The position numbers and the translations under genes were made by a program. From positions 310,001 through 374,000 of the forward strand of contig JAFLBD010000002.1 of the NCBI GenBank assembly GCA_017303935.1: a stretch of DNA of 64,000 nucleotides. Direction: 5' to 3'. This stretch comes from Armatimonadota bacterium (lineage in GTDB: Bacteria; Armatimonadota; Fimbriimonadia; Fimbriimonadales; Fimbriimonadaceae). The notes under the pieces were generated by a model. That model did no database searches and had not been told where the DNA came from. It saw only the letters and a list, made by a program, of their open reading frames with translations. Positions 1 to 64,000 of the stretch are shown here, one piece after another (the first letter of the stretch is position 1; every line of letters begins with the position of its first letter).

Positions 1-1
1 C

Positions 2-1078
2 ATCTGCTTCTTGCTCGGTATCAGCGGCGCACTCAGCATCGACTTCTTGGTAGTGAGTTGGCTGGCTGCAGCCGTGGGCGCGCACGCGGTGAACCCGTTG
101 AAGCAACGCTCAGACCTACTTCGGGCAATGTCGATCGTCGCCGTGGCGCAAGGCACCATTGCCGCTGGAACCACCGCCATGCAAGTCGCTACCGTTCGAC
201 CGGTGATCGAGTCGATGGGATGGGCCGTGCTGAGCGCGGTGATCGCGACCAGCATTTTTTGGCTGGGCGTGATCGTGGTCGAAAAGATCTTTGGCTTGGT
301 GAGCGACTGGTCGTTGCTGGAACTCTGTTCGCCGGAGCACCCAGTTCTGAAGGAGCTCACGCTCCGCGCTCCAGGAACCTACGCACACTCTGTGATGGTG
401 GGGAACTTGGCCGAAAATGCCGCGCGGGCTATTGGCGCAAACCCGGTCCTGGTTCGAGCGCTGGCGTATTTCCACGACATCGGCAAGCTGGAACGCCCGA
501 GCTATTTTATTGAAAACCAGGTCGGCGAAAACCCTCACGACACCTTGCCGCCGCATGTCAGTGCGCGAATTTTGGCAGCACATGTGAGCGATGGAATTGA
601 GCTGGCCAAAAAGCATCGATTGCCAAAGCAAATCTGGGATGGAATTCACCAGCACCACGGCACGAGCTTGATGACTTACTTTTATGGCCGGGCGATCGAA
701 GATCACGAGCCAACCCCCGAACTTGAATCGTCTTTCCGATATTCAGGACCAAGGCCACAAACACGCGAACTCGCCGTGCTGCACCTCGCAGATAGCGTCG
801 AGGCGGTGAGCCGGTCCATTCCGCGAGGAAGCACTGAAGAACTGGAAATTGCGATCAAGAGAATTATTGAGGAACGACGTGCCGACGGTCAATTGGACGA
901 GTGCGACCTCACTTTTCGCGATCTCCGCACGATCGAAACCTCTTTCCTGCGATCTCTGGGTGCACTTCGACACGAGCGCATTGCCTATCCTGAGGATGTC
1001 TTAACCCATGCGCCCGAAGCACCATCGCATCTTGATCTCGAACAACTCCGGTCGTCGTATCCCAACCAAGAGGATTGA
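2..1078 (+). CDS. PgpH/7TM-HD family HDIG phosphodiesterase, 5'-truncated by window edge
   Basis: The reading frame is open from the first bases, so the N-terminus lies outside the window. What remains is a run of hydrophobic membrane segments (about residues 1-95) followed by a cytoplasmic HD domain. The metal-binding HD doublet is visible as FHDIGK, preceded by the APGTYAHS segment typical of HDIG phosphodiesterases and followed by a QHHGTSLMTYFY stretch. Known PgpH proteins hydrolyse c-di-AMP to pApA at the membrane. Position directly before ybeY and a dgkA-like gene is the classic order for this family, which supports the call. The 3' end overlaps ybeY by 71 nt, so translation is probably coupled. 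c-di-AMP as substrate is inferred from family and context only. Confidence 0.88.
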   Translation: MCFLLGISGALSIDFLVVSWLAAAVGAHAVNPLKQRSDLLRAMSIVAVAQGTIAAGTTAMQVATVRPVIESMGWAVLSAVIATSIFWLGVIVVEKIFGLVSDWSLLELCSPEHPVLKELTLRAPGTYAHSVMVGNLAENAARAIGANPVLVRALAYFHDIGKLERPSYFIENQVGENPHDTLPPHVSARILAAHVSDGIELAKKHRLPKQIWDGIHQHHGTSLMTYFYGRAIEDHEPTPELESSFRYSGPRPQTRELAVLHLADSVEAVSRSIPRGSTEELEIAIKRIIEERRADGQLDECDLTFRDLRTIETSFLRSLGALRHERIAYPEDVLTHAPEAPSHLDLEQLRSSYPNQED

Positions 1079-1484
1079 ACTCGCATTGAAGACTTTACTG
1101 GCGCATGAAAACGCGCGATTCGGGGATGTTTCGGTGTTGGTGACAACAGACGAAGAGATTCGCGGGCTCAACCACAACTGGCGACAACTCGATGAGACCA
1201 CCGACGTGCTCAGCTGGCCTGCACCAGACCTTCCCGGCATGGGGATCGGGGACATCGCGATCTCTTTTCCAATGGCGGAAAAGCAAGCCAAAGCGAGAGG
1301 AGCCGCGGTCGCCGACGAAATCTGCCTGCTAGCGATCCACGGAGGATTACACTTGTTAGGCTACGACGATCTCACCGAGCCTGACCACGCGGAAATGATG
1401 CGCAAGATGGGCACGATTGCGAGATTGGCAGAAATTCCCATGGACCAGGAGTGGGCGAGTCTCCCGCACGGAGGGGATGCCTAA
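1008..1484 (+). CDS. ybeY: YbeY endoribonuclease / rRNA maturation factor
   Basis: The 158-residue protein has the length and signature of YbeY, the zinc-dependent single-strand endoribonuclease involved in 16S rRNA 3'-end maturation and ribosome quality control. The metal motif is HGGLHLLGYDD at residues 111-121. The first two histidines (H111, H115) are kept, but the usual third histidine after GYD is aspartate (D121); H127 nearby is another possible ligand. The N-terminal half has the family's LN..WR..D..TDVLSW block. The gene overlaps the upstream HD phosphodiesterase and ends immediately before the next ATG. The ATG at 1008 gives the expected N-terminus. Confidence 0.93.
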   Translation: MRPKHHRILISNNSGRRIPTKRIELALKTLLAHENARFGDVSVLVTTDEEIRGLNHNWRQLDETTDVLSWPAPDLPGMGIGDIAISFPMAEKQAKARGAAVADEICLLAIHGGLHLLGYDDLTEPDHAEMMRKMGTIARLAEIPMDQEWASLPHGGDA

Positions 1485-2198
1485 ATGCCGTCGGTAAGTG
1501 ACGTTCTCAATCCGTTTCGCGTCGCGATCAGCGGCCTGGTGTACACCTTCAAAACCCAGCGCCACATGCGCGTTCACATGTATGTGACGATCTTTGTGGT
1601 GGTAGGTGCAATGCTGCTTCGCCTTCGAACACGCGAAGTGCTCGTCCTGCTGTTCATGATCAACTTCGTGTTGGTGGCCGAAATGTTCAACAGCGCCATC
1701 GAAGCGACGGTTGACCTAGCGTCGCCGAATTACCATCCGCTGGCAAAGTTCGCCAAGGATATTTCTGCCGGTGCGGTGCTGATCACGACGATCATGGCGG
1801 TGCTGGTTGGAGTTCTGATCGCGGTCGGTGACGATGCCTGGGAGAGAATCCGGGTCGCCTTGACCAGCGAGCAGCCTGGCACTCCTTTGACCTGGAGAAT
1901 TTTCCTCGGAAGTCTTGTTTTGTTTACCATTGTCGTCATCGGGAAGGGTCTCGGAAAGCGAGGCACCGTTCTTCGTGGCGGAATGGTGAGTGGACACGCG
2001 GCGTTTGGTTTCTTTTTTGCCGGCGCAGTGATGTTTATGTCGGATTCGCCAATGATTACAGTTTTGGCGATGGCTCTGGCTGTGATTGTGGCGCAGAGTC
2101 GATGGGAAGCCAAAATCCACTCTTTTGGCGAACTCGTATTGGGTGCGACGGTCGGATTGGTGCTCTCTGTAGTCACCTTCGGTCTGATGCCCAAATAG
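1485..2198 (+). CDS. Diacylglycerol/undecaprenol kinase fused to a PAP2-like phosphatase
   Basis: Residues 1-115 match the small trimeric DgkA-type membrane kinase: a cytoplasmic N-terminal helix, then membrane helices carrying the AEMFNSAIEATVDL signature (E67, N69, E73). In Gram-positive relatives this enzyme phosphorylates undecaprenol. Residues 135-237 form a second membrane unit with a phosphatidic-acid-phosphatase pattern: a basic stretch K154-R164, SGH at 169-171, and SR at 205-206 followed five residues later by H212. The usual final Asp is Glu216. One chain therefore seems to hold a lipid kinase and a lipid phosphatase, both potentially acting on undecaprenyl carriers. It begins directly at the ybeY stop codon. 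The kinase part is well supported; activity of the phosphatase part is inferred. Confidence 0.85.
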   Translation: MPSVSDVLNPFRVAISGLVYTFKTQRHMRVHMYVTIFVVVGAMLLRLRTREVLVLLFMINFVLVAEMFNSAIEATVDLASPNYHPLAKFAKDISAGAVLITTIMAVLVGVLIAVGDDAWERIRVALTSEQPGTPLTWRIFLGSLVLFTIVVIGKGLGKRGTVLRGGMVSGHAAFGFFFAGAVMFMSDSPMITVLAMALAVIVAQSRWEAKIHSFGELVLGATVGLVLSVVTFGLMPK

Positions 2199-2201
2199 AT
2201 T

Positions 2202-3650
2202 ATGAAAACGGAACCTGATCGTAGTTACTCGACCCGAACCTGGCGCACAGCGTTGTGTGCTGGGGTGATGCTGGTGTTACCAGGAATTGCCTTGGCGGCC
2301 GAAACGCAGGAGATGTTGCCGACCACAATCCCCTCCTATGCAGGGATGATTGTCGCGATCGTTTTGGTGGTGACGTTCCTCAATGGACTCTTTGTCGCTG
2401 CCGACACCGCCATCGAACTTCTGCGGAGCTCGCACGTCAAGATCGTCCAGAATGGCCAATCCGAACGTCTTCAGGCGCTGATCGATGGCAAGCCGCAATA
2501 CGTCGCTGCGTGCACATTGGGCTCTCAGACGATGCGAGCTTGGATGATGATTCTCTCCTTTGTGCCGGCTCCATCGCTCGCGCATTGGTACGAGGCGCAG
2601 AACGGTATCACCGCCGAATGGTGGCACGTGCTGGTCGCTGGGATCGTGATCACCCTTCCTGTCGCGGCGGTCAACGTGATTTTCGGAGAATTGGTGCCCA
2701 AGAGCTATGCCGCGCAATACCCTCACCGGGTCGCGCTTCGACTGTACCGAATGGTGCGTACCACTGCGCTGGTATTCGCGGTTCCGGGCCGAGTGTTGAC
2801 GGGCATCGCCAATCTGGTGACGAAACGGTTTGGAGCATCCGCAAGTTTTAGCATCCCGAATCTCGCCGAGGAAGAAATTAAGAGCATGGTCGAAAGCGCC
2901 CAAGAGATGGGTGAGATCGAAGAGCAAGAAAAAGAACTCGTCCACGCCGTTTTTGAATTTGGGGACACGATTGCCCGCGAAGTGATGACTCCTCGCGTCG
3001 ATCTAGACAGCGCGCCCATTACTGCCAGCATTCAAGAGATCATGAAGATCATCGTCGAATCTGGACATTCGCGCATTCCGCTGTACGAGGAAACTGACGA
3101 CGAAATTTTGGGACTAGTCCACGCCAAAGACCTCATGATTGCGGAAATGAAACAGGCCGATCAAGCGCAGGATTTGCGCACCTTCTTGCGTCCTGTGATT
3201 TTCGTTCCTGAGAACAAACCGCTTCACGATCTTCTAAGGGAAATGCAGACCGAGCGCGTTCAGATGGCGATCGTTCAAGACGAGTTTGGCGGCACTGCAG
3301 GCGTAGTGACGATCGAAGACATCGTCGAAGAACTTCTCGGCGATATCGTCGACGAGTACGATACCGACGAAAAGCCGATCAAACCGGCCGGAAATGCCTG
3401 GGATGTTGAGGGCAAGGTAAACCTTTACGACCTCAACAATGAGATAGGGACCCACTTTGAAAGCGAGGAATTCGATACGTTAGGGGGATATGTTTTTGGG
3501 CTATTTGGCCGCCAGCCAAAGCCAGAAGAATCCTACTTCCACGAAGGATACAAATTCACCGTGACTGCAACGGATGCGCGGCGGATCGTCCGTGTTCGTG
3601 TAGAAAAAACGGACGATCTCGCGACTCAGGTTGAAGAGTTGATCAGTTAG
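2202..3650 (+). CDS. CNNM/CorC-type membrane protein with DUF21, CBS pair and CorC domain
   Basis: The 482-residue protein has the hemolysin C/CorC/CNNM layout. A hydrophobic N-terminus (about 15-33) comes first, then a DUF21 membrane region (about 45-200). A regulatory pair of CBS domains follows (about 250-370), beginning after the EEEIKSMVE and VFEFGDTIAREVMTPR blocks, and a C-terminal CorC_HlyC domain (about 390-475) ends in FDTLGGYVFGLFGRQP. Characterised relatives act in magnesium or cobalt efflux and CBS domains usually bind adenylates. It starts 3 nt after the kinase stop and is probably the last gene of the same operon, overlapping the converging next gene by 4 nt. Substrate is not readable from sequence. 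Confidence 0.9.
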   Translation: MKTEPDRSYSTRTWRTALCAGVMLVLPGIALAAETQEMLPTTIPSYAGMIVAIVLVVTFLNGLFVAADTAIELLRSSHVKIVQNGQSERLQALIDGKPQYVAACTLGSQTMRAWMMILSFVPAPSLAHWYEAQNGITAEWWHVLVAGIVITLPVAAVNVIFGELVPKSYAAQYPHRVALRLYRMVRTTALVFAVPGRVLTGIANLVTKRFGASASFSIPNLAEEEIKSMVESAQEMGEIEEQEKELVHAVFEFGDTIAREVMTPRVDLDSAPITASIQEIMKIIVESGHSRIPLYEETDDEILGLVHAKDLMIAEMKQADQAQDLRTFLRPVIFVPENKPLHDLLREMQTERVQMAIVQDEFGGTAGVVTIEDIVEELLGDIVDEYDTDEKPIKPAGNAWDVEGKVNLYDLNNEIGTHFESEEFDTLGGYVFGLFGRQPKPEESYFHEGYKFTVTATDARRIVRVRVEKTDDLATQVEELIS

Positions 3651-4558
3651 TTCCAGGGTCGGCCTGGCAACTTTCTGATCTGCGGGTTGGTGGTGTAGCG
3701 AGGTAGCCGCAACAGCAAGTAAGGCGAGGTGTATCGGCTATTACCGATGCCCTGATCGTAGTCCACGTACCAGCTGATTGAAAGCTTGCCGGAACTATCG
3801 AGTAGAACTCGGTCGATCTCAACTCGCGCGCCGGGCTGATTGGTTTGGCCCGCGTGAAGCGCAATCACAATCTCATCACTCCAACTAATGGATCTCAGGA
3901 GGTTATTGGTGAGTTCTCGGTTAGGTTGAACAGCCTTCCAATATTCAACAAACTCGCTCTCAGTCGTAAGCACGAAACTTCGGCAATCGCGGTAGTTGCT
4001 GTACGATCCCTTGTCAACTTGATTCCATCGGATCGGCTTGGTGTCTGGACCATAGGTATAGCCAGGGCCGATGATCACTGTTCCGCCATCGTAGCCCTCG
4101 CCGACGTTGCATCGAGTGAATTTTGGATTTCCGGCGGTTTTGTTAACGCGCACGACGATGTACGGGCTCGTGATCGCTTGAGTCACAAACTCGCCTCGCA
4201 ATGGAGCGACTTCGCCATATCGCGCTTCAATCACATTGGTGTCGAGGTACTCAGCGCCCAGAAACCGCAGAGAATAGCCTCCAGTTGGTCGTTCGCCAAG
4301 GCAGATCACCCAGAGCTCATCTTTCATCCAGTCGACACCCCGAGGAGCGAGGTTGGCCGGCTCACCGGTAACTTCGGTCCAAGTTCGTTGCCAGTCTGCG
4401 TTTGTCTTGATGCGATAGGTGCGGAACGACTTCAGTTTGCCGTTCGTGCCTTCGCGAAAGACCGAATACTGAATCGGCGGTTTGGTCGGATCGTTGAAAT
4501 GTTGAGCCGATGCCCACATGGCCAACATGGATATCAAAAATAACATAATCACGCGCAT
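3647..4558 (-). CDS. Secreted protein with two tandem PrcB-like domains
   Basis: A signal peptide is evident (residues 1-18, cut after WASA), so the protein is exported. The mature part has two repeats of one fold. Repeat 1 (about 45-155) has a WQRTW start, a DELWVICLGERPTGGYSL strand pair and an ITSPYIVVRV strand. Repeat 2 (about 190-300) repeats this as FVEYWKAV, DEIVIALHAGQT and YTSPYLLLRL. The GGYSL and SPY-vvrv features resemble the C-terminal domain of PrcB, a protease-complex protein. Repeat 2 lacks the GGYS motif. The gene stands alone, converging on the CorC gene with a 4-nt overlap. The domain call is by eye; function is unknown. Confidence 0.6.
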   Translation of the reverse strand: MRVIMLFLISMLAMWASAQHFNDPTKPPIQYSVFREGTNGKLKSFRTYRIKTNADWQRTWTEVTGEPANLAPRGVDWMKDELWVICLGERPTGGYSLRFLGAEYLDTNVIEARYGEVAPLRGEFVTQAITSPYIVVRVNKTAGNPKFTRCNVGEGYDGGTVIIGPGYTYGPDTKPIRWNQVDKGSYSNYRDCRSFVLTTESEFVEYWKAVQPNRELTNNLLRSISWSDEIVIALHAGQTNQPGARVEIDRVLLDSSGKLSISWYVDYDQGIGNSRYTSPYLLLRLPRYTTNPQIRKLPGRPWN

Positions 4559-4616
4559 CGTATTCTGTTAGACGCCAACCGGCGATCTAGGTTACGATTT
4601 CCGTGACGCTGCGCCC

Positions 4617-5843
4617 CTACTCTTCCACAAAATTCATGTCGTGATGGAAGGTTTCTGGCATGATGCTCACCGCCCAGATCGCCGCGGCAAACACAATCGC
4701 ACCAATGAAACTGAGCGTAGCGATATATCCAATTTTGGGTTCGAAAAAGTGGACACAAATCGAAATGGGGATGACGATGCCGCGGACGAAACTCGGTGCG
4801 GTGGTCGCCACCGTACCGCGCAAGTTCGTGCCGAAAATCTCTCCACTGGTGGTCACAAACACTGCCCAATAGCCGGCTCCCAGCCCACCGATGAACATCG
4901 TCCAGTAGAACGCATCACCTGTTTTGCAAAGCGTAAACAAGGCCGCGATCGCCAAGATCATCCATCCGTAAGCAGCGAAGAAAGCCTTGCGACGGCTCTT
5001 GATTTGCTGGCTCAGCGCGCCGAATAGGATGTCGCCAAAGCACAGCCCAAGTGCTCCGATAGCGATGACATCCGGGAGCTTGGCGGGATTCGCGATGCCA
5101 AGAGCTTGCTGCACTTCTGCATTGAAGGTCATCAATGCGCCGGCAAAATACCACACCGGGACTCCGGCCAAGATAATCGCGAGATATCGCCTTCGCCGGT
5201 CTTTGGTTTCGAACAGATGCCTGAAGTCGCCGCGCTTAACATCATCGCGGTCTTTGACGTTCTCGAACATCCCGGACTCCAAAACGCCAACGCGCATCAG
5301 AAGCAGCAAGAGCCCCATGCCACCGCCGATAAAGTAGGCCGTGCGCCAATCAAAAGACTTTGCGACCAACGGTGCAGCCACGGAACCGAATACGCCTACT
5401 GTGGCGACGAAGGTCGTTGCCCATCCGCGTTTTTCTTTGGAAACGAGTTCGCTGACTAGCGCGATGCCTGCACCGAGTTCACCCGCCAATCCGACCCCTG
5501 CCACGAATCGGCACGCGGCGTAAAGGTTCACGTCATGAACAAATCCGTTTGCGATATTCGCCAATGAGTAGGTGAGAATGCTGCTGAACAGCACCGTAAG
5601 TCGGCCCTTGCGGTCGGCCACGATCCCGAATAGAATCGCTCCCACCATAAAGCCTGCCATCTGGAAATTGAGCAGCATTTCGCCAATCGACTTGACTTGG
5701 GTGCCGGTGTACCCCAAGCCTTCGAGGCTACTCTTCCGAAGGGAGCTATACAACCAAATATCGAAGACGTCGACAAAGTAGCCGAGGCTGGCGACGATAA
5801 TCGCGAGGGTGTTGGAGGCCGCACTGCCGCCGATCTTACGCAT
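4617..5843 (-). CDS. Major facilitator superfamily transporter
   Basis: The 408-residue protein has about 12 hydrophobic segments. The cytoplasmic loop between helices 2 and 3 carries the MFS signature GIVADRKGRL (about 73-82). A large loop near residues 185-215 rich in charged residues separates the two six-helix halves. The overall pattern resembles sugar- or organic-acid/proton symporters, but the substrate cannot be read from the sequence. It is followed on the minus strand by no close partner; the upstream neighbour on the same strand is a CPBP-like membrane protein 66 nt away. The ATG gives a short cytoplasmic N-terminus before helix 1, as expected. Confidence 0.88.
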   Translation of the reverse strand: MRKIGGSAASNTLAIIVASLGYFVDVFDIWLYSSLRKSSLEGLGYTGTQVKSIGEMLLNFQMAGFMVGAILFGIVADRKGRLTVLFSSILTYSLANIANGFVHDVNLYAACRFVAGVGLAGELGAGIALVSELVSKEKRGWATTFVATVGVFGSVAAPLVAKSFDWRTAYFIGGGMGLLLLLMRVGVLESGMFENVKDRDDVKRGDFRHLFETKDRRRRYLAIILAGVPVWYFAGALMTFNAEVQQALGIANPAKLPDVIAIGALGLCFGDILFGALSQQIKSRRKAFFAAYGWMILAIAALFTLCKTGDAFYWTMFIGGLGAGYWAVFVTTSGEIFGTNLRGTVATTAPSFVRGIVIPISICVHFFEPKIGYIATLSFIGAIVFAAAIWAVSIMPETFHHDMNFVEE

Positions 5844-5909
5844 AACGCTCAGACGTCACAGCCCCCGAATTGGACGCGATTCGTCGGCAGAGTGCGCGTT
5901 ATCCCGAGA

Positions 5910-6527
5910 CTAGAATTTCCCGGTGACGACCAAAAACGCGATATATCCCACCAAGGCGAGGTTGTGGACGCTGTGATAGTACGAAGATTCTCGTATCCGG
6001 CCGACCTTGTATCGCCAGGTGAAGAATAAGCCCGAAAAGCAGAGAGCGACTGCGGCGGCGATTGGTACGCCAACGATCATGTGCATAAAACCGAACTTTG
6101 TGGAGCGAATCAGAGCGTCCGAAAAGTCCGTGGTGCCGCGGCGAAAAATCTCTTCTTCCCGGCGGGCAAGCCTCGGGATATTGAGCGCAAGCAAAATGAT
6201 AAACGCAGGCCCAAACCACTTGTTTTGAGTGGAGGACACGATCAGATTGGTCCCCGGATTTTCACCATCGGCTGGGGTCGCAACAAGGTTCAGCCAGCTC
6301 CAAGAGAAGATCTTCTCGTTTGCAGCCCAAAGCGCGTAGATGATGCCAAAGACAACAGCCACTTCGGCGGTGACCAGCAAAAACGCCTTGGCCCACTCCA
6401 GAGGTGTCCGCTTGGCAAAAACGGTCAGATGACGCTTGAGCTGCCCCGAACGAAGGTATTGCACAAAGTCGTATGCCAAGTAAGCAGCGAATGCGAACTT
6501 GATCAGCTCAAGAGGAGTGAAATTCAT
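5910..6527 (-). CDS. Small membrane protein, divergent CPBP (Abi/Rce1-like) intramembrane protease candidate
   Basis: The protein has 205 residues and about five hydrophobic segments. Three spaced motifs match the CPBP glutamic-type intramembrane metalloprotease pattern: an EExxxR motif at E124-E125-R129, FxxxH at F145-H149 (FGFMH), and HxxxN at H185-N189 (HSVHN). They lie near membrane helices in the right order. Spacing from motif 1 to 2 is short for the family and the rest of the sequence is divergent, so this is a candidate, not a firm call. Known CPBP proteins cleave prenylated proteins or process and protect against peptides. It could equally be an unrelated membrane protein with chance motifs. 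Confidence 0.45.
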   Translation of the reverse strand: MNFTPLELIKFAFAAYLAYDFVQYLRSGQLKRHLTVFAKRTPLEWAKAFLLVTAEVAVVFGIIYALWAANEKIFSWSWLNLVATPADGENPGTNLIVSSTQNKWFGPAFIILLALNIPRLARREEEIFRRGTTDFSDALIRSTKFGFMHMIVGVPIAAAVALCFSGLFFTWRYKVGRIRESSYYHSVHNLALVGYIAFLVVTGKF

Positions 6528-6556
6528 GCCGAGTTGTGCCTACGATACCTATTTCT

Positions 6557-7822
6557 TTAGGCGGCCTGACTGTCCTCGTTCGATGGATCGGCCCATTCAC
6601 AAGCTTCGTTGAGCAGGTCTTCCATCGTGCGATTTTCGCCGTCCATGTAACTGTAGCCGCAGGTTGCACGGATCACGCCATGTGGTCCTCGCCGAGTTGC
6701 TGTCCAAGGGTTCAATCGGTTCTCAAGTCGAGCTTTGACCACGCTAGCGGTGCCACCCGTCATTGGGAGAATGATCCCGAATCCGTCCTTGCCATAGCAG
6801 CACAGAACGTCGAGTCTGCGGACCAGATCCTTGATGTAGTCGGCAGCATCGCTCAGGAAGTCGCGGACACTTTCGGCGCCGTAATAGTTTTGGAGTCCGT
6901 TCAGGCCTTCAAACTTGATTACGACCACAGCAACGGGAACGTCGTCGGCCGCCGCGCGGTGAATTTCTTCTTCGAGTCGGCCCTTAAAGTACGCCTCGTT
7001 ATACAGGCCGGTGTTCAGGTCCACCACGGCTTCGTCCACATTTTGGCGCTGCTTCTTCAGCATTCGATCGCGTTCTTCTTCATTCGAGAGGATGCGTCGG
7101 AGCTTCGAGAGCGATTGTCGCAAGATGTGGCTGACGTAGTTGCAAGAAATGCCGAGTCGATTTGCGATTTCAGTTTGGCTGAGCGATTCAAAGTGAAACG
7201 CCGTCAAAACTTCTCGCTCTAGATCGCGAAGTTGACCCATCGCGCTCGTCAAGACGAGCCGATCTTCCACGCCCATCGATTCATTGGTGCAAGCGGGCAT
7301 GTTGTCAATTTCGTTTCCGTCTTCTTCGCCTGGGAGCATGGCGTCGAAAGACCCGACCTTTAAAAGGTCTGCAGTGGAATGAACTTCAGCAATGGCAGAT
7401 TCACTGACTCCGAGCTCTTCGGCGATTTCCGTCGGAGTTGGAACTCGTCCGAATTCAGCTTGAAGTTTCAATGTTGCTCGGTTCACTTTGTGCCTCAATT
7501 CCTGCAGCCAGGCAGGATGCCGGATGACCTGCGATTTGTCTCGCAGATAGTGCTTAATTTCTCCCGCAATGAGGTGGGTGGCATAGGTGTTAAACCGCAC
7601 CCCCGCTTCCGGGTCAAACTTTTTCAGTGCGTTCAGAAGGCCGATATAGCCCACTTGAACGAGGTCTTCGAACATCTCAATCCCTGAGAATCTTCGAGCA
7701 ATCCGCTCCACGGTTGGCGCGAATTGAACCAGAATCATGTCCTTTAGGTCCGGTCTTGGGTTCGCGAAGTATCGCTGAACCAGCATTTCCGGGTCCTGGA
7801 GGACCTTTTGCATTTCTCCCAT
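6557..7822 (-). CDS. RNA polymerase sigma factor (SigB/FliA-like) fused to a degenerate GGDEF domain
   Basis: The start is taken at 7822, where a GGGAG box lies 8 nt upstream of ATG; a longer frame to 7888 lacks this. Residues 51-81 are sigma region 2 (FEDLVQVGYIGLLNALKKFD, then FNTYA), about 112-150 region 3, and about 197-245 region 4 with its helix-turn-helix (LSQTEIANRLGIS). Residues 265-415 are GGDEF-like, beginning DLNTGLYN. The active-site loop reads GKDGF instead of GGDEF (344-348) and the metal-binding Asp of the first strand is missing, so diguanylate cyclase activity is unlikely. The c-di-GMP inhibitory site RxxD is kept as R335-D338, exactly five residues before the loop. The protein may be a sigma factor whose activity is set by c-di-GMP. 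It lies downstream of pilC on the same strand. Confidence 0.9.
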   Translation of the reverse strand: MGEMQKVLQDPEMLVQRYFANPRPDLKDMILVQFAPTVERIARRFSGIEMFEDLVQVGYIGLLNALKKFDPEAGVRFNTYATHLIAGEIKHYLRDKSQVIRHPAWLQELRHKVNRATLKLQAEFGRVPTPTEIAEELGVSESAIAEVHSTADLLKVGSFDAMLPGEEDGNEIDNMPACTNESMGVEDRLVLTSAMGQLRDLEREVLTAFHFESLSQTEIANRLGISCNYVSHILRQSLSKLRRILSNEEERDRMLKKQRQNVDEAVVDLNTGLYNEAYFKGRLEEEIHRAAADDVPVAVVVIKFEGLNGLQNYYGAESVRDFLSDAADYIKDLVRRLDVLCCYGKDGFGIILPMTGGTASVVKARLENRLNPWTATRRGPHGVIRATCGYSYMDGENRTMEDLLNEACEWADPSNEDSQAA

Positions 7823-7928
7823 TTTTATCACTCCCTGATGTTTTTGGTTAAGCCCAGAATCCTTTCTGGACTGTTGCCATCCGGTCACATCCTTGCTCCC
7901 GTCCGGCGATTATTAAGTTGTAGCCAAA

Positions 7929-7965
7929 GCGCTTTCCGGGCGGATTTCAAGTCCGCCCAGAGCGC
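7929..7965 (-). terminator. Hairpin between pilC and the sigma-GGDEF gene
   Basis: On the minus strand just after the pilC stop there is an outer GCGCT/AGCGC stem, an inner perfect GGGCGGA/TCCGCCC stem and a 7-nt loop, followed by only a short TTT. It looks like a weak terminator or an mRNA-stabilising hairpin that may separate pilC from the sigma gene. The poor T-tract keeps confidence moderate. Confidence 0.5.
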
Positions 7966-7971
7966 GAATTC

Positions 7972-9174
7972 TTATTTCACTTCGTTGACGATCGAGAAGA
8001 TTGGGCTCATCACCGAGATCGCGATGAATCCCACCACGACGCCCATAAAGATGATCAGCGCAGGTTCGATCATCGAGGTCAAACCTTTCACGGTTTGTTC
8101 CACTTCTTGATCATAGAAATCGCCAATTTTGACCATCATTTCGCTGAGTCGGCCCGACTCTTCGCCGATGTCGATCATCTGAGTCACCATGGTCGGGAAA
8201 AGCCCGCTGGCGATCAATGGCGCGGAAAGTCGATTACCTTCTCGAATGCTCAATCGGGTCTGTTCGATTGCAGAATTGAGAACTTGGTTGCCCAGGGTTT
8301 CTCCGACGATCTCGAGACTTCGCATCATCGGCACACCAGAGTTGATCAACGTGCCGAACGTACGGGTAAACCGGGCAACGCTCATCTTGAGCACCAGTTC
8401 CCCGATGACCGGAGTCTTCAGTTTCAAATAGTCGAGCTTGTAGCGGCCCTGATCGGTCTTGCCCCACATCTTGATACCGATCCAAATTCCGGCGACGACG
8501 ATCAAAATCATCCACCAGCTGGCCTGCATAAAGTCACCAAAGGCGAACAGCTTTGCCGTGATCGGAGGGAGCTTAGAGCCCATGTCCGCAAAAATTTCTT
8601 TAAACTTTGGAAGCACAAAGCTGAACAAAACGAACAGCATGAGGATCGAGAAGCCAAAGACGAGCACTGGGTACATCATCGCGCTCTTGATCTTCGCCTT
8701 GACCTCCGCTTCATATTCCAAGAAGCCTGAAAGCCGTTCGAGAATGGTGTCCAAAATACCGCCGAGCTCTGCCGCGCGGACCATGTTAATGTAGAGCTTG
8801 CTAAAACAGTGCGGGTGTTTGACCAGAGCTTCGTTCAGCGCCGCGCCGGATTTGACGTCTGCGAGCACCATTTCCAAGGCCTTCTTGAGCACAGGATCTT
8901 TTTGCTGCGCCACCAAAATTTCCAAACAGCGCAGAATTGGAATACCGGCGTCAATCATCGTCGCGAACTGCCGCGAGAAAATCACCAGCGATTTTGGCTT
9001 CATTTTCCCGGCAGTGATGGCGCCGCCTTTGGCAGCCTTGCCTGGCGCGATGTCCAGAACGTGCATGCCTTGATCGCGCAATCGGGCAAGTACGCCCGTT
9101 TCGCTTTCGGCGTCCATCGTGGACTTAATGGTGCGACCACTCGAGTCCATGGCGGTGTATTCAAACAATGGCAT
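7972..9174 (-). CDS. pilC: Type IV pilus / type II secretion inner-membrane platform protein PilC/GspF
   Basis: The 400-residue protein starts with MPLFEYTA, the usual PilC/GspF N-terminus, and includes an N-terminal cytoplasmic domain (1-70). Two repeated GspF domains follow, about 75-195 and 275-398, each ending in membrane helices. PilC is the inner-membrane platform on which the PilB and PilT motor ATPases act in pilus extension and retraction. A pilT gene begins near the other end of this window (62953), so the pilus genes are dispersed here. The sigma-GGDEF gene follows downstream on the same strand, a context that suggests, but does not prove, a regulatory link to motility. Confidence 0.93.
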   Translation of the reverse strand: MPLFEYTAMDSSGRTIKSTMDAESETGVLARLRDQGMHVLDIAPGKAAKGGAITAGKMKPKSLVIFSRQFATMIDAGIPILRCLEILVAQQKDPVLKKALEMVLADVKSGAALNEALVKHPHCFSKLYINMVRAAELGGILDTILERLSGFLEYEAEVKAKIKSAMMYPVLVFGFSILMLFVLFSFVLPKFKEIFADMGSKLPPITAKLFAFGDFMQASWWMILIVVAGIWIGIKMWGKTDQGRYKLDYLKLKTPVIGELVLKMSVARFTRTFGTLINSGVPMMRSLEIVGETLGNQVLNSAIEQTRLSIREGNRLSAPLIASGLFPTMVTQMIDIGEESGRLSEMMVKIGDFYDQEVEQTVKGLTSMIEPALIIFMGVVVGFIAISVMSPIFSIVNEVK

Positions 9175-9334
9175 TGATTAGAAACCCCTAATGTTTTCAG
9201 GCGCAAATCGCCCCAACACAATAAGAAATAGGTTCTTTGGGGTGAATTCTTAGGTTCAAAATTCGCTTGCTTTAACGCTTTGAACTCATAGGGTTGAAGT
9301 CGATTGTTAAGTTTCGTTACACAATCTAGTAATC

Positions 9335-10576
9335 ATGCGAGCAGAAGTGGTTTCCGTGGGCACCGAACTCTTGTTAGGATCGACGATCGATACGAACGCC
9401 GCGACCTTGGGCCAGTTGCTCGCCGAGTGCGGAATCGATTGCTCGTTTCGCCAAACGGTCGGCGATAACCTTGAACGCGCGACCCAAGCGATTCGGCAGG
9501 CACTCGATCGGTCCGATTGCGTGATTACCATCGGCGGGCTCGGACCAACAGAAGACGACCTCACCAGAAACGCAATCGCTGCGAGTTGCGACGTCGAACT
9601 AGTGCTTCAGCCAGAGATGCTCGCCACCTTAAAGCAGATTTTTGATCGCCGAAACCTGAAGTGGGTGGATTCAAACCAACGACAAGCAATGCTTCCGGTC
9701 GGAGGGCAATTCATCGACAATCCGTTCGGAACCGCCGCCGGAATACGAATGGACGTCGACGGCAAGATCATTCTGGCGTTGCCTGGGCCGCCACGCGAGT
9801 TCAAGCCGATGCTCGCCAACTATGTCAAGCCATTGCTTGCCAAACTTTCTGGAGGAAGCATCATCCATTCGAAAGTCCTGCGCGTATGCGGGATGGGTGA
9901 AAGTAGGGTCGAAGATGCCATCAAAGATCTGCTCCACACTTCCAACCCGAGCATCGCGCCGTACGCCAAAACGTGGGAAGTCCACCTTCGGCTCACCGCC
10001 CGCGCAAAGAATGTCGCAGAAGCCGAGGAGCTGATCCGTCCACTAGAATCAGGCGTCCGTCAGATTCTGGGCGCGCATGTCTACGGTACGGATGAAACGA
10101 CCCTCGAAATGGCAGTCGGTGAGCGGTTGGCAGCCCTCAATCTGACGGTGTCGGCCGCAGAAAGTTGTACCGCTGGACTCCTTATGAGTCGTCTCGCCGC
10201 AGTGCCCGGCGCGAGCCGATATTTGGTCGGCGGAGTGGTGACCTACACCGAGCAAATGAAAATCCAAGAACTCGGGGTACCAGAGCAGTTGATCGAAGCC
10301 CATTCTCCAGTTAGTGAGCAAGTCGCCGAGCAAATGGCAATTGGCGCGCGCAAGAGATACGGTACGTATTACGCCCTTGCGATCACCGGTGTGGCCGGTC
10401 CCGGGCCAGACGACCGCGAGAATCCGGAAGGGTTGGTCTATGTGGCTCTTGCTGGTCCGCACCAAGTCGAAGTGGAGCAGCACCACCTTGGAAAGGGCAG
10501 GGATTCGATTCGAATGCGAGCGTCGCAAGCCGCGCTGACGCTGCTTTGGCGGCGATTAAACCACACCGAACTGTAA
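9335..10576 (+). CDS. cinA: CinA-family protein (nicotinamide-nucleotide amidase / ADP-ribose pyrophosphatase)
   Basis: The 413-residue protein is a full-length CinA. The N-terminal MoCF/COG1058 domain (about 1-170) begins MRAEVVSVGTELLLG and carries ITIGGLGPTEDDLTR. The C-terminal CinA domain (about 255-408) begins with the SAAESCTAGLL active-site segment and includes TGVAGPG. Members recycle pyridine-nucleotide by-products by deamidating nicotinamide mononucleotide. It is transcribed away from pilC with a 160-nt gap and overlaps the converging lipB by 21 nt. Confidence 0.95.
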   Translation: MRAEVVSVGTELLLGSTIDTNAATLGQLLAECGIDCSFRQTVGDNLERATQAIRQALDRSDCVITIGGLGPTEDDLTRNAIAASCDVELVLQPEMLATLKQIFDRRNLKWVDSNQRQAMLPVGGQFIDNPFGTAAGIRMDVDGKIILALPGPPREFKPMLANYVKPLLAKLSGGSIIHSKVLRVCGMGESRVEDAIKDLLHTSNPSIAPYAKTWEVHLRLTARAKNVAEAEELIRPLESGVRQILGAHVYGTDETTLEMAVGERLAALNLTVSAAESCTAGLLMSRLAAVPGASRYLVGGVVTYTEQMKIQELGVPEQLIEAHSPVSEQVAEQMAIGARKRYGTYYALAITGVAGPGPDDRENPEGLVYVALAGPHQVEVEQHHLGKGRDSIRMRASQAALTLLWRRLNHTEL

Positions 10577-11209
10577 GTCAAATACTTGCTCGAATGCTTG
10601 AATCGTCACAGCTTTGACCTCGTCTACGGTCACATCGCGGCCGAGGATCATGCTCAACGAAGTGACCCCGTACCCCACGATCCCACACGGAATGATGAGC
10701 TGAAATCCGTCCATCGCGTTGTTGCAATTCATCGCGATTCCGTGCACGCTCACCCACTTTTTGATCTTGACTCCAATCGCGCTAACCTTCTTGTCCCCGA
10801 TCCATGCGCCCGTATGAGGTGGAAATCTGCGTCCCTCGATTCCGTAGTGAGCGAGAACCGCGAGTTGGGTCTCTTCAAGATCGCGAAGCCATTTGTGGAG
10901 GTCCTTTCCGTGTCGGGTCAAATCGAATATCGGATAAATGACGAGTTGCCCGGGGCAGTGGTAGGTGACGTCTCCCCCTCGGTCGGTCCGAACAACGTCA
11001 ACTCCCTTTTGCTTCAGTTGTTCAGGAGTGAAGAGAAGGTTCTGTTCGTGGAATCCCGCCCCGAGAGTCAGCACGGGCGGATGCTCGACGAAGATCAAGG
11101 TGTCTGGCGCGCCCGCCATCACCATTTCGGCGACCTCAAGCTGTTTGTCCCAAGCCTCGTTGTAGGGTAATCGGCCAAGATCGAGCAGCAACGCTGAGGA
11201 CTGGCTCAA
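10556..11209 (-). CDS. lipB: Octanoyltransferase LipB
   Basis: The 217-residue protein transfers octanoyl groups from acyl carrier protein to lipoyl domains, the first step in lipoic acid synthesis. The family pattern is clear: RGGDVTYHCPGQLV (about 77-90), WIGDKKVSAIGVKIKKWVS (about 112-130), HGIAMN and the catalytic-cysteine segment IIPCGI. Its likely targets include the two-lipoyl E2 protein encoded at 47254-48780. The start overlaps the stop of the cyclase homologue upstream by 4 nt (ATGA), so the two are translationally coupled. Confidence 0.95.
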   Translation of the reverse strand: MSQSSALLLDLGRLPYNEAWDKQLEVAEMVMAGAPDTLIFVEHPPVLTLGAGFHEQNLLFTPEQLKQKGVDVVRTDRGGDVTYHCPGQLVIYPIFDLTRHGKDLHKWLRDLEETQLAVLAHYGIEGRRFPPHTGAWIGDKKVSAIGVKIKKWVSVHGIAMNCNNAMDGFQLIIPCGIVGYGVTSLSMILGRDVTVDEVKAVTIQAFEQVFDLQFGVV

Positions 11210-12966
11210 ACCGTTCGCATCTCCAACTTATAGACCACTTGATTGTCCACCAGTAGATTGAGAGCTTCTCCGCGAAGTCCGGGCATCGTCTCCCAGACTC
11301 GCTCGGTTAAGGCAATTCCGCCGACCTCACTTGCAGCTTCGACGTGTGCGGCGATGTCAATCACTTCGGTGAATTGGACCTTCTCGATGTGACCGACGAT
11401 GGTGCCTCGGTGAATCCCGATTCTCAGCTTGAACGGCATGCTGAGCTTGTTGACGGTGTTGTTGAATTCGCGGATTTTCTCCTGAATATCTTCCGAGGCG
11501 GCGAGAGCATCGATCGGGTTGTTGAACACCATGATCGCCCCGTCGCCAGCCGTCGAAAGCACTTCGCCGTTATGCTCTTGAGTAACACGCTCAAGCATTT
11601 GCTGGTACGCGCGGAACGACCACTCGGCGACATAGGGGTCCGCCATCATCTTCATCACCGACGACTTTTCTGCATCAACAACCACAACGGTGATGTCTCG
11701 TGGACCGGGGTTCAATCGCCTTTGGATGTCCAGATACTCGTAAAGCAACGTTTCGGGGTCGTTCAGCTGCATCATTCGATCTCGCAATCCACGTCTTTCG
11801 ATGGCACCTGCGATACCTGCAATGACTCCAATAACTATGGCGAAAATAAGTCCAGCCACGTGGCTCGCAATGTCACCAGTCCCTGGAACCGGGACATTCA
11901 AGAGATACAGCCCGATCAACATCGGTATATTGCCGCACACCGTGTAGAGCATCGAAATGAGTACGGACCGCCAAACTTTGCCGCCCAAGAAGGCGAGTCC
12001 CGTCTGGATTGTAATGGAAAGCAATCCAATTAGCCCTGCTGAAATTGCAGATTGGAACGAGGCATGATCAATACCGAATCTCTGTTCCAGGATCCCCACA
12101 AGCAGCACGACGATCGTGCTCATGCAGAACGAAACCACACCGGCCCAACTCCAGGGGTTGCTTTCGATCTGCTTAAACAGCGGCAATGAGTGCCAGCCGT
12201 GGAGATCGACTTTGTTCTCTGATGCTGCATTGAGCCGCTCTTCGAGTTCAAACAGTCGCTCGAGCAGATCTTGCCGAGAAAGGTAATCCTTGCTGAGCTC
12301 GATGCGCCGCATCCGAATGCCCGCTCCAACAAAGGAGAAAATCGCGCCGAAAAACCCGTAGACGATCGCCAGTACAAAGAACGCGAGACCGGCTATCGCG
12401 AACTTTTCAATAGGGGTTTGTCCTCTGTCCGATCCGTTTCGGAGGATCATGATTCCCGCTCCGATCAACATTGAGGCATAGGAGATGGCAGTCCCGAGGA
12501 AAACAGTGCGGAATTTGCCATGTCGCATCATGCATAAGTAATGGAGGAGCGTGGTGCCAAGGATCGCGATAGCCTGCACGATGTCGTCACTTTGGATCGA
12601 AATGCCACCGCCACTCGAAGCGACCGTTTTGCCACCAGAGGTCTCGCCGATGAGGAATAAAACGATGCTCAGCAGGATCGTGACCAAGAAGAAAGCGCCG
12701 GCGTTTTCGGTGATGCTCATCCAAAGATCGCCGCACCATCTCATCCATGCTGGGACCTTGAAGCGCTTAGCTTCTCGTTGACGATTGCCTTGGCTCGCAC
12801 GCAGATCAACTTGAGTCATCGCGCGCTCGATCAACGACGGACTCACCCCTGCAAGTTGTGCAAGGTCCGATGGGCTCTCATCGATAGCGGAAGGGTTTTG
12901 GCGCAGATAACTGGCCAGCTTCACCGCCTCGGATGCCAAAAAGGGAGTTTCAGGTGTGGTCTGCAA
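11206..12966 (-). CDS. Membrane protein with C-terminal class III adenylate/guanylate cyclase homology domain
   Basis: The protein has 586 residues. A soluble N-terminus (1-75) includes an LAQLAGVSPSLIE helix-turn-helix-like patch. About eight hydrophobic segments follow between 90 and 390, interrupted near 220-255 by a charged helix. A class III cyclase domain occupies about 425-580. Both metal aspartates seem present (D431 in VVVVDAEKS and D475 in AGDGA). The IGIHRG block is at 517-522. The usual transition-state pair Asn/Arg of the V-N-x-A-A-R motif is replaced: it reads I-D-I-A-A-H (D537, H541). The lysine before GD is absent. It may be a degenerate or altered-specificity cyclase. It is translationally coupled to lipB. 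Confidence 0.8.
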   Translation of the reverse strand: MQTTPETPFLASEAVKLASYLRQNPSAIDESPSDLAQLAGVSPSLIERAMTQVDLRASQGNRQREAKRFKVPAWMRWCGDLWMSITENAGAFFLVTILLSIVLFLIGETSGGKTVASSGGGISIQSDDIVQAIAILGTTLLHYLCMMRHGKFRTVFLGTAISYASMLIGAGIMILRNGSDRGQTPIEKFAIAGLAFFVLAIVYGFFGAIFSFVGAGIRMRRIELSKDYLSRQDLLERLFELEERLNAASENKVDLHGWHSLPLFKQIESNPWSWAGVVSFCMSTIVVLLVGILEQRFGIDHASFQSAISAGLIGLLSITIQTGLAFLGGKVWRSVLISMLYTVCGNIPMLIGLYLLNVPVPGTGDIASHVAGLIFAIVIGVIAGIAGAIERRGLRDRMMQLNDPETLLYEYLDIQRRLNPGPRDITVVVVDAEKSSVMKMMADPYVAEWSFRAYQQMLERVTQEHNGEVLSTAGDGAIMVFNNPIDALAASEDIQEKIREFNNTVNKLSMPFKLRIGIHRGTIVGHIEKVQFTEVIDIAAHVEAASEVGGIALTERVWETMPGLRGEALNLLVDNQVVYKLEMRTV

Positions 12967-13035
12967 TCGTTTCGACCCTGAATGTGATACTAAATTGTAG
13001 GCGATTCTGGTTGCATAAGTGTATCCTTAGTCCCG

Positions 13036-13353
13036 GAGCAGATCGGGTAGCGGCCTCAAGGCAACTTGGGGAGGAAAGTCCGGACTTCAAAGGGCATGGT
13101 GCCCTCGGCAACGGGGGACGGGGCGACCCGATGGAAAGTGCAACAGAAAGTAGACCACCGATGGGTAACCCTCGGAACGGGTGAAACGGTGAGGTAAAAG
13201 CTCACCAGAGGCAGGGGTAACTCTGCTTGCTAGGCAAACCCCACCAGAAGCAAGGCCAAATAGAGAGACATTGACGTTGCCCGCAGAGTCTCTGGGTTGG
13301 CCGCATTAGAGAAATCGCTACACAAAGACAGAATCCGGCTTACAGATCTGCTC
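13036..13353 (+). ncRNA. rnpB: RNase P RNA, bacterial type A
   Basis: This is the catalytic RNA of RNase P. The strongly conserved core sequences are all present in order: GAGGAAAGTCCGGAC near 13071, ACAGAAA near 13143, AGCAAGGCCAAATA near 13250, and GAATCCGGCTTACAG near 13331. The ends are set by a perfect 9-bp P1 helix, GAGCAGATC at 13036-13044 pairing with GATCTGCTC at 13345-13353. A TATCCT at 13022 could be the -10 box, but no convincing -35 was found. Its 3' end lies 7 nt from the stop of the converging lipoprotein gene. Confidence 0.97.
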
Positions 13354-13359
13354 TCAAAC

Positions 13360-14541
13360 TCACTTTTTCGCGTATGGTCGACAAAGTGGGTCGCCAATCA
13401 CGACGTCCTTCCAGAGCACCAGTGGGGAACTCGCGTAAAACGATTCCGCGAGATTGTAGCCGTCGGTGTATCGGTCCATCAGAATGTCTACACGGCAAAG
13501 CGCAGAGGTCCATGGCTCGCTGACATAGCCTTTGACCCCGGTGACTCCATTCGCAATCAAATCACCAATCAGGCTCTGGCCTTCTTCGCTCGGAATGAAG
13601 GTTCGAGCACTGGTGGAAACGTACGTTTCGCAGATCGAGCCCGATAGGAATTTGAGCCCGCGGTAAGTTTTCAGGTCAAACTTTCCGTCGTTAGAACCCC
13701 AGCTGACATAGCCCATCATTGGCTTGCCTGGATTTAAAAATGGCGCGGTCTTATCGATCCGGACTTCTTTGTTCTTCTGCAACAACTTCGCGACTGCCGC
13801 TTCCATTCGGACTTGGTGCCAACCCGCACTTTCCGGCATTTCAGGATTGTTGGTGCGGTTCTCCGCTTGATCGAAGAAGAATAGCCCTTTTTCGGGCTGA
13901 GCCTTGACCGATCGCTCGACCAGCCGCTTGGCATCGGTCAGCGAAAAAGCATCAAGTCGTGTGACCAGATAGATGCCGTAATCTTTGCTATTGAACGGCT
14001 TTTTGGCATCGTAGTAGGGGTTTTTGCAACGGATCATCCCGTCTTCGGTCGGTGCCTTATCGTTTGGCATCGGTTCGACGCGAAGGTTCATCCCGGCGAT
14101 CTGACCGTCCACTGAATATCCCCACCAACTATCGATACGAAACGGAATTCCCTTGGTCAGAACAATGTAGTCAATCCGCTCTTTGCTGGCTTCGATCGCG
14201 GTTTTGATCGGCTCCAAAATGTCCTCTTTGAACCGAGCCATACTGGTCTCTTCGAGAGGGGGGCACTTGATCTGGACAATGTTTGAAGGTGGCACCTTTC
14301 GCTTGCGAGCGTAATATTCGGCGAGCTCGATCCCTTCTTCGGAATCGATGTTGCAAACGAGGAGCAAGTGCTTGGATTCTTCGGTGCCAGCAGTTTCGGC
14401 GACATTCATTCGGATGGATTCAATGTCGTCCTTGAGAACAACTGGTGGTTCATCATGGGGCTTGTCGCAACCGACCAGCGCGACACCTAACATCGCGAAC
14501 AAAACTCCCCATTTCCCCAAAATCCTATTCATCCCGTTCAT
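13360..14541 (-). CDS. TIGR03790-family lipoprotein
   Basis: The 393-residue protein has a lipoprotein signal peptide with lipobox ALVGC (Cys25). The rest follows the TIGR03790 pattern of uncharacterised exported proteins: an N-terminal strand LLLVCNID, then AEYYARKRKVPPSNIV, a YIVLTKGIPFRI segment, SVDGQ, and a C-terminal GVTGVKGYVSEPW and VVIGDPLCRPY. Function of the family is unknown; homologues occur in several little-studied phyla. The start overlaps the end of the glycosyltransferase gene by 17 nt. It ends 7 nt from rnpB, tail to tail. Confidence 0.8.
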   Translation of the reverse strand: MNGMNRILGKWGVLFAMLGVALVGCDKPHDEPPVVLKDDIESIRMNVAETAGTEESKHLLLVCNIDSEEGIELAEYYARKRKVPPSNIVQIKCPPLEETSMARFKEDILEPIKTAIEASKERIDYIVLTKGIPFRIDSWWGYSVDGQIAGMNLRVEPMPNDKAPTEDGMIRCKNPYYDAKKPFNSKDYGIYLVTRLDAFSLTDAKRLVERSVKAQPEKGLFFFDQAENRTNNPEMPESAGWHQVRMEAAVAKLLQKNKEVRIDKTAPFLNPGKPMMGYVSWGSNDGKFDLKTYRGLKFLSGSICETYVSTSARTFIPSEEGQSLIGDLIANGVTGVKGYVSEPWTSALCRVDILMDRYTDGYNLAESFYASSPLVLWKDVVIGDPLCRPYAKK

Positions 14542-15181
14542 TCTCTCGCTTCACGATAAAGTATGTTCGTCCAATCTCAGCGTACATCTTTGCTCGGGCC
14601 TGCGCACCACGTACCAGTCCGAGCTTCTGCTCTTTGTGTCGGTGGCTGACACCTTGCAGCACACACCGATTCACCCGATCTCCGCGCTTTTTTGCAGCGA
14701 GATTGATCGCAACCTCGATTCCCAACCGGCAACTTCGAGGGTCGTTTATTGAATTCCATATTTCGCGGACTAAGGCACGCTGTCCGCTCAATTCCGGAGA
14801 AACGCGCTGAGCGGTATCGCTCCAAAATCGCCCGTCACCGAACACTCCGACGTTCATCTCACAACTTCCGCTGGCGACCGGCTCAATCAGGTCCTTGATG
14901 TGTTCCGCTCGCAATCCGATGAGATCGCCGTCCAAAAATAGAATGACTTCTGGATCGAGGATTTCAACGCCTGAGGCCATTGCGGCGCCTTTGCCAAAGT
15001 TCTCATCGTGCTGAAGCACTTGGACGCCTTGAAATTCTCGCGCAATATCAGCGGTTTTGTCGGTGCTGCCGTCCGCCACGACCACCGACTGGAATTCATA
15101 TCCGGCCTCGCACACCGCCTCCAGAACTTGTCGTATTGTTGGCTCTTCGTTGAGCGCCGGAATGACCACGCCGATCTTCAC
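14525..15181 (-). CDS. Family 2 glycosyltransferase
   Basis: The 218-residue protein has a GT-A fold typical of family 2: VVIPALNEEPTI at the N-terminus, VVVADGSTDKTADIA (nucleotide binding) and the metal-binding FLDGDL (DxD-like) near residue 83. It resembles dolichol-phosphate-mannose-synthase-like enzymes that use lipid or small-molecule acceptors, but has no C-terminal membrane helix. It is embedded in an overlapping run with the FemAB-like gene upstream (4-nt overlap) and the lipoprotein gene downstream. The sugar and acceptor cannot be inferred. Confidence 0.88.
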   Translation of the reverse strand: MKIGVVIPALNEEPTIRQVLEAVCEAGYEFQSVVVADGSTDKTADIAREFQGVQVLQHDENFGKGAAMASGVEILDPEVILFLDGDLIGLRAEHIKDLIEPVASGSCEMNVGVFGDGRFWSDTAQRVSPELSGQRALVREIWNSINDPRSCRLGIEVAINLAAKKRGDRVNRCVLQGVSHRHKEQKLGLVRGAQARAKMYAEIGRTYFIVKRENERDE

Positions 15182-16134
15182 TTTGCGTGTCCCTCCAACC
15201 AGGCGCGCAATCGCTGCTCACTCATGTGTTTTGCGACTTCAATCCGTAATTGAGTGGCCGACCTCGCCGAAGGAATTCGAACATATTTCTCGGTGCACGT
15301 TGGATTCCAGCGCTTTTTGTACGGTTCCGTGCCGCGCAGAAAATCGAAGCGCTTCAACCCGAGTTGAATCGCACGATTGATTGCCTCGGCGATCATCATC
15401 GAGCCGGGACAAAGCTTGGCGCATTCCGGGTCGAATCCACACTGATAGAAGAAAAATCGATCGCCAGCTTTCATCCCATACAAGCAACCAATCGCGCGCC
15501 CTTGGTGTTCCAATTGTAGCGTCTGTGCCACCTCATTGGCCCCAAATTGCCGGTGGAATTGACGCACTTGTCTTGAGAAGAAGGAACCTGGCATCAGCCG
15601 TTTGTGCCAGCGCTTGGCATGGAGTGCGAACAGATTATCGAAGAAGTTGTCGCCAATATTCCAGCGGAAGCAGAGATCCGAGTTGCGAAATCCTCTGCGG
15701 ACATCCGCCCTCAAACTTTTGCTCAGAGTATTGAGATGGGAGTCAAGCGATTCGGGAAGATCGAGGACATAATGCTCTCCCGCGGCCAATGGCATCCTTC
15801 CCGAAAAGTCTATAAGACCGTCCGGGACAGAGGACACTTCCAGATTTGGGAAACGAGCGATCGCTTTAGAAACTGCGCCTTGAACATCGCCCGAGGTCAA
15901 TGGGGTGGTTTCGTCACTACGTCTTGCGGCTGCTGGAATGAGCTTGTTCCCAACCTTGCACACAGGCCACAGGAAGTCCTCATCAACCAAAAACTGCAAT
16001 CGACCTGAGTTGCGACTGGTTTCGCACCACGCGTTCACCCAATCGGGTGAATGGAATGGGTTTGAAGATGGTGATGCCTCAAAGAGCCTATGCCAGCGTT
16101 CCGGGATTTCCGCGCTGGGCGGCTGCAACTGCAT
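15178..16134 (-). CDS. FemAB/CelD-like acetyltransferase-fold protein
   Basis: The start is set at 16134: ATG overlaps the upstream TGA (ATGA) and is preceded by AAAGGAG at good spacing. A longer frame exists but only covers the upstream gene. The 318-residue protein has a GNAT/FemAB-like fold. A FHSPDWVNAW N-terminus is followed by LSKSLRADVRRGFRN (about 140-155) and a C-terminal half with GCLYGMKAGDRFFFYQCGF and RFDFLRGTEPYKKRW. These match the BioF2/CelD-type group often found in polysaccharide loci. It sits beside a glycosyltransferase and may transfer an amino acid or acyl group to a cell-surface product. Confidence 0.78.
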   Translation of the reverse strand: MQLQPPSAEIPERWHRLFEASPSSNPFHSPDWVNAWCETSRNSGRLQFLVDEDFLWPVCKVGNKLIPAAARRSDETTPLTSGDVQGAVSKAIARFPNLEVSSVPDGLIDFSGRMPLAAGEHYVLDLPESLDSHLNTLSKSLRADVRRGFRNSDLCFRWNIGDNFFDNLFALHAKRWHKRLMPGSFFSRQVRQFHRQFGANEVAQTLQLEHQGRAIGCLYGMKAGDRFFFYQCGFDPECAKLCPGSMMIAEAINRAIQLGLKRFDFLRGTEPYKKRWNPTCTEKYVRIPSARSATQLRIEVAKHMSEQRLRAWLEGHAK

Positions 16135-17294
16135 CAGTAGCTCCTTTCGATTTGCCACGAGGAGCCCGACGACTCCGAATTCTTGTTCTTGTCGGCGAAA
16201 TAGGCAATGATGCCGATGATGATCAAACCAAGCAGCACCGCGAGAGCAACTTTCCACGCACTGATCGGTGCTTCGCCCTGAATCTCACCGGTCTGGCCGT
16301 TGACCAAAAACCGAAACGACTTGCCGCGATATCGGTATCCACCGACCCAGACGGGGAGCAAAACATGCTTGAACGTCACTTCGGAATACGCGGTTGTTTT
16401 GGAGTTGATCACTTGCTCATCTCCGCCGATATCGTGGCGGATGGCCATGTTGATTTCAGGCTCCATCATGTCTTGTGCTACCGCCCATCCGTTCGCCAAA
16501 TCGCGGTCGTAGCGAAGGGTGCGAAAACCGACCAGATATTTTGGGTCGTAAGGCACGATGGCGGGTAGATCCCAAGTCTGCAGCCTTCGCGAATATTGCT
16601 CTGGAATCACCGAAGATCCGAGCACCAGAAGATCATCGAATTGCACAAACACGGTTCCTGAGGCTGGATACCATCGCGTATGGCGAACTTGCCGCGTCCG
16701 GGTCACCGGGCGACCGTTTTCATAGTCGGTATACGTCTCGGTCACGTAGTAGTATTCGCCGCGCTGACCCGTGTAATCGGTCGTGGTGTCGGAATCGTAA
16801 GTCCAAAACGGTACGTACATCCCAGCCAGCTGACCTTCCTTAAGCGCGAGCTTTTTGAGGTCATTTGGTGCCCAGAATCGGCTCCCGAGCCAGTCGCCGA
16901 CCTTGGCGCGGGCCTCTTTGCTAGGGATTCGAAAGGCCATCACGCCGTTCGGCATGATCCGGTTTTGCGGCGGTGTCTCAACGACGACATTCGAGCCGCA
17001 AAACGGACAGCTCTGGGTGACTTCGGTGGGCAGGATCGAAAACTCCGCCGCACACTGGTTGCAATGAACGATCTTGGAGTGCTCTTCTTCGAGGTTTAGG
17101 TTCGCCTGATCAAAGTAAGCGTGGATATCGAGTTCTTCGACAACCGTTGTGGGAGGAGCGATCGGAGTGATGTGGCCACAGTAAGGGCAACGCAGAGCCG
17201 TGGTGCCTGGCTCGAAGTTAAGCTGGGCACCACATTTTTCGCACGGATACCGCGAGATATCTTGCGAATTCGACTCTACAGGAGGCGTGTCCAA
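16134..17294 (-). CDS. Membrane protein with two N-terminal TFIIB-type zinc ribbons
   Basis: Two zinc ribbons are readable in the first 110 residues of this 386-residue protein: CEKCG...CPYCG (18-41) and CNQCA...CPFCGS (79-101). The middle (120-330) is a beta-rich segment with YVPFWTYDS and LLPVWVGGYRYRGK, a pattern shared by bacterial proteins annotated as zinc-ribbon membrane proteins. One transmembrane helix (about 347-367) and a short polar tail close the protein. It lies 6 nt downstream of the SPFH gene, a pairing like ydjG-ydjI next to pspA in Bacillus subtilis. This suggests a membrane-stress or membrane-organisation role; that role is inference. Confidence 0.75.
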   Translation of the reverse strand: MDTPPVESNSQDISRYPCEKCGAQLNFEPGTTALRCPYCGHITPIAPPTTVVEELDIHAYFDQANLNLEEEHSKIVHCNQCAAEFSILPTEVTQSCPFCGSNVVVETPPQNRIMPNGVMAFRIPSKEARAKVGDWLGSRFWAPNDLKKLALKEGQLAGMYVPFWTYDSDTTTDYTGQRGEYYYVTETYTDYENGRPVTRTRQVRHTRWYPASGTVFVQFDDLLVLGSSVIPEQYSRRLQTWDLPAIVPYDPKYLVGFRTLRYDRDLANGWAVAQDMMEPEINMAIRHDIGGDEQVINSKTTAYSEVTFKHVLLPVWVGGYRYRGKSFRFLVNGQTGEIQGEAPISAWKVALAVLLGLIIIGIIAYFADKNKNSESSGSSWQIERSY

Positions 17295-17300
17295 TGGTGA

Positions 17301-18389
17301 TTATTGAGGCGGAAGTGGTGGAGGAACAGCTCCAAGTAATCCGGCGAAGTCTGCGACTTCTTGCGCCTTCGTCCAGGCAGCCATGCCGTTGGTCCAAACC
17401 AAAGTCTCGCCGTTGATCTCGCCGGCCTTGATCATCTCGCCAAGCTTAGCGAGGTCAAACGGGCCCTGCTGCGCGCCGTTAATCGCGACGTGGAAGGTCT
17501 TGACTTGAGGAACTGGAGGAGGCGTTGCAGCCTGTTGCTGTTGCATCCCAGTCATCATTTGGCCCATCGCTGCGCCCATTCCCATTCCGATCCCAGCTGC
17601 GCCGAGTCCGCCCGGATTTTCGGCGGCTTTTTCCATCGAGTTCGCCGCTTGGAATTGGGTGTAAGCGTTCAAATCACCAACGACGCCCATGCTCGATCGC
17701 TTGTCGATCGCTGCCTCAACTTCTGGCGGAACACTGACATTTTCGATGTTGAAATTGACTAGCTCGATTCCGATTTCGCTGATGCCCGGCTGGATCGCAG
17801 AACGGATTCTCTCGCCAAGTTCGGTGTACCGAGCAGCGAGGTCGATGATCGGAATCTGCGCGGCAGCGGTTGCCTCGCTAAACTTGGTGACGATTTGGTT
17901 TCGCAGGTGCTCGCTGACTTCGTCTGTCGTGAATTGCCAATCGGTGCCGGCGATCTCCTTCAAGAACTTGCCCGCATCGGTGACCCGGAAACCGTACGTT
18001 CCGAATGCCCGGACTCGGACCACACCAAAGTCCTTATCGCGCATCATCACCGGGTTCATCGTGCCCCACTTCAGGTCGGTAAACCGCTTGGTATTGACGA
18101 AATAGACCTCGGCCTTGAACGGGCTATTGAACCCAAACTTCCAACCCTGCAATGTCGATAGGATCGGCAAGTTCTGGGTGATGAGCGTGTGCATCCCAGG
18201 CTCGAAGATGTCGGCGATTTGACCTTCGTTGACAAAAACCGCGACTTGCGATTCGCGAACGGTCAACTGCGCGCCGTGCTTGATCTCATTGTTGTGCCGC
18301 TCAAAGCGGTAAACGATAGTGTCTTGAGTGTCATCCAGCCACTCAATAATGTCGATAAATTCGCCTTTCAGCTTGTCCCAAATGCCCAT
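17301..18389 (-). CDS. SPFH-domain protein (YdjI-like) with C-terminal GYF_2 domain
   Basis: The protein has 362 residues. The SPFH/band-7 part (about 20-230) begins with a YRF..HNNEIKHGAQL segment typical of virion-core-like YdjI proteins and includes VYFVNTKRFTDLKWGT. A Gly/Met/Gln-rich linker (about 255-290) follows, then a GYF_2 domain (about 295-345) with the GPFDLAKLGEMIKAGEI and TLVWTNGMAAW motifs, and a proline-rich end. The protein probably scaffolds at the membrane with the zinc-ribbon partner encoded 6 nt downstream. A ydjI-like function is inferred from this pairing. Confidence 0.85.
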   Translation of the reverse strand: MGIWDKLKGEFIDIIEWLDDTQDTIVYRFERHNNEIKHGAQLTVRESQVAVFVNEGQIADIFEPGMHTLITQNLPILSTLQGWKFGFNSPFKAEVYFVNTKRFTDLKWGTMNPVMMRDKDFGVVRVRAFGTYGFRVTDAGKFLKEIAGTDWQFTTDEVSEHLRNQIVTKFSEATAAAQIPIIDLAARYTELGERIRSAIQPGISEIGIELVNFNIENVSVPPEVEAAIDKRSSMGVVGDLNAYTQFQAANSMEKAAENPGGLGAAGIGMGMGAAMGQMMTGMQQQQAATPPPVPQVKTFHVAINGAQQGPFDLAKLGEMIKAGEINGETLVWTNGMAAWTKAQEVADFAGLLGAVPPPLPPQ

Positions 18390-18436
18390 GATAAATAAAC
18401 CTGGTTCCTACCCTCACAGTATACGGCGCAACGGGC

Positions 18437-19954
18437 TCAGCGTTGCACGATTTGGGTGATAATCCACGCTTGATAGAACTCAGATTTAGGTGCGTTTTTG
18501 ACTTGGCGAAGATCGAGATTGGCGGACTCCAAATTGGTGACGTCTGATTCTGTGATGCGTCCCTTTCGCGTGAGTACCACGACATCCGGGCCCAGCTTGG
18601 AAGCCTCAAGTAGTGATTCAGTCATCAGCACTGGCTTTTGGGCGTAAAAGGCAATCGAAGGGTGGCTCGTTTCCTGCAGCTTGAGCTGTCCTGTGCCTAG
18701 TGCCTTCGACCGCCTGGGCATTTGATAGACCGCGATCGGCAACTGCTGGATTTTCGCCCAGCGCGCTAGATCGTGAATCTCTTTGTGGGGAGGAGCGACC
18801 TGCTTTCCGAAAAGATTTCCCGTGGAGTAGTACTGATAAATTCCAAAATTCAGAATGGCGGAGGTGGCGAGGCAAGGCAGCGCATATCGCCAGAAAACTG
18901 TGAAATCCAGAACCGGATGACCCTTGGATTCCCACTGCTTGCTCATCCAAAAGCCGACGATGATGGCGAGGGTTGGGAACGCCGGCAAGACGTAGTGGGG
19001 GAGCTTCGCGGCGCTGATCATGAAGAACGCGATCACTACAATCGACCACCGAGCGCAAAGCCTAAGGAACGGGTGCTCGGACCGGATTTTCCAAGATTGA
19101 GGCAGGCACAATATCCAAGGAAATGCTCCCACCAGGATTACACCAACGTAAAGCAAAATCCCATTGAGCCCGGTGACGGTGTGCGCCGCATCCCCGCCGG
19201 TGAAACGCTTGAGGTTCTGTTCGATGAGGAATTTGTCGATAAAGACCTGGCGGTTAACGAGATACGCGGGTACATACCAGCTGGCCACAACAGCCGCAAA
19301 GATCACTGTGCCAAGAAGCCAATATCCCTTGAACTTTGGTCTTAGCTCAGGTTCTTGCCAATAGGTCAGAGCTGCGGCCAAAACGAACAAGATACAGCCG
19401 ACCGGACCCTTTGCAAGAGTCGATAAGCCGAGCGCCGCGGCGGTAGCCAATCGCCACTTTGGGTGCTCGGTCAAAGATCGGTAGAAGGTGAAAAGGGCGA
19501 TGATCTCGCAGGTGACCAGTGGAACGTCGGTCATGATGGATCGCCCCACCAATCCGACGAGCAACGATCCCGAATAAAGCAACAAGGCGATCTGTGCGGC
19601 GAGCTCGCTCAAGGCGCGGCGGGTGTAGCTGAAAACGACATATCCCACCAGCAGAGTACAAAGCGCGGAAGGCAACCTCGGGCCCACCATCTCGCCGAAC
19701 ATGTTGATCGAAGGTATCGCCAGCCAATAAACCAAGATCGGCTTTTCGAACCAAGGTGAGCCGTTATAGAACGGCGTGATCCACTCACCGCGCCGCGCCA
19801 TTTCACCCGCTGCGGCGGAATAAAAACCTTCGTCGAGATCAAGAACTCCGGTCAGCCAGAACCCAAGCAACGGCAAAGCTGAGGTCAACCACAGCAGCCA
19901 ATTCGGTATCGCTCGCCCCGCCTTGGAGTCAATCATTCCTGATAATGGTGGCAC
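18437..19954 (-). CDS. Family 39 glycosyltransferase (ArnT/PMT-like membrane enzyme)
   Basis: The 505-residue protein has about 11 membrane segments. The first periplasmic loop carries the catalytic DLDEGFYS (acidic pair, about 38-45) and then FYNGSPWFEKPILVYWL, as in ArnT and other PMT enzymes that move a sugar from a polyprenyl-phosphate donor. The C-terminal 110 residues are soluble. The gene starts 3 nt after the upstream 2TM-L7/L12 gene, so they are probably cotranscribed. The substrate (protein, lipid A-like or other glycan) is not evident. Confidence 0.85.
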   Translation of the reverse strand: MPPLSGMIDSKAGRAIPNWLLWLTSALPLLGFWLTGVLDLDEGFYSAAAGEMARRGEWITPFYNGSPWFEKPILVYWLAIPSINMFGEMVGPRLPSALCTLLVGYVVFSYTRRALSELAAQIALLLYSGSLLVGLVGRSIMTDVPLVTCEIIALFTFYRSLTEHPKWRLATAAALGLSTLAKGPVGCILFVLAAALTYWQEPELRPKFKGYWLLGTVIFAAVVASWYVPAYLVNRQVFIDKFLIEQNLKRFTGGDAAHTVTGLNGILLYVGVILVGAFPWILCLPQSWKIRSEHPFLRLCARWSIVVIAFFMISAAKLPHYVLPAFPTLAIIVGFWMSKQWESKGHPVLDFTVFWRYALPCLATSAILNFGIYQYYSTGNLFGKQVAPPHKEIHDLARWAKIQQLPIAVYQMPRRSKALGTGQLKLQETSHPSIAFYAQKPVLMTESLLEASKLGPDVVVLTRKGRITESDVTNLESANLDLRQVKNAPKSEFYQAWIITQIVQR

Positions 19955-19957
19955 GAA

Positions 19958-20599
19958 TTACGACAGGCTGCGCTTGGCACAATAGTCATCGACTAGGCCT
20001 TTAGCGATCCGAAGCGGCAAACCTGTCTTTGCGCGCAGTTCGCGAATGGCGCCGATGTGATCAGCTGCCGAATGCATGCTGAAATACTGGTCGAGCACCG
20101 ACTTAATGTGAGAGTTATCGAGCTGTTTGTCGTCGTAACTCTCTACGGTGAAGCGCTTCTTCTTGAATTTCTCGAATTCTTCTTCTAAAGAAACTTCGCC
20201 TCGAATCTTCGATTGGATCCACTCAATCATCGTGTATCCGCCCCAGATTCCCACGATCCATATGGACCACATTTCACCGGGCCTGAAATGGAATCCATTG
20301 GCAATGAGATTGATGCCGATGAGCGTGAAAGCGCTCCCAACAAAATGCGCCAAGGCATCCTTGGAGGCTCGCCTTCGATGCTCCAGGAACTCGCCCCACA
20401 GTTGATTGCGGTCATTTTCCTTCTTGACGATCTGATGTGCTTCGTCAATTTGTTCCGGAGTGATTCCGAGTTCGGCGGCAATCGCATTTAGCCGTTCACG
20501 GTCGATCAGAGAATCTTCTTTGGGCGATAACCGGACCGCCTGACGCAAGATCGCGTCAGCTTCTTCTTCAGTGTATAACTCCTGATTCTCTGAGCTCAT
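19958..20599 (-). CDS. 2TM-domain protein with C-terminal L7/L12-like domain
   Basis: The 213-residue protein has three parts. An N-terminal coiled or helical region (1-75) contains LNAIAAELGITPEQIDEA. A two-helix membrane hairpin follows (about 85-130; 2TM-like). A charged linker leads to a C-terminal domain (about 165-210) that resembles the ribosomal L7/L12 C-domain: IGAIRELRAKTGLPLRIAKGLVDDY. In the ribosomal protein this domain contacts translation factors. Here it is attached to a membrane anchor, so the role is unknown. It is probably cotranscribed with the GT39 gene. Confidence 0.65.
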   Translation of the reverse strand: MSSENQELYTEEEADAILRQAVRLSPKEDSLIDRERLNAIAAELGITPEQIDEAHQIVKKENDRNQLWGEFLEHRRRASKDALAHFVGSAFTLIGINLIANGFHFRPGEMWSIWIVGIWGGYTMIEWIQSKIRGEVSLEEEFEKFKKKRFTVESYDDKQLDNSHIKSVLDQYFSMHSAADHIGAIRELRAKTGLPLRIAKGLVDDYCAKRSLS

Positions 20600-20650
20600 T
20601 GCAGGTTCAACAGGAATTACTTGAATTCCAATCCCAGGGTTTCAATATGT

Positions 20651-21391
20651 TCACTGGATCCCGTTAAGTTGATAGCCGGTGTGAACGTTGCTGATTGCAG
20701 TTGCAACACCTTCGACGGCTGCCTCGAAGATGATCTTTCCTTTCTCGGCAGTGGCAAGGGTTGCGTATCCAAGCGAACCGTTGGAAGTCAGTTCATCAAA
20801 CGGATGGATCATTCCTTTGACAGGTGGCAGAAAACCGTCGTCGATGATCGCCGACGTGCGAACAAGGCTCGGGTGCAAGTGCATCATCAGCGAAGTCTCG
20901 GACTCGCAGGCGTGCTTCATGTCCTTGAACGGACCTTCCATCGTAGCCGAAACGGCCTCTTCGCAGTGGTCGAAGTATCCAAAATGACCGATCAGCAGGT
21001 TCGGATTGGATTCCTTGAGCTCGCGGCAAATCACGTCGTTTGGCGAGCTGTTGCCACCGTGACCATTGATCACCAAAAACTTCCAGAACCCGTGCTTTGC
21101 GAGTGACATCACGACTTGACGGATTGAATCACGATAGCCGTCCATGCTGGCCGAAAGCGAACCCGCAAAGGCCAAATGGTGCGCACTTGCGCCCAGCCAC
21201 AAGGTCGGGCAAAGCAAAATCTGATCCTTCAACCGTTGATCAACCGCCTCGCAAACAGCAGTGACGATCATCGAATCGGTGAAAAGGGGCAGGTGCGCGC
21301 CATGTTGTTCGAGCGATCCGGTCGGGATCACTACCACCGTTTCACGCGAAAGGGCACCTACTTCGGGAGAGGTCAGTTCAGCAAGCTTCAT
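20651..21391 (-). CDS. Creatininase-family amidohydrolase
   Basis: The 246-residue protein has the creatininase fold signature. Metal ligands are visible: Glu and His in GSLEQHG (about 26-32), Asp in LFTD, His in NGHGGN, and Glu in ACESETS. Relatives act on creatinine or on small cyclic amides and imides, including mycofactocin peptides. The ATG shares one base with the dnaA stop codon (TAATG), so it is likely translated from the dnaA transcript. No creatine-related genes are nearby, so the substrate is open. Confidence 0.9.
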   Translation of the reverse strand: MKLAELTSPEVGALSRETVVVIPTGSLEQHGAHLPLFTDSMIVTAVCEAVDQRLKDQILLCPTLWLGASAHHLAFAGSLSASMDGYRDSIRQVVMSLAKHGFWKFLVINGHGGNSSPNDVICRELKESNPNLLIGHFGYFDHCEEAVSATMEGPFKDMKHACESETSLMMHLHPSLVRTSAIIDDGFLPPVKGMIHPFDELTSNGSLGYATLATAEKGKIIFEAAVEGVATAISNVHTGYQLNGIQ

Positions 21392-22782
21392 TAACTATCC
21401 GGGTCCAAGTTTCGCATGAGGCTTCGAACCACATTTGCAAAATCAAGGTCTGCTTCCGTTAGTTTATTCACCTTTTCGTAGGCGTGCATCATGCTCGTGT
21501 GGTCTCGGTCGCCAAATTGATGACCGATATGCTTCCAACTACCATGCGTGACTTCTCGGGTCAGATACACGGCAACGTGACGCGCTAGGGCGATCGGAGC
21601 CTTTCTGCTTGTCCCGCGAATCTCTTCGACGGGAATCTTGTAGAACTTGCTGACGACTTCAAGAATGTTGTTGAGGCTAGGTTTTGCTTGGGCTCGGTTG
21701 CTGCTACAGAGCTTTTCGACCATCGCTCTGGCCAAATCGATGTTCAAATCGTAGCCTAGGAAGCTGGCTTCTGCGGACAAATTGACCATCGCGCCCTCGA
21801 GTTGGCGGATGTTTCCGGGCACGTGCTCCGCCAAATACATGGCCACCTCGTGCGAAAGTTCGATCCCTTCAGCGGCTGCCTTGCTTAGCAGGATTGCGCT
21901 TCGAGTTTCGGTGTCTGGCCAGTGGATATCGGCCACCAGTCCGGACTCAAATCGAGACCGTAGTCGCTCGTCCATCAAATACAAATCGCGTGGCGGTCGG
22001 TCAGAGCAAAGCACGATCTGCCGGCCCATTTGATGCAAGTGGTTGAAGGTGTAGAAAATCTCTTCTTGGGTTCGATCTTTGCCGGCGACGAACTGGATAT
22101 CGTCGACGAGCCAAAGCCCCACGTTGCGTTGGGCGCGGCGGAAATGGTCGATCCGGCCTTGTTGCAACGCGGAGATGAACTCTTCTGCGAACTGCTGTGC
22201 CGAGACATAAACCATCGGGAAGTTGGGATCCCGCTTTTGGACCTCGTGCGCAATCGCATGGAGCAAGTGGGTTTTACCCAAACCGCTCGGGGAGTAAATG
22301 AACAGTGGATTGTATTTTCGGCCTGGATTTGCAGCGACGGCCTTTGCACCGGCAACAGCAAGTCGGTTCGATTGCCCGGTGACGAAATTCTCAAACGTGA
22401 AGGACTCTTTGGGTTGGAATGTCGTATTTCGCCGTTCAACAATCGGGGGCTGGATCAGAGCAACCGAATTGTTGATTACCTGACTCGGCTTGCGCTCCTT
22501 GACGTTGATGCGCAATTCGACGAGGACACGCTCGCCCAATTCTGCCGATAGCGCATCGGCGATTTCTGCCTGGGCTCGTGACCCTAGCCAGTCAAAATTG
22601 AATTTGCTTGGTACTTCCAAAATCGCTCGACCGTCTTTCAGGTCGACAGGAGTGATCGGCACCAAAAAGCGCTTGACCATCTTCTCTGGATAGTTCTTCG
22701 ATACGGTCTGGAGTGCTCTTTTCCAGCATCCAAACAAGCGCGCGGGTTCTTCACGGTCCTCAAAACTTAACTGATCATTCAT
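21391..22782 (-). CDS. dnaA: Chromosomal replication initiator DnaA
   Basis: The start is taken at 22782 (MNDQLSFE), giving 463 residues; the frame stays open 79 codons upstream but that part does not look like DnaA. Domain I ends near residue 90. The AAA+ core has SGLGKTHLLHAIA (Walker A) and LWLVDDIQF (Walker B). Domain IV has the FGDRDHTSMMHAYEKV DNA-binding signature. It initiates replication at oriC. The gene is not beside dnaN or gyrB; downstream is a creatininase gene overlapping the stop, and upstream is divergent thiN. The 203-nt gap has one DnaA-box-like TTTTCCACA (22956-22964), too little to call an origin. Confidence 0.96.
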   Translation of the reverse strand: MNDQLSFEDREEPARLFGCWKRALQTVSKNYPEKMVKRFLVPITPVDLKDGRAILEVPSKFNFDWLGSRAQAEIADALSAELGERVLVELRINVKERKPSQVINNSVALIQPPIVERRNTTFQPKESFTFENFVTGQSNRLAVAGAKAVAANPGRKYNPLFIYSPSGLGKTHLLHAIAHEVQKRDPNFPMVYVSAQQFAEEFISALQQGRIDHFRRAQRNVGLWLVDDIQFVAGKDRTQEEIFYTFNHLHQMGRQIVLCSDRPPRDLYLMDERLRSRFESGLVADIHWPDTETRSAILLSKAAAEGIELSHEVAMYLAEHVPGNIRQLEGAMVNLSAEASFLGYDLNIDLARAMVEKLCSSNRAQAKPSLNNILEVVSKFYKIPVEEIRGTSRKAPIALARHVAVYLTREVTHGSWKHIGHQFGDRDHTSMMHAYEKVNKLTEADLDFANVVRSLMRNLDPDS

Positions 22783-22985
22783 TGCAAAGGAAAATCCAAT
22801 CCGGTCCCCAGTGGGCCTCGGACCTAGAATTATAACCAGGACTAGTGGCACCCCATGGGTGTAACCGCATCCCCTAGGCAAATTGCCGGGTAAATTTCCA
22901 CCGAGAAGGTCTTTGGCTGTCGGTAGACAGCTACGATTTTCACGATTTTTCGACGTTTTCCACAAGTTATTCAAGGGCGCAATTG

Positions 22986-23612
22986 ATGAAGATATTTGGG
23001 GTATTGGGGGGTGAAGCACTCAGCGACGAGATCCTTCGCGCGTGGGTGGATTGGGCAGACTTTGTGATCGCCGCGGACGCCGGATTTTGCAACCTCTCCA
23101 GCGCCGGATTACGCCCAAATCTGGTCGTCGGAGATATGGATTCGGTAGTGCACTGCGAGGTGCCGGAATCGCAAAAGATGATTCGCATTTCAGCCCAAGA
23201 TTCTAGCGATTGCGACAAGCTGTTAAGCGTCGCGGTCGAGTTGGGCGCACGTCAACTTTCCATCGGATGCATGCATGGCGGTCGACACGATCATCTGCTA
23301 GCCAACTTCGCGAGTATTTCGAAGATAAACCTAGCCGTGAAGGTCGTCCTGCCTCTCGAAATTGGAGTTCAGGTTTTACCGAATAATCCTATAACTTTTG
23401 AACATTTTGGACGCATTTCACTGCTACCGGTCGTTCCTTGCACTGGCGTAAATCTTTCGGGAGTTCGTTGGCCCCTGGTGGATCAATCGCTCGCGATGGA
23501 CGGGCTGGTCAGTTTGTCAAACGAGGGTACTGGCGAGGTCACCGTCAGCATAGAATCCGGCAAAGCGATGCTCTTTGTTCATACAGACCCAAGTCAGATT
23601 CCAACATGGTGA
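22986..23612 (+). CDS. thiN: Thiamine pyrophosphokinase
   Basis: The 208-residue protein has the TPK pattern. It includes IAADAGFCNL and LVVGDMDSV in the N-terminal ATP-binding half, the DSSDCDKLLSVAVE block, and GGRHDHLLANF (about 98-108). The enzyme makes thiamine diphosphate from thiamine and ATP. The ATG at 22986 is preferred over the in-frame TTG at 22983. The stop overlaps the start of the symporter gene by 7 nt. No TPP riboswitch is visible upstream. The symporter could import a related precursor, but that is only a guess from context. Confidence 0.9.
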   Translation: MKIFGVLGGEALSDEILRAWVDWADFVIAADAGFCNLSSAGLRPNLVVGDMDSVVHCEVPESQKMIRISAQDSSDCDKLLSVAVELGARQLSIGCMHGGRHDHLLANFASISKINLAVKVVLPLEIGVQVLPNNPITFEHFGRISLLPVVPCTGVNLSGVRWPLVDQSLAMDGLVSLSNEGTGEVTVSIESGKAMLFVHTDPSQIPTW

Positions 23613-25024
23613 CTTTCACACTGATAGACACCGTAGTGCTGAGTCTCTTTGTGGGGCTCATTCTGGCGCTGGGATTCAGTGCAAGACTCCGCGATAACAC
23701 GTTTTTTCAGTACTTTGCCGCGGGCAGAAATTTGTCCCTGGTGCCATTTGTATCGACGCTGGTCTGCACTTGGTACGGCGGAATCTTAGGGCTCGCAGAA
23801 TCAGTCAGCTATTTCGGGCTCGGCACTTGGCTTTTGTTTGGAGTCCCGTATTACGTATTCGCGGCAATTTACGCGCAGAAAGTTGCAAGAAAAGTGCGTG
23901 AAATTGACGATATCTCCATCCCGGAGCGCATAGCTCGTCAATTCGGCAAGGGATCAGGAGTGTTTTCGGCGGTGCTCATTTTCTTGCTTGCCGTTCCCAG
24001 CGCGCATGTGTTGATGTTAGCGGTGTTGTTGCAAACCGTCGTCCCGTTGCAACTCCTACCAGCGCTCCTGATTGTGGGAGGGGCCGGTACCTTGTTCTTG
24101 TACCGAGGCGGACTGCTCGCCGATGTTAGGATGAGCCTCGCCGCTTTTGTGATGATGTACCTGGGGTTTGGTGTGATCGTAGCTTCCCACGTCGTCCAAT
24201 TCCCGCCGGTGCAGGCATTCGAAAGCCTGCGTGGTACTCCCATGCTGACGCTGACCGGCGGTCAAGGCTGGCTAGCGATTATCAGCTACTTCATTCTCGG
24301 CGCCTGGACCCTGGTAGACCCCGGATTCCATCAGCGCGTTGCTTGCGCCAAAGACCCTGAGACTAGCCAGAAGGGCGTATGGGTTTCGATTCTATGCTGG
24401 ATGACCTTTGACCTTCTCAGCATCTCTGCGGGGATGTACGCGCTTCAAACGCTGAAATCATCGCCATCAAATCCGCTCATGATTTTTCCGGCTCTGGCGC
24501 AGCAAAACTTGCCACCCGGACTCAAATCGATCTTCTTTTGCGGCATGCTGGGCACAATCCTTAGCGCGATGGTGGGCTATACCTTGGTCGCGGGTGGCAC
24601 ATTTGGGCGTGAAATCATGGGCAGGATCATGCCCGTCGCAGATGACCGGCTGAAGTTTTGGACGCGGATCGGACTGACGCTTGCGATCTTGATAGCGATT
24701 GTCGTCGCACTGTTTGTTGACAGCGTGGTTGCGATTTGGTATTCGTGGAGCGGCGTGGTTGTCGGGGCCGTCCTCCTCCCATTTTTGATTTCGATGGGTT
24801 CAAAGGCAAACCATCTAAGGAGAGAATCCGTCCTTTGGTCGATGGTGCTTTCGTTCATCACCTCTCTGAGTTGGTGGATTATCGGCACCGCAAATGGCAA
24901 CAAGTTTTTGACGGTCAATCAGGGTGGCCAAGATATTCCAGTCGGGACTTTGTTGCCAGGACTATTCGTTTCGGGTTTGGTAATCTTGATTTGGCCAAAG
25001 CTGAGTGGAACTGAAAATGAGTGA
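23606..25024 (+). CDS. Sodium:solute symporter family transporter
   Basis: The start at 23606 overlaps the thiN stop and yields 472 residues with about 13 membrane helices. Sodium-solute-symporter features include FFQYFAAGRNLSL, WYGGILGLAESVSYFG and the C-terminal helices ending in LIWPKL. The sodium site region GTILSAMVGYTLVAGG (helix 8) has the small-residue pattern of the family. The long C-terminal loop carries charged residues. The substrate is unknown; the tight coupling to thiN and an FHA gene may or may not be functional. Confidence 0.88.
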   Translation: MVTFTLIDTVVLSLFVGLILALGFSARLRDNTFFQYFAAGRNLSLVPFVSTLVCTWYGGILGLAESVSYFGLGTWLLFGVPYYVFAAIYAQKVARKVREIDDISIPERIARQFGKGSGVFSAVLIFLLAVPSAHVLMLAVLLQTVVPLQLLPALLIVGGAGTLFLYRGGLLADVRMSLAAFVMMYLGFGVIVASHVVQFPPVQAFESLRGTPMLTLTGGQGWLAIISYFILGAWTLVDPGFHQRVACAKDPETSQKGVWVSILCWMTFDLLSISAGMYALQTLKSSPSNPLMIFPALAQQNLPPGLKSIFFCGMLGTILSAMVGYTLVAGGTFGREIMGRIMPVADDRLKFWTRIGLTLAILIAIVVALFVDSVVAIWYSWSGVVVGAVLLPFLISMGSKANHLRRESVLWSMVLSFITSLSWWIIGTANGNKFLTVNQGGQDIPVGTLLPGLFVSGLVILIWPKLSGTENE

Positions 25025-25469
25025 AAACGAACCAAACATGAGCAATCGAGCGAGTCTGACCATCAAGCGTGGAGGCGAGGAAACCGCAGAAGTGTTCGAG
25101 TTTCTGAGCCCTTGTATCGTCGGTCGATTCGATCCTTCGGTTGGGCCAATCGACCTTGATCTGGGCAGCCTGCCGGAAGGAGCTTATGTCTCCCGCAAGC
25201 ATGCAAAAGTGTATCTGGACGGCGAAACTTGGAAGATTCAGGACCTCGGGAGTTCGAACGGAACGTACCTACTGCGCGACGATTTTGAGAAAGTGACCGA
25301 CGCAGATTTGACCGATGGTCAAGAGATCGCTTTGGGGAACGCTAGATTCATCTTTAGAGTATTGAGCGCTGCCCCAGAGTCTGCTGAATCTAGCGAATCG
25401 GGCGGAACATCTGAAGAAACGCCTGTCGAAGAGCAATCTTCTGAACCGGCGGCAATTGAACCTGAATAA
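25017..25469 (+). CDS. FHA-domain protein
   Basis: The start is placed at the ATG 25017, which overlaps the symporter stop by 8 nt; an upstream GTG is less likely. The 150-residue protein has one forkhead-associated domain (about 10-110). The family residues are visible: GRF at the phosphothreonine-contact region, VSRKHAKV, and SSNGTYL. FHA domains bind phosphothreonine peptides, so a Ser/Thr kinase partner is likely elsewhere. The C-terminus (110-150) is a low-complexity Ser/Glu/Pro tail. The neighbouring genes are all small envelope or membrane proteins. Confidence 0.9.
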   Translation: MSENEPNMSNRASLTIKRGGEETAEVFEFLSPCIVGRFDPSVGPIDLDLGSLPEGAYVSRKHAKVYLDGETWKIQDLGSSNGTYLLRDDFEKVTDADLTDGQEIALGNARFIFRVLSAAPESAESSESGGTSEETPVEEQSSEPAAIEPE

Positions 25470-25481
25470 GGAGGGTTTCCT

Positions 25482-25961
25482 TTGAAAAAAGTAGTCGTTT
25501 TGGGCATTGCTGCCTTGCTGATTTTTGGCGGTTTATTCCTTAAGGTTTTCGCCTCAACACCTTCAGATGAAGCGATGATTCAGGAGGCACTGACCACCGC
25601 AGCGCAAGCTTCAGGCGAAGGGAAAGAAGGGAGCGTTCTTGAATATCTAAGCGGCAATTTGCAGGTGATGGGTTTCACACCCAGCAAGAACGATATTCGA
25701 AACTACATCCAAAAGAATAAGCCTAAGGTGAAGTTAGGTGCAATTCGGCCGATAATTAACGGTGATGAAGCGGTGGTGAACACTTCCGCTGAAGTCCGCA
25801 TGGGCGTGGGGAACTTGAGTGCAACGCAAAAGTTGGATCGAGTGACGATAACCATGCGCAAAGAAACTAAGCTGAAAATGCTCGTTTTCCCGGTCCCAAC
25901 CTGGAGAATTGTAAAAGTTTCTGCAGAAAGTGCGGACCTAGGGAATCCTTTTGACCCCTAA
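25482..25961 (+). CDS. Small secreted/membrane-anchored protein of unknown function
   Basis: The start is a TTG at 25482 preceded by a perfect AAGGAGG 7 nt upstream, which decides it. The 159-residue protein has a hydrophobic N-terminal segment (3-24) that is either a signal peptide or an anchor. The rest is a small alpha/beta domain with FTPSKNDIRNYIQKNKPKV and MRKETKLKMLVFPVPTWRIVKV, resembling nuclear-transport-factor-2-like folds in pattern only. It follows the FHA gene by 12 nt and is probably in the same operon. Function is unknown. Confidence 0.7.
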   Translation: MKKVVVLGIAALLIFGGLFLKVFASTPSDEAMIQEALTTAAQASGEGKEGSVLEYLSGNLQVMGFTPSKNDIRNYIQKNKPKVKLGAIRPIINGDEAVVNTSAEVRMGVGNLSATQKLDRVTITMRKETKLKMLVFPVPTWRIVKVSAESADLGNPFDP

Positions 25962-26061
25962 GTCGTTCAGGTAATATGTCGGGGCATTTCTCTGCAAAGG
26001 GAGGAGCAAGGCGGCTTGCGTGACCGTCTTTAAAAAACCTGACAAGAGGTAACTACACAAA

Positions 26062-26397
26062 ATGAAAAAGTTCATGTCTCTTTTCCTCGTTGCTGCTATT
26101 GCTGGCATCTTTGTTGTCGGCTGCAGCCAAGCCGCTGATTCGGGCGCTGCTGCTGGCGGCGAAACCGCAGCAACTGCAGGCGATGCTAAGCCAGAAGGCG
26201 ATGCAAAGCCAATGACCGAAGATGGTGCTGCTGCTACCGGAACCGAAGCTACTCCTGCTGCTGAAGGCGATGCTGCTGCAAAGCCAGCTGAAGGTGAAGC
26301 TGCTCACACTGAAGGTGATGCCGCTGCTAAGCCAGCCGAAGGCGATGCTGCTGCAAAGCCAGCTGAAGGCGAAGCTGCTCACACCGAAGGTCACTAA
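26062..26397 (+). CDS. Ala/Glu/Lys/Pro-rich repeat lipoprotein
   Basis: The 111-residue protein has a lipoprotein signal peptide with lipobox VVGC (Cys21). All of the mature part is low-complexity, rich in Ala, Glu, Gly and Pro, with tandem copies of EGDAAAKPA and EGEAAHT (68-110). Such a sequence is unlikely to fold and may act as a flexible or cell-envelope-binding spacer. AGAGGT lies 11 nt upstream of ATG. A strong terminator follows, so it may be a single-gene unit or the last gene after the 25482 gene. No function can be assigned. Confidence 0.75.
   Translation: MKKFMSLFLVAAIAGIFVVGCSQAADSGAAAGGETAATAGDAKPEGDAKPMTEDGAAATGTEATPAAEGDAAAKPAEGEAAHTEGDAAAKPAEGDAAAKPAEGEAAHTEGH
26263..26394 (+). 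repeat. Coding tandem repeat in lipoprotein gene
   Basis: Residues 68-110 consist of the units EGDAAAKPA (three copies) and EGEAAHT (two copies) in the order A-B-A-A-B. The nucleotide copies are similar but differ at synonymous sites, so the repeat is not a recent slippage product. Confidence 0.8.
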
Positions 26398-26429
26398 GCC
26401 TTAACGCGGCAATAGCCGCACTGATCAAG

Positions 26430-26468
26430 CCCGCACCATGCACTACGCCTGGTGCGGGTTTATTTTTT
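26430..26468 (+). terminator. Rho-independent terminator after repeat lipoprotein gene
   Basis: A perfect 9-bp stem CCCGCACCA/TGGTGCGGG (26430-26438 and 26450-26458) with an 11-nt loop is followed by TTTATTTTTT, a good T-tract. It sits 33 nt after the lipoprotein stop and separates it from the aminopeptidase gene. Confidence 0.92.
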
Positions 26469-26497
26469 GCTAATCACCGGTTCGGTAGACTCTAGAG

Positions 26498-27616
26498 ATG
26501 CTTGACCCAAGAGTCACTCGGTTGGCCGAATTGATGTCCAACCATAGCACTGGCCTAACCAAAGGCGACAAGGTGCTCATCCATGCGTTTGATATCCCAA
26601 ACGAGGCGGTCGCCGAGTTCGTTAGGGTTTGCCAAGAAACCGGAGCCGAAGTCGCAGTGCGGCTCGAAAGTTCGCTCGTGCGACGCCAGCTGCTGCAGAA
26701 AATTAGCGATTCAAACATCGAGACCATCGCTGCCAATGAACTCAAAGAGATGGAATCGATGACCGCCTATATTGCATTGCGCGGGGGCGAAAACTATGCT
26801 GAGCTTGGTGATGTTTCCGCTCAAGCAATGCAGCAATGGCAAAAGCTCTACGGCAAAACCGTCGTCGAGCACCGGGTTCGAAAGACTCGATGGGTCGTCA
26901 CTCGCTGGCCTTCGCCCAGCATGGCCCAACAAGCGAGCATGAGCACTCCCGCTTTCGAAGATTTCTTCTTTAGGGTCACCACTGTGGACTATTCGAAGAT
27001 GGCGAAAGCTTGCGAGCCACTCAAAGAGCTGATGAACAATACCGACGAAGTCCATATCGTTGGACCGGGAACGGACCTCCGATTTAGCATCAAAGACATT
27101 GGCGCAGTGCCTTGTGCCGGCGAAGCAAATATCCCAGACGGCGAGTGCTTTACGGCACCAGTTAAGACTAGCATGAATGGCGAAATCACCTACAACACGG
27201 TGTCTCTCTACCAAGGTACCGAGTTCAAAGATATCCACTTCAAGGTCAAAGATGGCCGAATTTACGAAGCCACCGCCGGCGATCAAACCAAAAAGCTGAA
27301 CGACATTTTGGATACCGACGAAGGTGCGCGCTACTTTGGTGAATGGGCTCTTGGATTCAATCCACACGTGCTCCATCCGATGAAGGACACTTTGTTCGAT
27401 GAAAAAATTGGCGGAAGCTTCCACCTCACACCGGGCAATGCCTACGAACCGCCAGGAGGAAACGGCAACGTTTCAGCGATTCACTGGGACATCGTGTGCA
27501 TCCAGCGGCCGGAGTATGGCGGCGGAGAAATCTGGTTCGATGGCAAGCTTGTGCGCAAAGACGGAATTTTTGTCTTGCCAGAGCTAGCTGGATTGAACCC
27601 AGACGCCCTGAGTTAA
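26498..27616 (+). CDS. M29-family aminopeptidase
   Basis: The 372-residue protein belongs to the thermophilic-aminopeptidase (AmpT/PepS-like) M29 family. Two-metal active-site residues line up: E216 in PDGEC, E282 in FGEWALGF, H309 and Y316 in GGSFHLTPGNAY, and H329 and D331 in IHWDIV. It has no signal peptide, so it acts in the cytosol in peptide turnover. It lies downstream of a terminator and starts a separate transcription unit. The stop overlaps the converging small gene by 4 nt. Confidence 0.92.
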   Translation: MLDPRVTRLAELMSNHSTGLTKGDKVLIHAFDIPNEAVAEFVRVCQETGAEVAVRLESSLVRRQLLQKISDSNIETIAANELKEMESMTAYIALRGGENYAELGDVSAQAMQQWQKLYGKTVVEHRVRKTRWVVTRWPSPSMAQQASMSTPAFEDFFFRVTTVDYSKMAKACEPLKELMNNTDEVHIVGPGTDLRFSIKDIGAVPCAGEANIPDGECFTAPVKTSMNGEITYNTVSLYQGTEFKDIHFKVKDGRIYEATAGDQTKKLNDILDTDEGARYFGEWALGFNPHVLHPMKDTLFDEKIGGSFHLTPGNAYEPPGGNGNVSAIHWDIVCIQRPEYGGGEIWFDGKLVRKDGIFVLPELAGLNPDALS

Positions 27617-27786
27617 TCAGAGTCCTTCGAAGGCGTTGAACCTTCGAACTGGAACTGGATCGGTCTTGCTGGACCTTGGTTTGGCAAGACCCAGAACACC
27701 AAAATCCCGATCACCAAGAGCACAAGCGGAAGCACCCAACTGGGCACTTTTTTCCGTGGGACCTTAACTTGCGGCTCTTCGACCAT
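27613..27786 (-). CDS. Small single-pass membrane protein
   Basis: The start at 27786 gives 57 residues (an in-frame ATG at 27795 adds three). A basic stretch (RKK, about 11-14) precedes one hydrophobic helix (about 16-35) and a polar C-terminus. TATAAT sits about 10 nt upstream of the start on the minus strand, so the transcript may be leaderless or the true start may lie elsewhere. There is no recognisable domain. The gene is plausible because of its regular membrane-protein pattern, but it is short. Confidence 0.45.
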   Translation of the reverse strand: MVEEPQVKVPRKKVPSWVLPLVLLVIGILVFWVLPNQGPARPIQFQFEGSTPSKDSD

Positions 27787-27814
27787 TGCGCGCAATTATA
27801 CCGGTGCCACCGAT

Positions 27815-27859
27815 CGGGCGAAGCAAAACGTGGTTCGGGGGCGAACCCCGAACCACGTT
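27815..27859 (-). terminator. Terminator downstream of the 27875-28303 gene
   Basis: A perfect 14-bp stem AACGTGGTTCGGGG/CCCCGAACCACGTT (27827-27840 and 27846-27859) with a GCGAA loop. On the minus strand it is followed by TTTTGCTT. It lies 16 nt after the stop of the minus-strand gene. Confidence 0.88.
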
Positions 27860-27874
27860 GCAGTAGTTGACAGC

Positions 27875-28303
27875 TTAGAGCTTCAAGTCGACGATGCCGC
27901 TGACGCCAACACCGTGAACCGCTTTGATTTCCTTCGAGACATTCTTGTCCGATACCGGAATCATCGCGCGGATGCGGATTTCCTTCCCAAACAATTCTGT
28001 TTCTGGCGCGGCAACGGCTTGCACGAGTTCAACCGATGCCTTATCGCCCATCACTTGAGCCGCTCCGATTGCGTTGCTCTTACCGATTCCCACTGTCAAA
28101 ATCGGGACCACCTTGGTCCAAGCATCCTCCGTGTCTTTGTGTTTGGAGATTTTATTGATCGCCTTGTTGATGTCTGGGCCAAACTTTTGGACCGCGGCAC
28201 CGACGCCGATGATCTTGATGGCTTGCTTGATTTGGGGCATGCCCACGGCGGTTAGGGCCACCATGCCTGCAACGACGAGCGCGAGTTTCTTGTTAATTTT
28301 CAT
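27875..28303 (-). CDS. Small exported protein of unknown function
   Basis: The 142-residue protein starts with a hydrophobic, basic-led segment (MKINKKLALVVAGMVALTAVG), a likely signal peptide or anchor. The mature part is rich in Val, Ile, Ala and Lys with no visible domain. An AGGAG lies upstream at long spacing (13 nt). A strong terminator follows, so it is likely the end of its unit. No function can be suggested. Confidence 0.65.
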   Translation of the reverse strand: MKINKKLALVVAGMVALTAVGMPQIKQAIKIIGVGAAVQKFGPDINKAINKISKHKDTEDAWTKVVPILTVGIGKSNAIGAAQVMGDKASVELVQAVAAPETELFGKEIRIRAMIPVSDKNVSKEIKAVHGVGVSGIVDLKL

Positions 28304-28329
28304 GCTAGATTTGAGTCTCCTAATTGCTA

Positions 28330-29256
28330 TTACGTTTGAGAAGGAACTTCGTCTTGTTTACCCTCAGAACCTGAGCCAGGATTGGGATCTGTGCTTTGTT
28401 CCGTTGGCTTTGGGGCAGGTTCGGAAGTGGGTGATGGCGGCCACGGTGAATCAAGCGCGGATGTCAGCGGATCGTTTGAAGTCCGTACCCGGTCAAGGTT
28501 CTTTCGGCTCAGTTCAGCGACTCCAATCGTCTTAGTGCCGTCAACGAGTCGCACAAACACCTTTTCGACTGTCGGGCGAGAATCCAGAATCCGAGCGGCA
28601 GAATCCGCTACGGTCTCCAAGGGACGATCGTTGACGCCCAGCAAGGTGACGACTAACCCGCCGCCACGTGGATCGGTCCATGCTGCGAGCACATTTTCGC
28701 CGAGCGCTTCGATCTTTCGAAGGTCGTCCAGAAGCGCTTTGTCATCCGCGATTCCGGAGGGCTCATTGGTTTGAACTGACGGATTCGTGGCCTGTTGCTC
28801 TACCGGATTGCCAGCGATTTCTCTTGTAATAACTTTGCCTGGCATCTCGCCATCTTTTAGCTTGCGTCCCAGAAAGAATGAGATTCCCGCGATTGCGGCG
28901 ACCATCGCGAGCATGACAGCGGTGAATCCCAAAATCTTGTTCTTGGTGGTCGGGATGCCCAACTTTTGAGCGGTCTCAAAAGCTTCCGCTTCCTTTTGAT
29001 GCTGATGCGCGGCGTTCAGTCGTTGCCGGATCAGCTCCGATTCGGGGTGGTACGATGCGGCGAGCTCGTACCATTTGATCGCTTCATCTAGCCTTCCCTC
29101 ATCGGCCCAAATATCTCCCATCAGGGCGTGGGTGTATTCGCTCTCCGGGACATGAGTGAGGATCTCGCGGCACAGCTCCTTCGCCAGTCCAACCTCCCCC
29201 CGCATCCGCAAAACGTTCGCTTTAGCGAGCGCATTTTCAACCTCAGCGTGGGTCAT
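28330..29256 (-). CDS. TPR-repeat protein with one membrane helix
   Basis: The 308-residue protein has an N-terminal TPR-like region (1-85) with two helix pairs (AKELCREILTHVPES and EAIKWYELAASYHPES). A transmembrane helix lies at about 111-131. A mixed segment (170-260) and a Pro/Ser-rich acidic tail follow. The start overlaps the dut stop by 4 nt (ATGA), so it is translationally coupled to dUTPase. TPR domains bind other proteins; what is bound is unknown. Confidence 0.72.
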   Translation of the reverse strand: MTHAEVENALAKANVLRMRGEVGLAKELCREILTHVPESEYTHALMGDIWADEGRLDEAIKWYELAASYHPESELIRQRLNAAHQHQKEAEAFETAQKLGIPTTKNKILGFTAVMLAMVAAIAGISFFLGRKLKDGEMPGKVITREIAGNPVEQQATNPSVQTNEPSGIADDKALLDDLRKIEALGENVLAAWTDPRGGGLVVTLLGVNDRPLETVADSAARILDSRPTVEKVFVRLVDGTKTIGVAELSRKNLDRVRTSNDPLTSALDSPWPPSPTSEPAPKPTEQSTDPNPGSGSEGKQDEVPSQT

Positions 29257-29693
29257 TGCTTGCCGGTGCTCCCAAATCCACCGCTTCCGCGGGCCGTGTC
29301 GTCCAAGTTTTCCGTGACAACAAAATTCGCTCGGACCACGGGACAGATCACCATTTGCGCCACTCGGTCTCCGGGCTGGATCTCGAACGGTTCGGTGCCC
29401 AGATTGATCATCAGAATTTTGATCTCGCCGCGATAGTCGGAATCGATGGTGCCGGGCGAATTGATCATCGTGATTCCGTGGTTGATTGCTAATCCACTGC
29501 GGGGCCGAATCTGCGCTTCGAAACCTGGAGGCACAGCGATACGTATTCCAGTGGGGATCGCTGTGCGCGCCATGGGTTGGAGCGTGTGGCGAGCCGTACT
29601 GCGCAAATCGACGCCAGCTGCCCCAGACGTTGCATAATCTGGAACAGAAAGTCCTTCTTCCAAGCTAATGGGGATACAAATTTCGTCGGACAT
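29253..29693 (-). CDS. dut: Deoxyuridine 5'-triphosphate nucleotidohydrolase (dUTPase)
   Basis: The 146-residue protein is a trimeric-type dUTPase: RPRSGLAINHGI (motif 2), GTIDSDYRGEIKI (motif 3), and a C-terminal RGSGGFGSTG (motif 5) are clear. It removes dUTP and yields dUMP for dTTP synthesis. The window also encodes cdd, tdk and pyrD, covering much of pyrimidine metabolism, but they are not linked. The ATG overlaps nothing upstream; downstream it is coupled to the TPR gene. Confidence 0.96.
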   Translation of the reverse strand: MSDEICIPISLEEGLSVPDYATSGAAGVDLRSTARHTLQPMARTAIPTGIRIAVPPGFEAQIRPRSGLAINHGITMINSPGTIDSDYRGEIKILMINLGTEPFEIQPGDRVAQMVICPVVRANFVVTENLDDTARGSGGFGSTGKQ

Positions 29694-29729
29694 GCGCTTT
29701 CAAAAAGTTAGACTGTAAGAAACCAGACT

Positions 29730-30602
29730 ATGGACGTTCAACCCTCCAAAAAACTGCCTCATTTTAGTGAGTATATGATTGCTGAAGCAGCGAAGATGAA
29801 GGCGCGCAAGCGGACGTTTCTGACGACGCCGGTGCTTGCCTTGTCTATTGTCGCAGCATTGGGCGTTACGGTAGGTTTGGCGTTCGCGATGCCTGTTCTT
29901 GCACCGGTTTCATGGGTGCCAGCAGGCGTCATTCTAGGCGGTTGGCTCACGTATGCCGAGCGAAAGGTGCGCGAGCCGAAAACGGCAGAAGATCGATATA
30001 ACGATGAGATCAATGCCGTCGTGGAGCGGTATTTGGAATCCATGGAGTACCGGAGATTGCATCGTGACCTGGACTATACGGCGGCGCAACTTCTCGAGGC
30101 CACAGCCTATTACTGGAACAAGATTCGGCTTCAGCTCAACACTCCGAGTTGGGCGGGCGACGCGGCGCCTTTGCACTTGCGCGCAGCAAGAAATCAAACG
30201 CTTGAAGCGATTGACCAAGCTATGCACGAGCAAATCACACTTTGCGTTCGTTGCTTAGCCTTGCCTGGTCAAAAGAAAACGGATTTCCGGGACATGATCG
30301 AGGACGTCATCGGGCTCGATGTCGACCGGATGCTCGATGGATTGCGCGGCGGTGCAACAGTAAAAAAGGGGTATCACAGCGACCACCTTCCGGAGATCTT
30401 TGAACCCGCGCGTGCCATCGCAGAAAGGCTCCGCGACCTCAGTACAGAAATTGAACAGATGAGCTTGGAAAACATGCGCGAACTGCAGCAAACTGGCGCA
30501 CGGGGATCGATCGATTCGGTGATCAAGAATCTACGCGATATTCAGATCGCCGAGGCAGAACTCTCTGCAGAGACGAATCCTCAGCAAGATCAGCGGCTCT
30601 GA
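29730..30602 (+). CDS. Membrane-anchored protein of unknown function
   Basis: The 290-residue protein has a short N-terminal amphipathic segment, then a two-helix hairpin (about 34-73) and a helical cytoplasmic part (80-280) with heptad-like patterns and no recognised domain. It is transcribed away from dut with a 36-nt gap, and its end overlaps the converging HAD gene by 13 nt. A role in cell-envelope architecture is possible but not supported by a motif. Confidence 0.65.
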   Translation: MDVQPSKKLPHFSEYMIAEAAKMKARKRTFLTTPVLALSIVAALGVTVGLAFAMPVLAPVSWVPAGVILGGWLTYAERKVREPKTAEDRYNDEINAVVERYLESMEYRRLHRDLDYTAAQLLEATAYYWNKIRLQLNTPSWAGDAAPLHLRAARNQTLEAIDQAMHEQITLCVRCLALPGQKKTDFRDMIEDVIGLDVDRMLDGLRGGATVKKGYHSDHLPEIFEPARAIAERLRDLSTEIEQMSLENMRELQQTGARGSIDSVIKNLRDIQIAEAELSAETNPQQDQRL

Positions 30603-31345
30603 AGCCAGTCCGGTAGGTCTGCGACGGAATCGAGTGTTTCCACTTTGCCCTCCGGTTGCAGGACTCCCGTTCGCACGAGTACGGATGGGCAACCGGCAGC
30701 ATCTGCGGCAGCAATGTCCGAGTCCAATCGGTCGCCCACCACCAACATTTCACTTGCCTCCCAACCTGACGCACCGAGAATCTTCTCGATTGCCCAGGAG
30801 TTTGGCTTGCCGAGCACAGTTGGAACCTGTCCGCTAGCCGTCTCAATCGCGGTAATGATCGCTCCAGCACCAGGTTGCAACCTGCCATTCTCTAGCGGGT
30901 AAGTGGCATCTCGGTTTGTCGCGATGAACCGTGCGCCGTTCAAAATTGCTTGCATCGCTTGGTTGCATTGGTCGTAGCAAAAGCTGCGGCAGATTCCAGC
31001 GACGACAGCATCCGCCCTTTCAGGATCTTGGCAGAGAATTCCTGCCTCGTGGAAACCCTGAACGAGGTCTGGTTCTCCCACCACAAACACACTCCGGCAC
31101 CCGAGAGAAACACAGAAGTCGATCGACATCGGGCCGATAGCAAACAACTCGCCGGGTGCCGGCGCGAAGCCCAATCGGGTCAACTTTTGGACGAGATTGT
31201 CTTCCGAGATCCCAGAGTTATTGGTGAAAAATCGGACTTGGAATCCCAGTTTTCGGCAGGCAGAAATAGCTTCGGCGGCGCCTACAATCGACTCTGAACC
31301 TCGGTAGAGCGTGCCGTCGAGGTCAAACAGTATCCCGCGGATCAT
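30590..31345 (-). CDS. HAD-IIA family phosphatase (NagD/AraL-like)
   Basis: The 251-residue protein has the HAD-IIA layout: DLDGTLYRGSE (motif I, nucleophile Asp8), FFTNNS (motif II), a cap domain in the middle, and VGDRLDSDIAAADAAG (motif IV). Members dephosphorylate sugar phosphates or small metabolites. The start overlaps the stop of the polyprenyl synthase gene by 4 nt and it is presumably cotranscribed with menG and that gene. The substrate is not known. Confidence 0.9.
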   Translation of the reverse strand: MIRGILFDLDGTLYRGSESIVGAAEAISACRKLGFQVRFFTNNSGISEDNLVQKLTRLGFAPAPGELFAIGPMSIDFCVSLGCRSVFVVGEPDLVQGFHEAGILCQDPERADAVVAGICRSFCYDQCNQAMQAILNGARFIATNRDATYPLENGRLQPGAGAIITAIETASGQVPTVLGKPNSWAIEKILGASGWEASEMLVVGDRLDSDIAAADAAGCPSVLVRTGVLQPEGKVETLDSVADLPDWLQSR

Positions 31346-32370
31346 GTCTTTCGCTGAATCACGAATCGACCAGCAGCCTCAAGGAGGTCGCGATGAGAAT
31401 TCTGTGGGAGCACTCGCAGTGCTTCGAGCGCTTTCGCCAAATGCTCCTCAGCTAGTTGGTCCGCTTCGGCATAACCACCGTAGCTTTCGAGCAATGCACA
31501 AACTTTTGCAATCGCCTCATCGCCGCAATTGGTACCGAAGTTTTCTCGTACAAATTGGTGCTCGGCCTGGTTCAGTTTGGGCAAGACCTGGAGCAGGGGC
31601 ATCGTCGCGCACCCTTCGCGGAAGTCCGTGGCCTTCGGTTTTCCGGTCGCTTCGACCAATCCGCGATAATCCAGAAGATCATCGACGAGTTGAAACGCAA
31701 TGCCGAGGTGGTGACCATATCGGCCCAGCGCATCCACCGTCGATCGGTCGGCTCCCGCCACCATGCCACCGATTTGGCAGCAGCACTCGACGAACGCGGC
31801 GGTTTTCATCCGCAAGACGTGAAGATGATCTTCTAGGCTGAGCTCGAGATTGCCGCGAATTTCGACCTCCCTTGCTTCGCCTTCGGCCATTTCGACCACC
31901 ATTTTGCTGCTGAGGCGAATGATCTCAATATCGCCATCTTCTGCAAGAAGTTGCATCGCCCGAGCAAGTAGAACATCTCCTGAAAGAATGCTCGCGGTGT
32001 TTCCGAAAAGGTGACTTGCCGTAGGACGCCCGCGCCGAGTGGCTGCCTCGTCGATGACGTCATCGTGAATGAGAGTGGCCATGTGGACCATCTCCATACA
32101 AGCACCTAGCGTAAGTGCCCGCCGCCGCTCGAACTGTAGCCCTGTGGCCCTCGCGCTGAGTACCAGGAACGCTGGGCGTAGCCGCTTGCCGCCTGCGTCG
32201 AGTGTATGCCGAAGCGATTTCTGGACGACCTCGATCGGAGACCCTACAAAGTCCTTGAGCAATGTTTCGACATCTTGGACATCTGCGGCGATTTGGACCA
32301 GATTTTCGCCCGTGACTCCGGCTTGGGCAAACATTCCAGACTTCAAGGCTTTGTCCCCCAATGAATACAA
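31342..32370 (-). CDS. Trans-polyprenyl diphosphate synthase (long chain)
   Basis: The 342-residue protein has both aspartate-rich motifs: HDDVIDEAATRRGRPT (first, about 102-117) and FQLVDDLLDYRG (second). GGKRLRP (about 60-66) marks the substrate-binding N-terminal part. It makes the isoprenoid tail of a quinone from farnesyl or geranylgeranyl diphosphate. The 28-nt overlap with menG makes translational coupling likely, and an alternative ATG at 32334 would remove the overlap. With MenG upstream, the tail is probably for menaquinone. Confidence 0.92.
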   Translation of the reverse strand: MYSLGDKALKSGMFAQAGVTGENLVQIAADVQDVETLLKDFVGSPIEVVQKSLRHTLDAGGKRLRPAFLVLSARATGLQFERRRALTLGACMEMVHMATLIHDDVIDEAATRRGRPTASHLFGNTASILSGDVLLARAMQLLAEDGDIEIIRLSSKMVVEMAEGEAREVEIRGNLELSLEDHLHVLRMKTAAFVECCCQIGGMVAGADRSTVDALGRYGHHLGIAFQLVDDLLDYRGLVEATGKPKATDFREGCATMPLLQVLPKLNQAEHQFVRENFGTNCGDEAIAKVCALLESYGGYAEADQLAEEHLAKALEALRVLPQNSHRDLLEAAGRFVIQRKT

Positions 32371-33077
32371 ATGTTGCCCATTCGAAGATTTTGATACCGA
32401 ATATCTTTGAATCCCGCAGATTCCATTGATGACTTGAGTTGTTCTCGGGTCATAAAAAGTTGAGTGCTCTCCGGCAGGTAGGTGTAGGCCTCTCGACTCT
32501 TGAAGAGTTGGCCGAGGATCGGGACCAGACGCCGAAAACTCCAGTTTGAAATCGCGGCTATGATCGGATTGCTTGGGATGGCCATGTCGACGGAGGCGAA
32601 CCTTCCGCCGGGCTTGAGCACCCGGAAAATCTCTCGGTGTGCCAGGTCAATATCGGGCACATTCCGGATTCCCCAACCAACGGTGACGACGTCAAACTGA
32701 CCGGATTGCAGGGGGATTTGGCAGGCATCGCCCACCGCGAGTTGGTTCTTGCCATCGATCTTTGGACGTGCGAGTTCGATCATCGGACGGCAGAAATCGA
32801 CTCCGACAACACTGGCTCCTCGAGCGCGGAGTTCGGTCAAGAAATCGCCCGTCCCGCAGCAAAGATCCAGTGCAAAATCGCCCGACTTGACTTGGATCAG
32901 ATCAAGCGCTTTTCGCCGCCAACCTCGATCTGAATTGAACGAGAGGATTCGGTTCACACGGTCATAAGTCGGGGCGATTTGGCCGAACATCCCTTGCACA
33001 AACACGCGCTTCTCCCCGCCCTTGGCTTGCCAAGGCTCGGTGGAATTTGTATTCGGTTGGGTCGCGGGTCCTGCCAT
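32343..33077 (-). CDS. menG: Demethylmenaquinone/ubiquinone methyltransferase UbiE/MenG
   Basis: The 244-residue SAM methyltransferase has the UbiE pattern. It includes FAPTYDRVNRILSF-like residues (YDRVNRILSFNSDRGWR), LDLCCGTGDFL (SAM-binding), GVDFCRPMIELA, and GWGIRNVPD. It catalyses the last methylation in menaquinone synthesis or the C-methylation of ubiquinone. Being paired with a polyprenyl synthase, menaquinone is the likely product. The operon seems to be menG, polyprenyl synthase, HAD phosphatase. Confidence 0.93.
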   Translation of the reverse strand: MAGPATQPNTNSTEPWQAKGGEKRVFVQGMFGQIAPTYDRVNRILSFNSDRGWRRKALDLIQVKSGDFALDLCCGTGDFLTELRARGASVVGVDFCRPMIELARPKIDGKNQLAVGDACQIPLQSGQFDVVTVGWGIRNVPDIDLAHREIFRVLKPGGRFASVDMAIPSNPIIAAISNWSFRRLVPILGQLFKSREAYTYLPESTQLFMTREQLKSSMESAGFKDIRYQNLRMGNICIHWGTKP

Positions 33078-33149
33078 CGAATTCTAACTTTCAACAAAAG
33101 TTGAAAGTTAGCCACAGTTTACGTGATTCGCGCTCAAAATTGCTTCGAT

Positions 33150-34028
33150 TCAAACGGCTGCAGACTGGGAATTGGAATCTGGAATGCTGTTTCGCGATTG
33201 GAAACGGACAAAAACCGCGACCACAAGGAACAACGCTCCAGATAGAGTTGCGATCATCCCAGCGACGTTGGTGTTGGTGGCGAGGGCCATGAGGTATCCG
33301 GCAGAAGGAAGCACCGCGCTGATCCAAAATCCACGGGACTTCACCTTTCGAAACTCGGTCGTCGTGAGGTTCGCGACCAAAGTTGGTACCACGAGCATGG
33401 CGATGACCAGGATGCTCCCCACGAGTTCAAAAGCAGTGACGACTGCGATGGAGATTAACGAGAGCAGACCTGCGGTGACCCACTCCGGCTTGAACCCTTC
33501 GGTCTTGGCATATCCAGGATCGAATGCGGTCAACAGGAGCTCCTTGTCGAAGATCTTCGCCACGATCACCGAGAACAAACAAAGTGGTCCGATCACCATT
33601 AAGGCTCTCGGTACTTCAAATCCAGCGATGCGCGTTGAATCCAGTGGGATGAACTCGGCGAGACCATACAAAACGCAACCTGGGTCGAGATCAACTTGGC
33701 TTGCGAATCGGGTGAGGAGCACGACTCCTATTGCGAAGAAGAATGTGAATACGGCTCCGAGACTGGCGTCTTCTTGGACTCCGGCCTTCGCGATGAACTT
33801 GGTGAGCCAGACCGTGACTAACGCCGCCGCGATCGCGCCAAACAGCATCGGCAGAGGAGCGCGCGTTCCCGCGAGCAAATACACCAACACCAATCCCGGA
33901 AGCACGCTGTGACTCATCGCATCACCAGTCATGCTCTGCCGCGTCAGCACGAGCCATCGCCCAAGTATTGTGCAAGTTATGCTGCACAAAGTTAGAGGAA
34001 TAATGGTCCAGAATGCGAGTTCAAACAC
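33150..34028 (-). CDS. Manganese/zinc-type ABC importer permease, second subunit
   Basis: The start is a GTG at 34028, preceded by GAGGAG 8 nt upstream and overlapping the upstream permease stop by 8 nt; the longer frame to 34094 has no such signal. The 292-residue protein has about eight membrane helices and the ABC-3 signature TGDAMSHSVLPGLVL (about 34-48). It pairs with the other permease as a heterodimer, a layout like troC-troD and mntC-mntD. Last gene in the importer operon. Confidence 0.92.
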   Translation of the reverse strand: MFELAFWTIIPLTLCSITCTILGRWLVLTRQSMTGDAMSHSVLPGLVLVYLLAGTRAPLPMLFGAIAAALVTVWLTKFIAKAGVQEDASLGAVFTFFFAIGVVLLTRFASQVDLDPGCVLYGLAEFIPLDSTRIAGFEVPRALMVIGPLCLFSVIVAKIFDKELLLTAFDPGYAKTEGFKPEWVTAGLLSLISIAVVTAFELVGSILVIAMLVVPTLVANLTTTEFRKVKSRGFWISAVLPSAGYLMALATNTNVAGMIATLSGALFLVVAVFVRFQSRNSIPDSNSQSAAV

Positions 34029-34917
34029 GTGCCCGCTCCTCGATTCTTTGAACGACTTGTTGAATCTGTAACCTGCGAGTACGTGCCGCGGCAACCACGC
34101 CGCGTATCGGCGAAAATACTAGTGAAATAGTAAAGAAAACGCCACTAACTATAATAATTATCGGGCCAGAGGGCATCCCTTCTGCTGACGAACTCAGCAA
34201 GACTCCTGACGCTCCGCCGACCGCGCCGAGCACGGATGCCAGAATCACCATAACACCGCATCGGTGGGTCCAGAACCGCGCCGTGATCGCCGGAAGAATC
34301 GTGAGCGCGGCGACCAAAACCACCCCCGCCATTGGTATCGCTGCAACAACTGCGGTGGTCAACAGGACCTGCGCTAAGAAGTCGAACGCTCGAGGATTTC
34401 CACCCATTGCGCCAAAAAACTCAGGGTCAAAAGTAGAAACTTTGAGTTCCTTGTAGTTCAGCGCAATGGTCACTAGCGCAAGGACGGCTACGACCAAAAT
34501 GCTCAAAACATCTTGGAGGACAATGCCTGCCAACTTGCCGAGCAAGAAGCTATCCAGCCCCGCTTGTGACGCGCTGTGCGGACTGTTTTGGGCGAGGCGA
34601 CTCAGCACAATTCCGAATCCAAAGAGCGTCGCGAGCACGATCACCAATGCCCCGTCAGGCTTGGTTTTGGTGTTGTTTTGAATCCAGACGAGGAGTGTCG
34701 AACCCAGAATGCCGCTGATCAACGCGCCAATCAGTAGTACTGGCAACGCCTTTGAACCGGTGATCAAGAAGGCCAATACGATCCCCATCAGGGCGGAGTG
34801 GGCGATCACGTCGCCCACCAACGATCGGCGTCGGAGCACGGTGAAACTGCCCACAGAGCCACAGAGCGCACCCAGTAATATTGCGCCCACGAGCGCAAGA
34901 ATGGTGTTGTAACTCAA
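34021..34917 (-). CDS. Manganese/zinc-type ABC importer permease, first subunit
   Basis: The 298-residue protein has about nine membrane segments and the ABC-3 signature VGDVIAHSALMGIVLA (about 34-49). The C-terminal region carries basic residues (RGVVAAARTRRLQIQQ). It overlaps the ATPase gene by 4 nt upstream and the second permease by 8 nt downstream. Two distinct permeases plus one ATPase is the TroABCD/MntABCD layout. Confidence 0.93.
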   Translation of the reverse strand: MSYNTILALVGAILLGALCGSVGSFTVLRRRSLVGDVIAHSALMGIVLAFLITGSKALPVLLIGALISGILGSTLLVWIQNNTKTKPDGALVIVLATLFGFGIVLSRLAQNSPHSASQAGLDSFLLGKLAGIVLQDVLSILVVAVLALVTIALNYKELKVSTFDPEFFGAMGGNPRAFDFLAQVLLTTAVVAAIPMAGVVLVAALTILPAITARFWTHRCGVMVILASVLGAVGGASGVLLSSSAEGMPSGPIIIIVSGVFFTISLVFSPIRGVVAAARTRRLQIQQVVQRIEERARV

Positions 34918-35630
34918 GCCGTCCTCCGGTGCCCATAGGTCTGCGCAAGATTCTCTGGAGTCAGAGTCGTTTCCACAGGTCCGTAATGAAGCACCGTCCG
35001 ATTGAGCAGGAGAACATTGTCAAACCGTTCGCGAACGGTTTCGAGATCGTGGTGTACCGCGATCACGGTTTTGCCGTTAGCCTGAAGTTCTCGGAGAACT
35101 TCGTAGATCGCTTCCTCCGTTGCCGCATCCACGCCCGCGAAAGGTTCATCCATCAGATACAGATCGCTTTGCTGAGCCAGAGCCCGAGCGAGGAAGACCC
35201 GCTGTTGTTGACCGCCGGATAGCTCGCCGATCTGCCTGCTTTCGAGCCCCGTAAGTCCCACATGGTTGATGGCTTCGGCTGCGATCATACGCTCGGCCTT
35301 GCCCGGTCGTTTGAGCCATCCCACGCGTCGATAGGTTCCCATCAGGACAAGGTCAAGCACTGTGACTGGGAAATCCCAATCAACGCTCTCGCGCTGCGGG
35401 AGGTAACCAAGAGCATGCTTGCCTGCCGCGTAGGGTTGTCCGTCGAGCAAGAACTCGCCGGTCAGCTTCGGAATGATGCCAATCGCCGATTTGAGCAACG
35501 TCGATTTCCCGGCACCGTTAGGCCCGACGATGGCGTTTAACGTGCCCGGCTGGATATCGCAGCATGCGTCTTCAAGGACGATGCGCTTGCCGTATGCCGC
35601 GCTCAGGTGATCAAATCGGATTTGTTTCAT
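34914..35630 (-). CDS. Manganese/zinc-type ABC importer ATPase
   Basis: The 238-residue ATPase has GPNGAGKSTLLKS (Walker A), LPQRESVDWDFP (Q-loop, with the DWDFP typical of metal importers), LSGGQQQRV (signature), and LYLMDEPFAGVD (Walker B). It powers import of a divalent metal. It overlaps the substrate-binding gene and the first permease by 4 nt each. Confidence 0.95.
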   Translation of the reverse strand: MKQIRFDHLSAAYGKRIVLEDACCDIQPGTLNAIVGPNGAGKSTLLKSAIGIIPKLTGEFLLDGQPYAAGKHALGYLPQRESVDWDFPVTVLDLVLMGTYRRVGWLKRPGKAERMIAAEAINHVGLTGLESRQIGELSGGQQQRVFLARALAQQSDLYLMDEPFAGVDAATEEAIYEVLRELQANGKTVIAVHHDLETVRERFDNVLLLNRTVLHYGPVETTLTPENLAQTYGHRRTA

Positions 35631-36523
35631 CGTAATGCCTCGACAATTGAGTTCACATTGGCGCGAACCATGCCTTCATAGGTTCCGGCATCAGTTCCTG
35701 GATCGCCCATGGCGTCGCTGTAAAGTGGTTTGCCGAATTTCACTCGGTGACCTGCGGCCGCCGCTCCTTCGACCAGCGACGAAATATTCTTGTTGGAAAC
35801 GCTGGTTTCGGCAAATACGGCCGAAATTCGGTTGTTGACGACCAGTTCCACTAACTTGTTGACTTCTTTGAGCCCAGCCTCGCTCTCGGTGCTGAGCCCT
35901 TGAACGCCGCGTACCTCGATGTCATAAGCCCGGCCGAAATAGCGAAATGCATCGTGTGAGGTGATCAAAACGCGTCGCGATTTTGGGATGGAGCCAATCT
36001 CCGTACGTGCCCAATCGTCTAGATCCGAAAGAGATTTCTCTTTTTGAAGCCGATTGGCTTTGAATTCGGTGGCATATTCGGGGAGCAACTTCGACAATTG
36101 CGCCTCAATCGAAGGCAGGGTTTTGGCAAATAGAGCGACATCGAACCAAATGTGAGGATCGTGCGCTCCGTCCGTACTGAGGAGCCGTTCTTCGGGAAGA
36201 TGATCGCCAATGAACAGAACAGGATCTGTTCGCTGGAGTGATTCCAGAGCGCTGAGCAGCTTTCCTTCCAAATGCAGGCCGGATGCGATGACGACGTCGG
36301 CGGATTTCAACGCCATGACATCGCGGGGCGATGCTTTGAAAAGGTGCGGATCAATTCCAGGTCCCATCAAGGTCGTGACTTCAACGTGGTCACCGCCTAC
36401 CGCCTTCACCAAATCGGCCACCATCGCGGTAGTCGCCAGGACCCGGATCGTGCCGGGCTTGGCGCGATCTTGGGCGCAACCCGAAAGGCTGAGCATCAAC
36501 AAGAGTCCTAGTAAAAACTTCAC
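35627..36523 (-). CDS. Metal-binding lipoprotein of ABC importer (MntA/TroA-like)
   Basis: The start is a GTG. A lipoprotein signal ends in LSLSGC (Cys16). The 298-residue protein has the cluster A-I ligand set: H60 (GIDPHLF), H124 (DPHIWFD), E239 (FAETSVSN) and D270 (YSDAMG). This two-His, Glu, Asp set is typical of Mn-type or mixed TroA-like proteins rather than zinc-specific ZnuA, which usually has three His. There is no long His-rich loop. So manganese or iron import is more likely than zinc. It is the first gene of the four-gene operon; a palindrome lies upstream. Confidence 0.92.
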   Translation of the reverse strand: MKFLLGLLLMLSLSGCAQDRAKPGTIRVLATTAMVADLVKAVGGDHVEVTTLMGPGIDPHLFKASPRDVMALKSADVVIASGLHLEGKLLSALESLQRTDPVLFIGDHLPEERLLSTDGAHDPHIWFDVALFAKTLPSIEAQLSKLLPEYATEFKANRLQKEKSLSDLDDWARTEIGSIPKSRRVLITSHDAFRYFGRAYDIEVRGVQGLSTESEAGLKEVNKLVELVVNNRISAVFAETSVSNKNISSLVEGAAAAGHRVKFGKPLYSDAMGDPGTDAGTYEGMVRANVNSIVEALR

Positions 36524-36543
36524 AATGGTAAGAATCTGTAGTA

Positions 36544-36558
36544 TAACTAAAAAAGTTA
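36544..36558. promoter_or_regulatory. Candidate operator upstream of metal importer operon
   Basis: A perfect inverted repeat TAACT-AAAAA-AGTTA lies 20 nt before the GTG of the metal-binding lipoprotein gene, overlapping a minus-strand TATACT (36545-36540), a possible -10 box. Metal-responsive repressors of the MntR/DtxR type bind similar palindromes in this position. No regulator gene is in the window, so this is a guess from position and symmetry. Confidence 0.45.
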
Positions 36559-36603
36559 CCCTATGCTATCTTTAGGTACGAATTGGTGATAAATTTAGTT
36601 GCC

Positions 36604-36633
36604 TTGAACTTATCCACAGCCTTTGGGTAAAAT
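36604..36633 (+). promoter_or_regulatory. Promoter of rplK with a DnaA box in the spacer
   Basis: TTGAAC (36604-36609) and TAAAAT (36628-36633) with 18-bp spacing form a good housekeeping promoter. The spacer holds a perfect DnaA box TTATCCACA (36610-36618). The transcript would have a leader of about 115 nt before the rplK ATG. Confidence 0.6.
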
Positions 36634-36754
36634 TCCTCTTTGCGCCGAGGAGTGCGTCAAGCTTCCTTCAGACGATCCTCATTAAGGCGCGTGGCAGAAT
36701 GGCCGCTGGTACCGGCTGCTTTTGTTGGACAAAGAAAACTACAGGATTTGAATC

Positions 36755-37180
36755 ATGGCAAAGAAAATTCAGGGCGTCATCAAGCTCAATATTCCAGCAG
36801 GTAAGGGCAACCCAGCTCCTCCAGTCGGTCCGGCACTCGGTCAGGCTGGTATCAACATGATGGAGTTCTTGAAGAAATTCAACGAACAAACCGCTCCACA
36901 AATGGGATTCACCCTGCCGGTCGAAATCACCGTTTTTGAAGATAAGTCGTACAATTTTGTGGTCAAGCAACCACTCAGCAGCGACTTGATCAAGCGCGAA
37001 ATTGGCATCGAAAAGGGCGGAAGCAACCAGTTGAAGGACAAGGTTGGCACCATCACCCAAGCCCAACTCGAAGCAGTTGCCGCAAAGAAGATTGCTGACC
37101 TCAATACCGATGACATCAAGCAAGCCGCGAAGATTATCGCTGGTACCGCTCGAAACATGGGTATCAAGGTCGTCGACTGA
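36755..37180 (+). CDS. rplK: 50S ribosomal protein L11
   Basis: The 141-residue protein is L11, with the N-terminal KLNIPAGKGNPAPPVGPALGQ segment and the C-terminal rRNA-binding part ending GTARNMGIKV. It stands alone: rplA, nusG and secE, normal neighbours, are absent. A promoter is visible upstream at 36604-36633. L11 binds 23S rRNA at the GTPase centre and is needed for stringent response activation by RelA in relatives. Confidence 0.97.
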   Translation: MAKKIQGVIKLNIPAGKGNPAPPVGPALGQAGINMMEFLKKFNEQTAPQMGFTLPVEITVFEDKSYNFVVKQPLSSDLIKREIGIEKGGSNQLKDKVGTITQAQLEAVAAKKIADLNTDDIKQAAKIIAGTARNMGIKVVD

Positions 37181-37220
37181 TCACCCAATAATTTAACACG
37201 AGTAGAGGATCGCCTCGACG

Positions 37221-37273
37221 GAGCGGCGAACTGAGCCTTTAGCCCCAAGGTTAACGAACTCAGTTCGCCGCTC
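37221..37273. repeat. Long hairpin downstream of rplK
   Basis: A perfect 15-bp inverted repeat, GAGCGGCGAACTGAG at 37221-37235 and its complement at 37259-37273, encloses a 23-nt loop that contains a CCTT/AAGG mini-stem. No T-tract follows, so it is not a classical terminator. It lies 40 nt after rplK and 38 nt before the next gene. Confidence 0.8.
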
Positions 37274-37310
37274 GTACGTCAGATACTCGATTCCCACGGG
37301 AAACATTGCA

Positions 37311-37895
37311 ATGAAAGTTCAAAATTTGATGTCCATAACTCTTCTCGCTGCGCTCGCAATTGGGCCAGTGATGGCTTGGGCGTCAAATCCCGAACTGGAA
37401 TCGCACAAGCCGTCACAAGCGGCCGCGGATGTTTTCCGACAGCTCACGGGCGCAGACATGGCGTTTCTCCCGGCTGGACTCGTCAAATCCGTCGATGCCG
37501 TCACCGACCTGAGCCAACTCATGGTTTATCCAACCGATACGCTTTCGGTGGTCAAGTTGACGGGTGCGCAGGTTCGCCTCGCACTGGAGCGCTCGGTGAG
37601 TCTCGCGCCGTTGCCGTCGAGTGCATTCCTGCAGCTCAGCGGTTTGACGGTGACCTATTCAAAGTCGGCTGCCCCCGATAAGCGAATCATCAGCGTTCAA
37701 GTTGGAGATTCCAAGTTGAGCGATTCGGCTACCTATCAGGTCGCCATGCCGACCACACTCGCGAGAGGTGGCCTGGGCTACTTCAAGGTTTGGGACAAGT
37801 CCAAGATCGACCGGACCCTTGAAGGCCAGAGTTTGGAGTCCATCCTAACAGGAAAGCGGCCAACCGAATCGGCTGACCGCTGGATCGCGAACTAA
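37311..37895 (+). CDS. Secreted standalone 5'-nucleotidase C-terminal domain protein
   Basis: The 194-residue protein has a signal peptide (about 1-24). The rest corresponds to the C-terminal domain of bacterial 5'-nucleotidases (UshA-like). AADVFRQLTGADMAFLPAG is followed by VVKLTGAQVRLALERSV, FLQLSGLTVTYSKS and ARGGLGYFKV. The N-terminal metallophosphatase domain is missing. This domain normally binds the nucleotide base and sugar. Alone it could be a nucleotide-binding protein or a remnant. A full enzyme of this family is encoded at 61319-62830. Confidence 0.75.
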   Translation: MKVQNLMSITLLAALAIGPVMAWASNPELESHKPSQAAADVFRQLTGADMAFLPAGLVKSVDAVTDLSQLMVYPTDTLSVVKLTGAQVRLALERSVSLAPLPSSAFLQLSGLTVTYSKSAAPDKRIISVQVGDSKLSDSATYQVAMPTTLARGGLGYFKVWDKSKIDRTLEGQSLESILTGKRPTESADRWIAN

Positions 37896-37908
37896 ATCCT
37901 CGAACGGA

Positions 37909-38418
37909 TTAAGGACATCCGGTTGGCGGTGGCGGCGGAGGACTGATCGTCCTATCCATGTAGATCGTTGGAAGAGTGTTCAGATTCCCCGCAGATAAAG
38001 CCGTGTAAGAAGCTCGGCATCCCGCGACGACGGATGAATACCACGATCCATTGAACCTGTACTCTTTGTATAACGTGGAAACAATTGTCGAACTGTCCAG
38101 CTGAAAACTCGCAGGAGTAGATCCAGGCGCAAAGTAGTACGCACCGCACGAGTTCGTCACGACGTTGCCGAGTTCGGTACCGCCGCTGTTATAGATTCTC
38201 ACCCTGACGTTGGGCACAACATTTCCGCCGAGCGTCAGCACGCGCCCACGGACTCGGGTTCCTGATCCTGTATCAGGCAGATCAGCATACGGATCGGAGC
38301 AAACGCCCGGTACGACACCGCCACCACCACCGCCTCCGCAGCCGATGACAACGAGCACCAATGCGGTGCTGAGCGCGCTGGCCAATAGTCCAGCTTTAAG
38401 ATTTCGATGGAGTTTCAT
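37909..38418 (-). CDS. Lipoprotein with Gly-rich linker and carboxypeptidase-regulatory-like domain
   Basis: The start at 38418 overlaps the cdd stop (ATGA), so it is coupled. The 169-residue protein has a lipobox VVIGC (Cys27) followed by a poly-glycine stretch. A beta-sandwich-like segment (about 55-100) has the CarboxypepD_reg pattern VRGRVLTLGGNVVPNVRVRIYN, then GAYYFAPG. The tail ends in poly-proline and a Cys. Such domains often act as surface display spacers. Function is unknown. Confidence 0.7.
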   Translation of the reverse strand: MKLHRNLKAGLLASALSTALVLVVIGCGGGGGGGVVPGVCSDPYADLPDTGSGTRVRGRVLTLGGNVVPNVRVRIYNSGGTELGNVVTNSCGAYYFAPGSTPASFQLDSSTIVSTLYKEYRFNGSWYSSVVAGCRASYTALSAGNLNTLPTIYMDRTISPPPPPPTGCP

Positions 38419-38813
38419 TTCAATTTGAATGCGTAGGGAAGGAGTTCTTGAATCGAATGCGAGAGCTTGTTGCCGTTCTCGTCGAAGCAATGGACAAACG
38501 CGGGTGCATCATCTGGTGCGAATTCAGAAAGGGTCTGGCGGCACATTCCGCAAGGCGAACCTGAATCTTTGGTCACAACAACGGCTTCGAGCCAGCGTTG
38601 GCATCCGTTTGCCACCATTGTCGAGATTGCGTTTCTCTCAGCACAAATCGCGAGGCCGTAACTGGCATTTTCGACGTTGCATCCGCTGTAAATCACGCCA
38701 TCTTCACCCAAGATTGCGCATCCGACTCGGTACTGGCTGTACGGAGCATAGGCGCGATTTCTTGACGTTTCAGCTGCTGCTAGCAGTTCATTTAAACGTG
38801 ACGATGGTAACAC
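38415..38813 (-). CDS. cdd: Cytidine deaminase
   Basis: A GTG at 38813 is preferred because AAGGAGG lies 5 nt upstream and the resulting 132 residues match the tetrameric cytidine deaminases; longer frames to 38840 and 38876 exist. Zinc and catalysis residues are present: C58-A-E60 and the PCGMC pair (C88, C91). It salvages cytidine and deoxycytidine to uridine forms. The start lies inside the mutS2 3' end (26-nt overlap). Confidence 0.93.
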   Translation of the reverse strand: MLPSSRLNELLAAAETSRNRAYAPYSQYRVGCAILGEDGVIYSGCNVENASYGLAICAERNAISTMVANGCQRWLEAVVVTKDSGSPCGMCRQTLSEFAPDDAPAFVHCFDENGNKLSHSIQELLPYAFKLK

Positions 38814-41127
38814 CGTGTCCTCCTTCGTTGGAATCTCCATCCCGGTAGTTTTGCACGCCTTTATGTCGCCGAACACAATTGCGGGTCATTTCCCGAAGAA
38901 TTCCTTCGCCCTTGCCGTGGACGATTCTCACGTTTTCGAGCCCAGCCAACAGACTTTCATCCAGGAAATTCTCGAGTAAGTGCTCCGCTTCTTCTGCGCG
39001 GACGCCTCGCATATCTAGTTCTGTATGCGCGGTCTGGGCCTTTTGCAAGATCACCCCTTTGCTCGCCTTCTGAATGACCTTTGTCGGCACAGGGACTTCG
39101 ACCGAGATCAGGTCCTCAAGGGCGATCTTCATTTTGGCGGGGCCAACTTGTACCGTAGCGCGACCGTCCTTTGGGTCGTCTAGGATCAACCCCTTTTGGT
39201 TGAGATTTCGAACCATCACGGTTTGTCCCTTGGCAATTCTTGCGGTTCCAGCTGCAGCTTGACTCTCTTCAGGTCGAACACGGTCCGCGACTTCGGCCCC
39301 TCGGCGCTGGAGTGTCTTGAGCTTCTCGCGAATATCATTTGTTGACGTAGCTCCTGCCTTTTTGATTTGCTCGAAAAGCTCCGCCGACTCCACCCGAATC
39401 CGCCGCATTTCTTCTTCAACTTCCGCCACGATCGCCTGCTTCGTTGTCTTTCGAATTCGCTCGGCTTCTTCCAGCGCTTTGGCGGCTCGCTTTTCCTCTT
39501 CGCGCAATTTGTGCGCGAGTCGATCAGCTTCGCTCTGAGCTTTTTGAGCTCGCTTCTGCGCGAGTTCCAACTGCTCCAGCATAGCGGCGATGTCTTTCTC
39601 TTCGACGCCTTGATCCGCTTGGGCAAGCTCGATCACGCGCTTCGGAAGGCCATTGCGCTCCGCGATTTTGAGCGCGTGGCTGCTCCCAGGAGTACCTTCG
39701 AGAAAGACGTATGTTGGCTTGAGCGACTTTTGGTCAAACTCCATCGAACAGTTCAGGAATCCTTCGGTATTCGCCGCGAACAGCTTCAACTCCCCATAGT
39801 GCGTGCTCGCGACGGTGATGGCTTTGCCGCGCTGAAGTTCGATCAACACCGCCCTTGCAAGGGCTGCGCCTTCCTGAGGGTCGGTTCCTGCGCCGACTTC
39901 GTCAAGCAAAACCAGCGCGTTGGGAGTTAAGGATCGTATCGCTTCCGCGATGTTTCGAATGTGCCCGCTGAAGGTCGACAGGGACTGTTGAAGGCTTTGT
40001 TCGTCGCCGATGTCTGCCCAAATTTGGCTGAACATCCCGATTTTTGTCCGGCTTGCGGGCACTGGAATTCCGCATTGGTTCATCGTCACAAACAGGCCAA
40101 CGGTCTTGAGGGTGACCGTCTTGCCGCCGGTATTAGGTCCCGTAATCAGTAGCGTAGTCACGTCGCCGCCAATCTGTAGCGAAAGCGGTACCGCTACCTG
40201 TTCATCGAGCAGCGGGTGTCGACCACGCTCGATTTTGATAAATCCAGGCGGTGCGCTTGCGGCAAGGTCTCCATTAAAACTGAATCCATATCGAGCCTTG
40301 GCCAGAATAAGGTCGAGCTTTCCCGCCGATTCAATGCCGACCGCAATTTGACCGCCGTTTGCGCCGATTCTCTCGCTCAAATTTCGGAGAATCCTGGCGA
40401 CTTCGGCAGCTTCCTGGGCTTCGGCCTGCCGAAGAGCGTTGCCGATCTCGTGGACGTCCATCGGCTCGATGTAGACCGTCTGCCCCGAGCTGCTGGAATC
40501 GTGCACGATCCCTTTGACTTTGGCGCGATGCTCCGACTTCACGGGCACCACATATCTGCCGTTGCGCTGAGTCACGATCGGGTCGCTCAGATAATCTCGC
40601 GCCGCGCCGGTGGTGTACTTATTGATTTTCTCAGTTAGGCGGTGAGTTGAATTTCGAATGTTCTTCCGAAGTCTGCCCAATTCTGGGGATGCCGAGTCGA
40701 GAACTTCTCCTCCAGAATCTAAGCTGTCGAAGATCGCGGTTACGGTTTTTGGGTCATCGAAAAACGTGGTGGAGAGCTCGTGTAGGTGTGGATGTTGGAA
40801 CGACTTTGACCTAAGGAGCTGTACCCATTGCCGCATGACGCTCATCGCAAAACCGATTTGGTAGAGCGTCAGGCCGTCTAAAGTGCCGCCTTTGCTCGCC
40901 TTGATGCAGGCCTGGCGAACGTCGTGGATACCCCCAAGGGGCGGCAACAGATCACCATTTGCCAGTTCGATTGCCTCGGACGTTTCGGCTTTTCTCGTTT
41001 CGACGACTTTGGGATCGAAGCTCGGCAAGAGTTCTGAGGCGAACGCGCGACCAAGCATCGATTCGCAATGATCTGCTAATCGAGCCTGAATATTTTCAAA
41101 TTCCAGAACCTTTAGAGCGTGTTCCAC
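38788..41127 (-). CDS. mutS2: Endonuclease MutS2 (ribosome-rescue/recombination-suppressing ATPase)
   Basis: The 779-residue protein has the MutS2 architecture. An N-terminal lever/clamp region is followed by the ATPase core with ITGPNTGGKTVTLKTVGL (Walker A, about 330) and LVLLDEVGAGTDPQEGAAL (Walker B and signature). A long coiled coil (about 515-610) is rich in Glu, Lys and Arg. The C-terminal Smr domain (about 705-779) carries LDMRGVRAEEAEHLLENFLD and the HGKGEG motif. MutS2 suppresses recombination and, in Bacillus, splits collided ribosomes. cdd follows as an overlapping gene. Confidence 0.96.
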   Translation of the reverse strand: MEHALKVLEFENIQARLADHCESMLGRAFASELLPSFDPKVVETRKAETSEAIELANGDLLPPLGGIHDVRQACIKASKGGTLDGLTLYQIGFAMSVMRQWVQLLRSKSFQHPHLHELSTTFFDDPKTVTAIFDSLDSGGEVLDSASPELGRLRKNIRNSTHRLTEKINKYTTGAARDYLSDPIVTQRNGRYVVPVKSEHRAKVKGIVHDSSSSGQTVYIEPMDVHEIGNALRQAEAQEAAEVARILRNLSERIGANGGQIAVGIESAGKLDLILAKARYGFSFNGDLAASAPPGFIKIERGRHPLLDEQVAVPLSLQIGGDVTTLLITGPNTGGKTVTLKTVGLFVTMNQCGIPVPASRTKIGMFSQIWADIGDEQSLQQSLSTFSGHIRNIAEAIRSLTPNALVLLDEVGAGTDPQEGAALARAVLIELQRGKAITVASTHYGELKLFAANTEGFLNCSMEFDQKSLKPTYVFLEGTPGSSHALKIAERNGLPKRVIELAQADQGVEEKDIAAMLEQLELAQKRAQKAQSEADRLAHKLREEEKRAAKALEEAERIRKTTKQAIVAEVEEEMRRIRVESAELFEQIKKAGATSTNDIREKLKTLQRRGAEVADRVRPEESQAAAGTARIAKGQTVMVRNLNQKGLILDDPKDGRATVQVGPAKMKIALEDLISVEVPVPTKVIQKASKGVILQKAQTAHTELDMRGVRAEEAEHLLENFLDESLLAGLENVRIVHGKGEGILREMTRNCVRRHKGVQNYRDGDSNEGGHGVTIVTFK

Positions 41128-41205
41128 CAGTACTGCAATTGTATCGCGTGTTCGCCCACAGTGACTTTTCTTGGGCTATGATCATGCAATCAAGAGGGGA
41201 ACAAT

Positions 41206-42498
41206 TTGATTACCAGAAAGCAAATTCTGCTGTTCTGCGGCATGGCATTGGCTTCTTCGTCTCTGGCGCAAACCGAGGGGGTTGCGCTAGTAGGTGCTCG
41301 GATCGAAACCGGCACTGGTCAGACGATTGAGTCCGGAACTGTCGCGTTTAAAGACAACAAAATCGTTTATGTCGGCACGGGCAATGCGCCTGCCGGGTTC
41401 AAAAAAGTCGACGCGAAAGGGATGACTGTTTATCCCGGATTCATCGACGGGTGCATGACACGGGGCTATAAACTGCCCGAAGTTCCGCAAAATCCGCCGC
41501 TAGACGTGGTCACTACCGCACCACCCACCATGCGCGAACTGAATCGCAAGGGCGTGTGGCCTGATCTCGATCTTTCGAAAAATCTGGACCTTAAATCGGC
41601 GGTTGGAGCGGCAAATGAGGCAGGTTTCACCTGCGCAGTCATCGCCAATGCTGCCGGTACCTTCCGAGGACAGTCTTGCCTTGTCAACCTTTCGGGCAGC
41701 AAGGATGTTCCAGTCCTTCTTCAGCCCAAAGTCGCCCAAGTTACCGGACTGGGGACTGGGCCACAATCTGGGTATCCGACCACCCCATTCGCGATCATGG
41801 CAACCTACCGTCAGACGATGCTGGACGCGCAGCGAATGCTGCAGACGCCTTCTGCAGACAGGCCGAAGAATCTAGAACCGCTAGAATCGCTGTTCCCCGT
41901 CCTTCGCGGCGAGCAACCGCTGATGTTCTTCGCGGACGGTGAGCGAGATATTTCTCGCGCGCTCGGCTTGGTCGATGAGTTCGGCTCAAAGGCCATGCTA
42001 GTAGGTGCCAAGAACGGATTTATGCGGCTGGATGAGATCAAAAGATCCGGACTTCCGGTCCTCGCGAACATCGCCATCGGGATCGCGCCAACCAAGTCAA
42101 ATGACCCCGATTTGATCCTTCCAAAGGACGTTTTCAACGAACGCGCCGAGGACTGGAAGAAGCGATCAGAGAATCTTCTCAGGTTCAAGGAAGCAGGGAT
42201 TCCGTTTGCAATCACGAGTATGGGGGATGGGAGTTCGAACTTCTTGACCAATATCCGCCGAATTCTCAAAACAGGGCTGGATTGGAAGACGGTTTTGCAA
42301 GCAGTCACGTTGATGCCCGCAAAACTATTTGGAGTCGACAAGCAGATGGGTTCAATTGAAGTCGGAAAGCAAGCGTATTTCACGATCGCAAACGGTGATC
42401 TGAGCAAGGACAAAGTCACCATCAAGTACGTGGTCGTCGCGGGACAATTGCGCGATATTGATGCACCGATGGATGAAGAAGAGGAGGCAAAGCCATGA
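41206..42498 (+). CDS. Secreted amidohydrolase-like protein lacking the metal-binding HxH motif
   Basis: The start is a TTG with AGAGGGGA upstream. A signal peptide (1-21) gives export. The 430-residue protein has the composite-barrel pattern of imidazolonepropionase-like amidohydrolases: a small N-terminal beta-barrel with a GARIETGTGQTIESGTVAF strand set, then VYPGFIDGC and a C-terminal SIEVGKQAYFTIANGD. The HxH after GFID is absent (GFIDGCMTR), and the final catalytic Asp region reads TSMGDGSS. It probably does not bind metal in the usual way. It is coupled to the next amidohydrolase (4-nt overlap). Confidence 0.75.
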   Translation: MITRKQILLFCGMALASSSLAQTEGVALVGARIETGTGQTIESGTVAFKDNKIVYVGTGNAPAGFKKVDAKGMTVYPGFIDGCMTRGYKLPEVPQNPPLDVVTTAPPTMRELNRKGVWPDLDLSKNLDLKSAVGAANEAGFTCAVIANAAGTFRGQSCLVNLSGSKDVPVLLQPKVAQVTGLGTGPQSGYPTTPFAIMATYRQTMLDAQRMLQTPSADRPKNLEPLESLFPVLRGEQPLMFFADGERDISRALGLVDEFGSKAMLVGAKNGFMRLDEIKRSGLPVLANIAIGIAPTKSNDPDLILPKDVFNERAEDWKKRSENLLRFKEAGIPFAITSMGDGSSNFLTNIRRILKTGLDWKTVLQAVTLMPAKLFGVDKQMGSIEVGKQAYFTIANGDLSKDKVTIKYVVVAGQLRDIDAPMDEEEEAKP

Positions 42499-45209
42499 AG
42501 AGCGGATTAGTGTTGATGGCGCTCGTCGTTGCCGGAATCGCCGGTGCGCAAGAGTACCGATTCCCCTATGAATCGGAAGCGGATCGCGCCCCGAAGATCA
42601 AAACAACCGGCAACTGTTTGATCCATGCTGGGCGTGTGATTACGGTGTCGGGAGAAACTCTCAAGGACGCCGAGATTCAGGTCGCCGATGGCAAGATCGT
42701 GTACCTGGGCGCCCCACGACCATTCATCAAATACGCGGGGCCGGTCATTGATGCGTCGGACCAAGTGGTCATGCCTGGAATCGTGGACGCCCACATTCAC
42801 CGAGGTATTGATGCTACCAACGAAGGCGCGGATGCGATCACGATCGAAGTTCGGATCGCAGACATGCTCGATCCGGACGATGTCACATGGTGGCAAGCCC
42901 TCGCCAGCGGCGAAACATCGGGAATGGCATTGCACGGCAGTGCGAATCCAATTGGTGGGCAGAGCCAAGTCATCAAGTTCAAATACAAGCACTCAGTCAA
43001 GGAGTCCATGGTTGCCGATGCGCCGCGCATGGTGAAGTTCGCACTGGGTGAAAACGTGACCCGTGCCAGCAGTTCTCAGCCCTCGACCCGTTTCCCGGCC
43101 ACTCGCATGGGACAAGAAGCGGTCTACCGGAGAGCATTTGAATCGGCAAAAACCTACATGGCAGGTTGGGATCGATGGAATCGTAGCGATCGAAAGACCC
43201 CTCCGCCAAGAAAGGACTTACGACTCGAAGCGCTCAGCGATGTCCTGCGCCGCAAGATCTGGGTGATGTGCCACAGCTACCGCGCGGACGAGATTCTGAT
43301 GATGGCCCGGCTGAGCAAGGAATATGGGTTCAAAATCGGCGCGATGCAGCACGCTTTGGAGGCTTACAAAGTCGCACCAGAGCTGGCCGAAATGGGAGTC
43401 CCAGTTTCCATGTTCCAGGACAATTGGTCGTTCAAATTGGAAGGCTATGATGCGATTCCGGCGGGACCAGCGATCTGCTACAAAGCGGGAGTGCTGACTT
43501 CAATCAACACCGACGGTACATCAGGCACCACCGCGCTGATCTACGACGCGGCGCGGCTGGTTCGTGAAGGGTTGACCGAGAACGAAGCACTTCGCACGGT
43601 AACTCTCAATCCAGCCAAACAAATGGGTATCGGTCACCGAGTGGGTTCGATCGAAGTCGGCAAAGACGCGGATTTGGTGTTCTATTCGGGGCATCCGTTC
43701 AACGCCAACAGCAAAGTGAACTTGACGATGATTGAAGGTGAAGTTCTGTTCACTCGTCGTGATAAGTTCAATATCGACGGTGTGGTCAAGCCAAAGCTCG
43801 ATTACGAAGCACCGGACCAAGCTCCATTTGAACCTAAAGCCGAGGGTTCAAAGATCGCGTTAGTCGGAGGAATGATCTTCCCCGTGGATCGCCCGATGAT
43901 CGAAAGCGGAACGGTCCTGATCTCGGAAGGCAAGATCGAGTCTGTCATGCCCGGATCGACGGTCCCACGAGGTTATGAGCGGGTCAACATCAAGGGCAAG
44001 CGGGTCTACCCTGGGTTCTTCGACTGCAGTTCGCTGCTCGGACTGAGCGAAATTTCTCCTGTCAGCGTGAGCTTGGATGTCACCGACAACGGTGATTTCC
44101 AACCAGATCTGAAGGCAGCGACCGCAGTCCAAAGCGAGAGTGCTCACTTCGGACCGGCGATGTGCAACGGAATCTTGACTGCAGTGGTCCGGCCTGCCGG
44201 TGGTCTGGTGCCAGGTCGAGCTGGAATTGTGAATACCTGGGGTTGGAATACCCAGCTCCGCACCATCAGCTCGGACTTCGCGATGGTTGTGAACGTGCCT
44301 AGCGTGGGTGGATTCAGAGGCGGCCCTAGAAAGCAAGCCTGCGCATGCATGGGACTTTCGATCGAAGACATCTTGGACGGAGTGACAGAGCACGATCACG
44401 AAGCTGAAGAAGCCGAATTCCAGAAGGCTTTGCAAGGCCCGATGGCGGCACCGCAAAATCAAGAGACGCCGAATCGGCGACAGCAAGGGGAGGCTCCGCC
44501 GAACATCACGGGACGGATGAAGCAATTGGAAGACTATTTCCAGTCCGTACGTGATTACATCGAGAACCGCAAGAAGGATCCGATCAAGACTCCGCTCAGT
44601 CTCCAGATGGAGGCGATGATTCCGGTCGTGGAAGGCAAGACGCCAATCCTGATGCGGGTCCGCACGTCGAAGTCCATCCTGACTGCGATTGATTTCTGCA
44701 AGCGAAACAAGCTGAAGGGGATTCTTTCGGGCGCGGCAGAAGGTTGGAAGGTGCTCCCAGAAATCAAGAAATCTGGGATGCCAGTGCTGATCACTCCTGC
44801 GGGAGAATCGCCGCTGGACGCCAACTCGCCAGTGAATAGCTACGATCCGTATGACTCGCCGTACATCATGCCGACGATGCTCGGACGCGCGGGGATCAAG
44901 TTTGCGTTCCAAAGCGAGGACAACGCAATGACGATGGATATGGTCGTTCGAGCCGGAATGGCCCAAGGTTACGGACTATCCAACGAAACTGCGATTCGCG
45001 CCCTGACCTTGAATGCCGCCGAGATTCTCGGGTTACAAGATCACCTGGGGTCTCTGACCGAAGGCAAAGACGCTACCTTGATCGTCACCAACGGTGACCC
45101 ATTGGAGTGCAAAACTTCAGTTCAGATGGTGATGCTGAAGGGCAAGCAGGTCGAGATGGTGAGCAAGCACACGATGCTTCGCGATAAGTACGCCGCCCGA
45201 CTGAAATAG
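42495..45209 (+). CDS. Secreted double-domain amidohydrolase, N-half active-like, C-half degenerate
   Basis: A signal peptide (1-18) precedes two amidohydrolase domains in 904 residues. Domain 1 (about 40-435) keeps the metal ligands: H100 and H102 (DAHIH), H260 (MCHSY), H286 (MQHAL) and D340 (NTDG). Domain 2 (about 460-895) is a paralogue, related to the 41206 protein, whose VYPGFFDCSS lacks HxH. Both ends carry the GSIEVGKDADLVF or GSLTEGKDATLIV closing strands. The pair of genes may form a periplasmic complex of one active and two inactive domains. The substrate is unknown (cyclic amide or peptide possible). Confidence 0.85.
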   Translation: MKSGLVLMALVVAGIAGAQEYRFPYESEADRAPKIKTTGNCLIHAGRVITVSGETLKDAEIQVADGKIVYLGAPRPFIKYAGPVIDASDQVVMPGIVDAHIHRGIDATNEGADAITIEVRIADMLDPDDVTWWQALASGETSGMALHGSANPIGGQSQVIKFKYKHSVKESMVADAPRMVKFALGENVTRASSSQPSTRFPATRMGQEAVYRRAFESAKTYMAGWDRWNRSDRKTPPPRKDLRLEALSDVLRRKIWVMCHSYRADEILMMARLSKEYGFKIGAMQHALEAYKVAPELAEMGVPVSMFQDNWSFKLEGYDAIPAGPAICYKAGVLTSINTDGTSGTTALIYDAARLVREGLTENEALRTVTLNPAKQMGIGHRVGSIEVGKDADLVFYSGHPFNANSKVNLTMIEGEVLFTRRDKFNIDGVVKPKLDYEAPDQAPFEPKAEGSKIALVGGMIFPVDRPMIESGTVLISEGKIESVMPGSTVPRGYERVNIKGKRVYPGFFDCSSLLGLSEISPVSVSLDVTDNGDFQPDLKAATAVQSESAHFGPAMCNGILTAVVRPAGGLVPGRAGIVNTWGWNTQLRTISSDFAMVVNVPSVGGFRGGPRKQACACMGLSIEDILDGVTEHDHEAEEAEFQKALQGPMAAPQNQETPNRRQQGEAPPNITGRMKQLEDYFQSVRDYIENRKKDPIKTPLSLQMEAMIPVVEGKTPILMRVRTSKSILTAIDFCKRNKLKGILSGAAEGWKVLPEIKKSGMPVLITPAGESPLDANSPVNSYDPYDSPYIMPTMLGRAGIKFAFQSEDNAMTMDMVVRAGMAQGYGLSNETAIRALTLNAAEILGLQDHLGSLTEGKDATLIVTNGDPLECKTSVQMVMLKGKQVEMVSKHTMLRDKYAARLK

Positions 45210-45210
45210 C

Positions 45211-46242
45211 TCACCGCTTGGGTTGAAGCTCCTTGATGGACTTCAACCCAAGCTTGTCACACTCAGAAAGAAGCTCAAGAAGCATCTTGGGCACAGTGCT
45301 CGGCCCACCATAAACCCAGCCGGTGTAGATTTGCACCAAGTCCGCCCCGAGCCGCAGCTTCTCGATCACATCCGATCCATTAAACACGCCGCCAACGCCG
45401 ATGAGGACTTTGCCGGCCGGCAGTTCTGCGCGAAGTAGCCGAATCACATCGTTGGCCCTCGTTTTCAATGGCGCACCGCTGATACCTCCAGCTTCATTCC
45501 AATCGCGTTTCAGGACCGCCCTGTCGATAGTGGTATTCGTCGCGATCAGGCCAGCTACGGGCAACTCGGCGGTCATGTGAGCGATTTCAATTAGATCGGC
45601 GTCGTCAAGATCTGGCGCAATCTTGATTAGGATCGGAGGATCGGACTCGGCGGGTGCCATCGCGTCCAAGATTGTTCGGAGTGATTCGAGTTGTTGAAGC
45701 TCTCGCAATCCCGGGGTATTCGGCGAACTCACGTTGATGACCACGTAACTCGCAAACTGCTTAAGCGCGGCAAAGCTGGCGGCGTAGTCTGCCCCGGCTT
45801 CATCGAGCGGGGTGATTTTAGATTTGCCGAGATTGATTCCCAACGGGATTTTTGGTGAAGAATGCGCAAGGCGTGCCGCCACGGCCGCAGCACCTTGATT
45901 GTTGAAGCCCATTCTGTTGACCACCGCCCTTTCTTCGGGGATGCGGAACAGCCGTGGCTTCGGATTACCAGGCTGACCGTGCCGTGTGATGGTGCCGATT
46001 TCTGCGAATCCAAACCCGAGTTGGTGCCAGTGGTTCACCACCACCGCGTTCTTGTCCATCCCCGCCGCAAGCCCAATGGGATTTGCAAAGTTGATGCCCA
46101 TCGCTTCAGTCCGCAACCGTGGATCGTTGACAAGTTTTGTCCGAACCAATCCTCCCGCAACTGTTGCAAGTCCTAAGTTATGGGCGGATTCTGCATCCAT
46201 CCGAAACAGAATTTTGCGAAGAAGCGATTCGTATGCGCTCAA
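45211..46242 (-). CDS. pyrD: Dihydroorotate dehydrogenase, class 2 (quinone-dependent)
   Basis: The 343-residue protein has class 2 DHODH features. The N-terminal helical membrane-association region (about 1-35) is followed by GINFANPIGLAAGMDKNA, EIGTITRHGQPGNPKPRLFR, NVSSPNTPGLRELQ (catalytic Ser), and the FMN phosphate-binding IGVGGVFNGSD. It oxidises dihydroorotate in pyrimidine synthesis, passing electrons to quinone, here presumably menaquinone. crcB is 3 nt upstream on the same strand. Confidence 0.95.
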   Translation of the reverse strand: MSAYESLLRKILFRMDAESAHNLGLATVAGGLVRTKLVNDPRLRTEAMGINFANPIGLAAGMDKNAVVVNHWHQLGFGFAEIGTITRHGQPGNPKPRLFRIPEERAVVNRMGFNNQGAAAVAARLAHSSPKIPLGINLGKSKITPLDEAGADYAASFAALKQFASYVVINVSSPNTPGLRELQQLESLRTILDAMAPAESDPPILIKIAPDLDDADLIEIAHMTAELPVAGLIATNTTIDRAVLKRDWNEAGGISGAPLKTRANDVIRLLRAELPAGKVLIGVGGVFNGSDVIEKLRLGADLVQIYTGWVYGGPSTVPKMLLELLSECDKLGLKSIKELQPKR

Positions 46243-46245
46243 GGG

Positions 46246-46611
46246 TCAGGCGACTCCTTTGGGAACGAGCGTGGTTCCAAGCGCGCAGAGAAGCAAGCAC
46301 GATACGTTGGTCAATGCGGCGTACCCAAGCGCAGCGGCGACCCCACGATCGGTCACCAGCCGCTGAAATTCCAGCGAGAACGATGAAAATGTCGTGAAGC
46401 CGCCCAAAAGGCCGATGACCCAGAACGAATAGCTTCCTGTATTGCGAGCAATGACCGAAGCCATCACTCCAATCGCAAACGATCCTACGGAGTTCACGAT
46501 GAAGGTGTTCACTGGCCAATTGCCATGAATGTAAAGCCCGATGAACCAGCGCAAAACTGCACCGATTCCTGCGCCGATGAATACAAGAGCGGCATCTTGG
46601 GCTAGTTTCAT
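46246..46611 (-). CDS. crcB: CrcB/Fluc fluoride channel
   Basis: The start at 46611 gives 121 residues with four membrane helices; the long open frame upstream is in another gene's territory. The family motifs GAGIGAVLRWFIG (about 13-25), NTFIVNSVGSFAIG and GLLGGFTTFSSFS are present. It exports fluoride as a dimer. No crcB riboswitch is visible in the short 52-nt gap to the divergent methyltransferase gene. pyrD follows at 3 nt, so the two are probably cotranscribed. Confidence 0.93.
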   Translation of the reverse strand: MKLAQDAALVFIGAGIGAVLRWFIGLYIHGNWPVNTFIVNSVGSFAIGVMASVIARNTGSYSFWVIGLLGGFTTFSSFSLEFQRLVTDRGVAAALGYAALTNVSCLLLCALGTTLVPKGVA

Positions 46612-46663
46612 CTTTGTCGGTTTACCCAATTCGGGTGAATCACGGTTCAGAATATCGGAGTTG

Positions 46664-47200
46664 ATGGCACACGAAACGGGGCAAAAAACGATTCGAAGCA
46701 AGACTGGGGTCCGAAAGCTGCACAAGGAGTTTAAGGCGGATAGACCGCCCGTCGAAATTGTGTTCTTGTTGCAAGACCTCGACGATCCGTACAACGTGGG
46801 CAGCATGTACCGCGTGGCCGATTCGGTAGGGGCAAAGGAGCTGATCCTGACGGGTAAGACTCCACAAAGCCCGCATCCTCAGATTCACGTGACTTCGATG
46901 GGGCACCATCGCCGGATTCCGAGCCGATATTTCAAGCACCACGAAGACGCTGCACTCGCCATAAAGGCTGAAGGGTACTCACTGGTGGCGATCGAAATCG
47001 CCGAGGGGGCCGTGCCTTACAACGAGTATGAATGGCCCGACAAGGTCTGTCTGGTGCTTGGAAACGAGGTGAACGGCGTTTACGGAAGCGTGATGAAGCA
47101 CCGGGATGGCGCAGTCATCATCCCGATGTTTGGTAAAGGGCGAAGCATGAATGTCCATGTTTCTGCCGCAATCGTCGCATTTCGGATTCTCGTTCCCTGA
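46664..47200 (+). CDS. SpoU/TrmH-family RNA 2'-O-methyltransferase
   Basis: The ATG at 46664 has GGAG 4 nt upstream; longer frames cover the crcB promoter region. The 178-residue protein is a SPOUT methyltransferase with the three motifs LDDPYNVGSMYRVADS (motif 1), LVLGNEVNGV (motif 2), and IPMFGKGRSMNVHVSAAI (motif 3). It methylates a ribose in tRNA or rRNA; the site cannot be read from sequence. It lacks the N-terminal substrate-binding extension found in rRNA-specific RlmB. Confidence 0.92.
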   Translation: MAHETGQKTIRSKTGVRKLHKEFKADRPPVEIVFLLQDLDDPYNVGSMYRVADSVGAKELILTGKTPQSPHPQIHVTSMGHHRRIPSRYFKHHEDAALAIKAEGYSLVAIEIAEGAVPYNEYEWPDKVCLVLGNEVNGVYGSVMKHRDGAVIIPMFGKGRSMNVHVSAAIVAFRILVP

Positions 47201-47253
47201 TGTAGCCCTTCTGGCTGTGTCAAAATTAGCGAAGTTCACGCCAAAGGTGTCGT

Positions 47254-48780
47254 ATGCCACGAGTTCCCGTTCGAATTCCACAAATTGGAGAGGGGTTGCA
47301 AGAAGCCCGTCTCGTCGCCGTGTTAAAGCAACCCGGTGACACTGTCCGTCGCGATGAAGCGATTTATCAGATGGAAACCGATAAAGCGGTGATGGACGTG
47401 GAGTCGCCCTACGCTGGAACGATTGTTCGGTGGCTCGCCGATGTCGATACCGTACTTCCTATTGGCGCCGAGATTTTGGAGATGGATGTGGCCGATGGCG
47501 TTTCGGCAGAAGCTCCTGCAGCGCATGGCACCCCGGCGCCTCCAGCCGCGGCTCCTAGCGCCCCTGCATCGGACGCGATTCCATTGCTGATCCCGATGAT
47601 CGGAGAAGGGCTGCAAGAAGCCCGCCTCGTTGCGGTTCTCAAGCAACCTGGGGACTTTATCAAGCGAGACGAAGCGATCTATCAGATGGAAACCGACAAG
47701 GCGGTGATGGACGTGGAATCGCCATACGAAGGCACTCTGGTGGAATGGACCGCTGCAGTGGATACGGTTTTGCCGATTGGTGCGCAGGTAGCTCTCATGA
47801 AGGTGAGCGGTGCGGTCAATGTCTCTGCCCCGGCACATCACGGTCCTGCTCCAACCGTCGCGGCAACACCATCGGCGGCAGCTCCTGCAGCGACATCCGG
47901 TGGTGCTCGACGAACCGATATCCCACCTCGAACGAGAGCCTACGCCAAAGAAAAGGGGCTCACGGAAGCACAACTGCAATCGATCCCAGCCAGCGGATCG
48001 AAGTTGATGCCTGCCGATGTAGACGCGTTTTTGAGTGGAGGCACTGCTCCGGCTCCTGCCGCGGCTGCAAAATCGGCCCCGAGTTCAGCGTTTGCCTGCT
48101 CCGAAAAGGCGATGCCACAAAAGCAACGGCTCCTCAGCTCGCGGTTGGTGCGCGGGAATCAGCTAGTCGTTCCGGGCACGATCACTGTCGCAACACTTTG
48201 GGAAGGCATCGAGCGAGTTTCTGCCGCATACAAAGCGAAGGGTGGTGATTTCCAACCAAGCCGATTCACGATGTTTGCCTATGCGGTGAGCGAAGCGCTC
48301 CGCCAGTTCCCGGCCTTCAGAACGACTTTGGTCGGCGATAGCGTCCTGCGAACCTTTGACCACGCCCATCTAGGCATTGCGGTAGCATTGCCTGGTGACG
48401 AACTCGTGCTTGCGGTTGTGGACGATTCGGACAAACTTTCTTGGCCAGAATTTGCGGCTCAAGTCCGAGCGAAAGTGGATTTGGCGCGCAACGGGCAAGA
48501 TCAAGCTCACGAGGCAGTCACTCTGAGTCTGACCAACATGCAAGCGTTTGGATTGCGCGATGCGGTGCCTGTTGTGGTCCCGCCATCCGTCGCAACCTTG
48601 TTCCTTGGTGAAGCTTACAACGGCCTCGACCAAACGACTTCGGAACTCAAGGTTCGCCGATACGTCAACTTGGCGATGACGTTCGATCATCGTCTGATCA
48701 ACGGAGTCGGCGCAAGCGAGTTTATCAACGCGATCAAATCGAACGTGGAGGGAATAGAGCAATTAATTCCTCTGGATTAA
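47254..48780 (+). CDS. 2-oxoacid dehydrogenase E2 (dihydrolipoyl acyltransferase), two lipoyl domains
   Basis: The 508-residue protein has two near-identical lipoyl domains (about 5-78 and 110-183; lipoyl lysines K44 and K149 in METDKAVMD). Alanine/proline linkers lead to a peripheral subunit-binding domain (about 222-260, PPRTRAYAKEKGL). The catalytic domain (about 285-508) ends in FDHRLINGVGASEF, where the usual HRxxDG is H479-R-L-I-N483-G. The E1 and E3 subunits are not nearby. LipB at 10556 would supply lipoyl precursors. The Asp-to-Asn change at the catalytic motif is unusual. A SpoU-type gene lies upstream. Confidence 0.9.
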   Translation: MPRVPVRIPQIGEGLQEARLVAVLKQPGDTVRRDEAIYQMETDKAVMDVESPYAGTIVRWLADVDTVLPIGAEILEMDVADGVSAEAPAAHGTPAPPAAAPSAPASDAIPLLIPMIGEGLQEARLVAVLKQPGDFIKRDEAIYQMETDKAVMDVESPYEGTLVEWTAAVDTVLPIGAQVALMKVSGAVNVSAPAHHGPAPTVAATPSAAAPAATSGGARRTDIPPRTRAYAKEKGLTEAQLQSIPASGSKLMPADVDAFLSGGTAPAPAAAAKSAPSSAFACSEKAMPQKQRLLSSRLVRGNQLVVPGTITVATLWEGIERVSAAYKAKGGDFQPSRFTMFAYAVSEALRQFPAFRTTLVGDSVLRTFDHAHLGIAVALPGDELVLAVVDDSDKLSWPEFAAQVRAKVDLARNGQDQAHEAVTLSLTNMQAFGLRDAVPVVVPPSVATLFLGEAYNGLDQTTSELKVRRYVNLAMTFDHRLINGVGASEFINAIKSNVEGIEQLIPLD

Positions 48781-49484
48781 CCAAGCCGCTGATCGGAATC
48801 ACTGTCGATATCTATCGCGATCCGTCGGACGGTGTGATGGGACCGCAATACAAGCTGCGTACGAACTATTGCGAAATGGTGGTCGAAGCAGGCGGAATTC
48901 CTGTGATCGTTCCAACCGTCGCCGATCTCAAGGAACTCGGCAAGGTGCTGCACGGACTACTCATCCCGGGTGGGCGCGACATCGATTCCAAACATTTCGG
49001 ACAGCCTTTGCATCCCAAAGCGGAACTACAAGACCCCGAACGGTTTCGCGCGGAAAAGGTGCTCTACGAATCGATCGATGCCGATACTCCGGTCTTTGGA
49101 ATCTGCTACGGTTCGCAATTCATGAACGTGATGCACGGCGGGACATTGCACCAGCACCTGCCTGATATCGTGGTGGAAGATTATCACTCGGGCGGTACCG
49201 AGCAGAAGTACGAAGTCTCTGCAGATTCTAAGTTCGGCGCGATTGTGGCCGAGGGTCAAGTGGGTGGCAAGAGCTATCATCACCAAGCTGTCGACCAAGT
49301 CGGTGATGGTTTGAGGGTGGTTGCTCGGCACGAAGATGGAACGGTTGAAGCGATCGAGGGCACTGGCACTCGCTGGATGATCGGCGTCCAATGGCATCCG
49401 GAACGCAGCCCAGAAGCGGCTGAATCCAAGCGGTTGTTCAAAGCGTTCGTCGATGCTGCCCGGGTCAAGATGGAAAGCCAATGA
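48762..49484 (+). CDS. Peptidase C26 (gamma-glutamyl-GABA hydrolase-like), start codon uncertain
   Basis: Class I glutamine amidotransferase fold, C26 type: LLIPGGRDI (oxyanion loop), FGICYGSQFMNVMHGG (nucleophile Cys), YHHQAVDQV, and VQWHPERSPE (His-Glu). The conserved N-terminal strand (KPLIGITVD) is encoded from 48783, but no ATG, GTG or TTG precedes it in frame; the first standard start, GTG 48834, would delete it. An ATT at 48762 has GGAGG 10 nt upstream and is chosen here; CTG 48789 is another option. The 240-residue size fits the family. Members remove gamma-glutamyl groups in polyamine breakdown. The 3' end overlaps the biotin-carrier gene by 4 nt. Confidence 0.82.
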   Translation: MNSSGLTKPLIGITVDIYRDPSDGVMGPQYKLRTNYCEMVVEAGGIPVIVPTVADLKELGKVLHGLLIPGGRDIDSKHFGQPLHPKAELQDPERFRAEKVLYESIDADTPVFGICYGSQFMNVMHGGTLHQHLPDIVVEDYHSGGTEQKYEVSADSKFGAIVAEGQVGGKSYHHQAVDQVGDGLRVVARHEDGTVEAIEGTGTRWMIGVQWHPERSPEAAESKRLFKAFVDAARVKMESQ

Positions 49485-49921
49485 AATTCCTGGTGAATGG
49501 AGTCGAAACAGAGATTGCGCCCGGCTCGGAGCTGGATGTCATTTTCATGAGTGACCGGCTTTCGTTTCGCACCAAAGACGGCGCGAAAACGGCGCTTGTG
49601 GCAAGGCACGGCGACAAGACCTGGGTGAGTTTCGACGGCGATGTCTTCGAGATTGAACCGATGAAAGCGGCAAAGGGCACCGCTGGCGGAGCAGATTCGG
49701 GCCAGTTCTTTGCACCTATGCCCGGAATGATCATTGATTTGATGGTTTCCCCTGGGGAATCGGTGACAAAAGGCCAAAAATTATTGGTACTCGAAGCGAT
49801 GAAAACGCAGCAGCCAGTCATTGCGCCGTTTGATGGCGTGGTGGTTTCGGTGCCAGTACAAAAATCGCAGCAGGTCACCGATGGGATGTTGCTCATTTCG
49901 CTCGAGAAAAAGGCTGATTAG
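49481..49921 (+). CDS. Biotin carrier protein (biotinyl domain)
   Basis: The 146-residue protein ends in a biotinyl domain (about 75-143): the FAPMPGMIIDL start, the LEAMKTQQ biotinylation motif, and a closing VTDGMLLISLE. The N-terminal 70 residues form a beta-rich extension like that of pyruvate- or acyl-CoA-carboxylase carriers. Biotin carboxylase and carboxyltransferase genes are not in the window, so it must be a separate subunit. An HMG-CoA-lyase-like gene lies two genes downstream, as in leucine-degradation loci. It is coupled to the C26 gene. Confidence 0.88.
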   Translation: MKFLVNGVETEIAPGSELDVIFMSDRLSFRTKDGAKTALVARHGDKTWVSFDGDVFEIEPMKAAKGTAGGADSGQFFAPMPGMIIDLMVSPGESVTKGQKLLVLEAMKTQQPVIAPFDGVVVSVPVQKSQQVTDGMLLISLEKKAD

Positions 49922-49938
49922 CTTTAGTCCGGGCAAAT

Positions 49939-50325
49939 ATGAACGAAACAGCATCAAAGTTTGAGTGGGATGGCCAAATTCGGTCTTGGCGAAACTATTA
50001 CAACCCGATCGCAATGCGCGATATTTCAGTTTGGGAATACCGCCTACAGCAGGGACTCAACAGGTTGCCCTACCTTAGCAAGTTGTCCAAAATCAAATCT
50101 GACGACAACGAATACGATCTGCAACTTCATGTCCAGCTAAAGGATGTCGGCAGCAACCAAGATCTGGTTCAAAAGGACTTCCGGACCATCTTCAAGGCGA
50201 TCTTGGGTGAACGAAAGTGCTTGTACACCATCCAAGAAACTTCCGAAGGTTTCGATTTTGTTTTCGGCACGCTCGACAATGACGAGTGCGTTTTCATTGG
50301 AAAACTCCGTACAATCATTCCATGA
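49939..50325 (+). CDS. Conserved-looking small protein of unknown function
   Basis: The 128-residue protein lies between the biotin-carrier and HMG-CoA-lyase-like genes and overlaps the latter by 4 nt. It is polar, without a signal peptide, with WDGQIRSWRNYYNPI at the N-terminus and GFDFVFGTLDNDECVFIGKL at the C-terminus. There is no domain I recognise. The position suggests a link to the carboxylase/lyase operon. Confidence 0.65.
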   Translation: MNETASKFEWDGQIRSWRNYYNPIAMRDISVWEYRLQQGLNRLPYLSKLSKIKSDDNEYDLQLHVQLKDVGSNQDLVQKDFRTIFKAILGERKCLYTIQETSEGFDFVFGTLDNDECVFIGKLRTIIP

Positions 50326-51206
50326 TTCGTATCATCGAAGTTGGGCCAAGAGACGGACTACAAAACGAGAAAATCCCAGTCCCTCTTGAAGTCAAACTTC
50401 GATTCATAGCCGCTTTATTTGAAGCTGGTCTGCCTGAGATTGAGGCGACCAGCTTTGTTTCTCCTAAGTGGGTGCCGCAACTGGGCGATAGTCTGGAATT
50501 GGTGCCACTGCTTCCCGCCGGCCCAATGTACTCTGCACTTGTACCGAACGTACGTGGCCTGGAGTCTGCGCTCACCGTGGGCATGGACCGCATTGCTGTT
50601 TTCACCGCCGCGAGCTCGGCATTCACCGAAAAAAACATCAACATGACCGTCGAGCAGTCTTTAGAAGCGTTTGCCGACGTTCTCACGAAGTTTCGGGACC
50701 AAAAGCCAACAGGATTCGTTCGTGGTTACGTTTCCACCGCGTTCGATTGCCCATTTGCAGGCAGAGTCCCAACTAGCGACGTGGTAGATGTGGTGGAGAA
50801 ACTTCTCGCTCTCGGAGTGGATGAGATCAGCATCGGCGATACGATCGGTACGGCTGTTCCTGCAGATGTGAAGCAACTCTCCCAAGCCCTCGGTGGGATC
50901 GAAAAATCCAAGCTCGTTTGGCATTTTCACGATACGCGCGGCGCAGCAATCTCTTGCGTTGCCCAGGCACTCGATCTCGGATTCAATGCGTTTGACAGTT
51001 CTGCAGCGGGACTCGGTGGATGCCCCTACGCACCCGGCGCGGGAGGCAATTTGGCCACCGATGATCTGGTCTATTTTTGCGAGAGAAGCGGTCTCAGCAC
51101 CGGCGTGAACCCAGAGAAGCTGGCTAAGGCGTCGCTTGAGGTGCTTGAGGTTTTGCAGAAGCGGCCTTTTGCGAAGGCTCAACAGGCTTTGCTTTCGTCG
51201 CTGTGA
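50322..51206 (+). CDS. HMG-CoA lyase-like (HMGL) family protein
   Basis: The start at 50322 overlaps the upstream stop (ATGA); the longer frame is in the upstream gene. The 294-residue TIM-barrel protein has EVGPRDGLQNE (metal Asp and Arg), SIGDTIGTA, HFHDTRG and the active-site loop GGCPYAPGAGGNLATDD. The family cleaves hydroxymethylglutaryl-CoA to acetoacetate and acetyl-CoA in leucine breakdown. Its 3' end overlaps the converging gene by 83 nt. Confidence 0.92.
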   Translation: MIRIIEVGPRDGLQNEKIPVPLEVKLRFIAALFEAGLPEIEATSFVSPKWVPQLGDSLELVPLLPAGPMYSALVPNVRGLESALTVGMDRIAVFTAASSAFTEKNINMTVEQSLEAFADVLTKFRDQKPTGFVRGYVSTAFDCPFAGRVPTSDVVDVVEKLLALGVDEISIGDTIGTAVPADVKQLSQALGGIEKSKLVWHFHDTRGAAISCVAQALDLGFNAFDSSAAGLGGCPYAPGAGGNLATDDLVYFCERSGLSTGVNPEKLAKASLEVLEVLQKRPFAKAQQALLSSL

Positions 51207-52116
51207 CCCCGCTGTAAAGCCCGTAACTCGCCAGGCACAGACCAATGATCCCAACGGCAATCGTGCTCTGTAGTTCATCGCGACTCAAGGTGAATTCCTT
51301 TCGATTCACCAGCAGGATCACGGCTCCTATCGGCACCAGCGCAGGCAGTGCCGCGAGGCTCACTTCTCCAAAGCGGACATCGCCAAAGAACAGAACGATC
51401 AGCAAATAGCCGACGAGTGCCACGCTCATCCATCGCAGAGTTTCTTTGGCTCGCAACCCAAACTTCCAAATCGCGACGAAGAACATCATCAGGAAGAACA
51501 GATCGGCGGGGCCAACGTATGCGCCGATGTTAACCTGGACGCCTTGCTGCTGCCCTTCGATCGCGGCCTTTGGCACGCTGTACGCCACCTTTTCGAGAAT
51601 CTCGGGCTGCTTCTGGAGCACCTGTTTCACCGTGCCGATGGGGCTAGTCACCACGAAGATATCGATCGCCGCCAGCACGAGCGCGATCGGTAGAAGGATA
51701 TTCTTGTCTTTCAGAAGAGAAGAAACAAGCGCGCCAAGCCCCGCGCACCACAGCAGCAATCCAGTCTGTGCGAGGGCTGTGAGCACAACAGCTGCCACTC
51801 CTTCAAGCTTTAGTTGCCTGATCAACACAGTCAACCCTAGGTGAAAAAGCACTCCGATAACGACCAGGGAAGTCGCGCGAATTGGACTCCATTTTTCGTT
51901 TGCGGCGAAGAACAATCCGACGATCGGGGCGATGATAAAAAGGACGGTGAGGAACAAGCTCGCCCATGGCGCGACAGCCTCGGGAACCATGATGAACGCC
52001 ACAGCCAACCGAAGCACGAACAGCGAGCCAGCCACAGCGGCTAGCGCTTGAATCCCCCTAAACCGGGGCGATGAGGGGTTTTGATCGGTTTCCATCGAGA
52101 ACTGATTGATAAACAT
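51124..52116 (-). CDS. Polytopic membrane protein with presenilin/SPP-like aspartyl protease motifs
   Basis: The 330-residue protein (or 323 from M8 at 52095) has about nine membrane segments and no recognised named family. Three landmarks of A22 intramembrane aspartyl proteases appear in order. They are a helix ALVLAAIDIFVV (D152, like the YD motif), a helix starting at VGPADLFFLM (D205, like GxGD), and LPALVP (258-260, like the PAL motif). Spacing between the first two (about 53 residues) and between the second and PAL resembles archaeal presenilin homologues. Tyr and the second Gly of the motifs differ. It could cleave membrane proteins. The C-terminal tail is Lys/Pro/Ala-rich. It overlaps the GT4 gene by 59 nt and HMGL by 83 nt. 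Confidence 0.55.
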   Translation of the reverse strand: MFINQFSMETDQNPSSPRFRGIQALAAVAGSLFVLRLAVAFIMVPEAVAPWASLFLTVLFIIAPIVGLFFAANEKWSPIRATSLVVIGVLFHLGLTVLIRQLKLEGVAAVVLTALAQTGLLLWCAGLGALVSSLLKDKNILLPIALVLAAIDIFVVTSPIGTVKQVLQKQPEILEKVAYSVPKAAIEGQQQGVQVNIGAYVGPADLFFLMMFFVAIWKFGLRAKETLRWMSVALVGYLLIVLFFGDVRFGEVSLAALPALVPIGAVILLVNRKEFTLSRDELQSTIAVGIIGLCLASYGLYSGVTATKAKPVEPSQKAASAKPQAPQATP

Positions 52117-53236
52117 TCAGGACGGATTCCGCCATGTCCCGGATGCCGAATTCGCCACTGGCCCTGAGCGCCGCATTCGAAATTCGGGAATAGAGCGCAT
52201 CGTCTCTTAAGAGATCTAGGGCGCAATCGGCGAGTTCGCAAGGATCGTTCTTAACGACAAACCCATTTTCTCCGGTTGTAATCGGGCTGCTCGCACCGCC
52301 ACCTTGGACGACCACCACGGGAAGACCGTAGCTCATCGCCTCTTGAATCACCAGGCCCTGAGTTTCAGTGATGCTAGCAAACAGGAACAGATCGGCTGCA
52401 GCGTAGTAATTATCGACCTCGGTTCTCGCTACGAAGCCAACGAACCGAGTGCGGTCGCCGATCCCCAGATTTCGGGCCATTTCCAAGCAATTCTCCCGGT
52501 AGGGTCCATCCCCAACCAGCCAGAAGACAGTCGAGGGGTCTTGCGCCATCACTTGCGCGGCGGCTTCGAGCAACACCTCCATGTTCTTTTCTTCTGCAAT
52601 GCGACCGACATACAGCAGCAGCCGCTGATTCGGCGCCAGTCCAAGTTTCAGCCGCATGTCGGCGCGGTCGAGCATCTGGCGCGGCAACGCTCCGGTCGGG
52701 ATGACGGTGATCGGGCGTCCAACACTGTGCCGCATCAGCCACTTTTTGCTCGCATCGCTAGGGGTGATGATGTGGTCGACTTCGTTGTAATAAAAATTGG
52801 TGTGTTTGGCGATCTTGTACCGGACATATCGCTTCGGCACAAACGGGATGTAGTGCGAATACTTGTCGTAATGCGTGTGATAAGTGCTCACCACTGGGAT
52901 GCCGTGGGATTGAGCCCACCGTAGGCCAACGAATCCGATGGTCCACGGGGTGTGGGTGTGAACAACGTCAAATCGGCTCTTGCGGAAGAAGTACAGCAAG
53001 GGATAGAAAGGCGGAAAGGCCAGTGGATATCCTTTGGTCCAAGGCGTTTGAGCGCTGGGGAATCGATAGGTGTTCGGGTCGGGGTCCTTGTAGCCAAAGT
53101 GGGCCGCTGTAAAAATGTGAACCGAATGCCCCATCGAGCGCAGCTCTCTTACTTGCGCATCGATGCTCACGCTCACTCCGTTCAAGACAGGAAGTGCAGA
53201 GTCAGAAAAGATGGCGATGCGCAGGGGTTTGTTCAC
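52058..53236 (-). CDS. GT4-family glycosyltransferase
   Basis: The 392-residue protein has the GT-B fold of family 4. The N-terminal half has IFSDSALPVLNGVSVSI and HTHTPWTIGFVGLR. The C-terminal half has LYVGRIAEEKNMEVLLEAA and the EX7E motif region SITETQGLVIQEAM. It resembles diacylglycerol glucosyltransferases and PimB-like enzymes, with glycolipid synthesis likely. It is followed, with overlap, by the presenilin-like gene. No other glycolipid gene lies close by. Confidence 0.9.
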   Translation of the reverse strand: MNKPLRIAIFSDSALPVLNGVSVSIDAQVRELRSMGHSVHIFTAAHFGYKDPDPNTYRFPSAQTPWTKGYPLAFPPFYPLLYFFRKSRFDVVHTHTPWTIGFVGLRWAQSHGIPVVSTYHTHYDKYSHYIPFVPKRYVRYKIAKHTNFYYNEVDHIITPSDASKKWLMRHSVGRPITVIPTGALPRQMLDRADMRLKLGLAPNQRLLLYVGRIAEEKNMEVLLEAAAQVMAQDPSTVFWLVGDGPYRENCLEMARNLGIGDRTRFVGFVARTEVDNYYAAADLFLFASITETQGLVIQEAMSYGLPVVVVQGGGASSPITTGENGFVVKNDPCELADCALDLLRDDALYSRISNAALRASGEFGIRDMAESVLNVYQSVLDGNRSKPLIAPV

Positions 53237-53269
53237 TCGAGGTTGATCCTATTTTGACTACTTGTTGCC

Positions 53270-53311
53270 CTGAAAAAGCAGAACACACGGATAAGAACCT
53301 TCATCCGTGTG
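53270..53311 (-). terminator. Terminator of the HTH protein gene
   Basis: A perfect 9-bp stem CACACGGAT/ATCCGTGTG (53284-53292 and 53303-53311) with a 10-nt loop is followed on the minus strand by TTCTGCTTTTT. It sits 24 nt after the stop of the minus-strand HTH gene. Confidence 0.8.
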
Positions 53312-53335
53312 CCAAAAGTTTGCGAGTATGGGACT

Positions 53336-53941
53336 TTAGTCGGTAACTCGGCCGTGAGATTCAACGAACTTGACTACGCCGCTCAGTCGGAATCGTCGTT
53401 GTCCGCCTTGTGTTCGGTGATGCTCCAGCCAATTTCGATTAGTGTAGCGTCGAACAGTTGCAGGGCAAACGCCGAGCAAGCGGCTGACCTCTTCAAGAGT
53501 CAATTCTGGGTCCAGAAGTCGTTGGATGAGCTCTTGCCGAGACTCCTTGAATTCGCCCGTGTAGTAGTTTGCAGTGACCTTGTCGTCAAAAAATGTTGAA
53601 AGAAACTCGATGTTTCGTGGGAGCCGAGACCAAATCGCCTGAAGTTCTGGATCGATCGTTGGTTCGGATGTCTCAGCCTTGCGAACACGGCGAGGGCGTG
53701 GGGAAGAAAGGTTCTCGCCAGAAGCATCTTGCTTGCGTGCAACTCGCGGTGCTTTTGTCGCCGCAGGCTTAGCTGATTTTTTTCCTAAAAATTCGCCAAT
53801 AGAAGGAAGCTTAAAATCTTCGTCGCTGTCGATTTCTGCAGCGAGGGGCTCTTTCTTATCTTCCCTAAATGCACTCTCAATATAAGCTAATGGATCAAAC
53901 TCTTCCTGAGTAGTCAAAACGGACTCCTGTCGGGGGCTCAT
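53336..53941 (-). CDS. MerR/excisionase-type helix-turn-helix protein
   Basis: The 201-residue protein has a long disordered, charged N-terminal half (1-105) with basic KAPRVARK and RPRRVRK patches. A helical segment (105-140) follows. The C-terminal DNA-binding domain (about 145-198) shows the MerR-like pattern LTLEEVSRLLGVCPATVRRYTNR then GGQRRFRLSGVVKFV. It may be a regulator or an accessory DNA-binding protein. A strong terminator follows. There is no adjacent target gene that is obvious. Confidence 0.8.
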   Translation of the reverse strand: MSPRQESVLTTQEEFDPLAYIESAFREDKKEPLAAEIDSDEDFKLPSIGEFLGKKSAKPAATKAPRVARKQDASGENLSSPRPRRVRKAETSEPTIDPELQAIWSRLPRNIEFLSTFFDDKVTANYYTGEFKESRQELIQRLLDPELTLEEVSRLLGVCPATVRRYTNRNWLEHHRTQGGQRRFRLSGVVKFVESHGRVTD

Positions 53942-53989
53942 CAGGTTCTATGATACTCAATTCATGCGGTCCAATGCACAACATTTCCC

Positions 53990-55003
53990 TCAAGAAATAT
54001 ACATTGAGTCGCCGAAACTAAGAAACCTGTAGCCGTTCCGAACTGCATCATTGTACGCTGAAATCACAGCCTCGCGCGAGGCCATCGCCGAGATCATCAT
54101 CAACATGGTCGTCTTGGGCAAGTGGAAGTTTGTGAACATCGCCTCAACGACTTGAAACTTGTATCCCGGTTTGATGAAAATCTGGGTGTTTTTTTCTCCG
54201 GATGCTACCCGGCGAGTTCCAATCGCAAACGACTCTAAGGTCCGCACCGACGTCGTGCCAACCGCGATGATTCGGCCCATTGAGGAATTGATCGTCTCGG
54301 CGGCTTCGTCAGAAATGCGGCACGTTTCACCATGCATAACGTGTTCATCCAGATTTTCGACCGCGACAGGGCGAAAGGTGTCGATCCCAACATCAAGCGT
54401 GACTTCGGCGAATTTGACGCCGTTCGACTTGAGTTTCGCGATCAGTTCCTCGGAGAAATGTAGCGCGGCGGTCGGCGCAGCACTGCTCCCGCCGACTTTG
54501 TTGAACACCGTCTGATACCGCTCTGGGGAATCCAAACGGTGGTGGATGTATGGCGGCAAAGGCACTTCGCCGAACTGCTCCATCGCTTCCCCGAAGTTGC
54601 TGAGTTCGTCGAACCGGATGATCTTCTGTCCTTCGCCAGCATCCTTGAGGATCGTTGCCCTTAGTCCGTGTCCAAATTCAACGATCGCGCCAGGACGAAG
54701 TCGTTTGCCAGGGCGCATCAAGGCTCGAAAAGTGAACGGCTCTGGTTCGTTGCTGAGCACCAAAGCTTCAACTTTCCCGCCGGTAGTTTTCTCGCCGAAC
54801 AACCGCTTTGCGGTCACCCGAGTGTTGTTGACCACGAGCAGATCTCCGGGATGGAGAAACTCCAAAATGTCTTTGAATTGACGATGTTCCACCGCCCCGG
54901 ATTCTTTGTTGAGGCACAAAAGTCTGCTGGCAGATCGATCTTCAAGCGGTTCCTGCGCGATCAGCTCTTCTGGGAGCTCAAAGTCAAAATCAGACAGATT
55001 CAA
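53990..55003 (-). CDS. queA: S-adenosylmethionine:tRNA ribosyltransferase-isomerase QueA
   Basis: The start is a TTG at 55003 that overlaps the upstream HAD stop (TTGA) and has GGAG 8 nt upstream; a longer frame to 55096 overlays the HAD gene. The 337-residue protein has DFDFELPEELIAQEP, LLVVNNTRVTAKRL, SSAAPTAALHFSEEL and VTLDVGIDTFRPV, all typical. It adds the epoxycyclopentanediol moiety to 7-aminomethyl-7-deazaguanine in tRNA, a step to queuosine. It is the downstream gene of a HAD-queA pair. Confidence 0.95.
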   Translation of the reverse strand: MNLSDFDFELPEELIAQEPLEDRSASRLLCLNKESGAVEHRQFKDILEFLHPGDLLVVNNTRVTAKRLFGEKTTGGKVEALVLSNEPEPFTFRALMRPGKRLRPGAIVEFGHGLRATILKDAGEGQKIIRFDELSNFGEAMEQFGEVPLPPYIHHRLDSPERYQTVFNKVGGSSAAPTAALHFSEELIAKLKSNGVKFAEVTLDVGIDTFRPVAVENLDEHVMHGETCRISDEAAETINSSMGRIIAVGTTSVRTLESFAIGTRRVASGEKNTQIFIKPGYKFQVVEAMFTNFHLPKTTMLMMISAMASREAVISAYNDAVRNGYRFLSFGDSMYIS

Positions 55004-55725
55004 CCGAGCATCTCCGCAAGTTCTGGCAATGATCGAATAACGAAGCGATCGAATTCGTCTTCGACACGATGAGACTTCTCGGACGCTGACGGGCAAAGCC
55101 AGGCCGAATGCATTCCGAAGGTCTTCGCTCCCTGGAGATCGTCGATCGGATCATCCCCAACGTGCAACACATCGATGGGGTCGCAGTTCATCCGCTCGCA
55201 GAATGCCTGAAAGATTCCGGGTTCAGGCTTCTCGACCCCTTCTTCCAACGATGCGATCACGACTTCGAAATATTGGGACAAATTCTTTGCGTCTATCAAG
55301 CGGTGGAGCGACCGATCCCAGTTGCTGCAGACGGCTAGGCGGTGACCCTTCGATTTGAGCATTTCAAGGCCTTCAACCGTGCCTTGGATAAGTGAAAACC
55401 ACCGATCCGTATGGTAGAGCTGGTGTTCGGCTTCGGTGCGGACCGGTTCAACCCAATGTTGTGGCGCACCGACAGCGTCCAGCCACAAGCGCGTTTGCTC
55501 TCTCCAAAACTCATCGAGGACTTCAGTTGATCGCTCGGTGTTGAGTTGCTGGAAGAGCGGCCAACGTGGCGCAAGGATCGCATCGTACTGATTCGCAGCG
55601 GAATCCGGCAGTTCTAGCCCAGCATCTGCGGCGCATGCGACAGCAAACCGTCCGGGATTCCATCGAACTTCCATCAGGGTGTTCGCGCAGTCTAGAGAGA
55701 TGATTCTGGGCTTCAATTGCCACAA
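55000..55725 (-). CDS. HAD-superfamily hydrolase
   Basis: The 241-residue protein has HAD motifs: SLDCANTLME (nucleophile region), AVCSNWDRSL (motif II), KPEPGIFQAF (motif III Lys) and HVGDDPIDDLQGAKTFGM (motif IV). It resembles REG-2-like phosphatases. The second Asp of the usual DxDGT is replaced by Cys-Ala (LDCANT), as in REG-2-like enzymes. It is coupled to queA by a 4-nt overlap. The substrate is unknown. Confidence 0.85.
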   Translation of the reverse strand: MWQLKPRIISLDCANTLMEVRWNPGRFAVACAADAGLELPDSAANQYDAILAPRWPLFQQLNTERSTEVLDEFWREQTRLWLDAVGAPQHWVEPVRTEAEHQLYHTDRWFSLIQGTVEGLEMLKSKGHRLAVCSNWDRSLHRLIDAKNLSQYFEVVIASLEEGVEKPEPGIFQAFCERMNCDPIDVLHVGDDPIDDLQGAKTFGMHSAWLCPSASEKSHRVEDEFDRFVIRSLPELAEMLG

Positions 55726-55839
55726 AAGGTACCCTTTATCGCCGAAATAGCCTAGTTAAGGAAACTAGAGTAACCGAGAACCGGTAGTAGGCGTCATGAT
55801 GCTAGCGTTGATGCATCATTGACCTACAAGAGTATTTTT

Positions 55840-56553
55840 ATGAAATCCCGATTTATCCTTGCGACCTTGCTTGGTGCCATTGTTGTTGGTGCCAATGCCG
55901 CTGCCGATTCTGCGAATCTTCACCTTCGAGCCAAAGCCGGAGACACTTACAAGTACAAAATGGGCGTTTCGATTGACATCGAAGGCGTCACCATCGAAAT
56001 CTCTGGAAAGGTGACCGACAAGGTGACCAAGGTCGATGAGAAGGCGACCAAGCTCGATTCCGAATTCTCAGACTTCGAACTCAGTGTTATGGGCGAGAAG
56101 ATGAAGCAGGATGACGGCGTTGCCACCTACGAAATTTTGCCAAACGGCCAAATCGCGACCCTGAAGTACGACGCAAAGAACGAGGGTATGACCGGGACTC
56201 TTGCTCCGCTGAAGGCTTATATCAACCTGCTGTCTTCCAAGAAGGAAGTCGCAGTCGGCACAAAGTGGACCGAGACCATGAAAACCATCGTCATCAACGA
56301 CGAGGGCGACAAGAACGAAGATGCTTCGACCTGCGAGTATGAACTGCTGGCGCTTGAAGATGTCGAAAAGACTAAGTGCGCGAAGGTTTCGATCAAGCTC
56401 ACCGCTCTTAGCGAGAAGGATCGAGTCCTCACCGGTAACATCTGGGTTGACCTTTCGAACGGCGTGCTTGTCAAATTTGATGGGCAGACCACGATGAAGA
56501 ACGAAGAAATGGGCGAAATGGTCATGAAGTTCAACATCACCAAGACTGAGTAG
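55840..56553 (+). CDS. Secreted beta-rich protein, first of a tandem paralogous pair
   Basis: The start at 55840 begins a signal peptide (1-22, cut near ANA). The mature part, about 215 residues, is rich in charged beta-strands: GDTYKYKMGVSIDIEGVTIEISGKVTDKV. It is a paralogue of the next gene. The shared core is a K-x-GD-x-YK/YE strand, then KVTDKVTKVDE. No known domain is assigned. It lies in an isolated two-gene unit. Confidence 0.72.
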   Translation: MKSRFILATLLGAIVVGANAAADSANLHLRAKAGDTYKYKMGVSIDIEGVTIEISGKVTDKVTKVDEKATKLDSEFSDFELSVMGEKMKQDDGVATYEILPNGQIATLKYDAKNEGMTGTLAPLKAYINLLSSKKEVAVGTKWTETMKTIVINDEGDKNEDASTCEYELLALEDVEKTKCAKVSIKLTALSEKDRVLTGNIWVDLSNGVLVKFDGQTTMKNEEMGEMVMKFNITKTE

Positions 56554-56586
56554 TCAAAACCGATTGCTTTCAGCTACGATATCGCT

Positions 56587-57297
56587 ATGAAATCTAGATT
56601 CCGAAATTCAGCAGTATTGGTGCTCCTTTCGCTTGCCGCGCTTGCGGTAGCGGCGATGGACGGCACCTACAGCCTCGCCCGAATTGCAAAAGTCGGTGAC
56701 GAAGCCAAGTACGAATTTGAAGCGGAACTCGACTTCAACGGCGAGAAGATCAGCATCAGTGGCAAAAACACCGACAAGGTGACCAAGGTCGATGAAGATG
56801 GATCCATCTCTTACGAGAGTTCGCAGAAGGATGTTGTCGTCAAGGCCGGTGACCAAACCATCCCAATGGATGACGAGGCCACCGTCAAGATCGTCACTGG
56901 TCCAAATCGCGCCGTGAAGTCGTACGATGACATGGGTGACGAGGATGCTTCTAGCTTGCGACTCGCGATGTTGGGCACAGTGCTCAAGCCGCCGATGGAC
57001 GTCAAAGTTGGAGACAAGTGGAACGGCGCAATGAAGTCCTCATTGGCCGACACCTATCCGATCGAATCAAACTTTGAAGCCGTTGCTGTTGAGACAATTG
57101 GCAAGTGGGAAACCGTAAAGGTCAAAGTGACCTCGAAGGAAACCGCTGGCGAAACTCCTGCAACCTGCGAAGGATTCGTCTGGGTGATCACTGCCGACGG
57201 TACCAGTGCGAAGGAAGAACTGCACATCAAAAATGCGCCGCTCGCCCTCTCGCCAGTGCCGATCGATATGAAGATCAAAATCAAGCGGACTGAGTAG
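56587..57297 (+). CDS. Secreted beta-rich protein, second of the tandem paralogous pair
   Basis: The 236-residue protein has a signal peptide (about 1-23) and the same pattern as the preceding gene: KVGDEAKYEFEAELDFNGEKIS then KNTDKVTKVDED. The two share a VGDKWNGAMK / VGTKWTETMK strand. They are probably a gene duplication. Cotranscribed (33-nt gap) and ended by the terminator at 57320-57357. Confidence 0.72.
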   Translation: MKSRFRNSAVLVLLSLAALAVAAMDGTYSLARIAKVGDEAKYEFEAELDFNGEKISISGKNTDKVTKVDEDGSISYESSQKDVVVKAGDQTIPMDDEATVKIVTGPNRAVKSYDDMGDEDASSLRLAMLGTVLKPPMDVKVGDKWNGAMKSSLADTYPIESNFEAVAVETIGKWETVKVKVTSKETAGETPATCEGFVWVITADGTSAKEELHIKNAPLALSPVPIDMKIKIKRTE

Positions 57298-57319
57298 TCT
57301 TTGCTGCCAATTCGTTTCC

Positions 57320-57357
57320 AGAGTGCCAGAAGCATTTGCTTCTGGCACTCTTTCTTT
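57320..57357 (+). terminator. Strong rho-independent terminator after the paralogous pair
   Basis: A perfect 15-bp stem AGAGTGCCAGAAGCA with its complement (57320-57334 and 57337-57351) is followed by TTTCTTT. It lies 22 nt after the stop of the second paralogue. Confidence 0.92.
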
Positions 57358-57410
57358 AAGATTGACCTCAAGGGCAAATTGGACCAGCTTCAAAGACGTA
57401 CACTACTGGT

Positions 57411-58478
57411 ATGAGCAGCTTCAATACGAAAGCCTACGCCGCGCAATCCCCTACTAGCACTCTCGAAGAGGCAACGATTGCCCGACGATCCACGCACGAA
57501 TTCGACGTTAAAATCGAGATTCTGTTTTGTGGAATCTGCCACTCGGATTTGCACACAGCGCGGGACGAATGGAATGCCATTATGCCCACCGTTTACCCTT
57601 GCGTTCCTGGCCACGAGATCGTTGGAAAGGTGCTGGAAGTTGGGCCTTCGGTCACTAAGCATAAAGTGGGCGACATCGTTGGAGTTGGCTGCTTAGTTGG
57701 CTCGGACATGACCTGCCCGAATTGCGCCGATGGGTTCGAACAGTTCTGCCCAAATTCGGTTTTCACCTACAACGCTCCCGATAAGTTTGGGACCGCTCCG
57801 GTCACTTACGGCGGATATTCCGAGACGATTGTCGTCGAAGAGCATTTCGTATTGAAAATACCAAGCAACCTCGATCTTGCTGGAGCAGCCCCATTACTTT
57901 GTGCTGGAATCACGACCTACTACCCTCTCAAGACGGCGGGAGTTGGCCCTGGAATGAAGGTTGGAATCGTTGGACTAGGTGGCCTTGGACACATGGGAGT
58001 CAAGCTCGCGAAGGCTATGGGCGCACATGTCGTAGTATTCACGACGTCGCCAAGCAAAGCCGAAGATGCTAAACGGTTGGGAGCCGACGAAGTAGTGATA
58101 TCGACCAATCCTGAAGAGATGGGCCAACACGCGTGGTCGTTTGACTTCATCCTAGATTGCGTTTCTGCCCAGCACGATCTAAACGCATACCTTCAATTGC
58201 TCAAGCGTGAAGGGAAGCTGTCGCTCGTCGGAGCGCCGCCAGAACCCACCCCGGTCTCCGCATTTGCATTGCTTTTCGGCAACAAGACGATTTCAGCGAC
58301 TTTGATCGGCGGAATACAAGTTACGCAGGAAATGTTGGACTTCTGCGGTGAACACAATATCACTGCGGACGTCGAAATGATTGCGATTCAGGATATTAAC
58401 AAGGCGTACGAGCGTATGCTGAAGTCGGACGTGAAGTACCGATTCTGCATCGATATGCAGTCGCTGAAGAACAGTTAA
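57411..58478 (+). CDS. Zinc-type NAD(P)-dependent alcohol dehydrogenase (YahK/CAD-like)
   Basis: The 355-residue protein has the catalytic zinc ligands C40 (FCGICHSD), H68 (VPGHE) and the cysteine in LLCAGITTYYPL. The structural-zinc lobe is SDMTCPNCADGFEQFC: one of the usual four cysteines is Asp (D99), with C102, C105 and C113 kept. The Rossmann motif is GLGGLGHMG. It resembles cinnamyl-alcohol-dehydrogenase-type enzymes that reduce aldehydes with NADPH. The gene stands alone after a terminator. Confidence 0.93.
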   Translation: MSSFNTKAYAAQSPTSTLEEATIARRSTHEFDVKIEILFCGICHSDLHTARDEWNAIMPTVYPCVPGHEIVGKVLEVGPSVTKHKVGDIVGVGCLVGSDMTCPNCADGFEQFCPNSVFTYNAPDKFGTAPVTYGGYSETIVVEEHFVLKIPSNLDLAGAAPLLCAGITTYYPLKTAGVGPGMKVGIVGLGGLGHMGVKLAKAMGAHVVVFTTSPSKAEDAKRLGADEVVISTNPEEMGQHAWSFDFILDCVSAQHDLNAYLQLLKREGKLSLVGAPPEPTPVSAFALLFGNKTISATLIGGIQVTQEMLDFCGEHNITADVEMIAIQDINKAYERMLKSDVKYRFCIDMQSLKNS

Positions 58479-58481
58479 GTT

Positions 58482-59102
58482 CTAACTGCGGCGTGGTGCC
58501 GCGGACTTCTTTTTCTTGGGTTTGGACTTGCGTTCGCCACCCAATTCAAAGCAGTTCCGGCATCGCGCTTCATAGCTTTCGGTGGCCCCGATCAAGATGA
58601 TTGGATCGTTCTTGTGGGCGGGCTTGCCGTTGATGATTCGAAACGTGTGGCTGGCGATATTGCCGCAATTCAGGCAGATTGCGCGAAGCTTCACGACCTC
58701 ATCGGCGACAGCTAGAAGCTGGGGCATCGGGCCGAACGGCTTCCGGCGAAAGTCTTGGTCCAGCCCAGCGCAGATGACCTCCACGCCTTGATCAGCTAAA
58801 CGCACTACCAAATCTACAATTTTCTCGTCGAAAAATTGTACTTCTTCAATTAGCAAAACATCGAGGTCATCGCAAAGCTCCTTTTCGAGCTCGGCGGTAT
58901 CAAGCACTGGCTTGGCCTCGTGTTTGACCCCCATATGAGACACCACACTGTGTTCGTCGTATCTGCGGTCGATGCAGGGCTTGAACACCTGCACCTTCTT
59001 TTTGGCATAAAGCGCGCGCCTAGCTCGCCGGATTAGTTCTTCACTTTTCCCGGCGAACATGCTGCCGCAAACAACTGTGATCGAACCCAGTGAAGACTTC
59101 AT
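58482..59102 (-). CDS. tdk: Thymidine kinase, type II
   Basis: The 206-residue protein has the P-loop [18 protein letters not shown] (about 13-30). It also has the lasso region [14 protein letters not shown] with zinc cysteines CLNCGN (near 140) and CRNC near 180. It phosphorylates thymidine to dTMP. The C-terminus carries a lysine-rich tail ([15 protein letters not shown]). The ATG overlaps the stop of the RNase E/G gene by 4 nt, so they are cotranscribed. Confidence 0.95.
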
Positions 59103-60874
59103 CTCGATTCCCGAGTGACCACTTGGCCCGCAATGATGACGTCTGCCACCGCGAACGATCGGCGAATATCAATCAAGCAGATTTTTACTCGCTGACCCGT
59201 AAACTCGGCGCCATTGATCAGCTCGACGTAGTACCCCGAGTCGGTCCAACCGACGGCCTTGTTTTGACCCTCGATTTCGCTTCGGCGGACGTTGCACTCC
59301 AATACTTGCGTTCGCTTGTAGCCCATGAGCTTCTTGTCGAGATCTTCAAGGGTCCCGGGTTCGATGCTGTATTCGTCAAACGAGCAGTCAAAATCGGCTC
59401 GCAAGAAAATAGCTCGCTCAAGCTCGTGCTCAAGGTCTTCAATCCCTTCTCCATCGCCACCGATAAATGCTTCGACCGCAGATGGGTGGCATCGTACAAG
59501 ATAGGCGTTTCCTGGCTCGCCAAGCATTCGGCGCATGTCACGCTCGATCCAAAGGCTGACCGTATCCCGCGATGGAACGCGTCCGCGCCCTTCGCACATT
59601 GGGCAGATGTCGGTGATAGACTCGGTGACCGATTCGCCCGTGCGCTTACGGGTGATCTCGACGAGACCCAAACTTGAAACCTTTCCAACCCGGGTGCGAG
59701 CGGTGTCTTTACCGAGTTTCTTGGTGAAATGGTCGAGGACCTTCTTTCGATCTTCGGCCGACTCCATGTCGATAAAGTCGATGACGATGATCCCGCCCAT
59801 ATCTCGCAGGCGCAGTTGGCGACAGACCTCATCCGCGGCCTCCAAATTTGTTTTTAGAATGGTGTCGGAGAGCGTTGTGGAACCCACCATCTTGCCGGTG
59901 TTCACGTCCACAGCAGTGAGCGCTTCCATCTCGTCCATCACCAAATAGGCGCCAGACTTGAGCCACACCTTGTGCTGGAGCAATCGGTCGAGGTCCTTTT
60001 CGACGCCATAGCTATCAAAGATTGGCTCATCACGATCGTACAAGAAGATCTTGCTAGCCAGGTTTGGAGCGACCATTCTGGCGACCATATGCGCCTTTTC
60101 GTACTCTTCCGGATCGTCGATCACCATCTTCTCGATTTCTTCGGAGAACATGTCTCGGATCGTTCGGTAGAGCAGGGTTTGGTCTCGGTGAACGCAAGCC
60201 GGAGCGCGCATCTTCTTTGCGCCTTCCATAACTTGGCTCCACAACTGCACGAGGAAAGCGACGTCTTGGCGAAGTTCTTGCTCAGTTCGGCCCTCGCATT
60301 CGGTCCTCATGATCACGCCAAAGCCTTTAGGTGCGATCGTATCTCCGATCTGGCGCAATCGTTCGCGCTCGCGCCGATCATCAATCTTGCGGCTGACGCC
60401 GACGTGGTTGTGTTCCGGCATCAAAACGAGGTAGCGACCCGGCAAAGCGATGCGTGTGGTGACACGCGCACCTTTGGTGCCGCGTGGACCTTTGGTGACC
60501 TGCACCATGATTTCTTGGCCCGGCCGAATCAGTTCTTTGATCTTTCGGCGACGAAGTTCAGCGCGCTTGAGCCCGCTGGGGCTGTTATCAACTTGAGGAT
60601 CGTCGGGCAGAATATCGCCGACGTAAAGAAACGCGTTGCGCTCTAGGCCGATGTCGACAAACGCCGCATCCATGCCTTGTAGCACGTTTTGAACAATGCC
60701 TTTGAAAATCGAACCGACGACGCGCTCTTCTCGCTCGACTCGGTACTCCATAAGAGTCTGGTCTTCGAGGACAGCGATGCGTGTTTCGCGGAGGGTGCAG
60801 TTAACTACAATTTCGACTTTTCCGCTAGGAGCTGGAGCAGCCGATTTTCGGGAATATACTTTTTTTCTTGCCAA
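59099..60874 (-). CDS. rng: Ribonuclease E/G family endoribonuclease
   Basis: The start is taken as TTG 60874, with GAGG 8 nt upstream; an in-frame TTG at 60901 would add nine residues. Of about 590 residues, the S1 domain comes first ([27 protein letters not shown]). The catalytic region follows, with [12 protein letters not shown] and VIDFIDMES (catalytic Asp pair). The zinc-link is CPMCEGRGR. There is no extended degradosome scaffold at the C-terminus, so it is RNase G-like. It processes rRNA and mRNA. Confidence 0.93.
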
Positions 60875-61004
60875 GGGAATAGCCTCGGTTTTGGGATACA
60901 AAACTTGTGGGGCAGACCGTTGCCGCGCTCAATCTAACGCCAAAACTTGACGTACACTGAATTTGGCGACTGTCGCCGCGTCCAGACAGTGTACCGCCTT
61001 GCCT

Positions 61005-61322
61005 ATGCCGATTTACGAATTCCATTGCATGGACTGTAATCACCGCTTTCAGGATCTGATCCCTATTGGTTCGCAGGAAGTGCCGGCATGTGCAAAATGC
61101 GGTTCGGTCAAGGTGAGCCGGTTGATCAGCCGATTTCGATTGGGAAGAGGTGAGGATGCTCGGCTGGACCAAGTAGCAGATACTCTATCGAGTCACGATT
61201 TCTCGGAAACCCCAGATGATTTTCGAGAGCAAATGAAAGAAATGGGTAAGGCGCTAGACGAGGACCTCAGCGGGGAAATGGAGGCGATTTTTGAACAAGA
61301 AATCGCCCCCGAAATCACCTAG
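61005..61322 (+). CDS. FmdB-family zinc-ribbon regulator
   Basis: The start at 61005 (MPIYEFHC) matches the family. The 105-residue protein has a zinc ribbon (CMDC at about 8-11, CAKCG at about 29-33), then a charged helical tail. FmdB-type proteins are proposed regulators or small nucleic-acid-binding proteins. It converges on the 5'-nucleotidase gene with a 4-nt CTAG overlap, in which both stop codons lie. Confidence 0.85.
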   Translation: MPIYEFHCMDCNHRFQDLIPIGSQEVPACAKCGSVKVSRLISRFRLGRGEDARLDQVADTLSSHDFSETPDDFREQMKEMGKALDEDLSGEMEAIFEQEIAPEIT

Positions 61323-62830
61323 TTGCTGGCTTTGATTCGCGATCCTATCTTGATATCGGTCGGGTTATTCGCCTTCAAATAATCGATCAGCACGTCCAGG
61401 TCAAGAACGCCGGTGTCCAGTCGATATCCCTTTGCATTCTGTAGCGAAACAAATCCGTCGCCACCACGCGCCATGAAGTTGTTCACGACAACGCGGTAAG
61501 TCTTGTCTAGCTGCACAGGCGCACCGTTCAGGGTCATGCTGGTGACTTTTTGCCCCGCAACTGAGTAAAAGAATCCTGCCGAAACTTGAACTAAACCTTT
61601 GCTGGTTCCGACTTCGAGCATGTCTTGAATTTCCTTGCCGGTCAGATCGATCACTACCAAAGTGTTTCCAAAAGGCTGAACGGAGATCACCTCGCCGTAG
61701 GTGATTTCTCCCGGCTCGATTGGGGCGCGCACTCCGCCCCGATTCATGAATGCCGCCACAGCACCGGCTTTCTTCATTGCCGCGAGCTGGGCGTCCGCAA
61801 TCACGCTGCCAATAGGAAGTTCTGGAGTCGAGCCTCGGTCGAGCCCGTTCTGGGTGAACCCAACAGGCTGGCTCTGAAGCGCTTCGATAGGCTTGCGCAG
61901 AGCAACAATCGCCGACTTGACCATTTGGTCTTCTGGAACGGTGCTGTCAACAACAATCGGAGCTCCATCGCGCGTGCCGACAACTTTGCCGCTCGCATCA
62001 AAATCGACCTTGATTCGGCCGAGGAGCTTTGCCCACTCCCAGGCTTGGACGATCACGGTATTGCCAACAAGCGTTGGGTACGGGCCGATCGGTGCCGGCA
62101 GGCCAGGAATCTGTGCATTACCAAGGTAAGAGTGCGAATGTCCGCCAACGATCATGTCGAGATCGGGGATTCGGGCGGCGATTGCTTTGTCCTCGTCATA
62201 GCCCATGTGGCTGAGCAAAATGAACTTGTTTATGCCTTGAATCTTGTACTTATTGATCTCGGTTTGAATGCTGGAATCCAGCGGCTTCATCTTGATTTGA
62301 TCGCCCGGTGAGCTGATTGAAAGCAAGTCGGGAGTCATCACCCCGATGAGAGCGATACGCTCGCCACTGACATTCAGAATCGTCGATGGGCGGACGAAAT
62401 TTCGCACATTGGGTTCGTTCGTGAAATCAAGATTGCAGCAAACCACGGGGAACTGGACCGTTCGGAGGAAAGGCGCAAGGCCAACAGGACCATCGTCAAA
62501 TTCATGGTTGCCCAATGTCATTGCATCGTAGCCGCAGATATTCATGAGTAAGGCATCTGCTGCCCCTCGGTAGACGTTGTAGTAAAGCGTGCCTTGGAAG
62601 GAATCGCCAGCGTTCAGGACAACAACGTTCTTGTCCAGCGTTCGGTATCGCTTGAGGAGCGTCGCGACCCGCGCATAGCCTCCGTACGGCTTCTTCGAGA
62701 TCATCGCCGGTTCAACTCGGCTATGGATATCGTTCGTGTGCAGCACCGTCAGCGAAAATGCGGGCTCGGCGGCCTGCGAAATCGGTGCCAACAGCACCAT
62801 GCCAAATGCTAGAAAACTTGCTAGCTTCAT
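61319..62830 (-). CDS. Secreted 5'-nucleotidase / metallophosphatase
   Basis: The start at 62830 begins a signal peptide (1-20, QAA cut); a longer frame lacks support. The 503-residue protein has the calcineurin-like N-terminal domain with LHTNDIHSRVEP (metal ligands), NAGDSFQGTLYY, GNHEFDDGP, LLSHMGYDED and IVGGHSHSY. The C-terminal 5'-nucleotidase domain (about 330-490) has AFMNRGGVRAPIEPG, VSAGFFYSVAGQKV and ARGGDGFVSLQ. It releases nucleosides and phosphate outside the cell. A lone C-domain protein is at 37311-37895. Confidence 0.93.
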   Translation of the reverse strand: MKLASFLAFGMVLLAPISQAAEPAFSLTVLHTNDIHSRVEPAMISKKPYGGYARVATLLKRYRTLDKNVVVLNAGDSFQGTLYYNVYRGAADALLMNICGYDAMTLGNHEFDDGPVGLAPFLRTVQFPVVCCNLDFTNEPNVRNFVRPSTILNVSGERIALIGVMTPDLLSISSPGDQIKMKPLDSSIQTEINKYKIQGINKFILLSHMGYDEDKAIAARIPDLDMIVGGHSHSYLGNAQIPGLPAPIGPYPTLVGNTVIVQAWEWAKLLGRIKVDFDASGKVVGTRDGAPIVVDSTVPEDQMVKSAIVALRKPIEALQSQPVGFTQNGLDRGSTPELPIGSVIADAQLAAMKKAGAVAAFMNRGGVRAPIEPGEITYGEVISVQPFGNTLVVIDLTGKEIQDMLEVGTSKGLVQVSAGFFYSVAGQKVTSMTLNGAPVQLDKTYRVVVNNFMARGGDGFVSLQNAKGYRLDTGVLDLDVLIDYLKANNPTDIKIGSRIKASN

Positions 62831-62952
62831 GGCCCAAGTATAGCCTTGCGTCACAGGGGTTGATGTTAAAAGTAATTCCCGTTGAACATTCGCGCTCGCA
62901 ATCTGCGTCGTACAATTGCTATCATTAAAGTTTCCAACGAGTAGCCGATCAA

Positions 62953-64000
62953 ATGCAGAATCAGAACACTCCTCCGCCACAAGCGCCGCCTGGAATGGTG
63001 CCGCCACCGCCGGGTCAAGTCCCCCAGCCACCGATGCAGCAACAAGCCGCTGCTCCTCCACTTGAGGGTGCCGGCAAGCCGCGTCCGATCGACGATCTCC
63101 ACATTGATGCACTGCTTGAGATCGTGGTAGATCGCAACTGCTCCGACCTTCACATTTGCACCGCCAGCGAGCCTGTGATCCGTGAAGATGGTGCTTTGAA
63201 GCGACTGAACTTCGAAAAGTTTGATGCCGCGCAAACCCAGCGGATGATGTACGAAATCATCTCGGATGATCAGATTCAGCGATTCGAATCGACATTGGAG
63301 CTCGACTTCTCGTACGCACTTCCTCGAGGACGAGCACGATTCCGTGTGAACCTTTACCGAGACAAGGGCGCGGTTGCTGCTGCGTTCCGTTTGATTTCGA
63401 GCCGAATTCCAACAGTTCGCGAATTGAACCTCCCGCCGCTGCTTGATCAGCTCACCGAGCGACCTCGTGGCTTGATTCTGGTTACAGGTCCGACCGGTTC
63501 CGGTAAGTCGACTTCGCTCGCTGCGATGATCAACCACATCAACGCGAACTCGGCCGTTCACATCATCACGATTGAAGACCCGATCGAATACCTCCACTCG
63601 CACAAGCAGTCGCTGATCAACCAGCGTGAAGTTGGGCAAGATACCAAGAGCTTCAACAACGCTCTGCGTGCAGCGCTACGTGAAGACCCAGACGTCTTGC
63701 TCGTCGGTGAAATGCGTGACGTGGAAACGATCAGCTTGGCGATCACCGCAGCTGAAACGGGCCACTTGGTTTTCGCAACTCTCCACACCAACAACGCTGC
63801 GGAATCGATTGACCGTATCGTTGACGTTTTCCCTCCAGGACAGCAGGAACAAATCCGAGTTCAGCTTGCCAACAACTTGGTTGCGATTGTTTCGCAGCAG
63901 CTGTTGCCGCGAGCCAGTGGGCCGGGCCGTGTGCCAGTCAACGAAATCATGTTGGCCACCCCTGCGATCCGAAACCTTATCCGTGAAGGTAAAACTCACC
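62953..64000 (+). CDS. pilT: Type IV pilus retraction ATPase PilT, 3'-truncated by window edge
   Basis: The open frame starts at ATG 62953 and runs past the window end (about 349 residues seen). A proline-rich N-terminal extension (about 1-45) is unusual. The core has VTGPTGSGKST (Walker A, about 177-187), the Asp box IEDPIEYLHSHKQSLINQREVGQDT, Walker B LLVGEMRDVET, the His box ETGHLVFATLHTNNA, and the PilT-specific AIRNLIREGKTH. It powers pilus retraction. pilC is at 7972-9174. Confidence 0.95.
   Translation, partial: MQNQNTPPPQAPPGMVPPPPGQVPQPPMQQQAAAPPLEGAGKPRPIDDLHIDALLEIVVDRNCSDLHICTASEPVIREDGALKRLNFEKFDAAQTQRMMYEIISDDQIQRFESTLELDFSYALPRGRARFRVNLYRDKGAVAAAFRLISSRIPTVRELNLPPLLDQLTERPRGLILVTGPTGSGKSTSLAAMINHINANSAVHIITIEDPIEYLHSHKQSLINQREVGQDTKSFNNALRAALREDPDVLLVGEMRDVETISLAITAAETGHLVFATLHTNNAAESIDRIVDVFPPGQQEQIRVQLANNLVAIVSQQLLPRASGPGRVPVNEIMLATPAIRNLIREGKTH

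Follow-up and report, generated by a model that had tools for sequence, protein, structure and literature searches.

Whether a bacterial sigma factor can carry its own receptor for c-di-GMP, so that the second messenger acts on transcription initiation within a single chain, is the question raised by one gene in a 64,000-nucleotide stretch of an Armatimonadota genome of the family Fimbriimonadaceae (the window; assembly GCA_017303935.1, contig JAFLBD010000002.1, positions 310,001 to 374,000). A first-pass annotation, made without database searches, had read this gene as a sigma factor fused to a dead GGDEF domain that keeps the c-di-GMP inhibitory site (I-site). The fusion was confirmed by the open reading frame and by Pfam domains, and it lies on the minus strand, which that annotation had left unstated (Table 1). 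A ribosome-binding site, GGGAG, stands immediately 5' of the ATG.

Table 1. Positions in the window of the sigma-GGDEF gene, its functional residues and its upstream partner.
Feature	Position	Strand	Evidence or remark
Upstream region of the pilC-sigma pair	9175..9334	minus	Relatives have conserved CCGAYAAT; source genome has at most a diverged version
pilC/GspF-type inner-membrane protein, upstream partner gene	7972..9174	minus	PF00482, 2.6e-62; NCBIfam PilC/GspF
sigma-GGDEF fusion gene	6557..7822	minus	421 aa; ATG at 7822, stop ends at 6557; orthologues known
Sigma-70 regions 2, 3 and 4, SigB/SigF/SigG-like, residues 33-249	7076..7726	minus	Pfam and NCBIfam
Degenerate GGDEF domain, residues 265-407	6602..7030	minus	Pfam, 1.3e-19; structural alignment of the model
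R289 codon, equivalent of PleD R313 (I-site arginine from the partner domain)	6956..6958	minus	137/138
I-site RxxD, R335-R-L-D338, equivalent of PleD R359/D362	6809..6820	minus	R 138/138, D 137/138; gap-free PleD alignment
Catalytic-motif remnant GKDGF, residues 344-348	6779..6793	minus	GG[DE]EF in 0/138 orthologues
R365 codon, probable equivalent of PleD R390	6728..6730	minus	132/138
C-terminal Ala-Ala, possible ClpX recognition tail	6560..6565	minus	AA end in 98/109 orthologues

All four Pfam matches of the protein exceed the curated cut-offs (Sigma70_r2, 1e-15; r3, 6e-12; r4, 2e-13; GGDEF, 1e-19). With regions 2, 3 and 4 recognisable, the N-terminal part meets the criterion for membership of the sigma-70 family and is of the SigB/SigF/SigG type; its top-scoring NCBIfam model is TIGR02980 (SigBFG; 175.8 bits, E 1e-51), and since this score falls under the curated cut-off of 234, the protein represents a divergent member of that group. 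Its nearest relative of solved structure is Staphylococcus aureus SigB in an open complex (8x6g, E 5e-30), and sigma regions 2 and 4 are the best-conserved parts of the protein, with entropies of 0.83 and 0.94 bits versus 2.07 for the GGDEF domain. Assignment to FliA/WhiG failed (117 bits against the TIGR02479 cut-off of 189.6 bits). A separate FliA/WhiG sigma factor is encoded in the same genome (229 bits), as in 18 of the 20 genomes tested, the source genome included.

An AlphaFold2 model of the full-length protein, built with nine sequences, has good domains (pLDDT 73), and its pTM of 0.40 leaves the relative arrangement of these domains unresolved. In this model, a continuous helix (residues 227-261) is predicted to run from the region-4 recognition helix into the GGDEF domain. 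The modelled GGDEF part aligned best to PleD in complex with c-di-GMP (2wb4_B; Z 20.7, rmsd 2.1 A, 153 residues), and the sigma part structurally matched SigB as well as the WhiG chain of the RsiG-WhiG-c-di-GMP structures.

The GGDEF domain is catalytically dead, its active site having been lost. The comparison covers 138 fused orthologues (111 plus 30 extracted, with three truncated or frameshifted sequences excluded); GG[DE]EF is absent from every one of them, and the columns matching D327, E370 and E371 of PleD are variable. The first-pass annotation had noted the lack of a metal-binding aspartate; K303 of the source protein occupies the place of the metal ligand D327, and E370 aligns to D346, so that one of the two metal positions is still acidic in the source protein, at a position that varies over the family (T, D, H or S). 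An active diguanylate cyclase is ruled out by GKDGF, by K303 and by the absence of the catalytic motif from all orthologues.

The I-site is intact. In PleD it is described as R359, D362 and R390 of one domain together with R313 from a neighbouring domain (PMC7288161). By phmmer the fused domain aligns to PleD without gaps across the first hundred residues, which places R289, R335 and D338 on R313, R359 and D362 (2wb4 numbering); the RxxD motif was correctly located by the first-pass annotation, with five residues separating D338 from G344. R365 lies 12 residues past a conserved proline and R390 of PleD 13 past it, both within an 'AeR' motif, and because of this shared motif and nearly equal spacing R365 is very likely the R390 equivalent, with a register that is slightly ambiguous because the loop differs by one residue. 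With these four matches, and with that qualification for R365, the complete PleD I-site is retained. Sequence criteria are thus met for a dead-GGDEF I-site receptor of the PopA/PelD kind, namely a conserved RxxD placed five residues before a degenerate motif; binding of c-di-GMP itself is inferred.

Loss of R335 or D338 among homologues, which had been named at the outset as grounds for refutation, was not seen: R335 (138/138), R289 (137/138) and D338 (137/138) rank as the three most conserved of the 143 GGDEF-domain columns, and R365 (132/138) follows closely. E285 and E286, which are not I-site residues, are also highly conserved. As a control, 34 other GGDEF domains from eight of the same genomes, mostly with intact active sites, showed RxxD in 21, the R313 equivalent in nine and both in six. 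In a tree, the fused domains form one group apart from these 34 (split support 0.75), a clean separation consistent with a single origin of the fusion, and the branches within the fusion clade sum to about 89 substitutions per site; the median pairwise identity of the domain over the 138 orthologues is 29%. The predicted c-di-GMP site has remained under strong purifying selection after catalysis was lost.

The fusion is widespread in the phylum. One full-length copy occurs in almost every genome among 61 relatives, matches at 1e-30 were obtained in 234 of 291 phylum genomes (those under about 150 bits being mostly sigma-only), and full-length fusions reach across many Armatimonadota families, which rules out chance or a local pseudogene. 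In Armatimonadetes bacterium Uphvl-Ar1 and a matching genome (L118:5971-6966 and L094:580-1575), the sigma-GGDEF frame stops near residue 329, immediately short of the I-site, and the match goes on in another frame; this apparent frameshift reflects either an error in the sequence or a gene that is broken. A single scan of genome contigs for the fusion outside the phylum returned Armatimonadota or relatives only, and a plasmid search gave no record covering 80% of the fusion query. Homologues with the GGDEF part as a separate protein, which would also have counted against the reading, were not seen among the orthologues. Ten genomes without the fusion at 1e-30 also lack a close pilC, keeping only paralogues of 42-44% identity, and the five of them that were searched again contain only sigma matches of the standalone type.

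The genomic context links the gene to type IV pili. The first-pass annotation had placed pilC directly upstream, which held, and the arrangement proved to be conserved, making the association stronger than could be known from one locus. In the source genome pilC sits about 150 bp upstream on the same strand; an adjacent same-strand upstream pilC is found at 81 of 108 non-redundant loci with sufficient upstream sequence, and among 30 more distant orthologues pilC is beside the gene in 17. The operon order in two other lineages is pilB(MshEN), one or two pilT, pilC and sigma-GGDEF, the MshEN domain being itself a c-di-GMP receptor (PMC5013675); pilC and the sigma gene overlap by four bases at locus L169, and a secretin-like protein precedes the pilus-sigma operon at L172. 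At least three lineages carry the fusion without an adjacent pilC, so the pilus link is perhaps not its sole role. No anti-sigma gene was found beside sigma-GGDEF, where the flanking genes examined, without an RsiG model or motif search, were pilus genes or unrelated. Since PilT is found throughout the phylum, its presence was uninformative as a co-occurrence test. A PilT-type ATPase (62953-64000, plus strand) is open-ended at the far edge of the window and is followed outside it by a second paralogue of pilC, indicating two separate pilus-type loci about 55 kb apart.

A GCCGATAAT-like element is conserved upstream, 5' of pilC or, where pilC is not adjacent, 5' of the sigma gene itself. It resembles the -10 element of sigma-28-type promoters, in the forms TKCCGAYAATC and CTGGCAATAAT/CTGCCGATAAT, with motif likelihoods of 139 versus 35-41 in shuffles and 85 versus 32-35. 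Counts of these patterns were 29 in 14.4 kb of upstream DNA, one on the opposite strand and none in 94 kb of sigma reading frames; the patterns were selected on the same data in which they were counted, and match exactly in 29 of 78 upstream regions. CCGAYAAT or GGCAATAAT elements stand upstream in, for example, L114, L115, L180 and L051-L057, and some genomes have them in front of pilin, pilT and motA-like genes as well. Genome-wide, TKCCGACAATY gave 48 matches versus three for the reversed pattern, a few of them before pilin, pilT and motA genes; these matches were discarded as evidence of a regulon, being mostly inside reading frames and set against a reversed pattern that is a weak control. 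Within the window the upstream motif shows no enrichment. Given the separate FliA/WhiG sigma factor in most genomes tested, the element could serve autoregulation or belong to a cascade of sigma factors, and it is possible that it is read by that factor rather than by the fusion protein.

The protein ends in Ala-Ala, the only one among the 61 open reading frames of the window to do so; the residues just before this tail are unconserved, and most of the most distant orthologues lack it. A clpX gene was found in the genome (618 bits), so that sequence criteria for a ClpX substrate are met; degradation is inferred.

As regards the ligand, five GGDEF domains were found in the genome including that of the fusion, the other four having GGDEF or near-GGDEF motifs, and these four proteins could possibly provide c-di-GMP; no EAL domain was found in the genome. 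Some 4.4 kb beyond the left edge of the window (G000:C2:305241-305600) lies a short GGDEF protein, L123, with an intact GGDEF and no RxxD, and L123-like partial GGDEF matches turn up in other genomes searched. Two further loci lie within the window: a membrane protein (11206-12966, minus strand) that weakly matches a class III adenylate/guanylate cyclase domain (1.4e-5), perhaps degenerate too, and, at the window edge (11-1078, plus strand), a fragment of a PgpH-like 7TM-HD hydrolase, possibly involved in c-di-AMP turnover.

Taken together, the near-invariant I-site and the position of the gene beside pilus-motor genes make direct control of transcription by c-di-GMP probable. The likely reading is that of an active sigma factor of the group-3 type, controlled by the signal without a go-between through an in-cis receptor derived from a dead GGDEF domain. 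The fusion, its conservation, the loss of the active site, the invariance of the I-site and the pilus-operon context are shown; the in-cis sensing proposed by the first-pass annotation, which had not detected R289, R365, the -AA tail, the conserved upstream element or the phylum-wide distribution, is supported, and ligand binding, its effect on transcription, dimerisation, the direction of control, the regulon and proteolysis are inferred. In this view, c-di-GMP produced by the cell's remaining GGDEF proteins would bind the I-site through R335, D338 and R365 together with R289 of a second molecule. If PleD is a guide, two GGDEF domains would be bridged by a dimer of c-di-GMP, which would pair two sigma molecules, and the long helix between region 4 and the GGDEF domain would transmit this pairing to the sigma part. 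Activity would lie with the free monomer, and the bound dimer would be unable to engage RNA polymerase, an off state reached when c-di-GMP is high. This sign is a guess based on RsiG-WhiG, in which c-di-GMP holds the sigma factor inactive, and the opposite is not excluded. The output would probably be type IV pilus gene expression, with turnover probably governed through the -AA tail by ClpXP. A bolder version, in which a one-component sigma factor is cross-linked in pairs by c-di-GMP, switches type IV pilus transcription phylum-wide and carries its own proteolysis tag, seems to us as likely to be wrong as right.

One reservation is that no binding or transcription data exist, and it remains possible that the I-site residues are structural. 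Among the rival explanations, the one that survives best, although it is unlikely, regards the dead GGDEF domain as a docking or dimerisation module through which a partner protein controls the sigma factor, ligand binding having been abandoned. Dead GGDEF domains can indeed serve as interaction modules, and E285 and E286 are highly conserved outside the I-site; however, this proposal fails to explain why the top-ranking columns are ligand contacts, including the R313 equivalent that few sibling domains possess. Very unlikely is the view that folding or a salt bridge accounts for the retention of R335, D338 and R289 and that the domain is merely a passive remnant. Residues of the D362 type do occur widely in GGDEF domains, and RxxD is present in 21 of the 34 controls, but 13 of these siblings fold without RxxD and 25 without the R313 equivalent, and a passive remnant would not persist in all 138 orthologues over the divergence measured here. 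That the domain senses a nucleotide other than c-di-GMP, such as GTP, ppGpp or another cyclic dinucleotide, has precedents in dead GGDEF domains that sense GTP (CC_3396, quoted in PMC12943098) and in PleD structures with ppGpp, but it is likewise very unlikely in that the variable columns are those of the substrate site and the invariant ones those of the I-site.

If the reading of an in-cis c-di-GMP receptor is true, the fusion would represent a simpler solution in which the signal acts on a polymerase subunit without an anti-sigma factor, a phylum about which little is known would gain a core regulatory circuit from the ancient conservation of the fusion in pilus operons throughout the group, and c-di-GMP, a group-3-type sigma factor and type IV pili would have been wired together independently, as they are in Rubrobacter. 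Each half of the protein is of a kind already known, a sigma factor and a dead-GGDEF I-site receptor; the novelty lies in their union in one chain, an architecture which, as the first-pass annotation had surmised, was not found described in the open literature searched (subscription papers were not covered).

Among known systems, PleD of Caulobacter matches the C-terminal domain best in both sequence and structure and has the four I-site residues, but it is catalytically active as a cyclase and carries receiver domains, whereas the fusion has no active site and its GGDEF domain is preceded by a sigma factor. PelD of Pseudomonas likewise has a dead GGDEF domain that acts through an RxxD receptor site (PMC10333796), although it is a membrane protein for polysaccharide export and not a transcription factor. 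PopA of Caulobacter combines a dead GGDEF domain and an intact RxxD receptor site with a link to proteolysis, delivering CtrA to ClpXP (PMC12564702); it is, however, an adaptor with receiver domains, while the fusion is a transcription factor bearing its own -AA tail. In RsiG-WhiG, c-di-GMP keeps a group-3-type sigma factor inactive, and the regulon in Rubrobacter is that of type IV pili (PMC8325347). In 2021 this pair was reported to be the sole sigma/anti-sigma complex known as a target of c-di-GMP. There the ligand is held by a separate coiled-coil anti-sigma factor, whereas the predicted receptor of the fusion is a GGDEF domain within the sigma chain itself, and the fused sigma factor is closer to SigB/F/G than to WhiG.

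Follow-up and report, generated by a model that had tools for sequence, protein, structure and literature searches.

Three related amidohydrolase barrels, a central one that carries its metal ligands and two flanking ones that have lost theirs, are retained together in distant bacteria and are often fused, which suggests that the live enzyme depends on its inactive paralogs. In the window (the whole stretch analyzed, 64,000 nucleotides from an Armatimonadota bacterium) they are encoded by two adjacent genes, one for a dead barrel (A) and one for the live barrel (B1) followed by a second dead barrel (B2). We consider it probable that A, B1, and B2 make up one periplasmic enzyme in which B1 alone is catalytic and A and B2 pack against it, stabilize it, and complete or gate its active site.

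A check against the sequence placed both open reading frames at 41206 to 45209, as in the original prediction. Gene A starts with TTG at 41206, and its last 4 bases (ATGA) are shared with the start of gene B. The signal peptides below were inferred from the sequence with a heuristic applied across the family.

41193..41199, + strand: Shine-Dalgarno-like run AGAGGGG ahead of the TTG of gene A, from the sequence
41206..42498, + strand: gene A, exported amidohydrolase-fold pseudoenzyme of 430 aa, without metal ligands and without histidine
41206..41268, + strand: putative signal peptide of A, residues 1 to 21, cleavage before Q22
42495..45209, + strand: gene B, exported two-barrel protein of 904 aa, B1 live and B2 dead
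42495..42548, + strand: putative signal peptide of B, residues 1 to 18, cleavage before Q19

The genes around the pair are presumably mutS2-like and cytidine-deaminase-like upstream and pyrD-like downstream. When 830 flanking ORFs from 141 loci were clustered, every neighbor family was confined to 9 loci or fewer; thus, the trio stands alone and its flanking genes point to no function.

The 904-aa protein was predicted to keep five ligands (H100, H102, H260, H286, and D340) in its first domain only, and all five do lie there, with none in the second. A sixth candidate, K181 on predicted strand beta-4, had been overlooked. By sequence, B1 therefore holds the set typical of catalytic members: HxH, (K), H, H, D.

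42612..43763, + strand: B1, catalytic amidohydrolase barrel, residues 40 to 423; closest solved relative 3ooq (Z 45.2)
42774..42800, + strand: B1 PGIVDAHIH, with the HxH metal ligands H100 and H102
42930..42959, + strand: B1 LHGSANPIGG, which includes H147
43032..43055, + strand: B1 VKFALGEN, with K181 (candidate carboxylated-lysine bridging ligand) and E186
43266..43292, + strand: B1 MCHSYRADE, with ligand H260
43344..43370, + strand: B1 MQHALEAYK, with ligand H286
43500..43517, + strand: B1 SINTDG, with D340 at the ligand/general base position

The structure 3ooq, an amidohydrolase of Thermotoga maritima (locus name TM0814), has an entry title that gives no function. B1 falls within this TM0814/3ooq-like group (E of 1.2e-57 versus 9.8e-13 for the next; Z of 45.2 versus 25.7), and its model aligns with 3ooq over 372 residues at 37% identity and an rmsd of 2.0. 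It would thus be a TM0814-like amidohydrolase and the sole catalytic barrel of the trio, with a probable binuclear metal center formed by the six candidate residues. H147 is invariant in B1 of the triads (135 of 135), with P at this position in 10 of the 11 live members of sister pairs, which likewise consist of a live barrel and a dead one. Two solo live members (L221 and L222) have no nearby partner, indicating that the fold itself can act alone.

Neither dead barrel has HxH at the position of PGIVDAHIH in B1, which bears out the GFID and GFFD motifs described originally.

41434..41460, + strand: A, degenerate beta-1 motif PGFIDGCMT (residues 77 to 85)
43851..45203, + strand: B2, pseudoenzyme amidohydrolase barrel, residues 453 to 903, ligands lost
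44010..44033, + strand: B2 PGFFDCSS (residues 506 to 513)
44310..44489, + strand: B2 insert modeled at low confidence (disordered), residues 606 to 665, with CxC (615 to 618, ACAC) and HDH (633 to 635)

The same division holds across the family. All six candidate ligands were present in 134 of 135 B1 domains, the one exception containing an unread X, and in none of 124 A or 129 B2 domains; HxH alone was found in 135/135, 0/124, and 1/129 (L144), respectively. A pattern this widespread is not due to chance. In the joint alignment, the H286 column in A and B2 and the D340 column in B2 are mostly gaps, and the ligand count was therefore repeated with a tolerance of 3 residues. Seventeen B1-like domains from tandem arrays and a pair (L108, L127, and L128) were left out of these counts; the pattern table gives HHHHD for three of them, entered in the row list as L128 and, twice, L108. 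Four amidohydrolases from the genome that contains the window, added to the tree as an outgroup, gave no usable root: two of these long branches paired and two fell among A and B2. On our reading, A and B2 would be paralogous barrels of ancient origin in which the fold survives but all metal ligands have been lost.

That A or B2 instead performs new chemistry, metal free or with different ligands, is very unlikely. Both have been retained over phylum-scale time, and a long B2 insert rich in Cys, His, and acidic residues is found in part of the family (28 of 129, with HxH or HH in 18 and Cys pairs in 12). Against this, the dead barrels share no retained residue at any of the six ligand positions, the A of the window has no histidine at all, and the conserved residues of the dead domains are mostly glycines.

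The order A-B1-B2 recurs across ten named phyla, with phylum taken from record labels, and in four layouts: three genes, A plus B1-B2 (as in the window), A-B1 plus B2, and a single A-B1-B2 chain. The single chain occurs, for example, as a 1,479-codon frame (L162) in Singulisphaera acidiphila DSM 18658, which, like Roseivirga ehrenbergii, is a carrier that can be cultured. On a B1 tree of 135 rows, at least 14 changes of layout were required, with at least 7 fusions or separations of A and B1 and at least 9 of B1 and B2. No fusion of A to B2 without B1 was present among the 274 ORFs tabulated. The 80 loci surveyed were the best 80 of 590 and are thus biased toward close relatives, and 60 regions were hand-picked from earlier search results; the unbiased counts are those from genome surveys of Bacteroidota and Planctomycetota.

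Among 118 Bacteroidota genomes, B1 was found in 65, and A and B2 were found in the same 65. A lay directly upstream of all 66 B1 genes and B2 directly downstream of 58, with the remaining eight copies of B2 elsewhere in the genome. Genome G267, which appeared to be an exception (A and a partial B1 within a 2,531-aa frame, no B2 at an E value of ≤1e-70), has a contig interrupted by a stretch of N and was excluded from the 65. Of 79 Planctomycetota genomes, 26 contained B1 at an E value of ≤1e-110; on inspection, 24 held full triads and two held live-dead pairs. Apparent gaps at the cutoffs used (B2 missing in five genomes and A in six, G390 in both) proved spurious, as the missing domain was found in every case, either split or below the cutoff (in G390, only a partial A). 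The expectation that the pair would be conserved across genomes was thus borne out as all-or-none co-occurrence. It is hardly credible that A and B2 are decaying duplicates without significance: their ligands are lost and they evolve faster (the end branch of the window's A is 1.2, versus 0.51 for B1), but no loss was seen in any of the 65 Bacteroidota or 24 Planctomycetota triad genomes, and the fold is intact in models.

Export is predicted almost throughout, as the signal heuristic was passed by 72 of 73 A, 40 of 41 B1, 60 of 60 B2, and 39 of 40 B1-B2 proteins. Against the PF01979 profile (cutoff, 25 bits), A scored 44.1 bits and B scored 107.8 bits over two stretches, and each of the three domains separately exceeded the cutoff. 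Pfam matches comprised only amidohydrolase families, plus a weak NagA_N below the cutoff, with no M16 peptidase domain. Among the best 25 of 38 and 25 of 71 NCBIfam families, no equivalog, including dihydroorotase, reached its cutoff (pyrC_multi, for example, scored 42 of 279 bits).

Structure prediction, suggested originally for the whole complex, was confident for two two-domain parts of it, with the domain interfaces judged solely by pTM. AlphaFold modeled B1-B2 of the window with a pLDDT of 90.1 and a pTM of 0.90 and a natural A-B1 fusion of a relative, rather than the window's own A with B1, with a pLDDT of 86.4 and a pTM of 0.88; B2 and A, respectively, are predicted to pack on B1. The B1 and B2 models match the barrel plus small beta domain of solved amidohydrolases, B2 being closest to prolidase-type barrels (Z of 25.7), while A was modeled only within the relative's fusion, without a separate structural alignment. 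The absence of a family from the structure-search lists was given no weight. We regard it as highly improbable that the proteins are co-transcribed and functionally linked without physical association. A is a separate gene in the window and B2 is unlinked in part of the genomes, including several from the window's own order; however, fusion and splitting have recurred on both sides of B1, and packing was confident in both models.

The periplasmic complex proposed originally is therefore well supported, if indirectly, by the fusions, co-occurrence, export signals, and two-domain models, and A, B1, and B2 would form it obligately. Weighing against it are the rapid evolution of A, the unlinked B2 in part of the genomes, and the two solo live members. 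As to what the dead barrels do there, a structural or active-site-completing role is, we think, likelier than the regulatory one also proposed. If they were sensors, their former active-site pockets would bind substrate, product, or a piece of cell wall and turn B1 on or off; in that case the complex would be real and its purpose regulatory. Such a role is common among pseudoenzymes, according to a review (PMC11266112), the beta-1 region of B2 (the G516, E519, D528, and D531 column) is among its most conserved parts, and the dead member of sister pairs retains an HDQDQ loop there in 10 of 11 rows. However, A and B2 are highly variable where the ligands used to be, unlike one shared ligand pocket, and constitutive fusion in one chain suits a structural part better, leaving this reading with a modest chance at best. 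Unlikely too is the combination of a composite active site whose entrance is lined by both dead barrels with a B2 insert that hands metal ions to the binuclear center of B1 in the periplasm; the insert in question is the disordered one rich in Cys, His, and acidic residues, present in part of the family, including the window. Under the preferred reading, in which A and B2 stabilize B1 by packing on it, B1 might also be activated by them, and we speculate that the substrate is peptide- or N-acyl-amino-acid-like.

No prior description of a dead-live-dead trio was found in open-license literature. Like B1, 3ooq has the motifs GSAN-GG, K-A-GEN, and H-R-D; unlike triad B1, it is a single-domain protein with P at the position of the invariant H147, and we know of no dead partner for it. 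After 3ooq, the best structural neighbors are the prolidase, Xaa-Pro dipeptidase, and arginine carboxypeptidase group (3feq, 3n2c, 2qs8, and 3be7), which shares the fold of the trio's barrels (Z of about 24 to 26, about 14 to 22% identity). In Pseudomonas aeruginosa aspartate transcarbamoylase, a pseudo-dihydroorotase is reported to be inactive yet necessary for its partner (PMC7053772); that partner is an unrelated transcarbamoylase, whereas in the trio it is a live paralog and all parts are exported. A parallel in arrangement is offered by the M16 peptidases, in which live and dead paralogous halves occur as two chains or fused and both are needed (PMC11266112, PMC12731061). Mitochondrial processing peptidase, an M16 enzyme with an inactive alpha and an active beta subunit, resembles the trio in pairing live and dead paralogs, and A and B2 may complete or gate the entrance to the active site of B1 as the dead half of M16 peptidases does. 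The M16 enzymes are nonetheless unrelated, with a different fold and motif and one dead half rather than two, and the dependence of the trio on its dead members is inferred. If our reading is correct, a live-plus-dead metalloenzyme assembly was invented separately within the amidohydrolase superfamily, apart from M16; it would have two dead subunits for each live one, be exported, and span ten named phyla. As the same set occurs as three, two, or one chain, it would be an unusually clean system in which to study the effect of pseudoenzymes on a live paralog.

The two amidohydrolase genes of the window are arranged as follows:
41206-42498, plus strand: gene A, encoding A, 430 residues from a TTG start
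42495-45209, plus strand: gene B, 904 residues in two amidohydrolase domains, B1 and B2
An AGAGGGG run precedes the TTG start of gene A, and the genes overlap at ATGA. Both products carry a signal-peptide-like stretch at the N terminus, and A, B1, and B2 all match the amidohydrolase profile in Pfam. None of the NCBIfam models listed for A or B reached its cut-off; thus, a substrate could not be assigned by name.

The original prediction held that only B1 retains its metal ligands, naming H100, H102, H260, H286, and D340, and all five were correctly located in B1. A contains no histidines, while those of B2 never fall at ligand positions. The prediction was correct but understated. The pattern holds across the family, and a sixth candidate ligand, K181, can be added. 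In the model, this residue is on barrel strand 4 of B1 (residues 159 to 164 of the model, equivalent to 178 to 183), a position at which, in the amidohydrolase superfamily, a lysine is carboxylated and bridges a binuclear center. In the alignment, K181 is retained in 134 of 135 B1 sequences, the remaining one having an unread X, and no A or B2 carries lysine in this column. The complete set of six occurs in 134/135 B1, 0/124 A, and 0/129 B2 domains, even with a tolerance of three residues in position. HxH was found in every B1 (135/135), in no A (0/124), and in a single B2 (1/129), from a Planctomycetaceae locus (L144:2878-4359), where HSH (IEAHSH) at beta-1 is possibly a vestige of a live ancestor.

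Matches to B and A (E ≤ 1e-10) were identified in 77 and 73, respectively, of the 251 genomes of the window's phylum, numbers that include some remoter relatives in which the live member has one dead partner (pairs) or none (solo); 60 regions were selected from the matching genomes and retrieved. Named genomes were also scanned with the B1 alignment, and the best 80 of at least 590 relatives were kept. By record label these 80 belong to Acidobacteriota, Planctomycetota, Gemmatimonadota, Bacteroidota, Balneolota, Verrucomicrobiota, Krumholzibacteriota, Aminicenantota, and Fidelibacterota, plus one bin called Actinomycetota. Among them, 78 have A upstream of B1, whereas in L160 and L189 B1 sits at the end of a contig or close to it. 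B2 lies downstream in 78, the exceptions being a locus truncated at the end of its stretch (L208) and a genome with B2 on another contig (L180).

Co-occurrence was examined in unselected genomes. In an evenly drawn sample of 118 Bacteroidota, using bit limits chosen after the score gaps were visible, 65 genomes have B1 (>480 bits), and the identical 65 have A (>250 bits) and B2 (>280 bits). Of the 66 B1 genes, all 66 have A immediately upstream and 58 have B2 immediately downstream; in one more genome (G267), A and a partial B1 are followed by a run of N. B1 was found in 26 of 79 Planctomycetota genomes (E ≤ 1e-110), with A in 20 and B2 in 21 at the initial limits. On inspection the apparently absent domains were located, giving 24 full triads, including one with A on a different contig from B1 and B2 (G395) and one with A recognizable only in part (G390), and two genomes (G397 and G429) with only a live-dead pair. 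Neither A nor B2 was found at the same limits in the other Planctomycetota genomes of the 79.

Four gene layouts were identified: three separate genes (B1 is unfused in 41 of 135 sequences), A with a B1-B2 fusion as in the window (40), an A-B1 fusion with B2 (21), and a single A-B1-B2 chain of approximately 1,250 to 1,600 codons (33). Loci L100 to L105, from several genomes in the same order as the window, encode an A-B1 chain, with B2 retained elsewhere. On a B1 tree from a quick search, with a change being the gain or split of a join, there were at least 14 layout changes, the A-B1 join changing at least 7 times and the B1-B2 join at least 9. No A-B2 chain lacking B1 occurred among 274 open reading frames. 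In the window, the minus-strand genes flanking A and B (38415-41127 and 45211-46242) resemble cytidine deaminase, MutS2, and dihydroorotate dehydrogenase. As clustering of flanking genes across loci found no conserved neighbor of the triad, the presence of pyrimidine genes on both sides is probably coincidence.

In a quick tree search, A, B1, and B2 each formed one side of a branch (support of 100, 100, and 99, respectively), with A and B2 grouping together. A branch with support of 97 (95 in a second tree) separates all dead groups, namely A, B2, and dead pair members, from all live groups. On these unrooted trees, the split is compatible with one ancient loss of activity and later duplication. 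End branches are longer for A (1.2) and B2 (0.99) than for B1 (0.51), indicating faster evolution of the dead domains. In all 14 sister-pair loci (11 placed on the tree), a live member of approximately 440 residues is followed by its dead partner, the two being fused in Singulisphaera (L216). Sister pairs were noted at L210 to L220, L224, L225, and L128, and the beta-1 loop of the dead partner retains HDQDQ in 10 of 11 aligned rows. In four further Planctomycetota pairs (L237 to L240), the partner resembles B2 and A is absent, and two solo live members (L221 and L222) have no nearby partner. In this superfamily branch, coupling of live and dead members is therefore common, and the triad appears to be an elaboration of such coupling. 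K181 is also present in 11/11 live pair members and both solo members. Every triad B1 (135/135) has H147 in its LHGSAN motif, whereas the position is P in 10/11 live pair members and both solo members; triad B1 thus looks, from the alignment, like a distinct active-site type. Separately, three contigs (L108, L127, and L226) carry tandem runs of about seven to nine TM0814-like amidohydrolase genes, HxH-bearing and HxH-less members being mixed.

The B1-B2 chain of the window was modeled with a mean pLDDT of 90.1 and a pTM of 0.90 (72 sequences), and a natural A-B1 fusion (L195) with values of 86.4 and 0.88 (50 sequences). In our reading, such pTM values in two equal domains suggest a defined relative placement. 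In structure searches, the B1 model matched 3ooq, a solved amidohydrolase of the TM0814-like group (Z = 45.2), the B2 model matched prolidase-type barrels (Z = 25.7), and the B1 portion of the A-B1 model reached a Z of 49.3. By a simple hydropathy rule rather than a trained predictor, a signal-type hydrophobic stretch precedes the first domain in 72/73 A, 40/41 B1, and 60/60 B2 separate subunits and in 39/40 B1-B2, 20/20 A-B1, and 30/31 A-B1-B2 fused chains. As each separately encoded subunit has its own signal, the subunits would meet outside the cytoplasm.

B2 of the window also contains an insert:
44310-44489, plus strand: B2 insert, residues 606 to 665, disordered in the model, with CxC and HDH
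Inserts of at least 45 residues occur in 28 of 129 B2 domains, and 26 of these 28 domains come from the same phylum as the window. HxH or HH is present in 18/28 of these versus 8/488 control stretches, and a close Cys pair in 12/28 versus 0/488. A metal-holding role for the insert is a guess.

B1 probably performs the chemistry, with A and B2 as fixed partners that would stabilize it and shape its entrance. The predicted association of the live and dead domains is borne out as far as genomes can show. The trio is apparently undescribed, as no published description was found in the open papers searched. The nearest working analogy is the M16 peptidases, which depend on an inactive half that is either a separate chain or fused to the active one (PMC11266112). 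Among amidohydrolase-fold pseudoenzymes, the closest precedent is the inactive dihydroorotase chain required by Pseudomonas aeruginosa ATCase (PMC7053772). Neither is a family that includes A, B1, and B2. Live/dead metalloenzyme assemblies are known, and what would be new here is the superfamily branch and the presence of two dead barrels.
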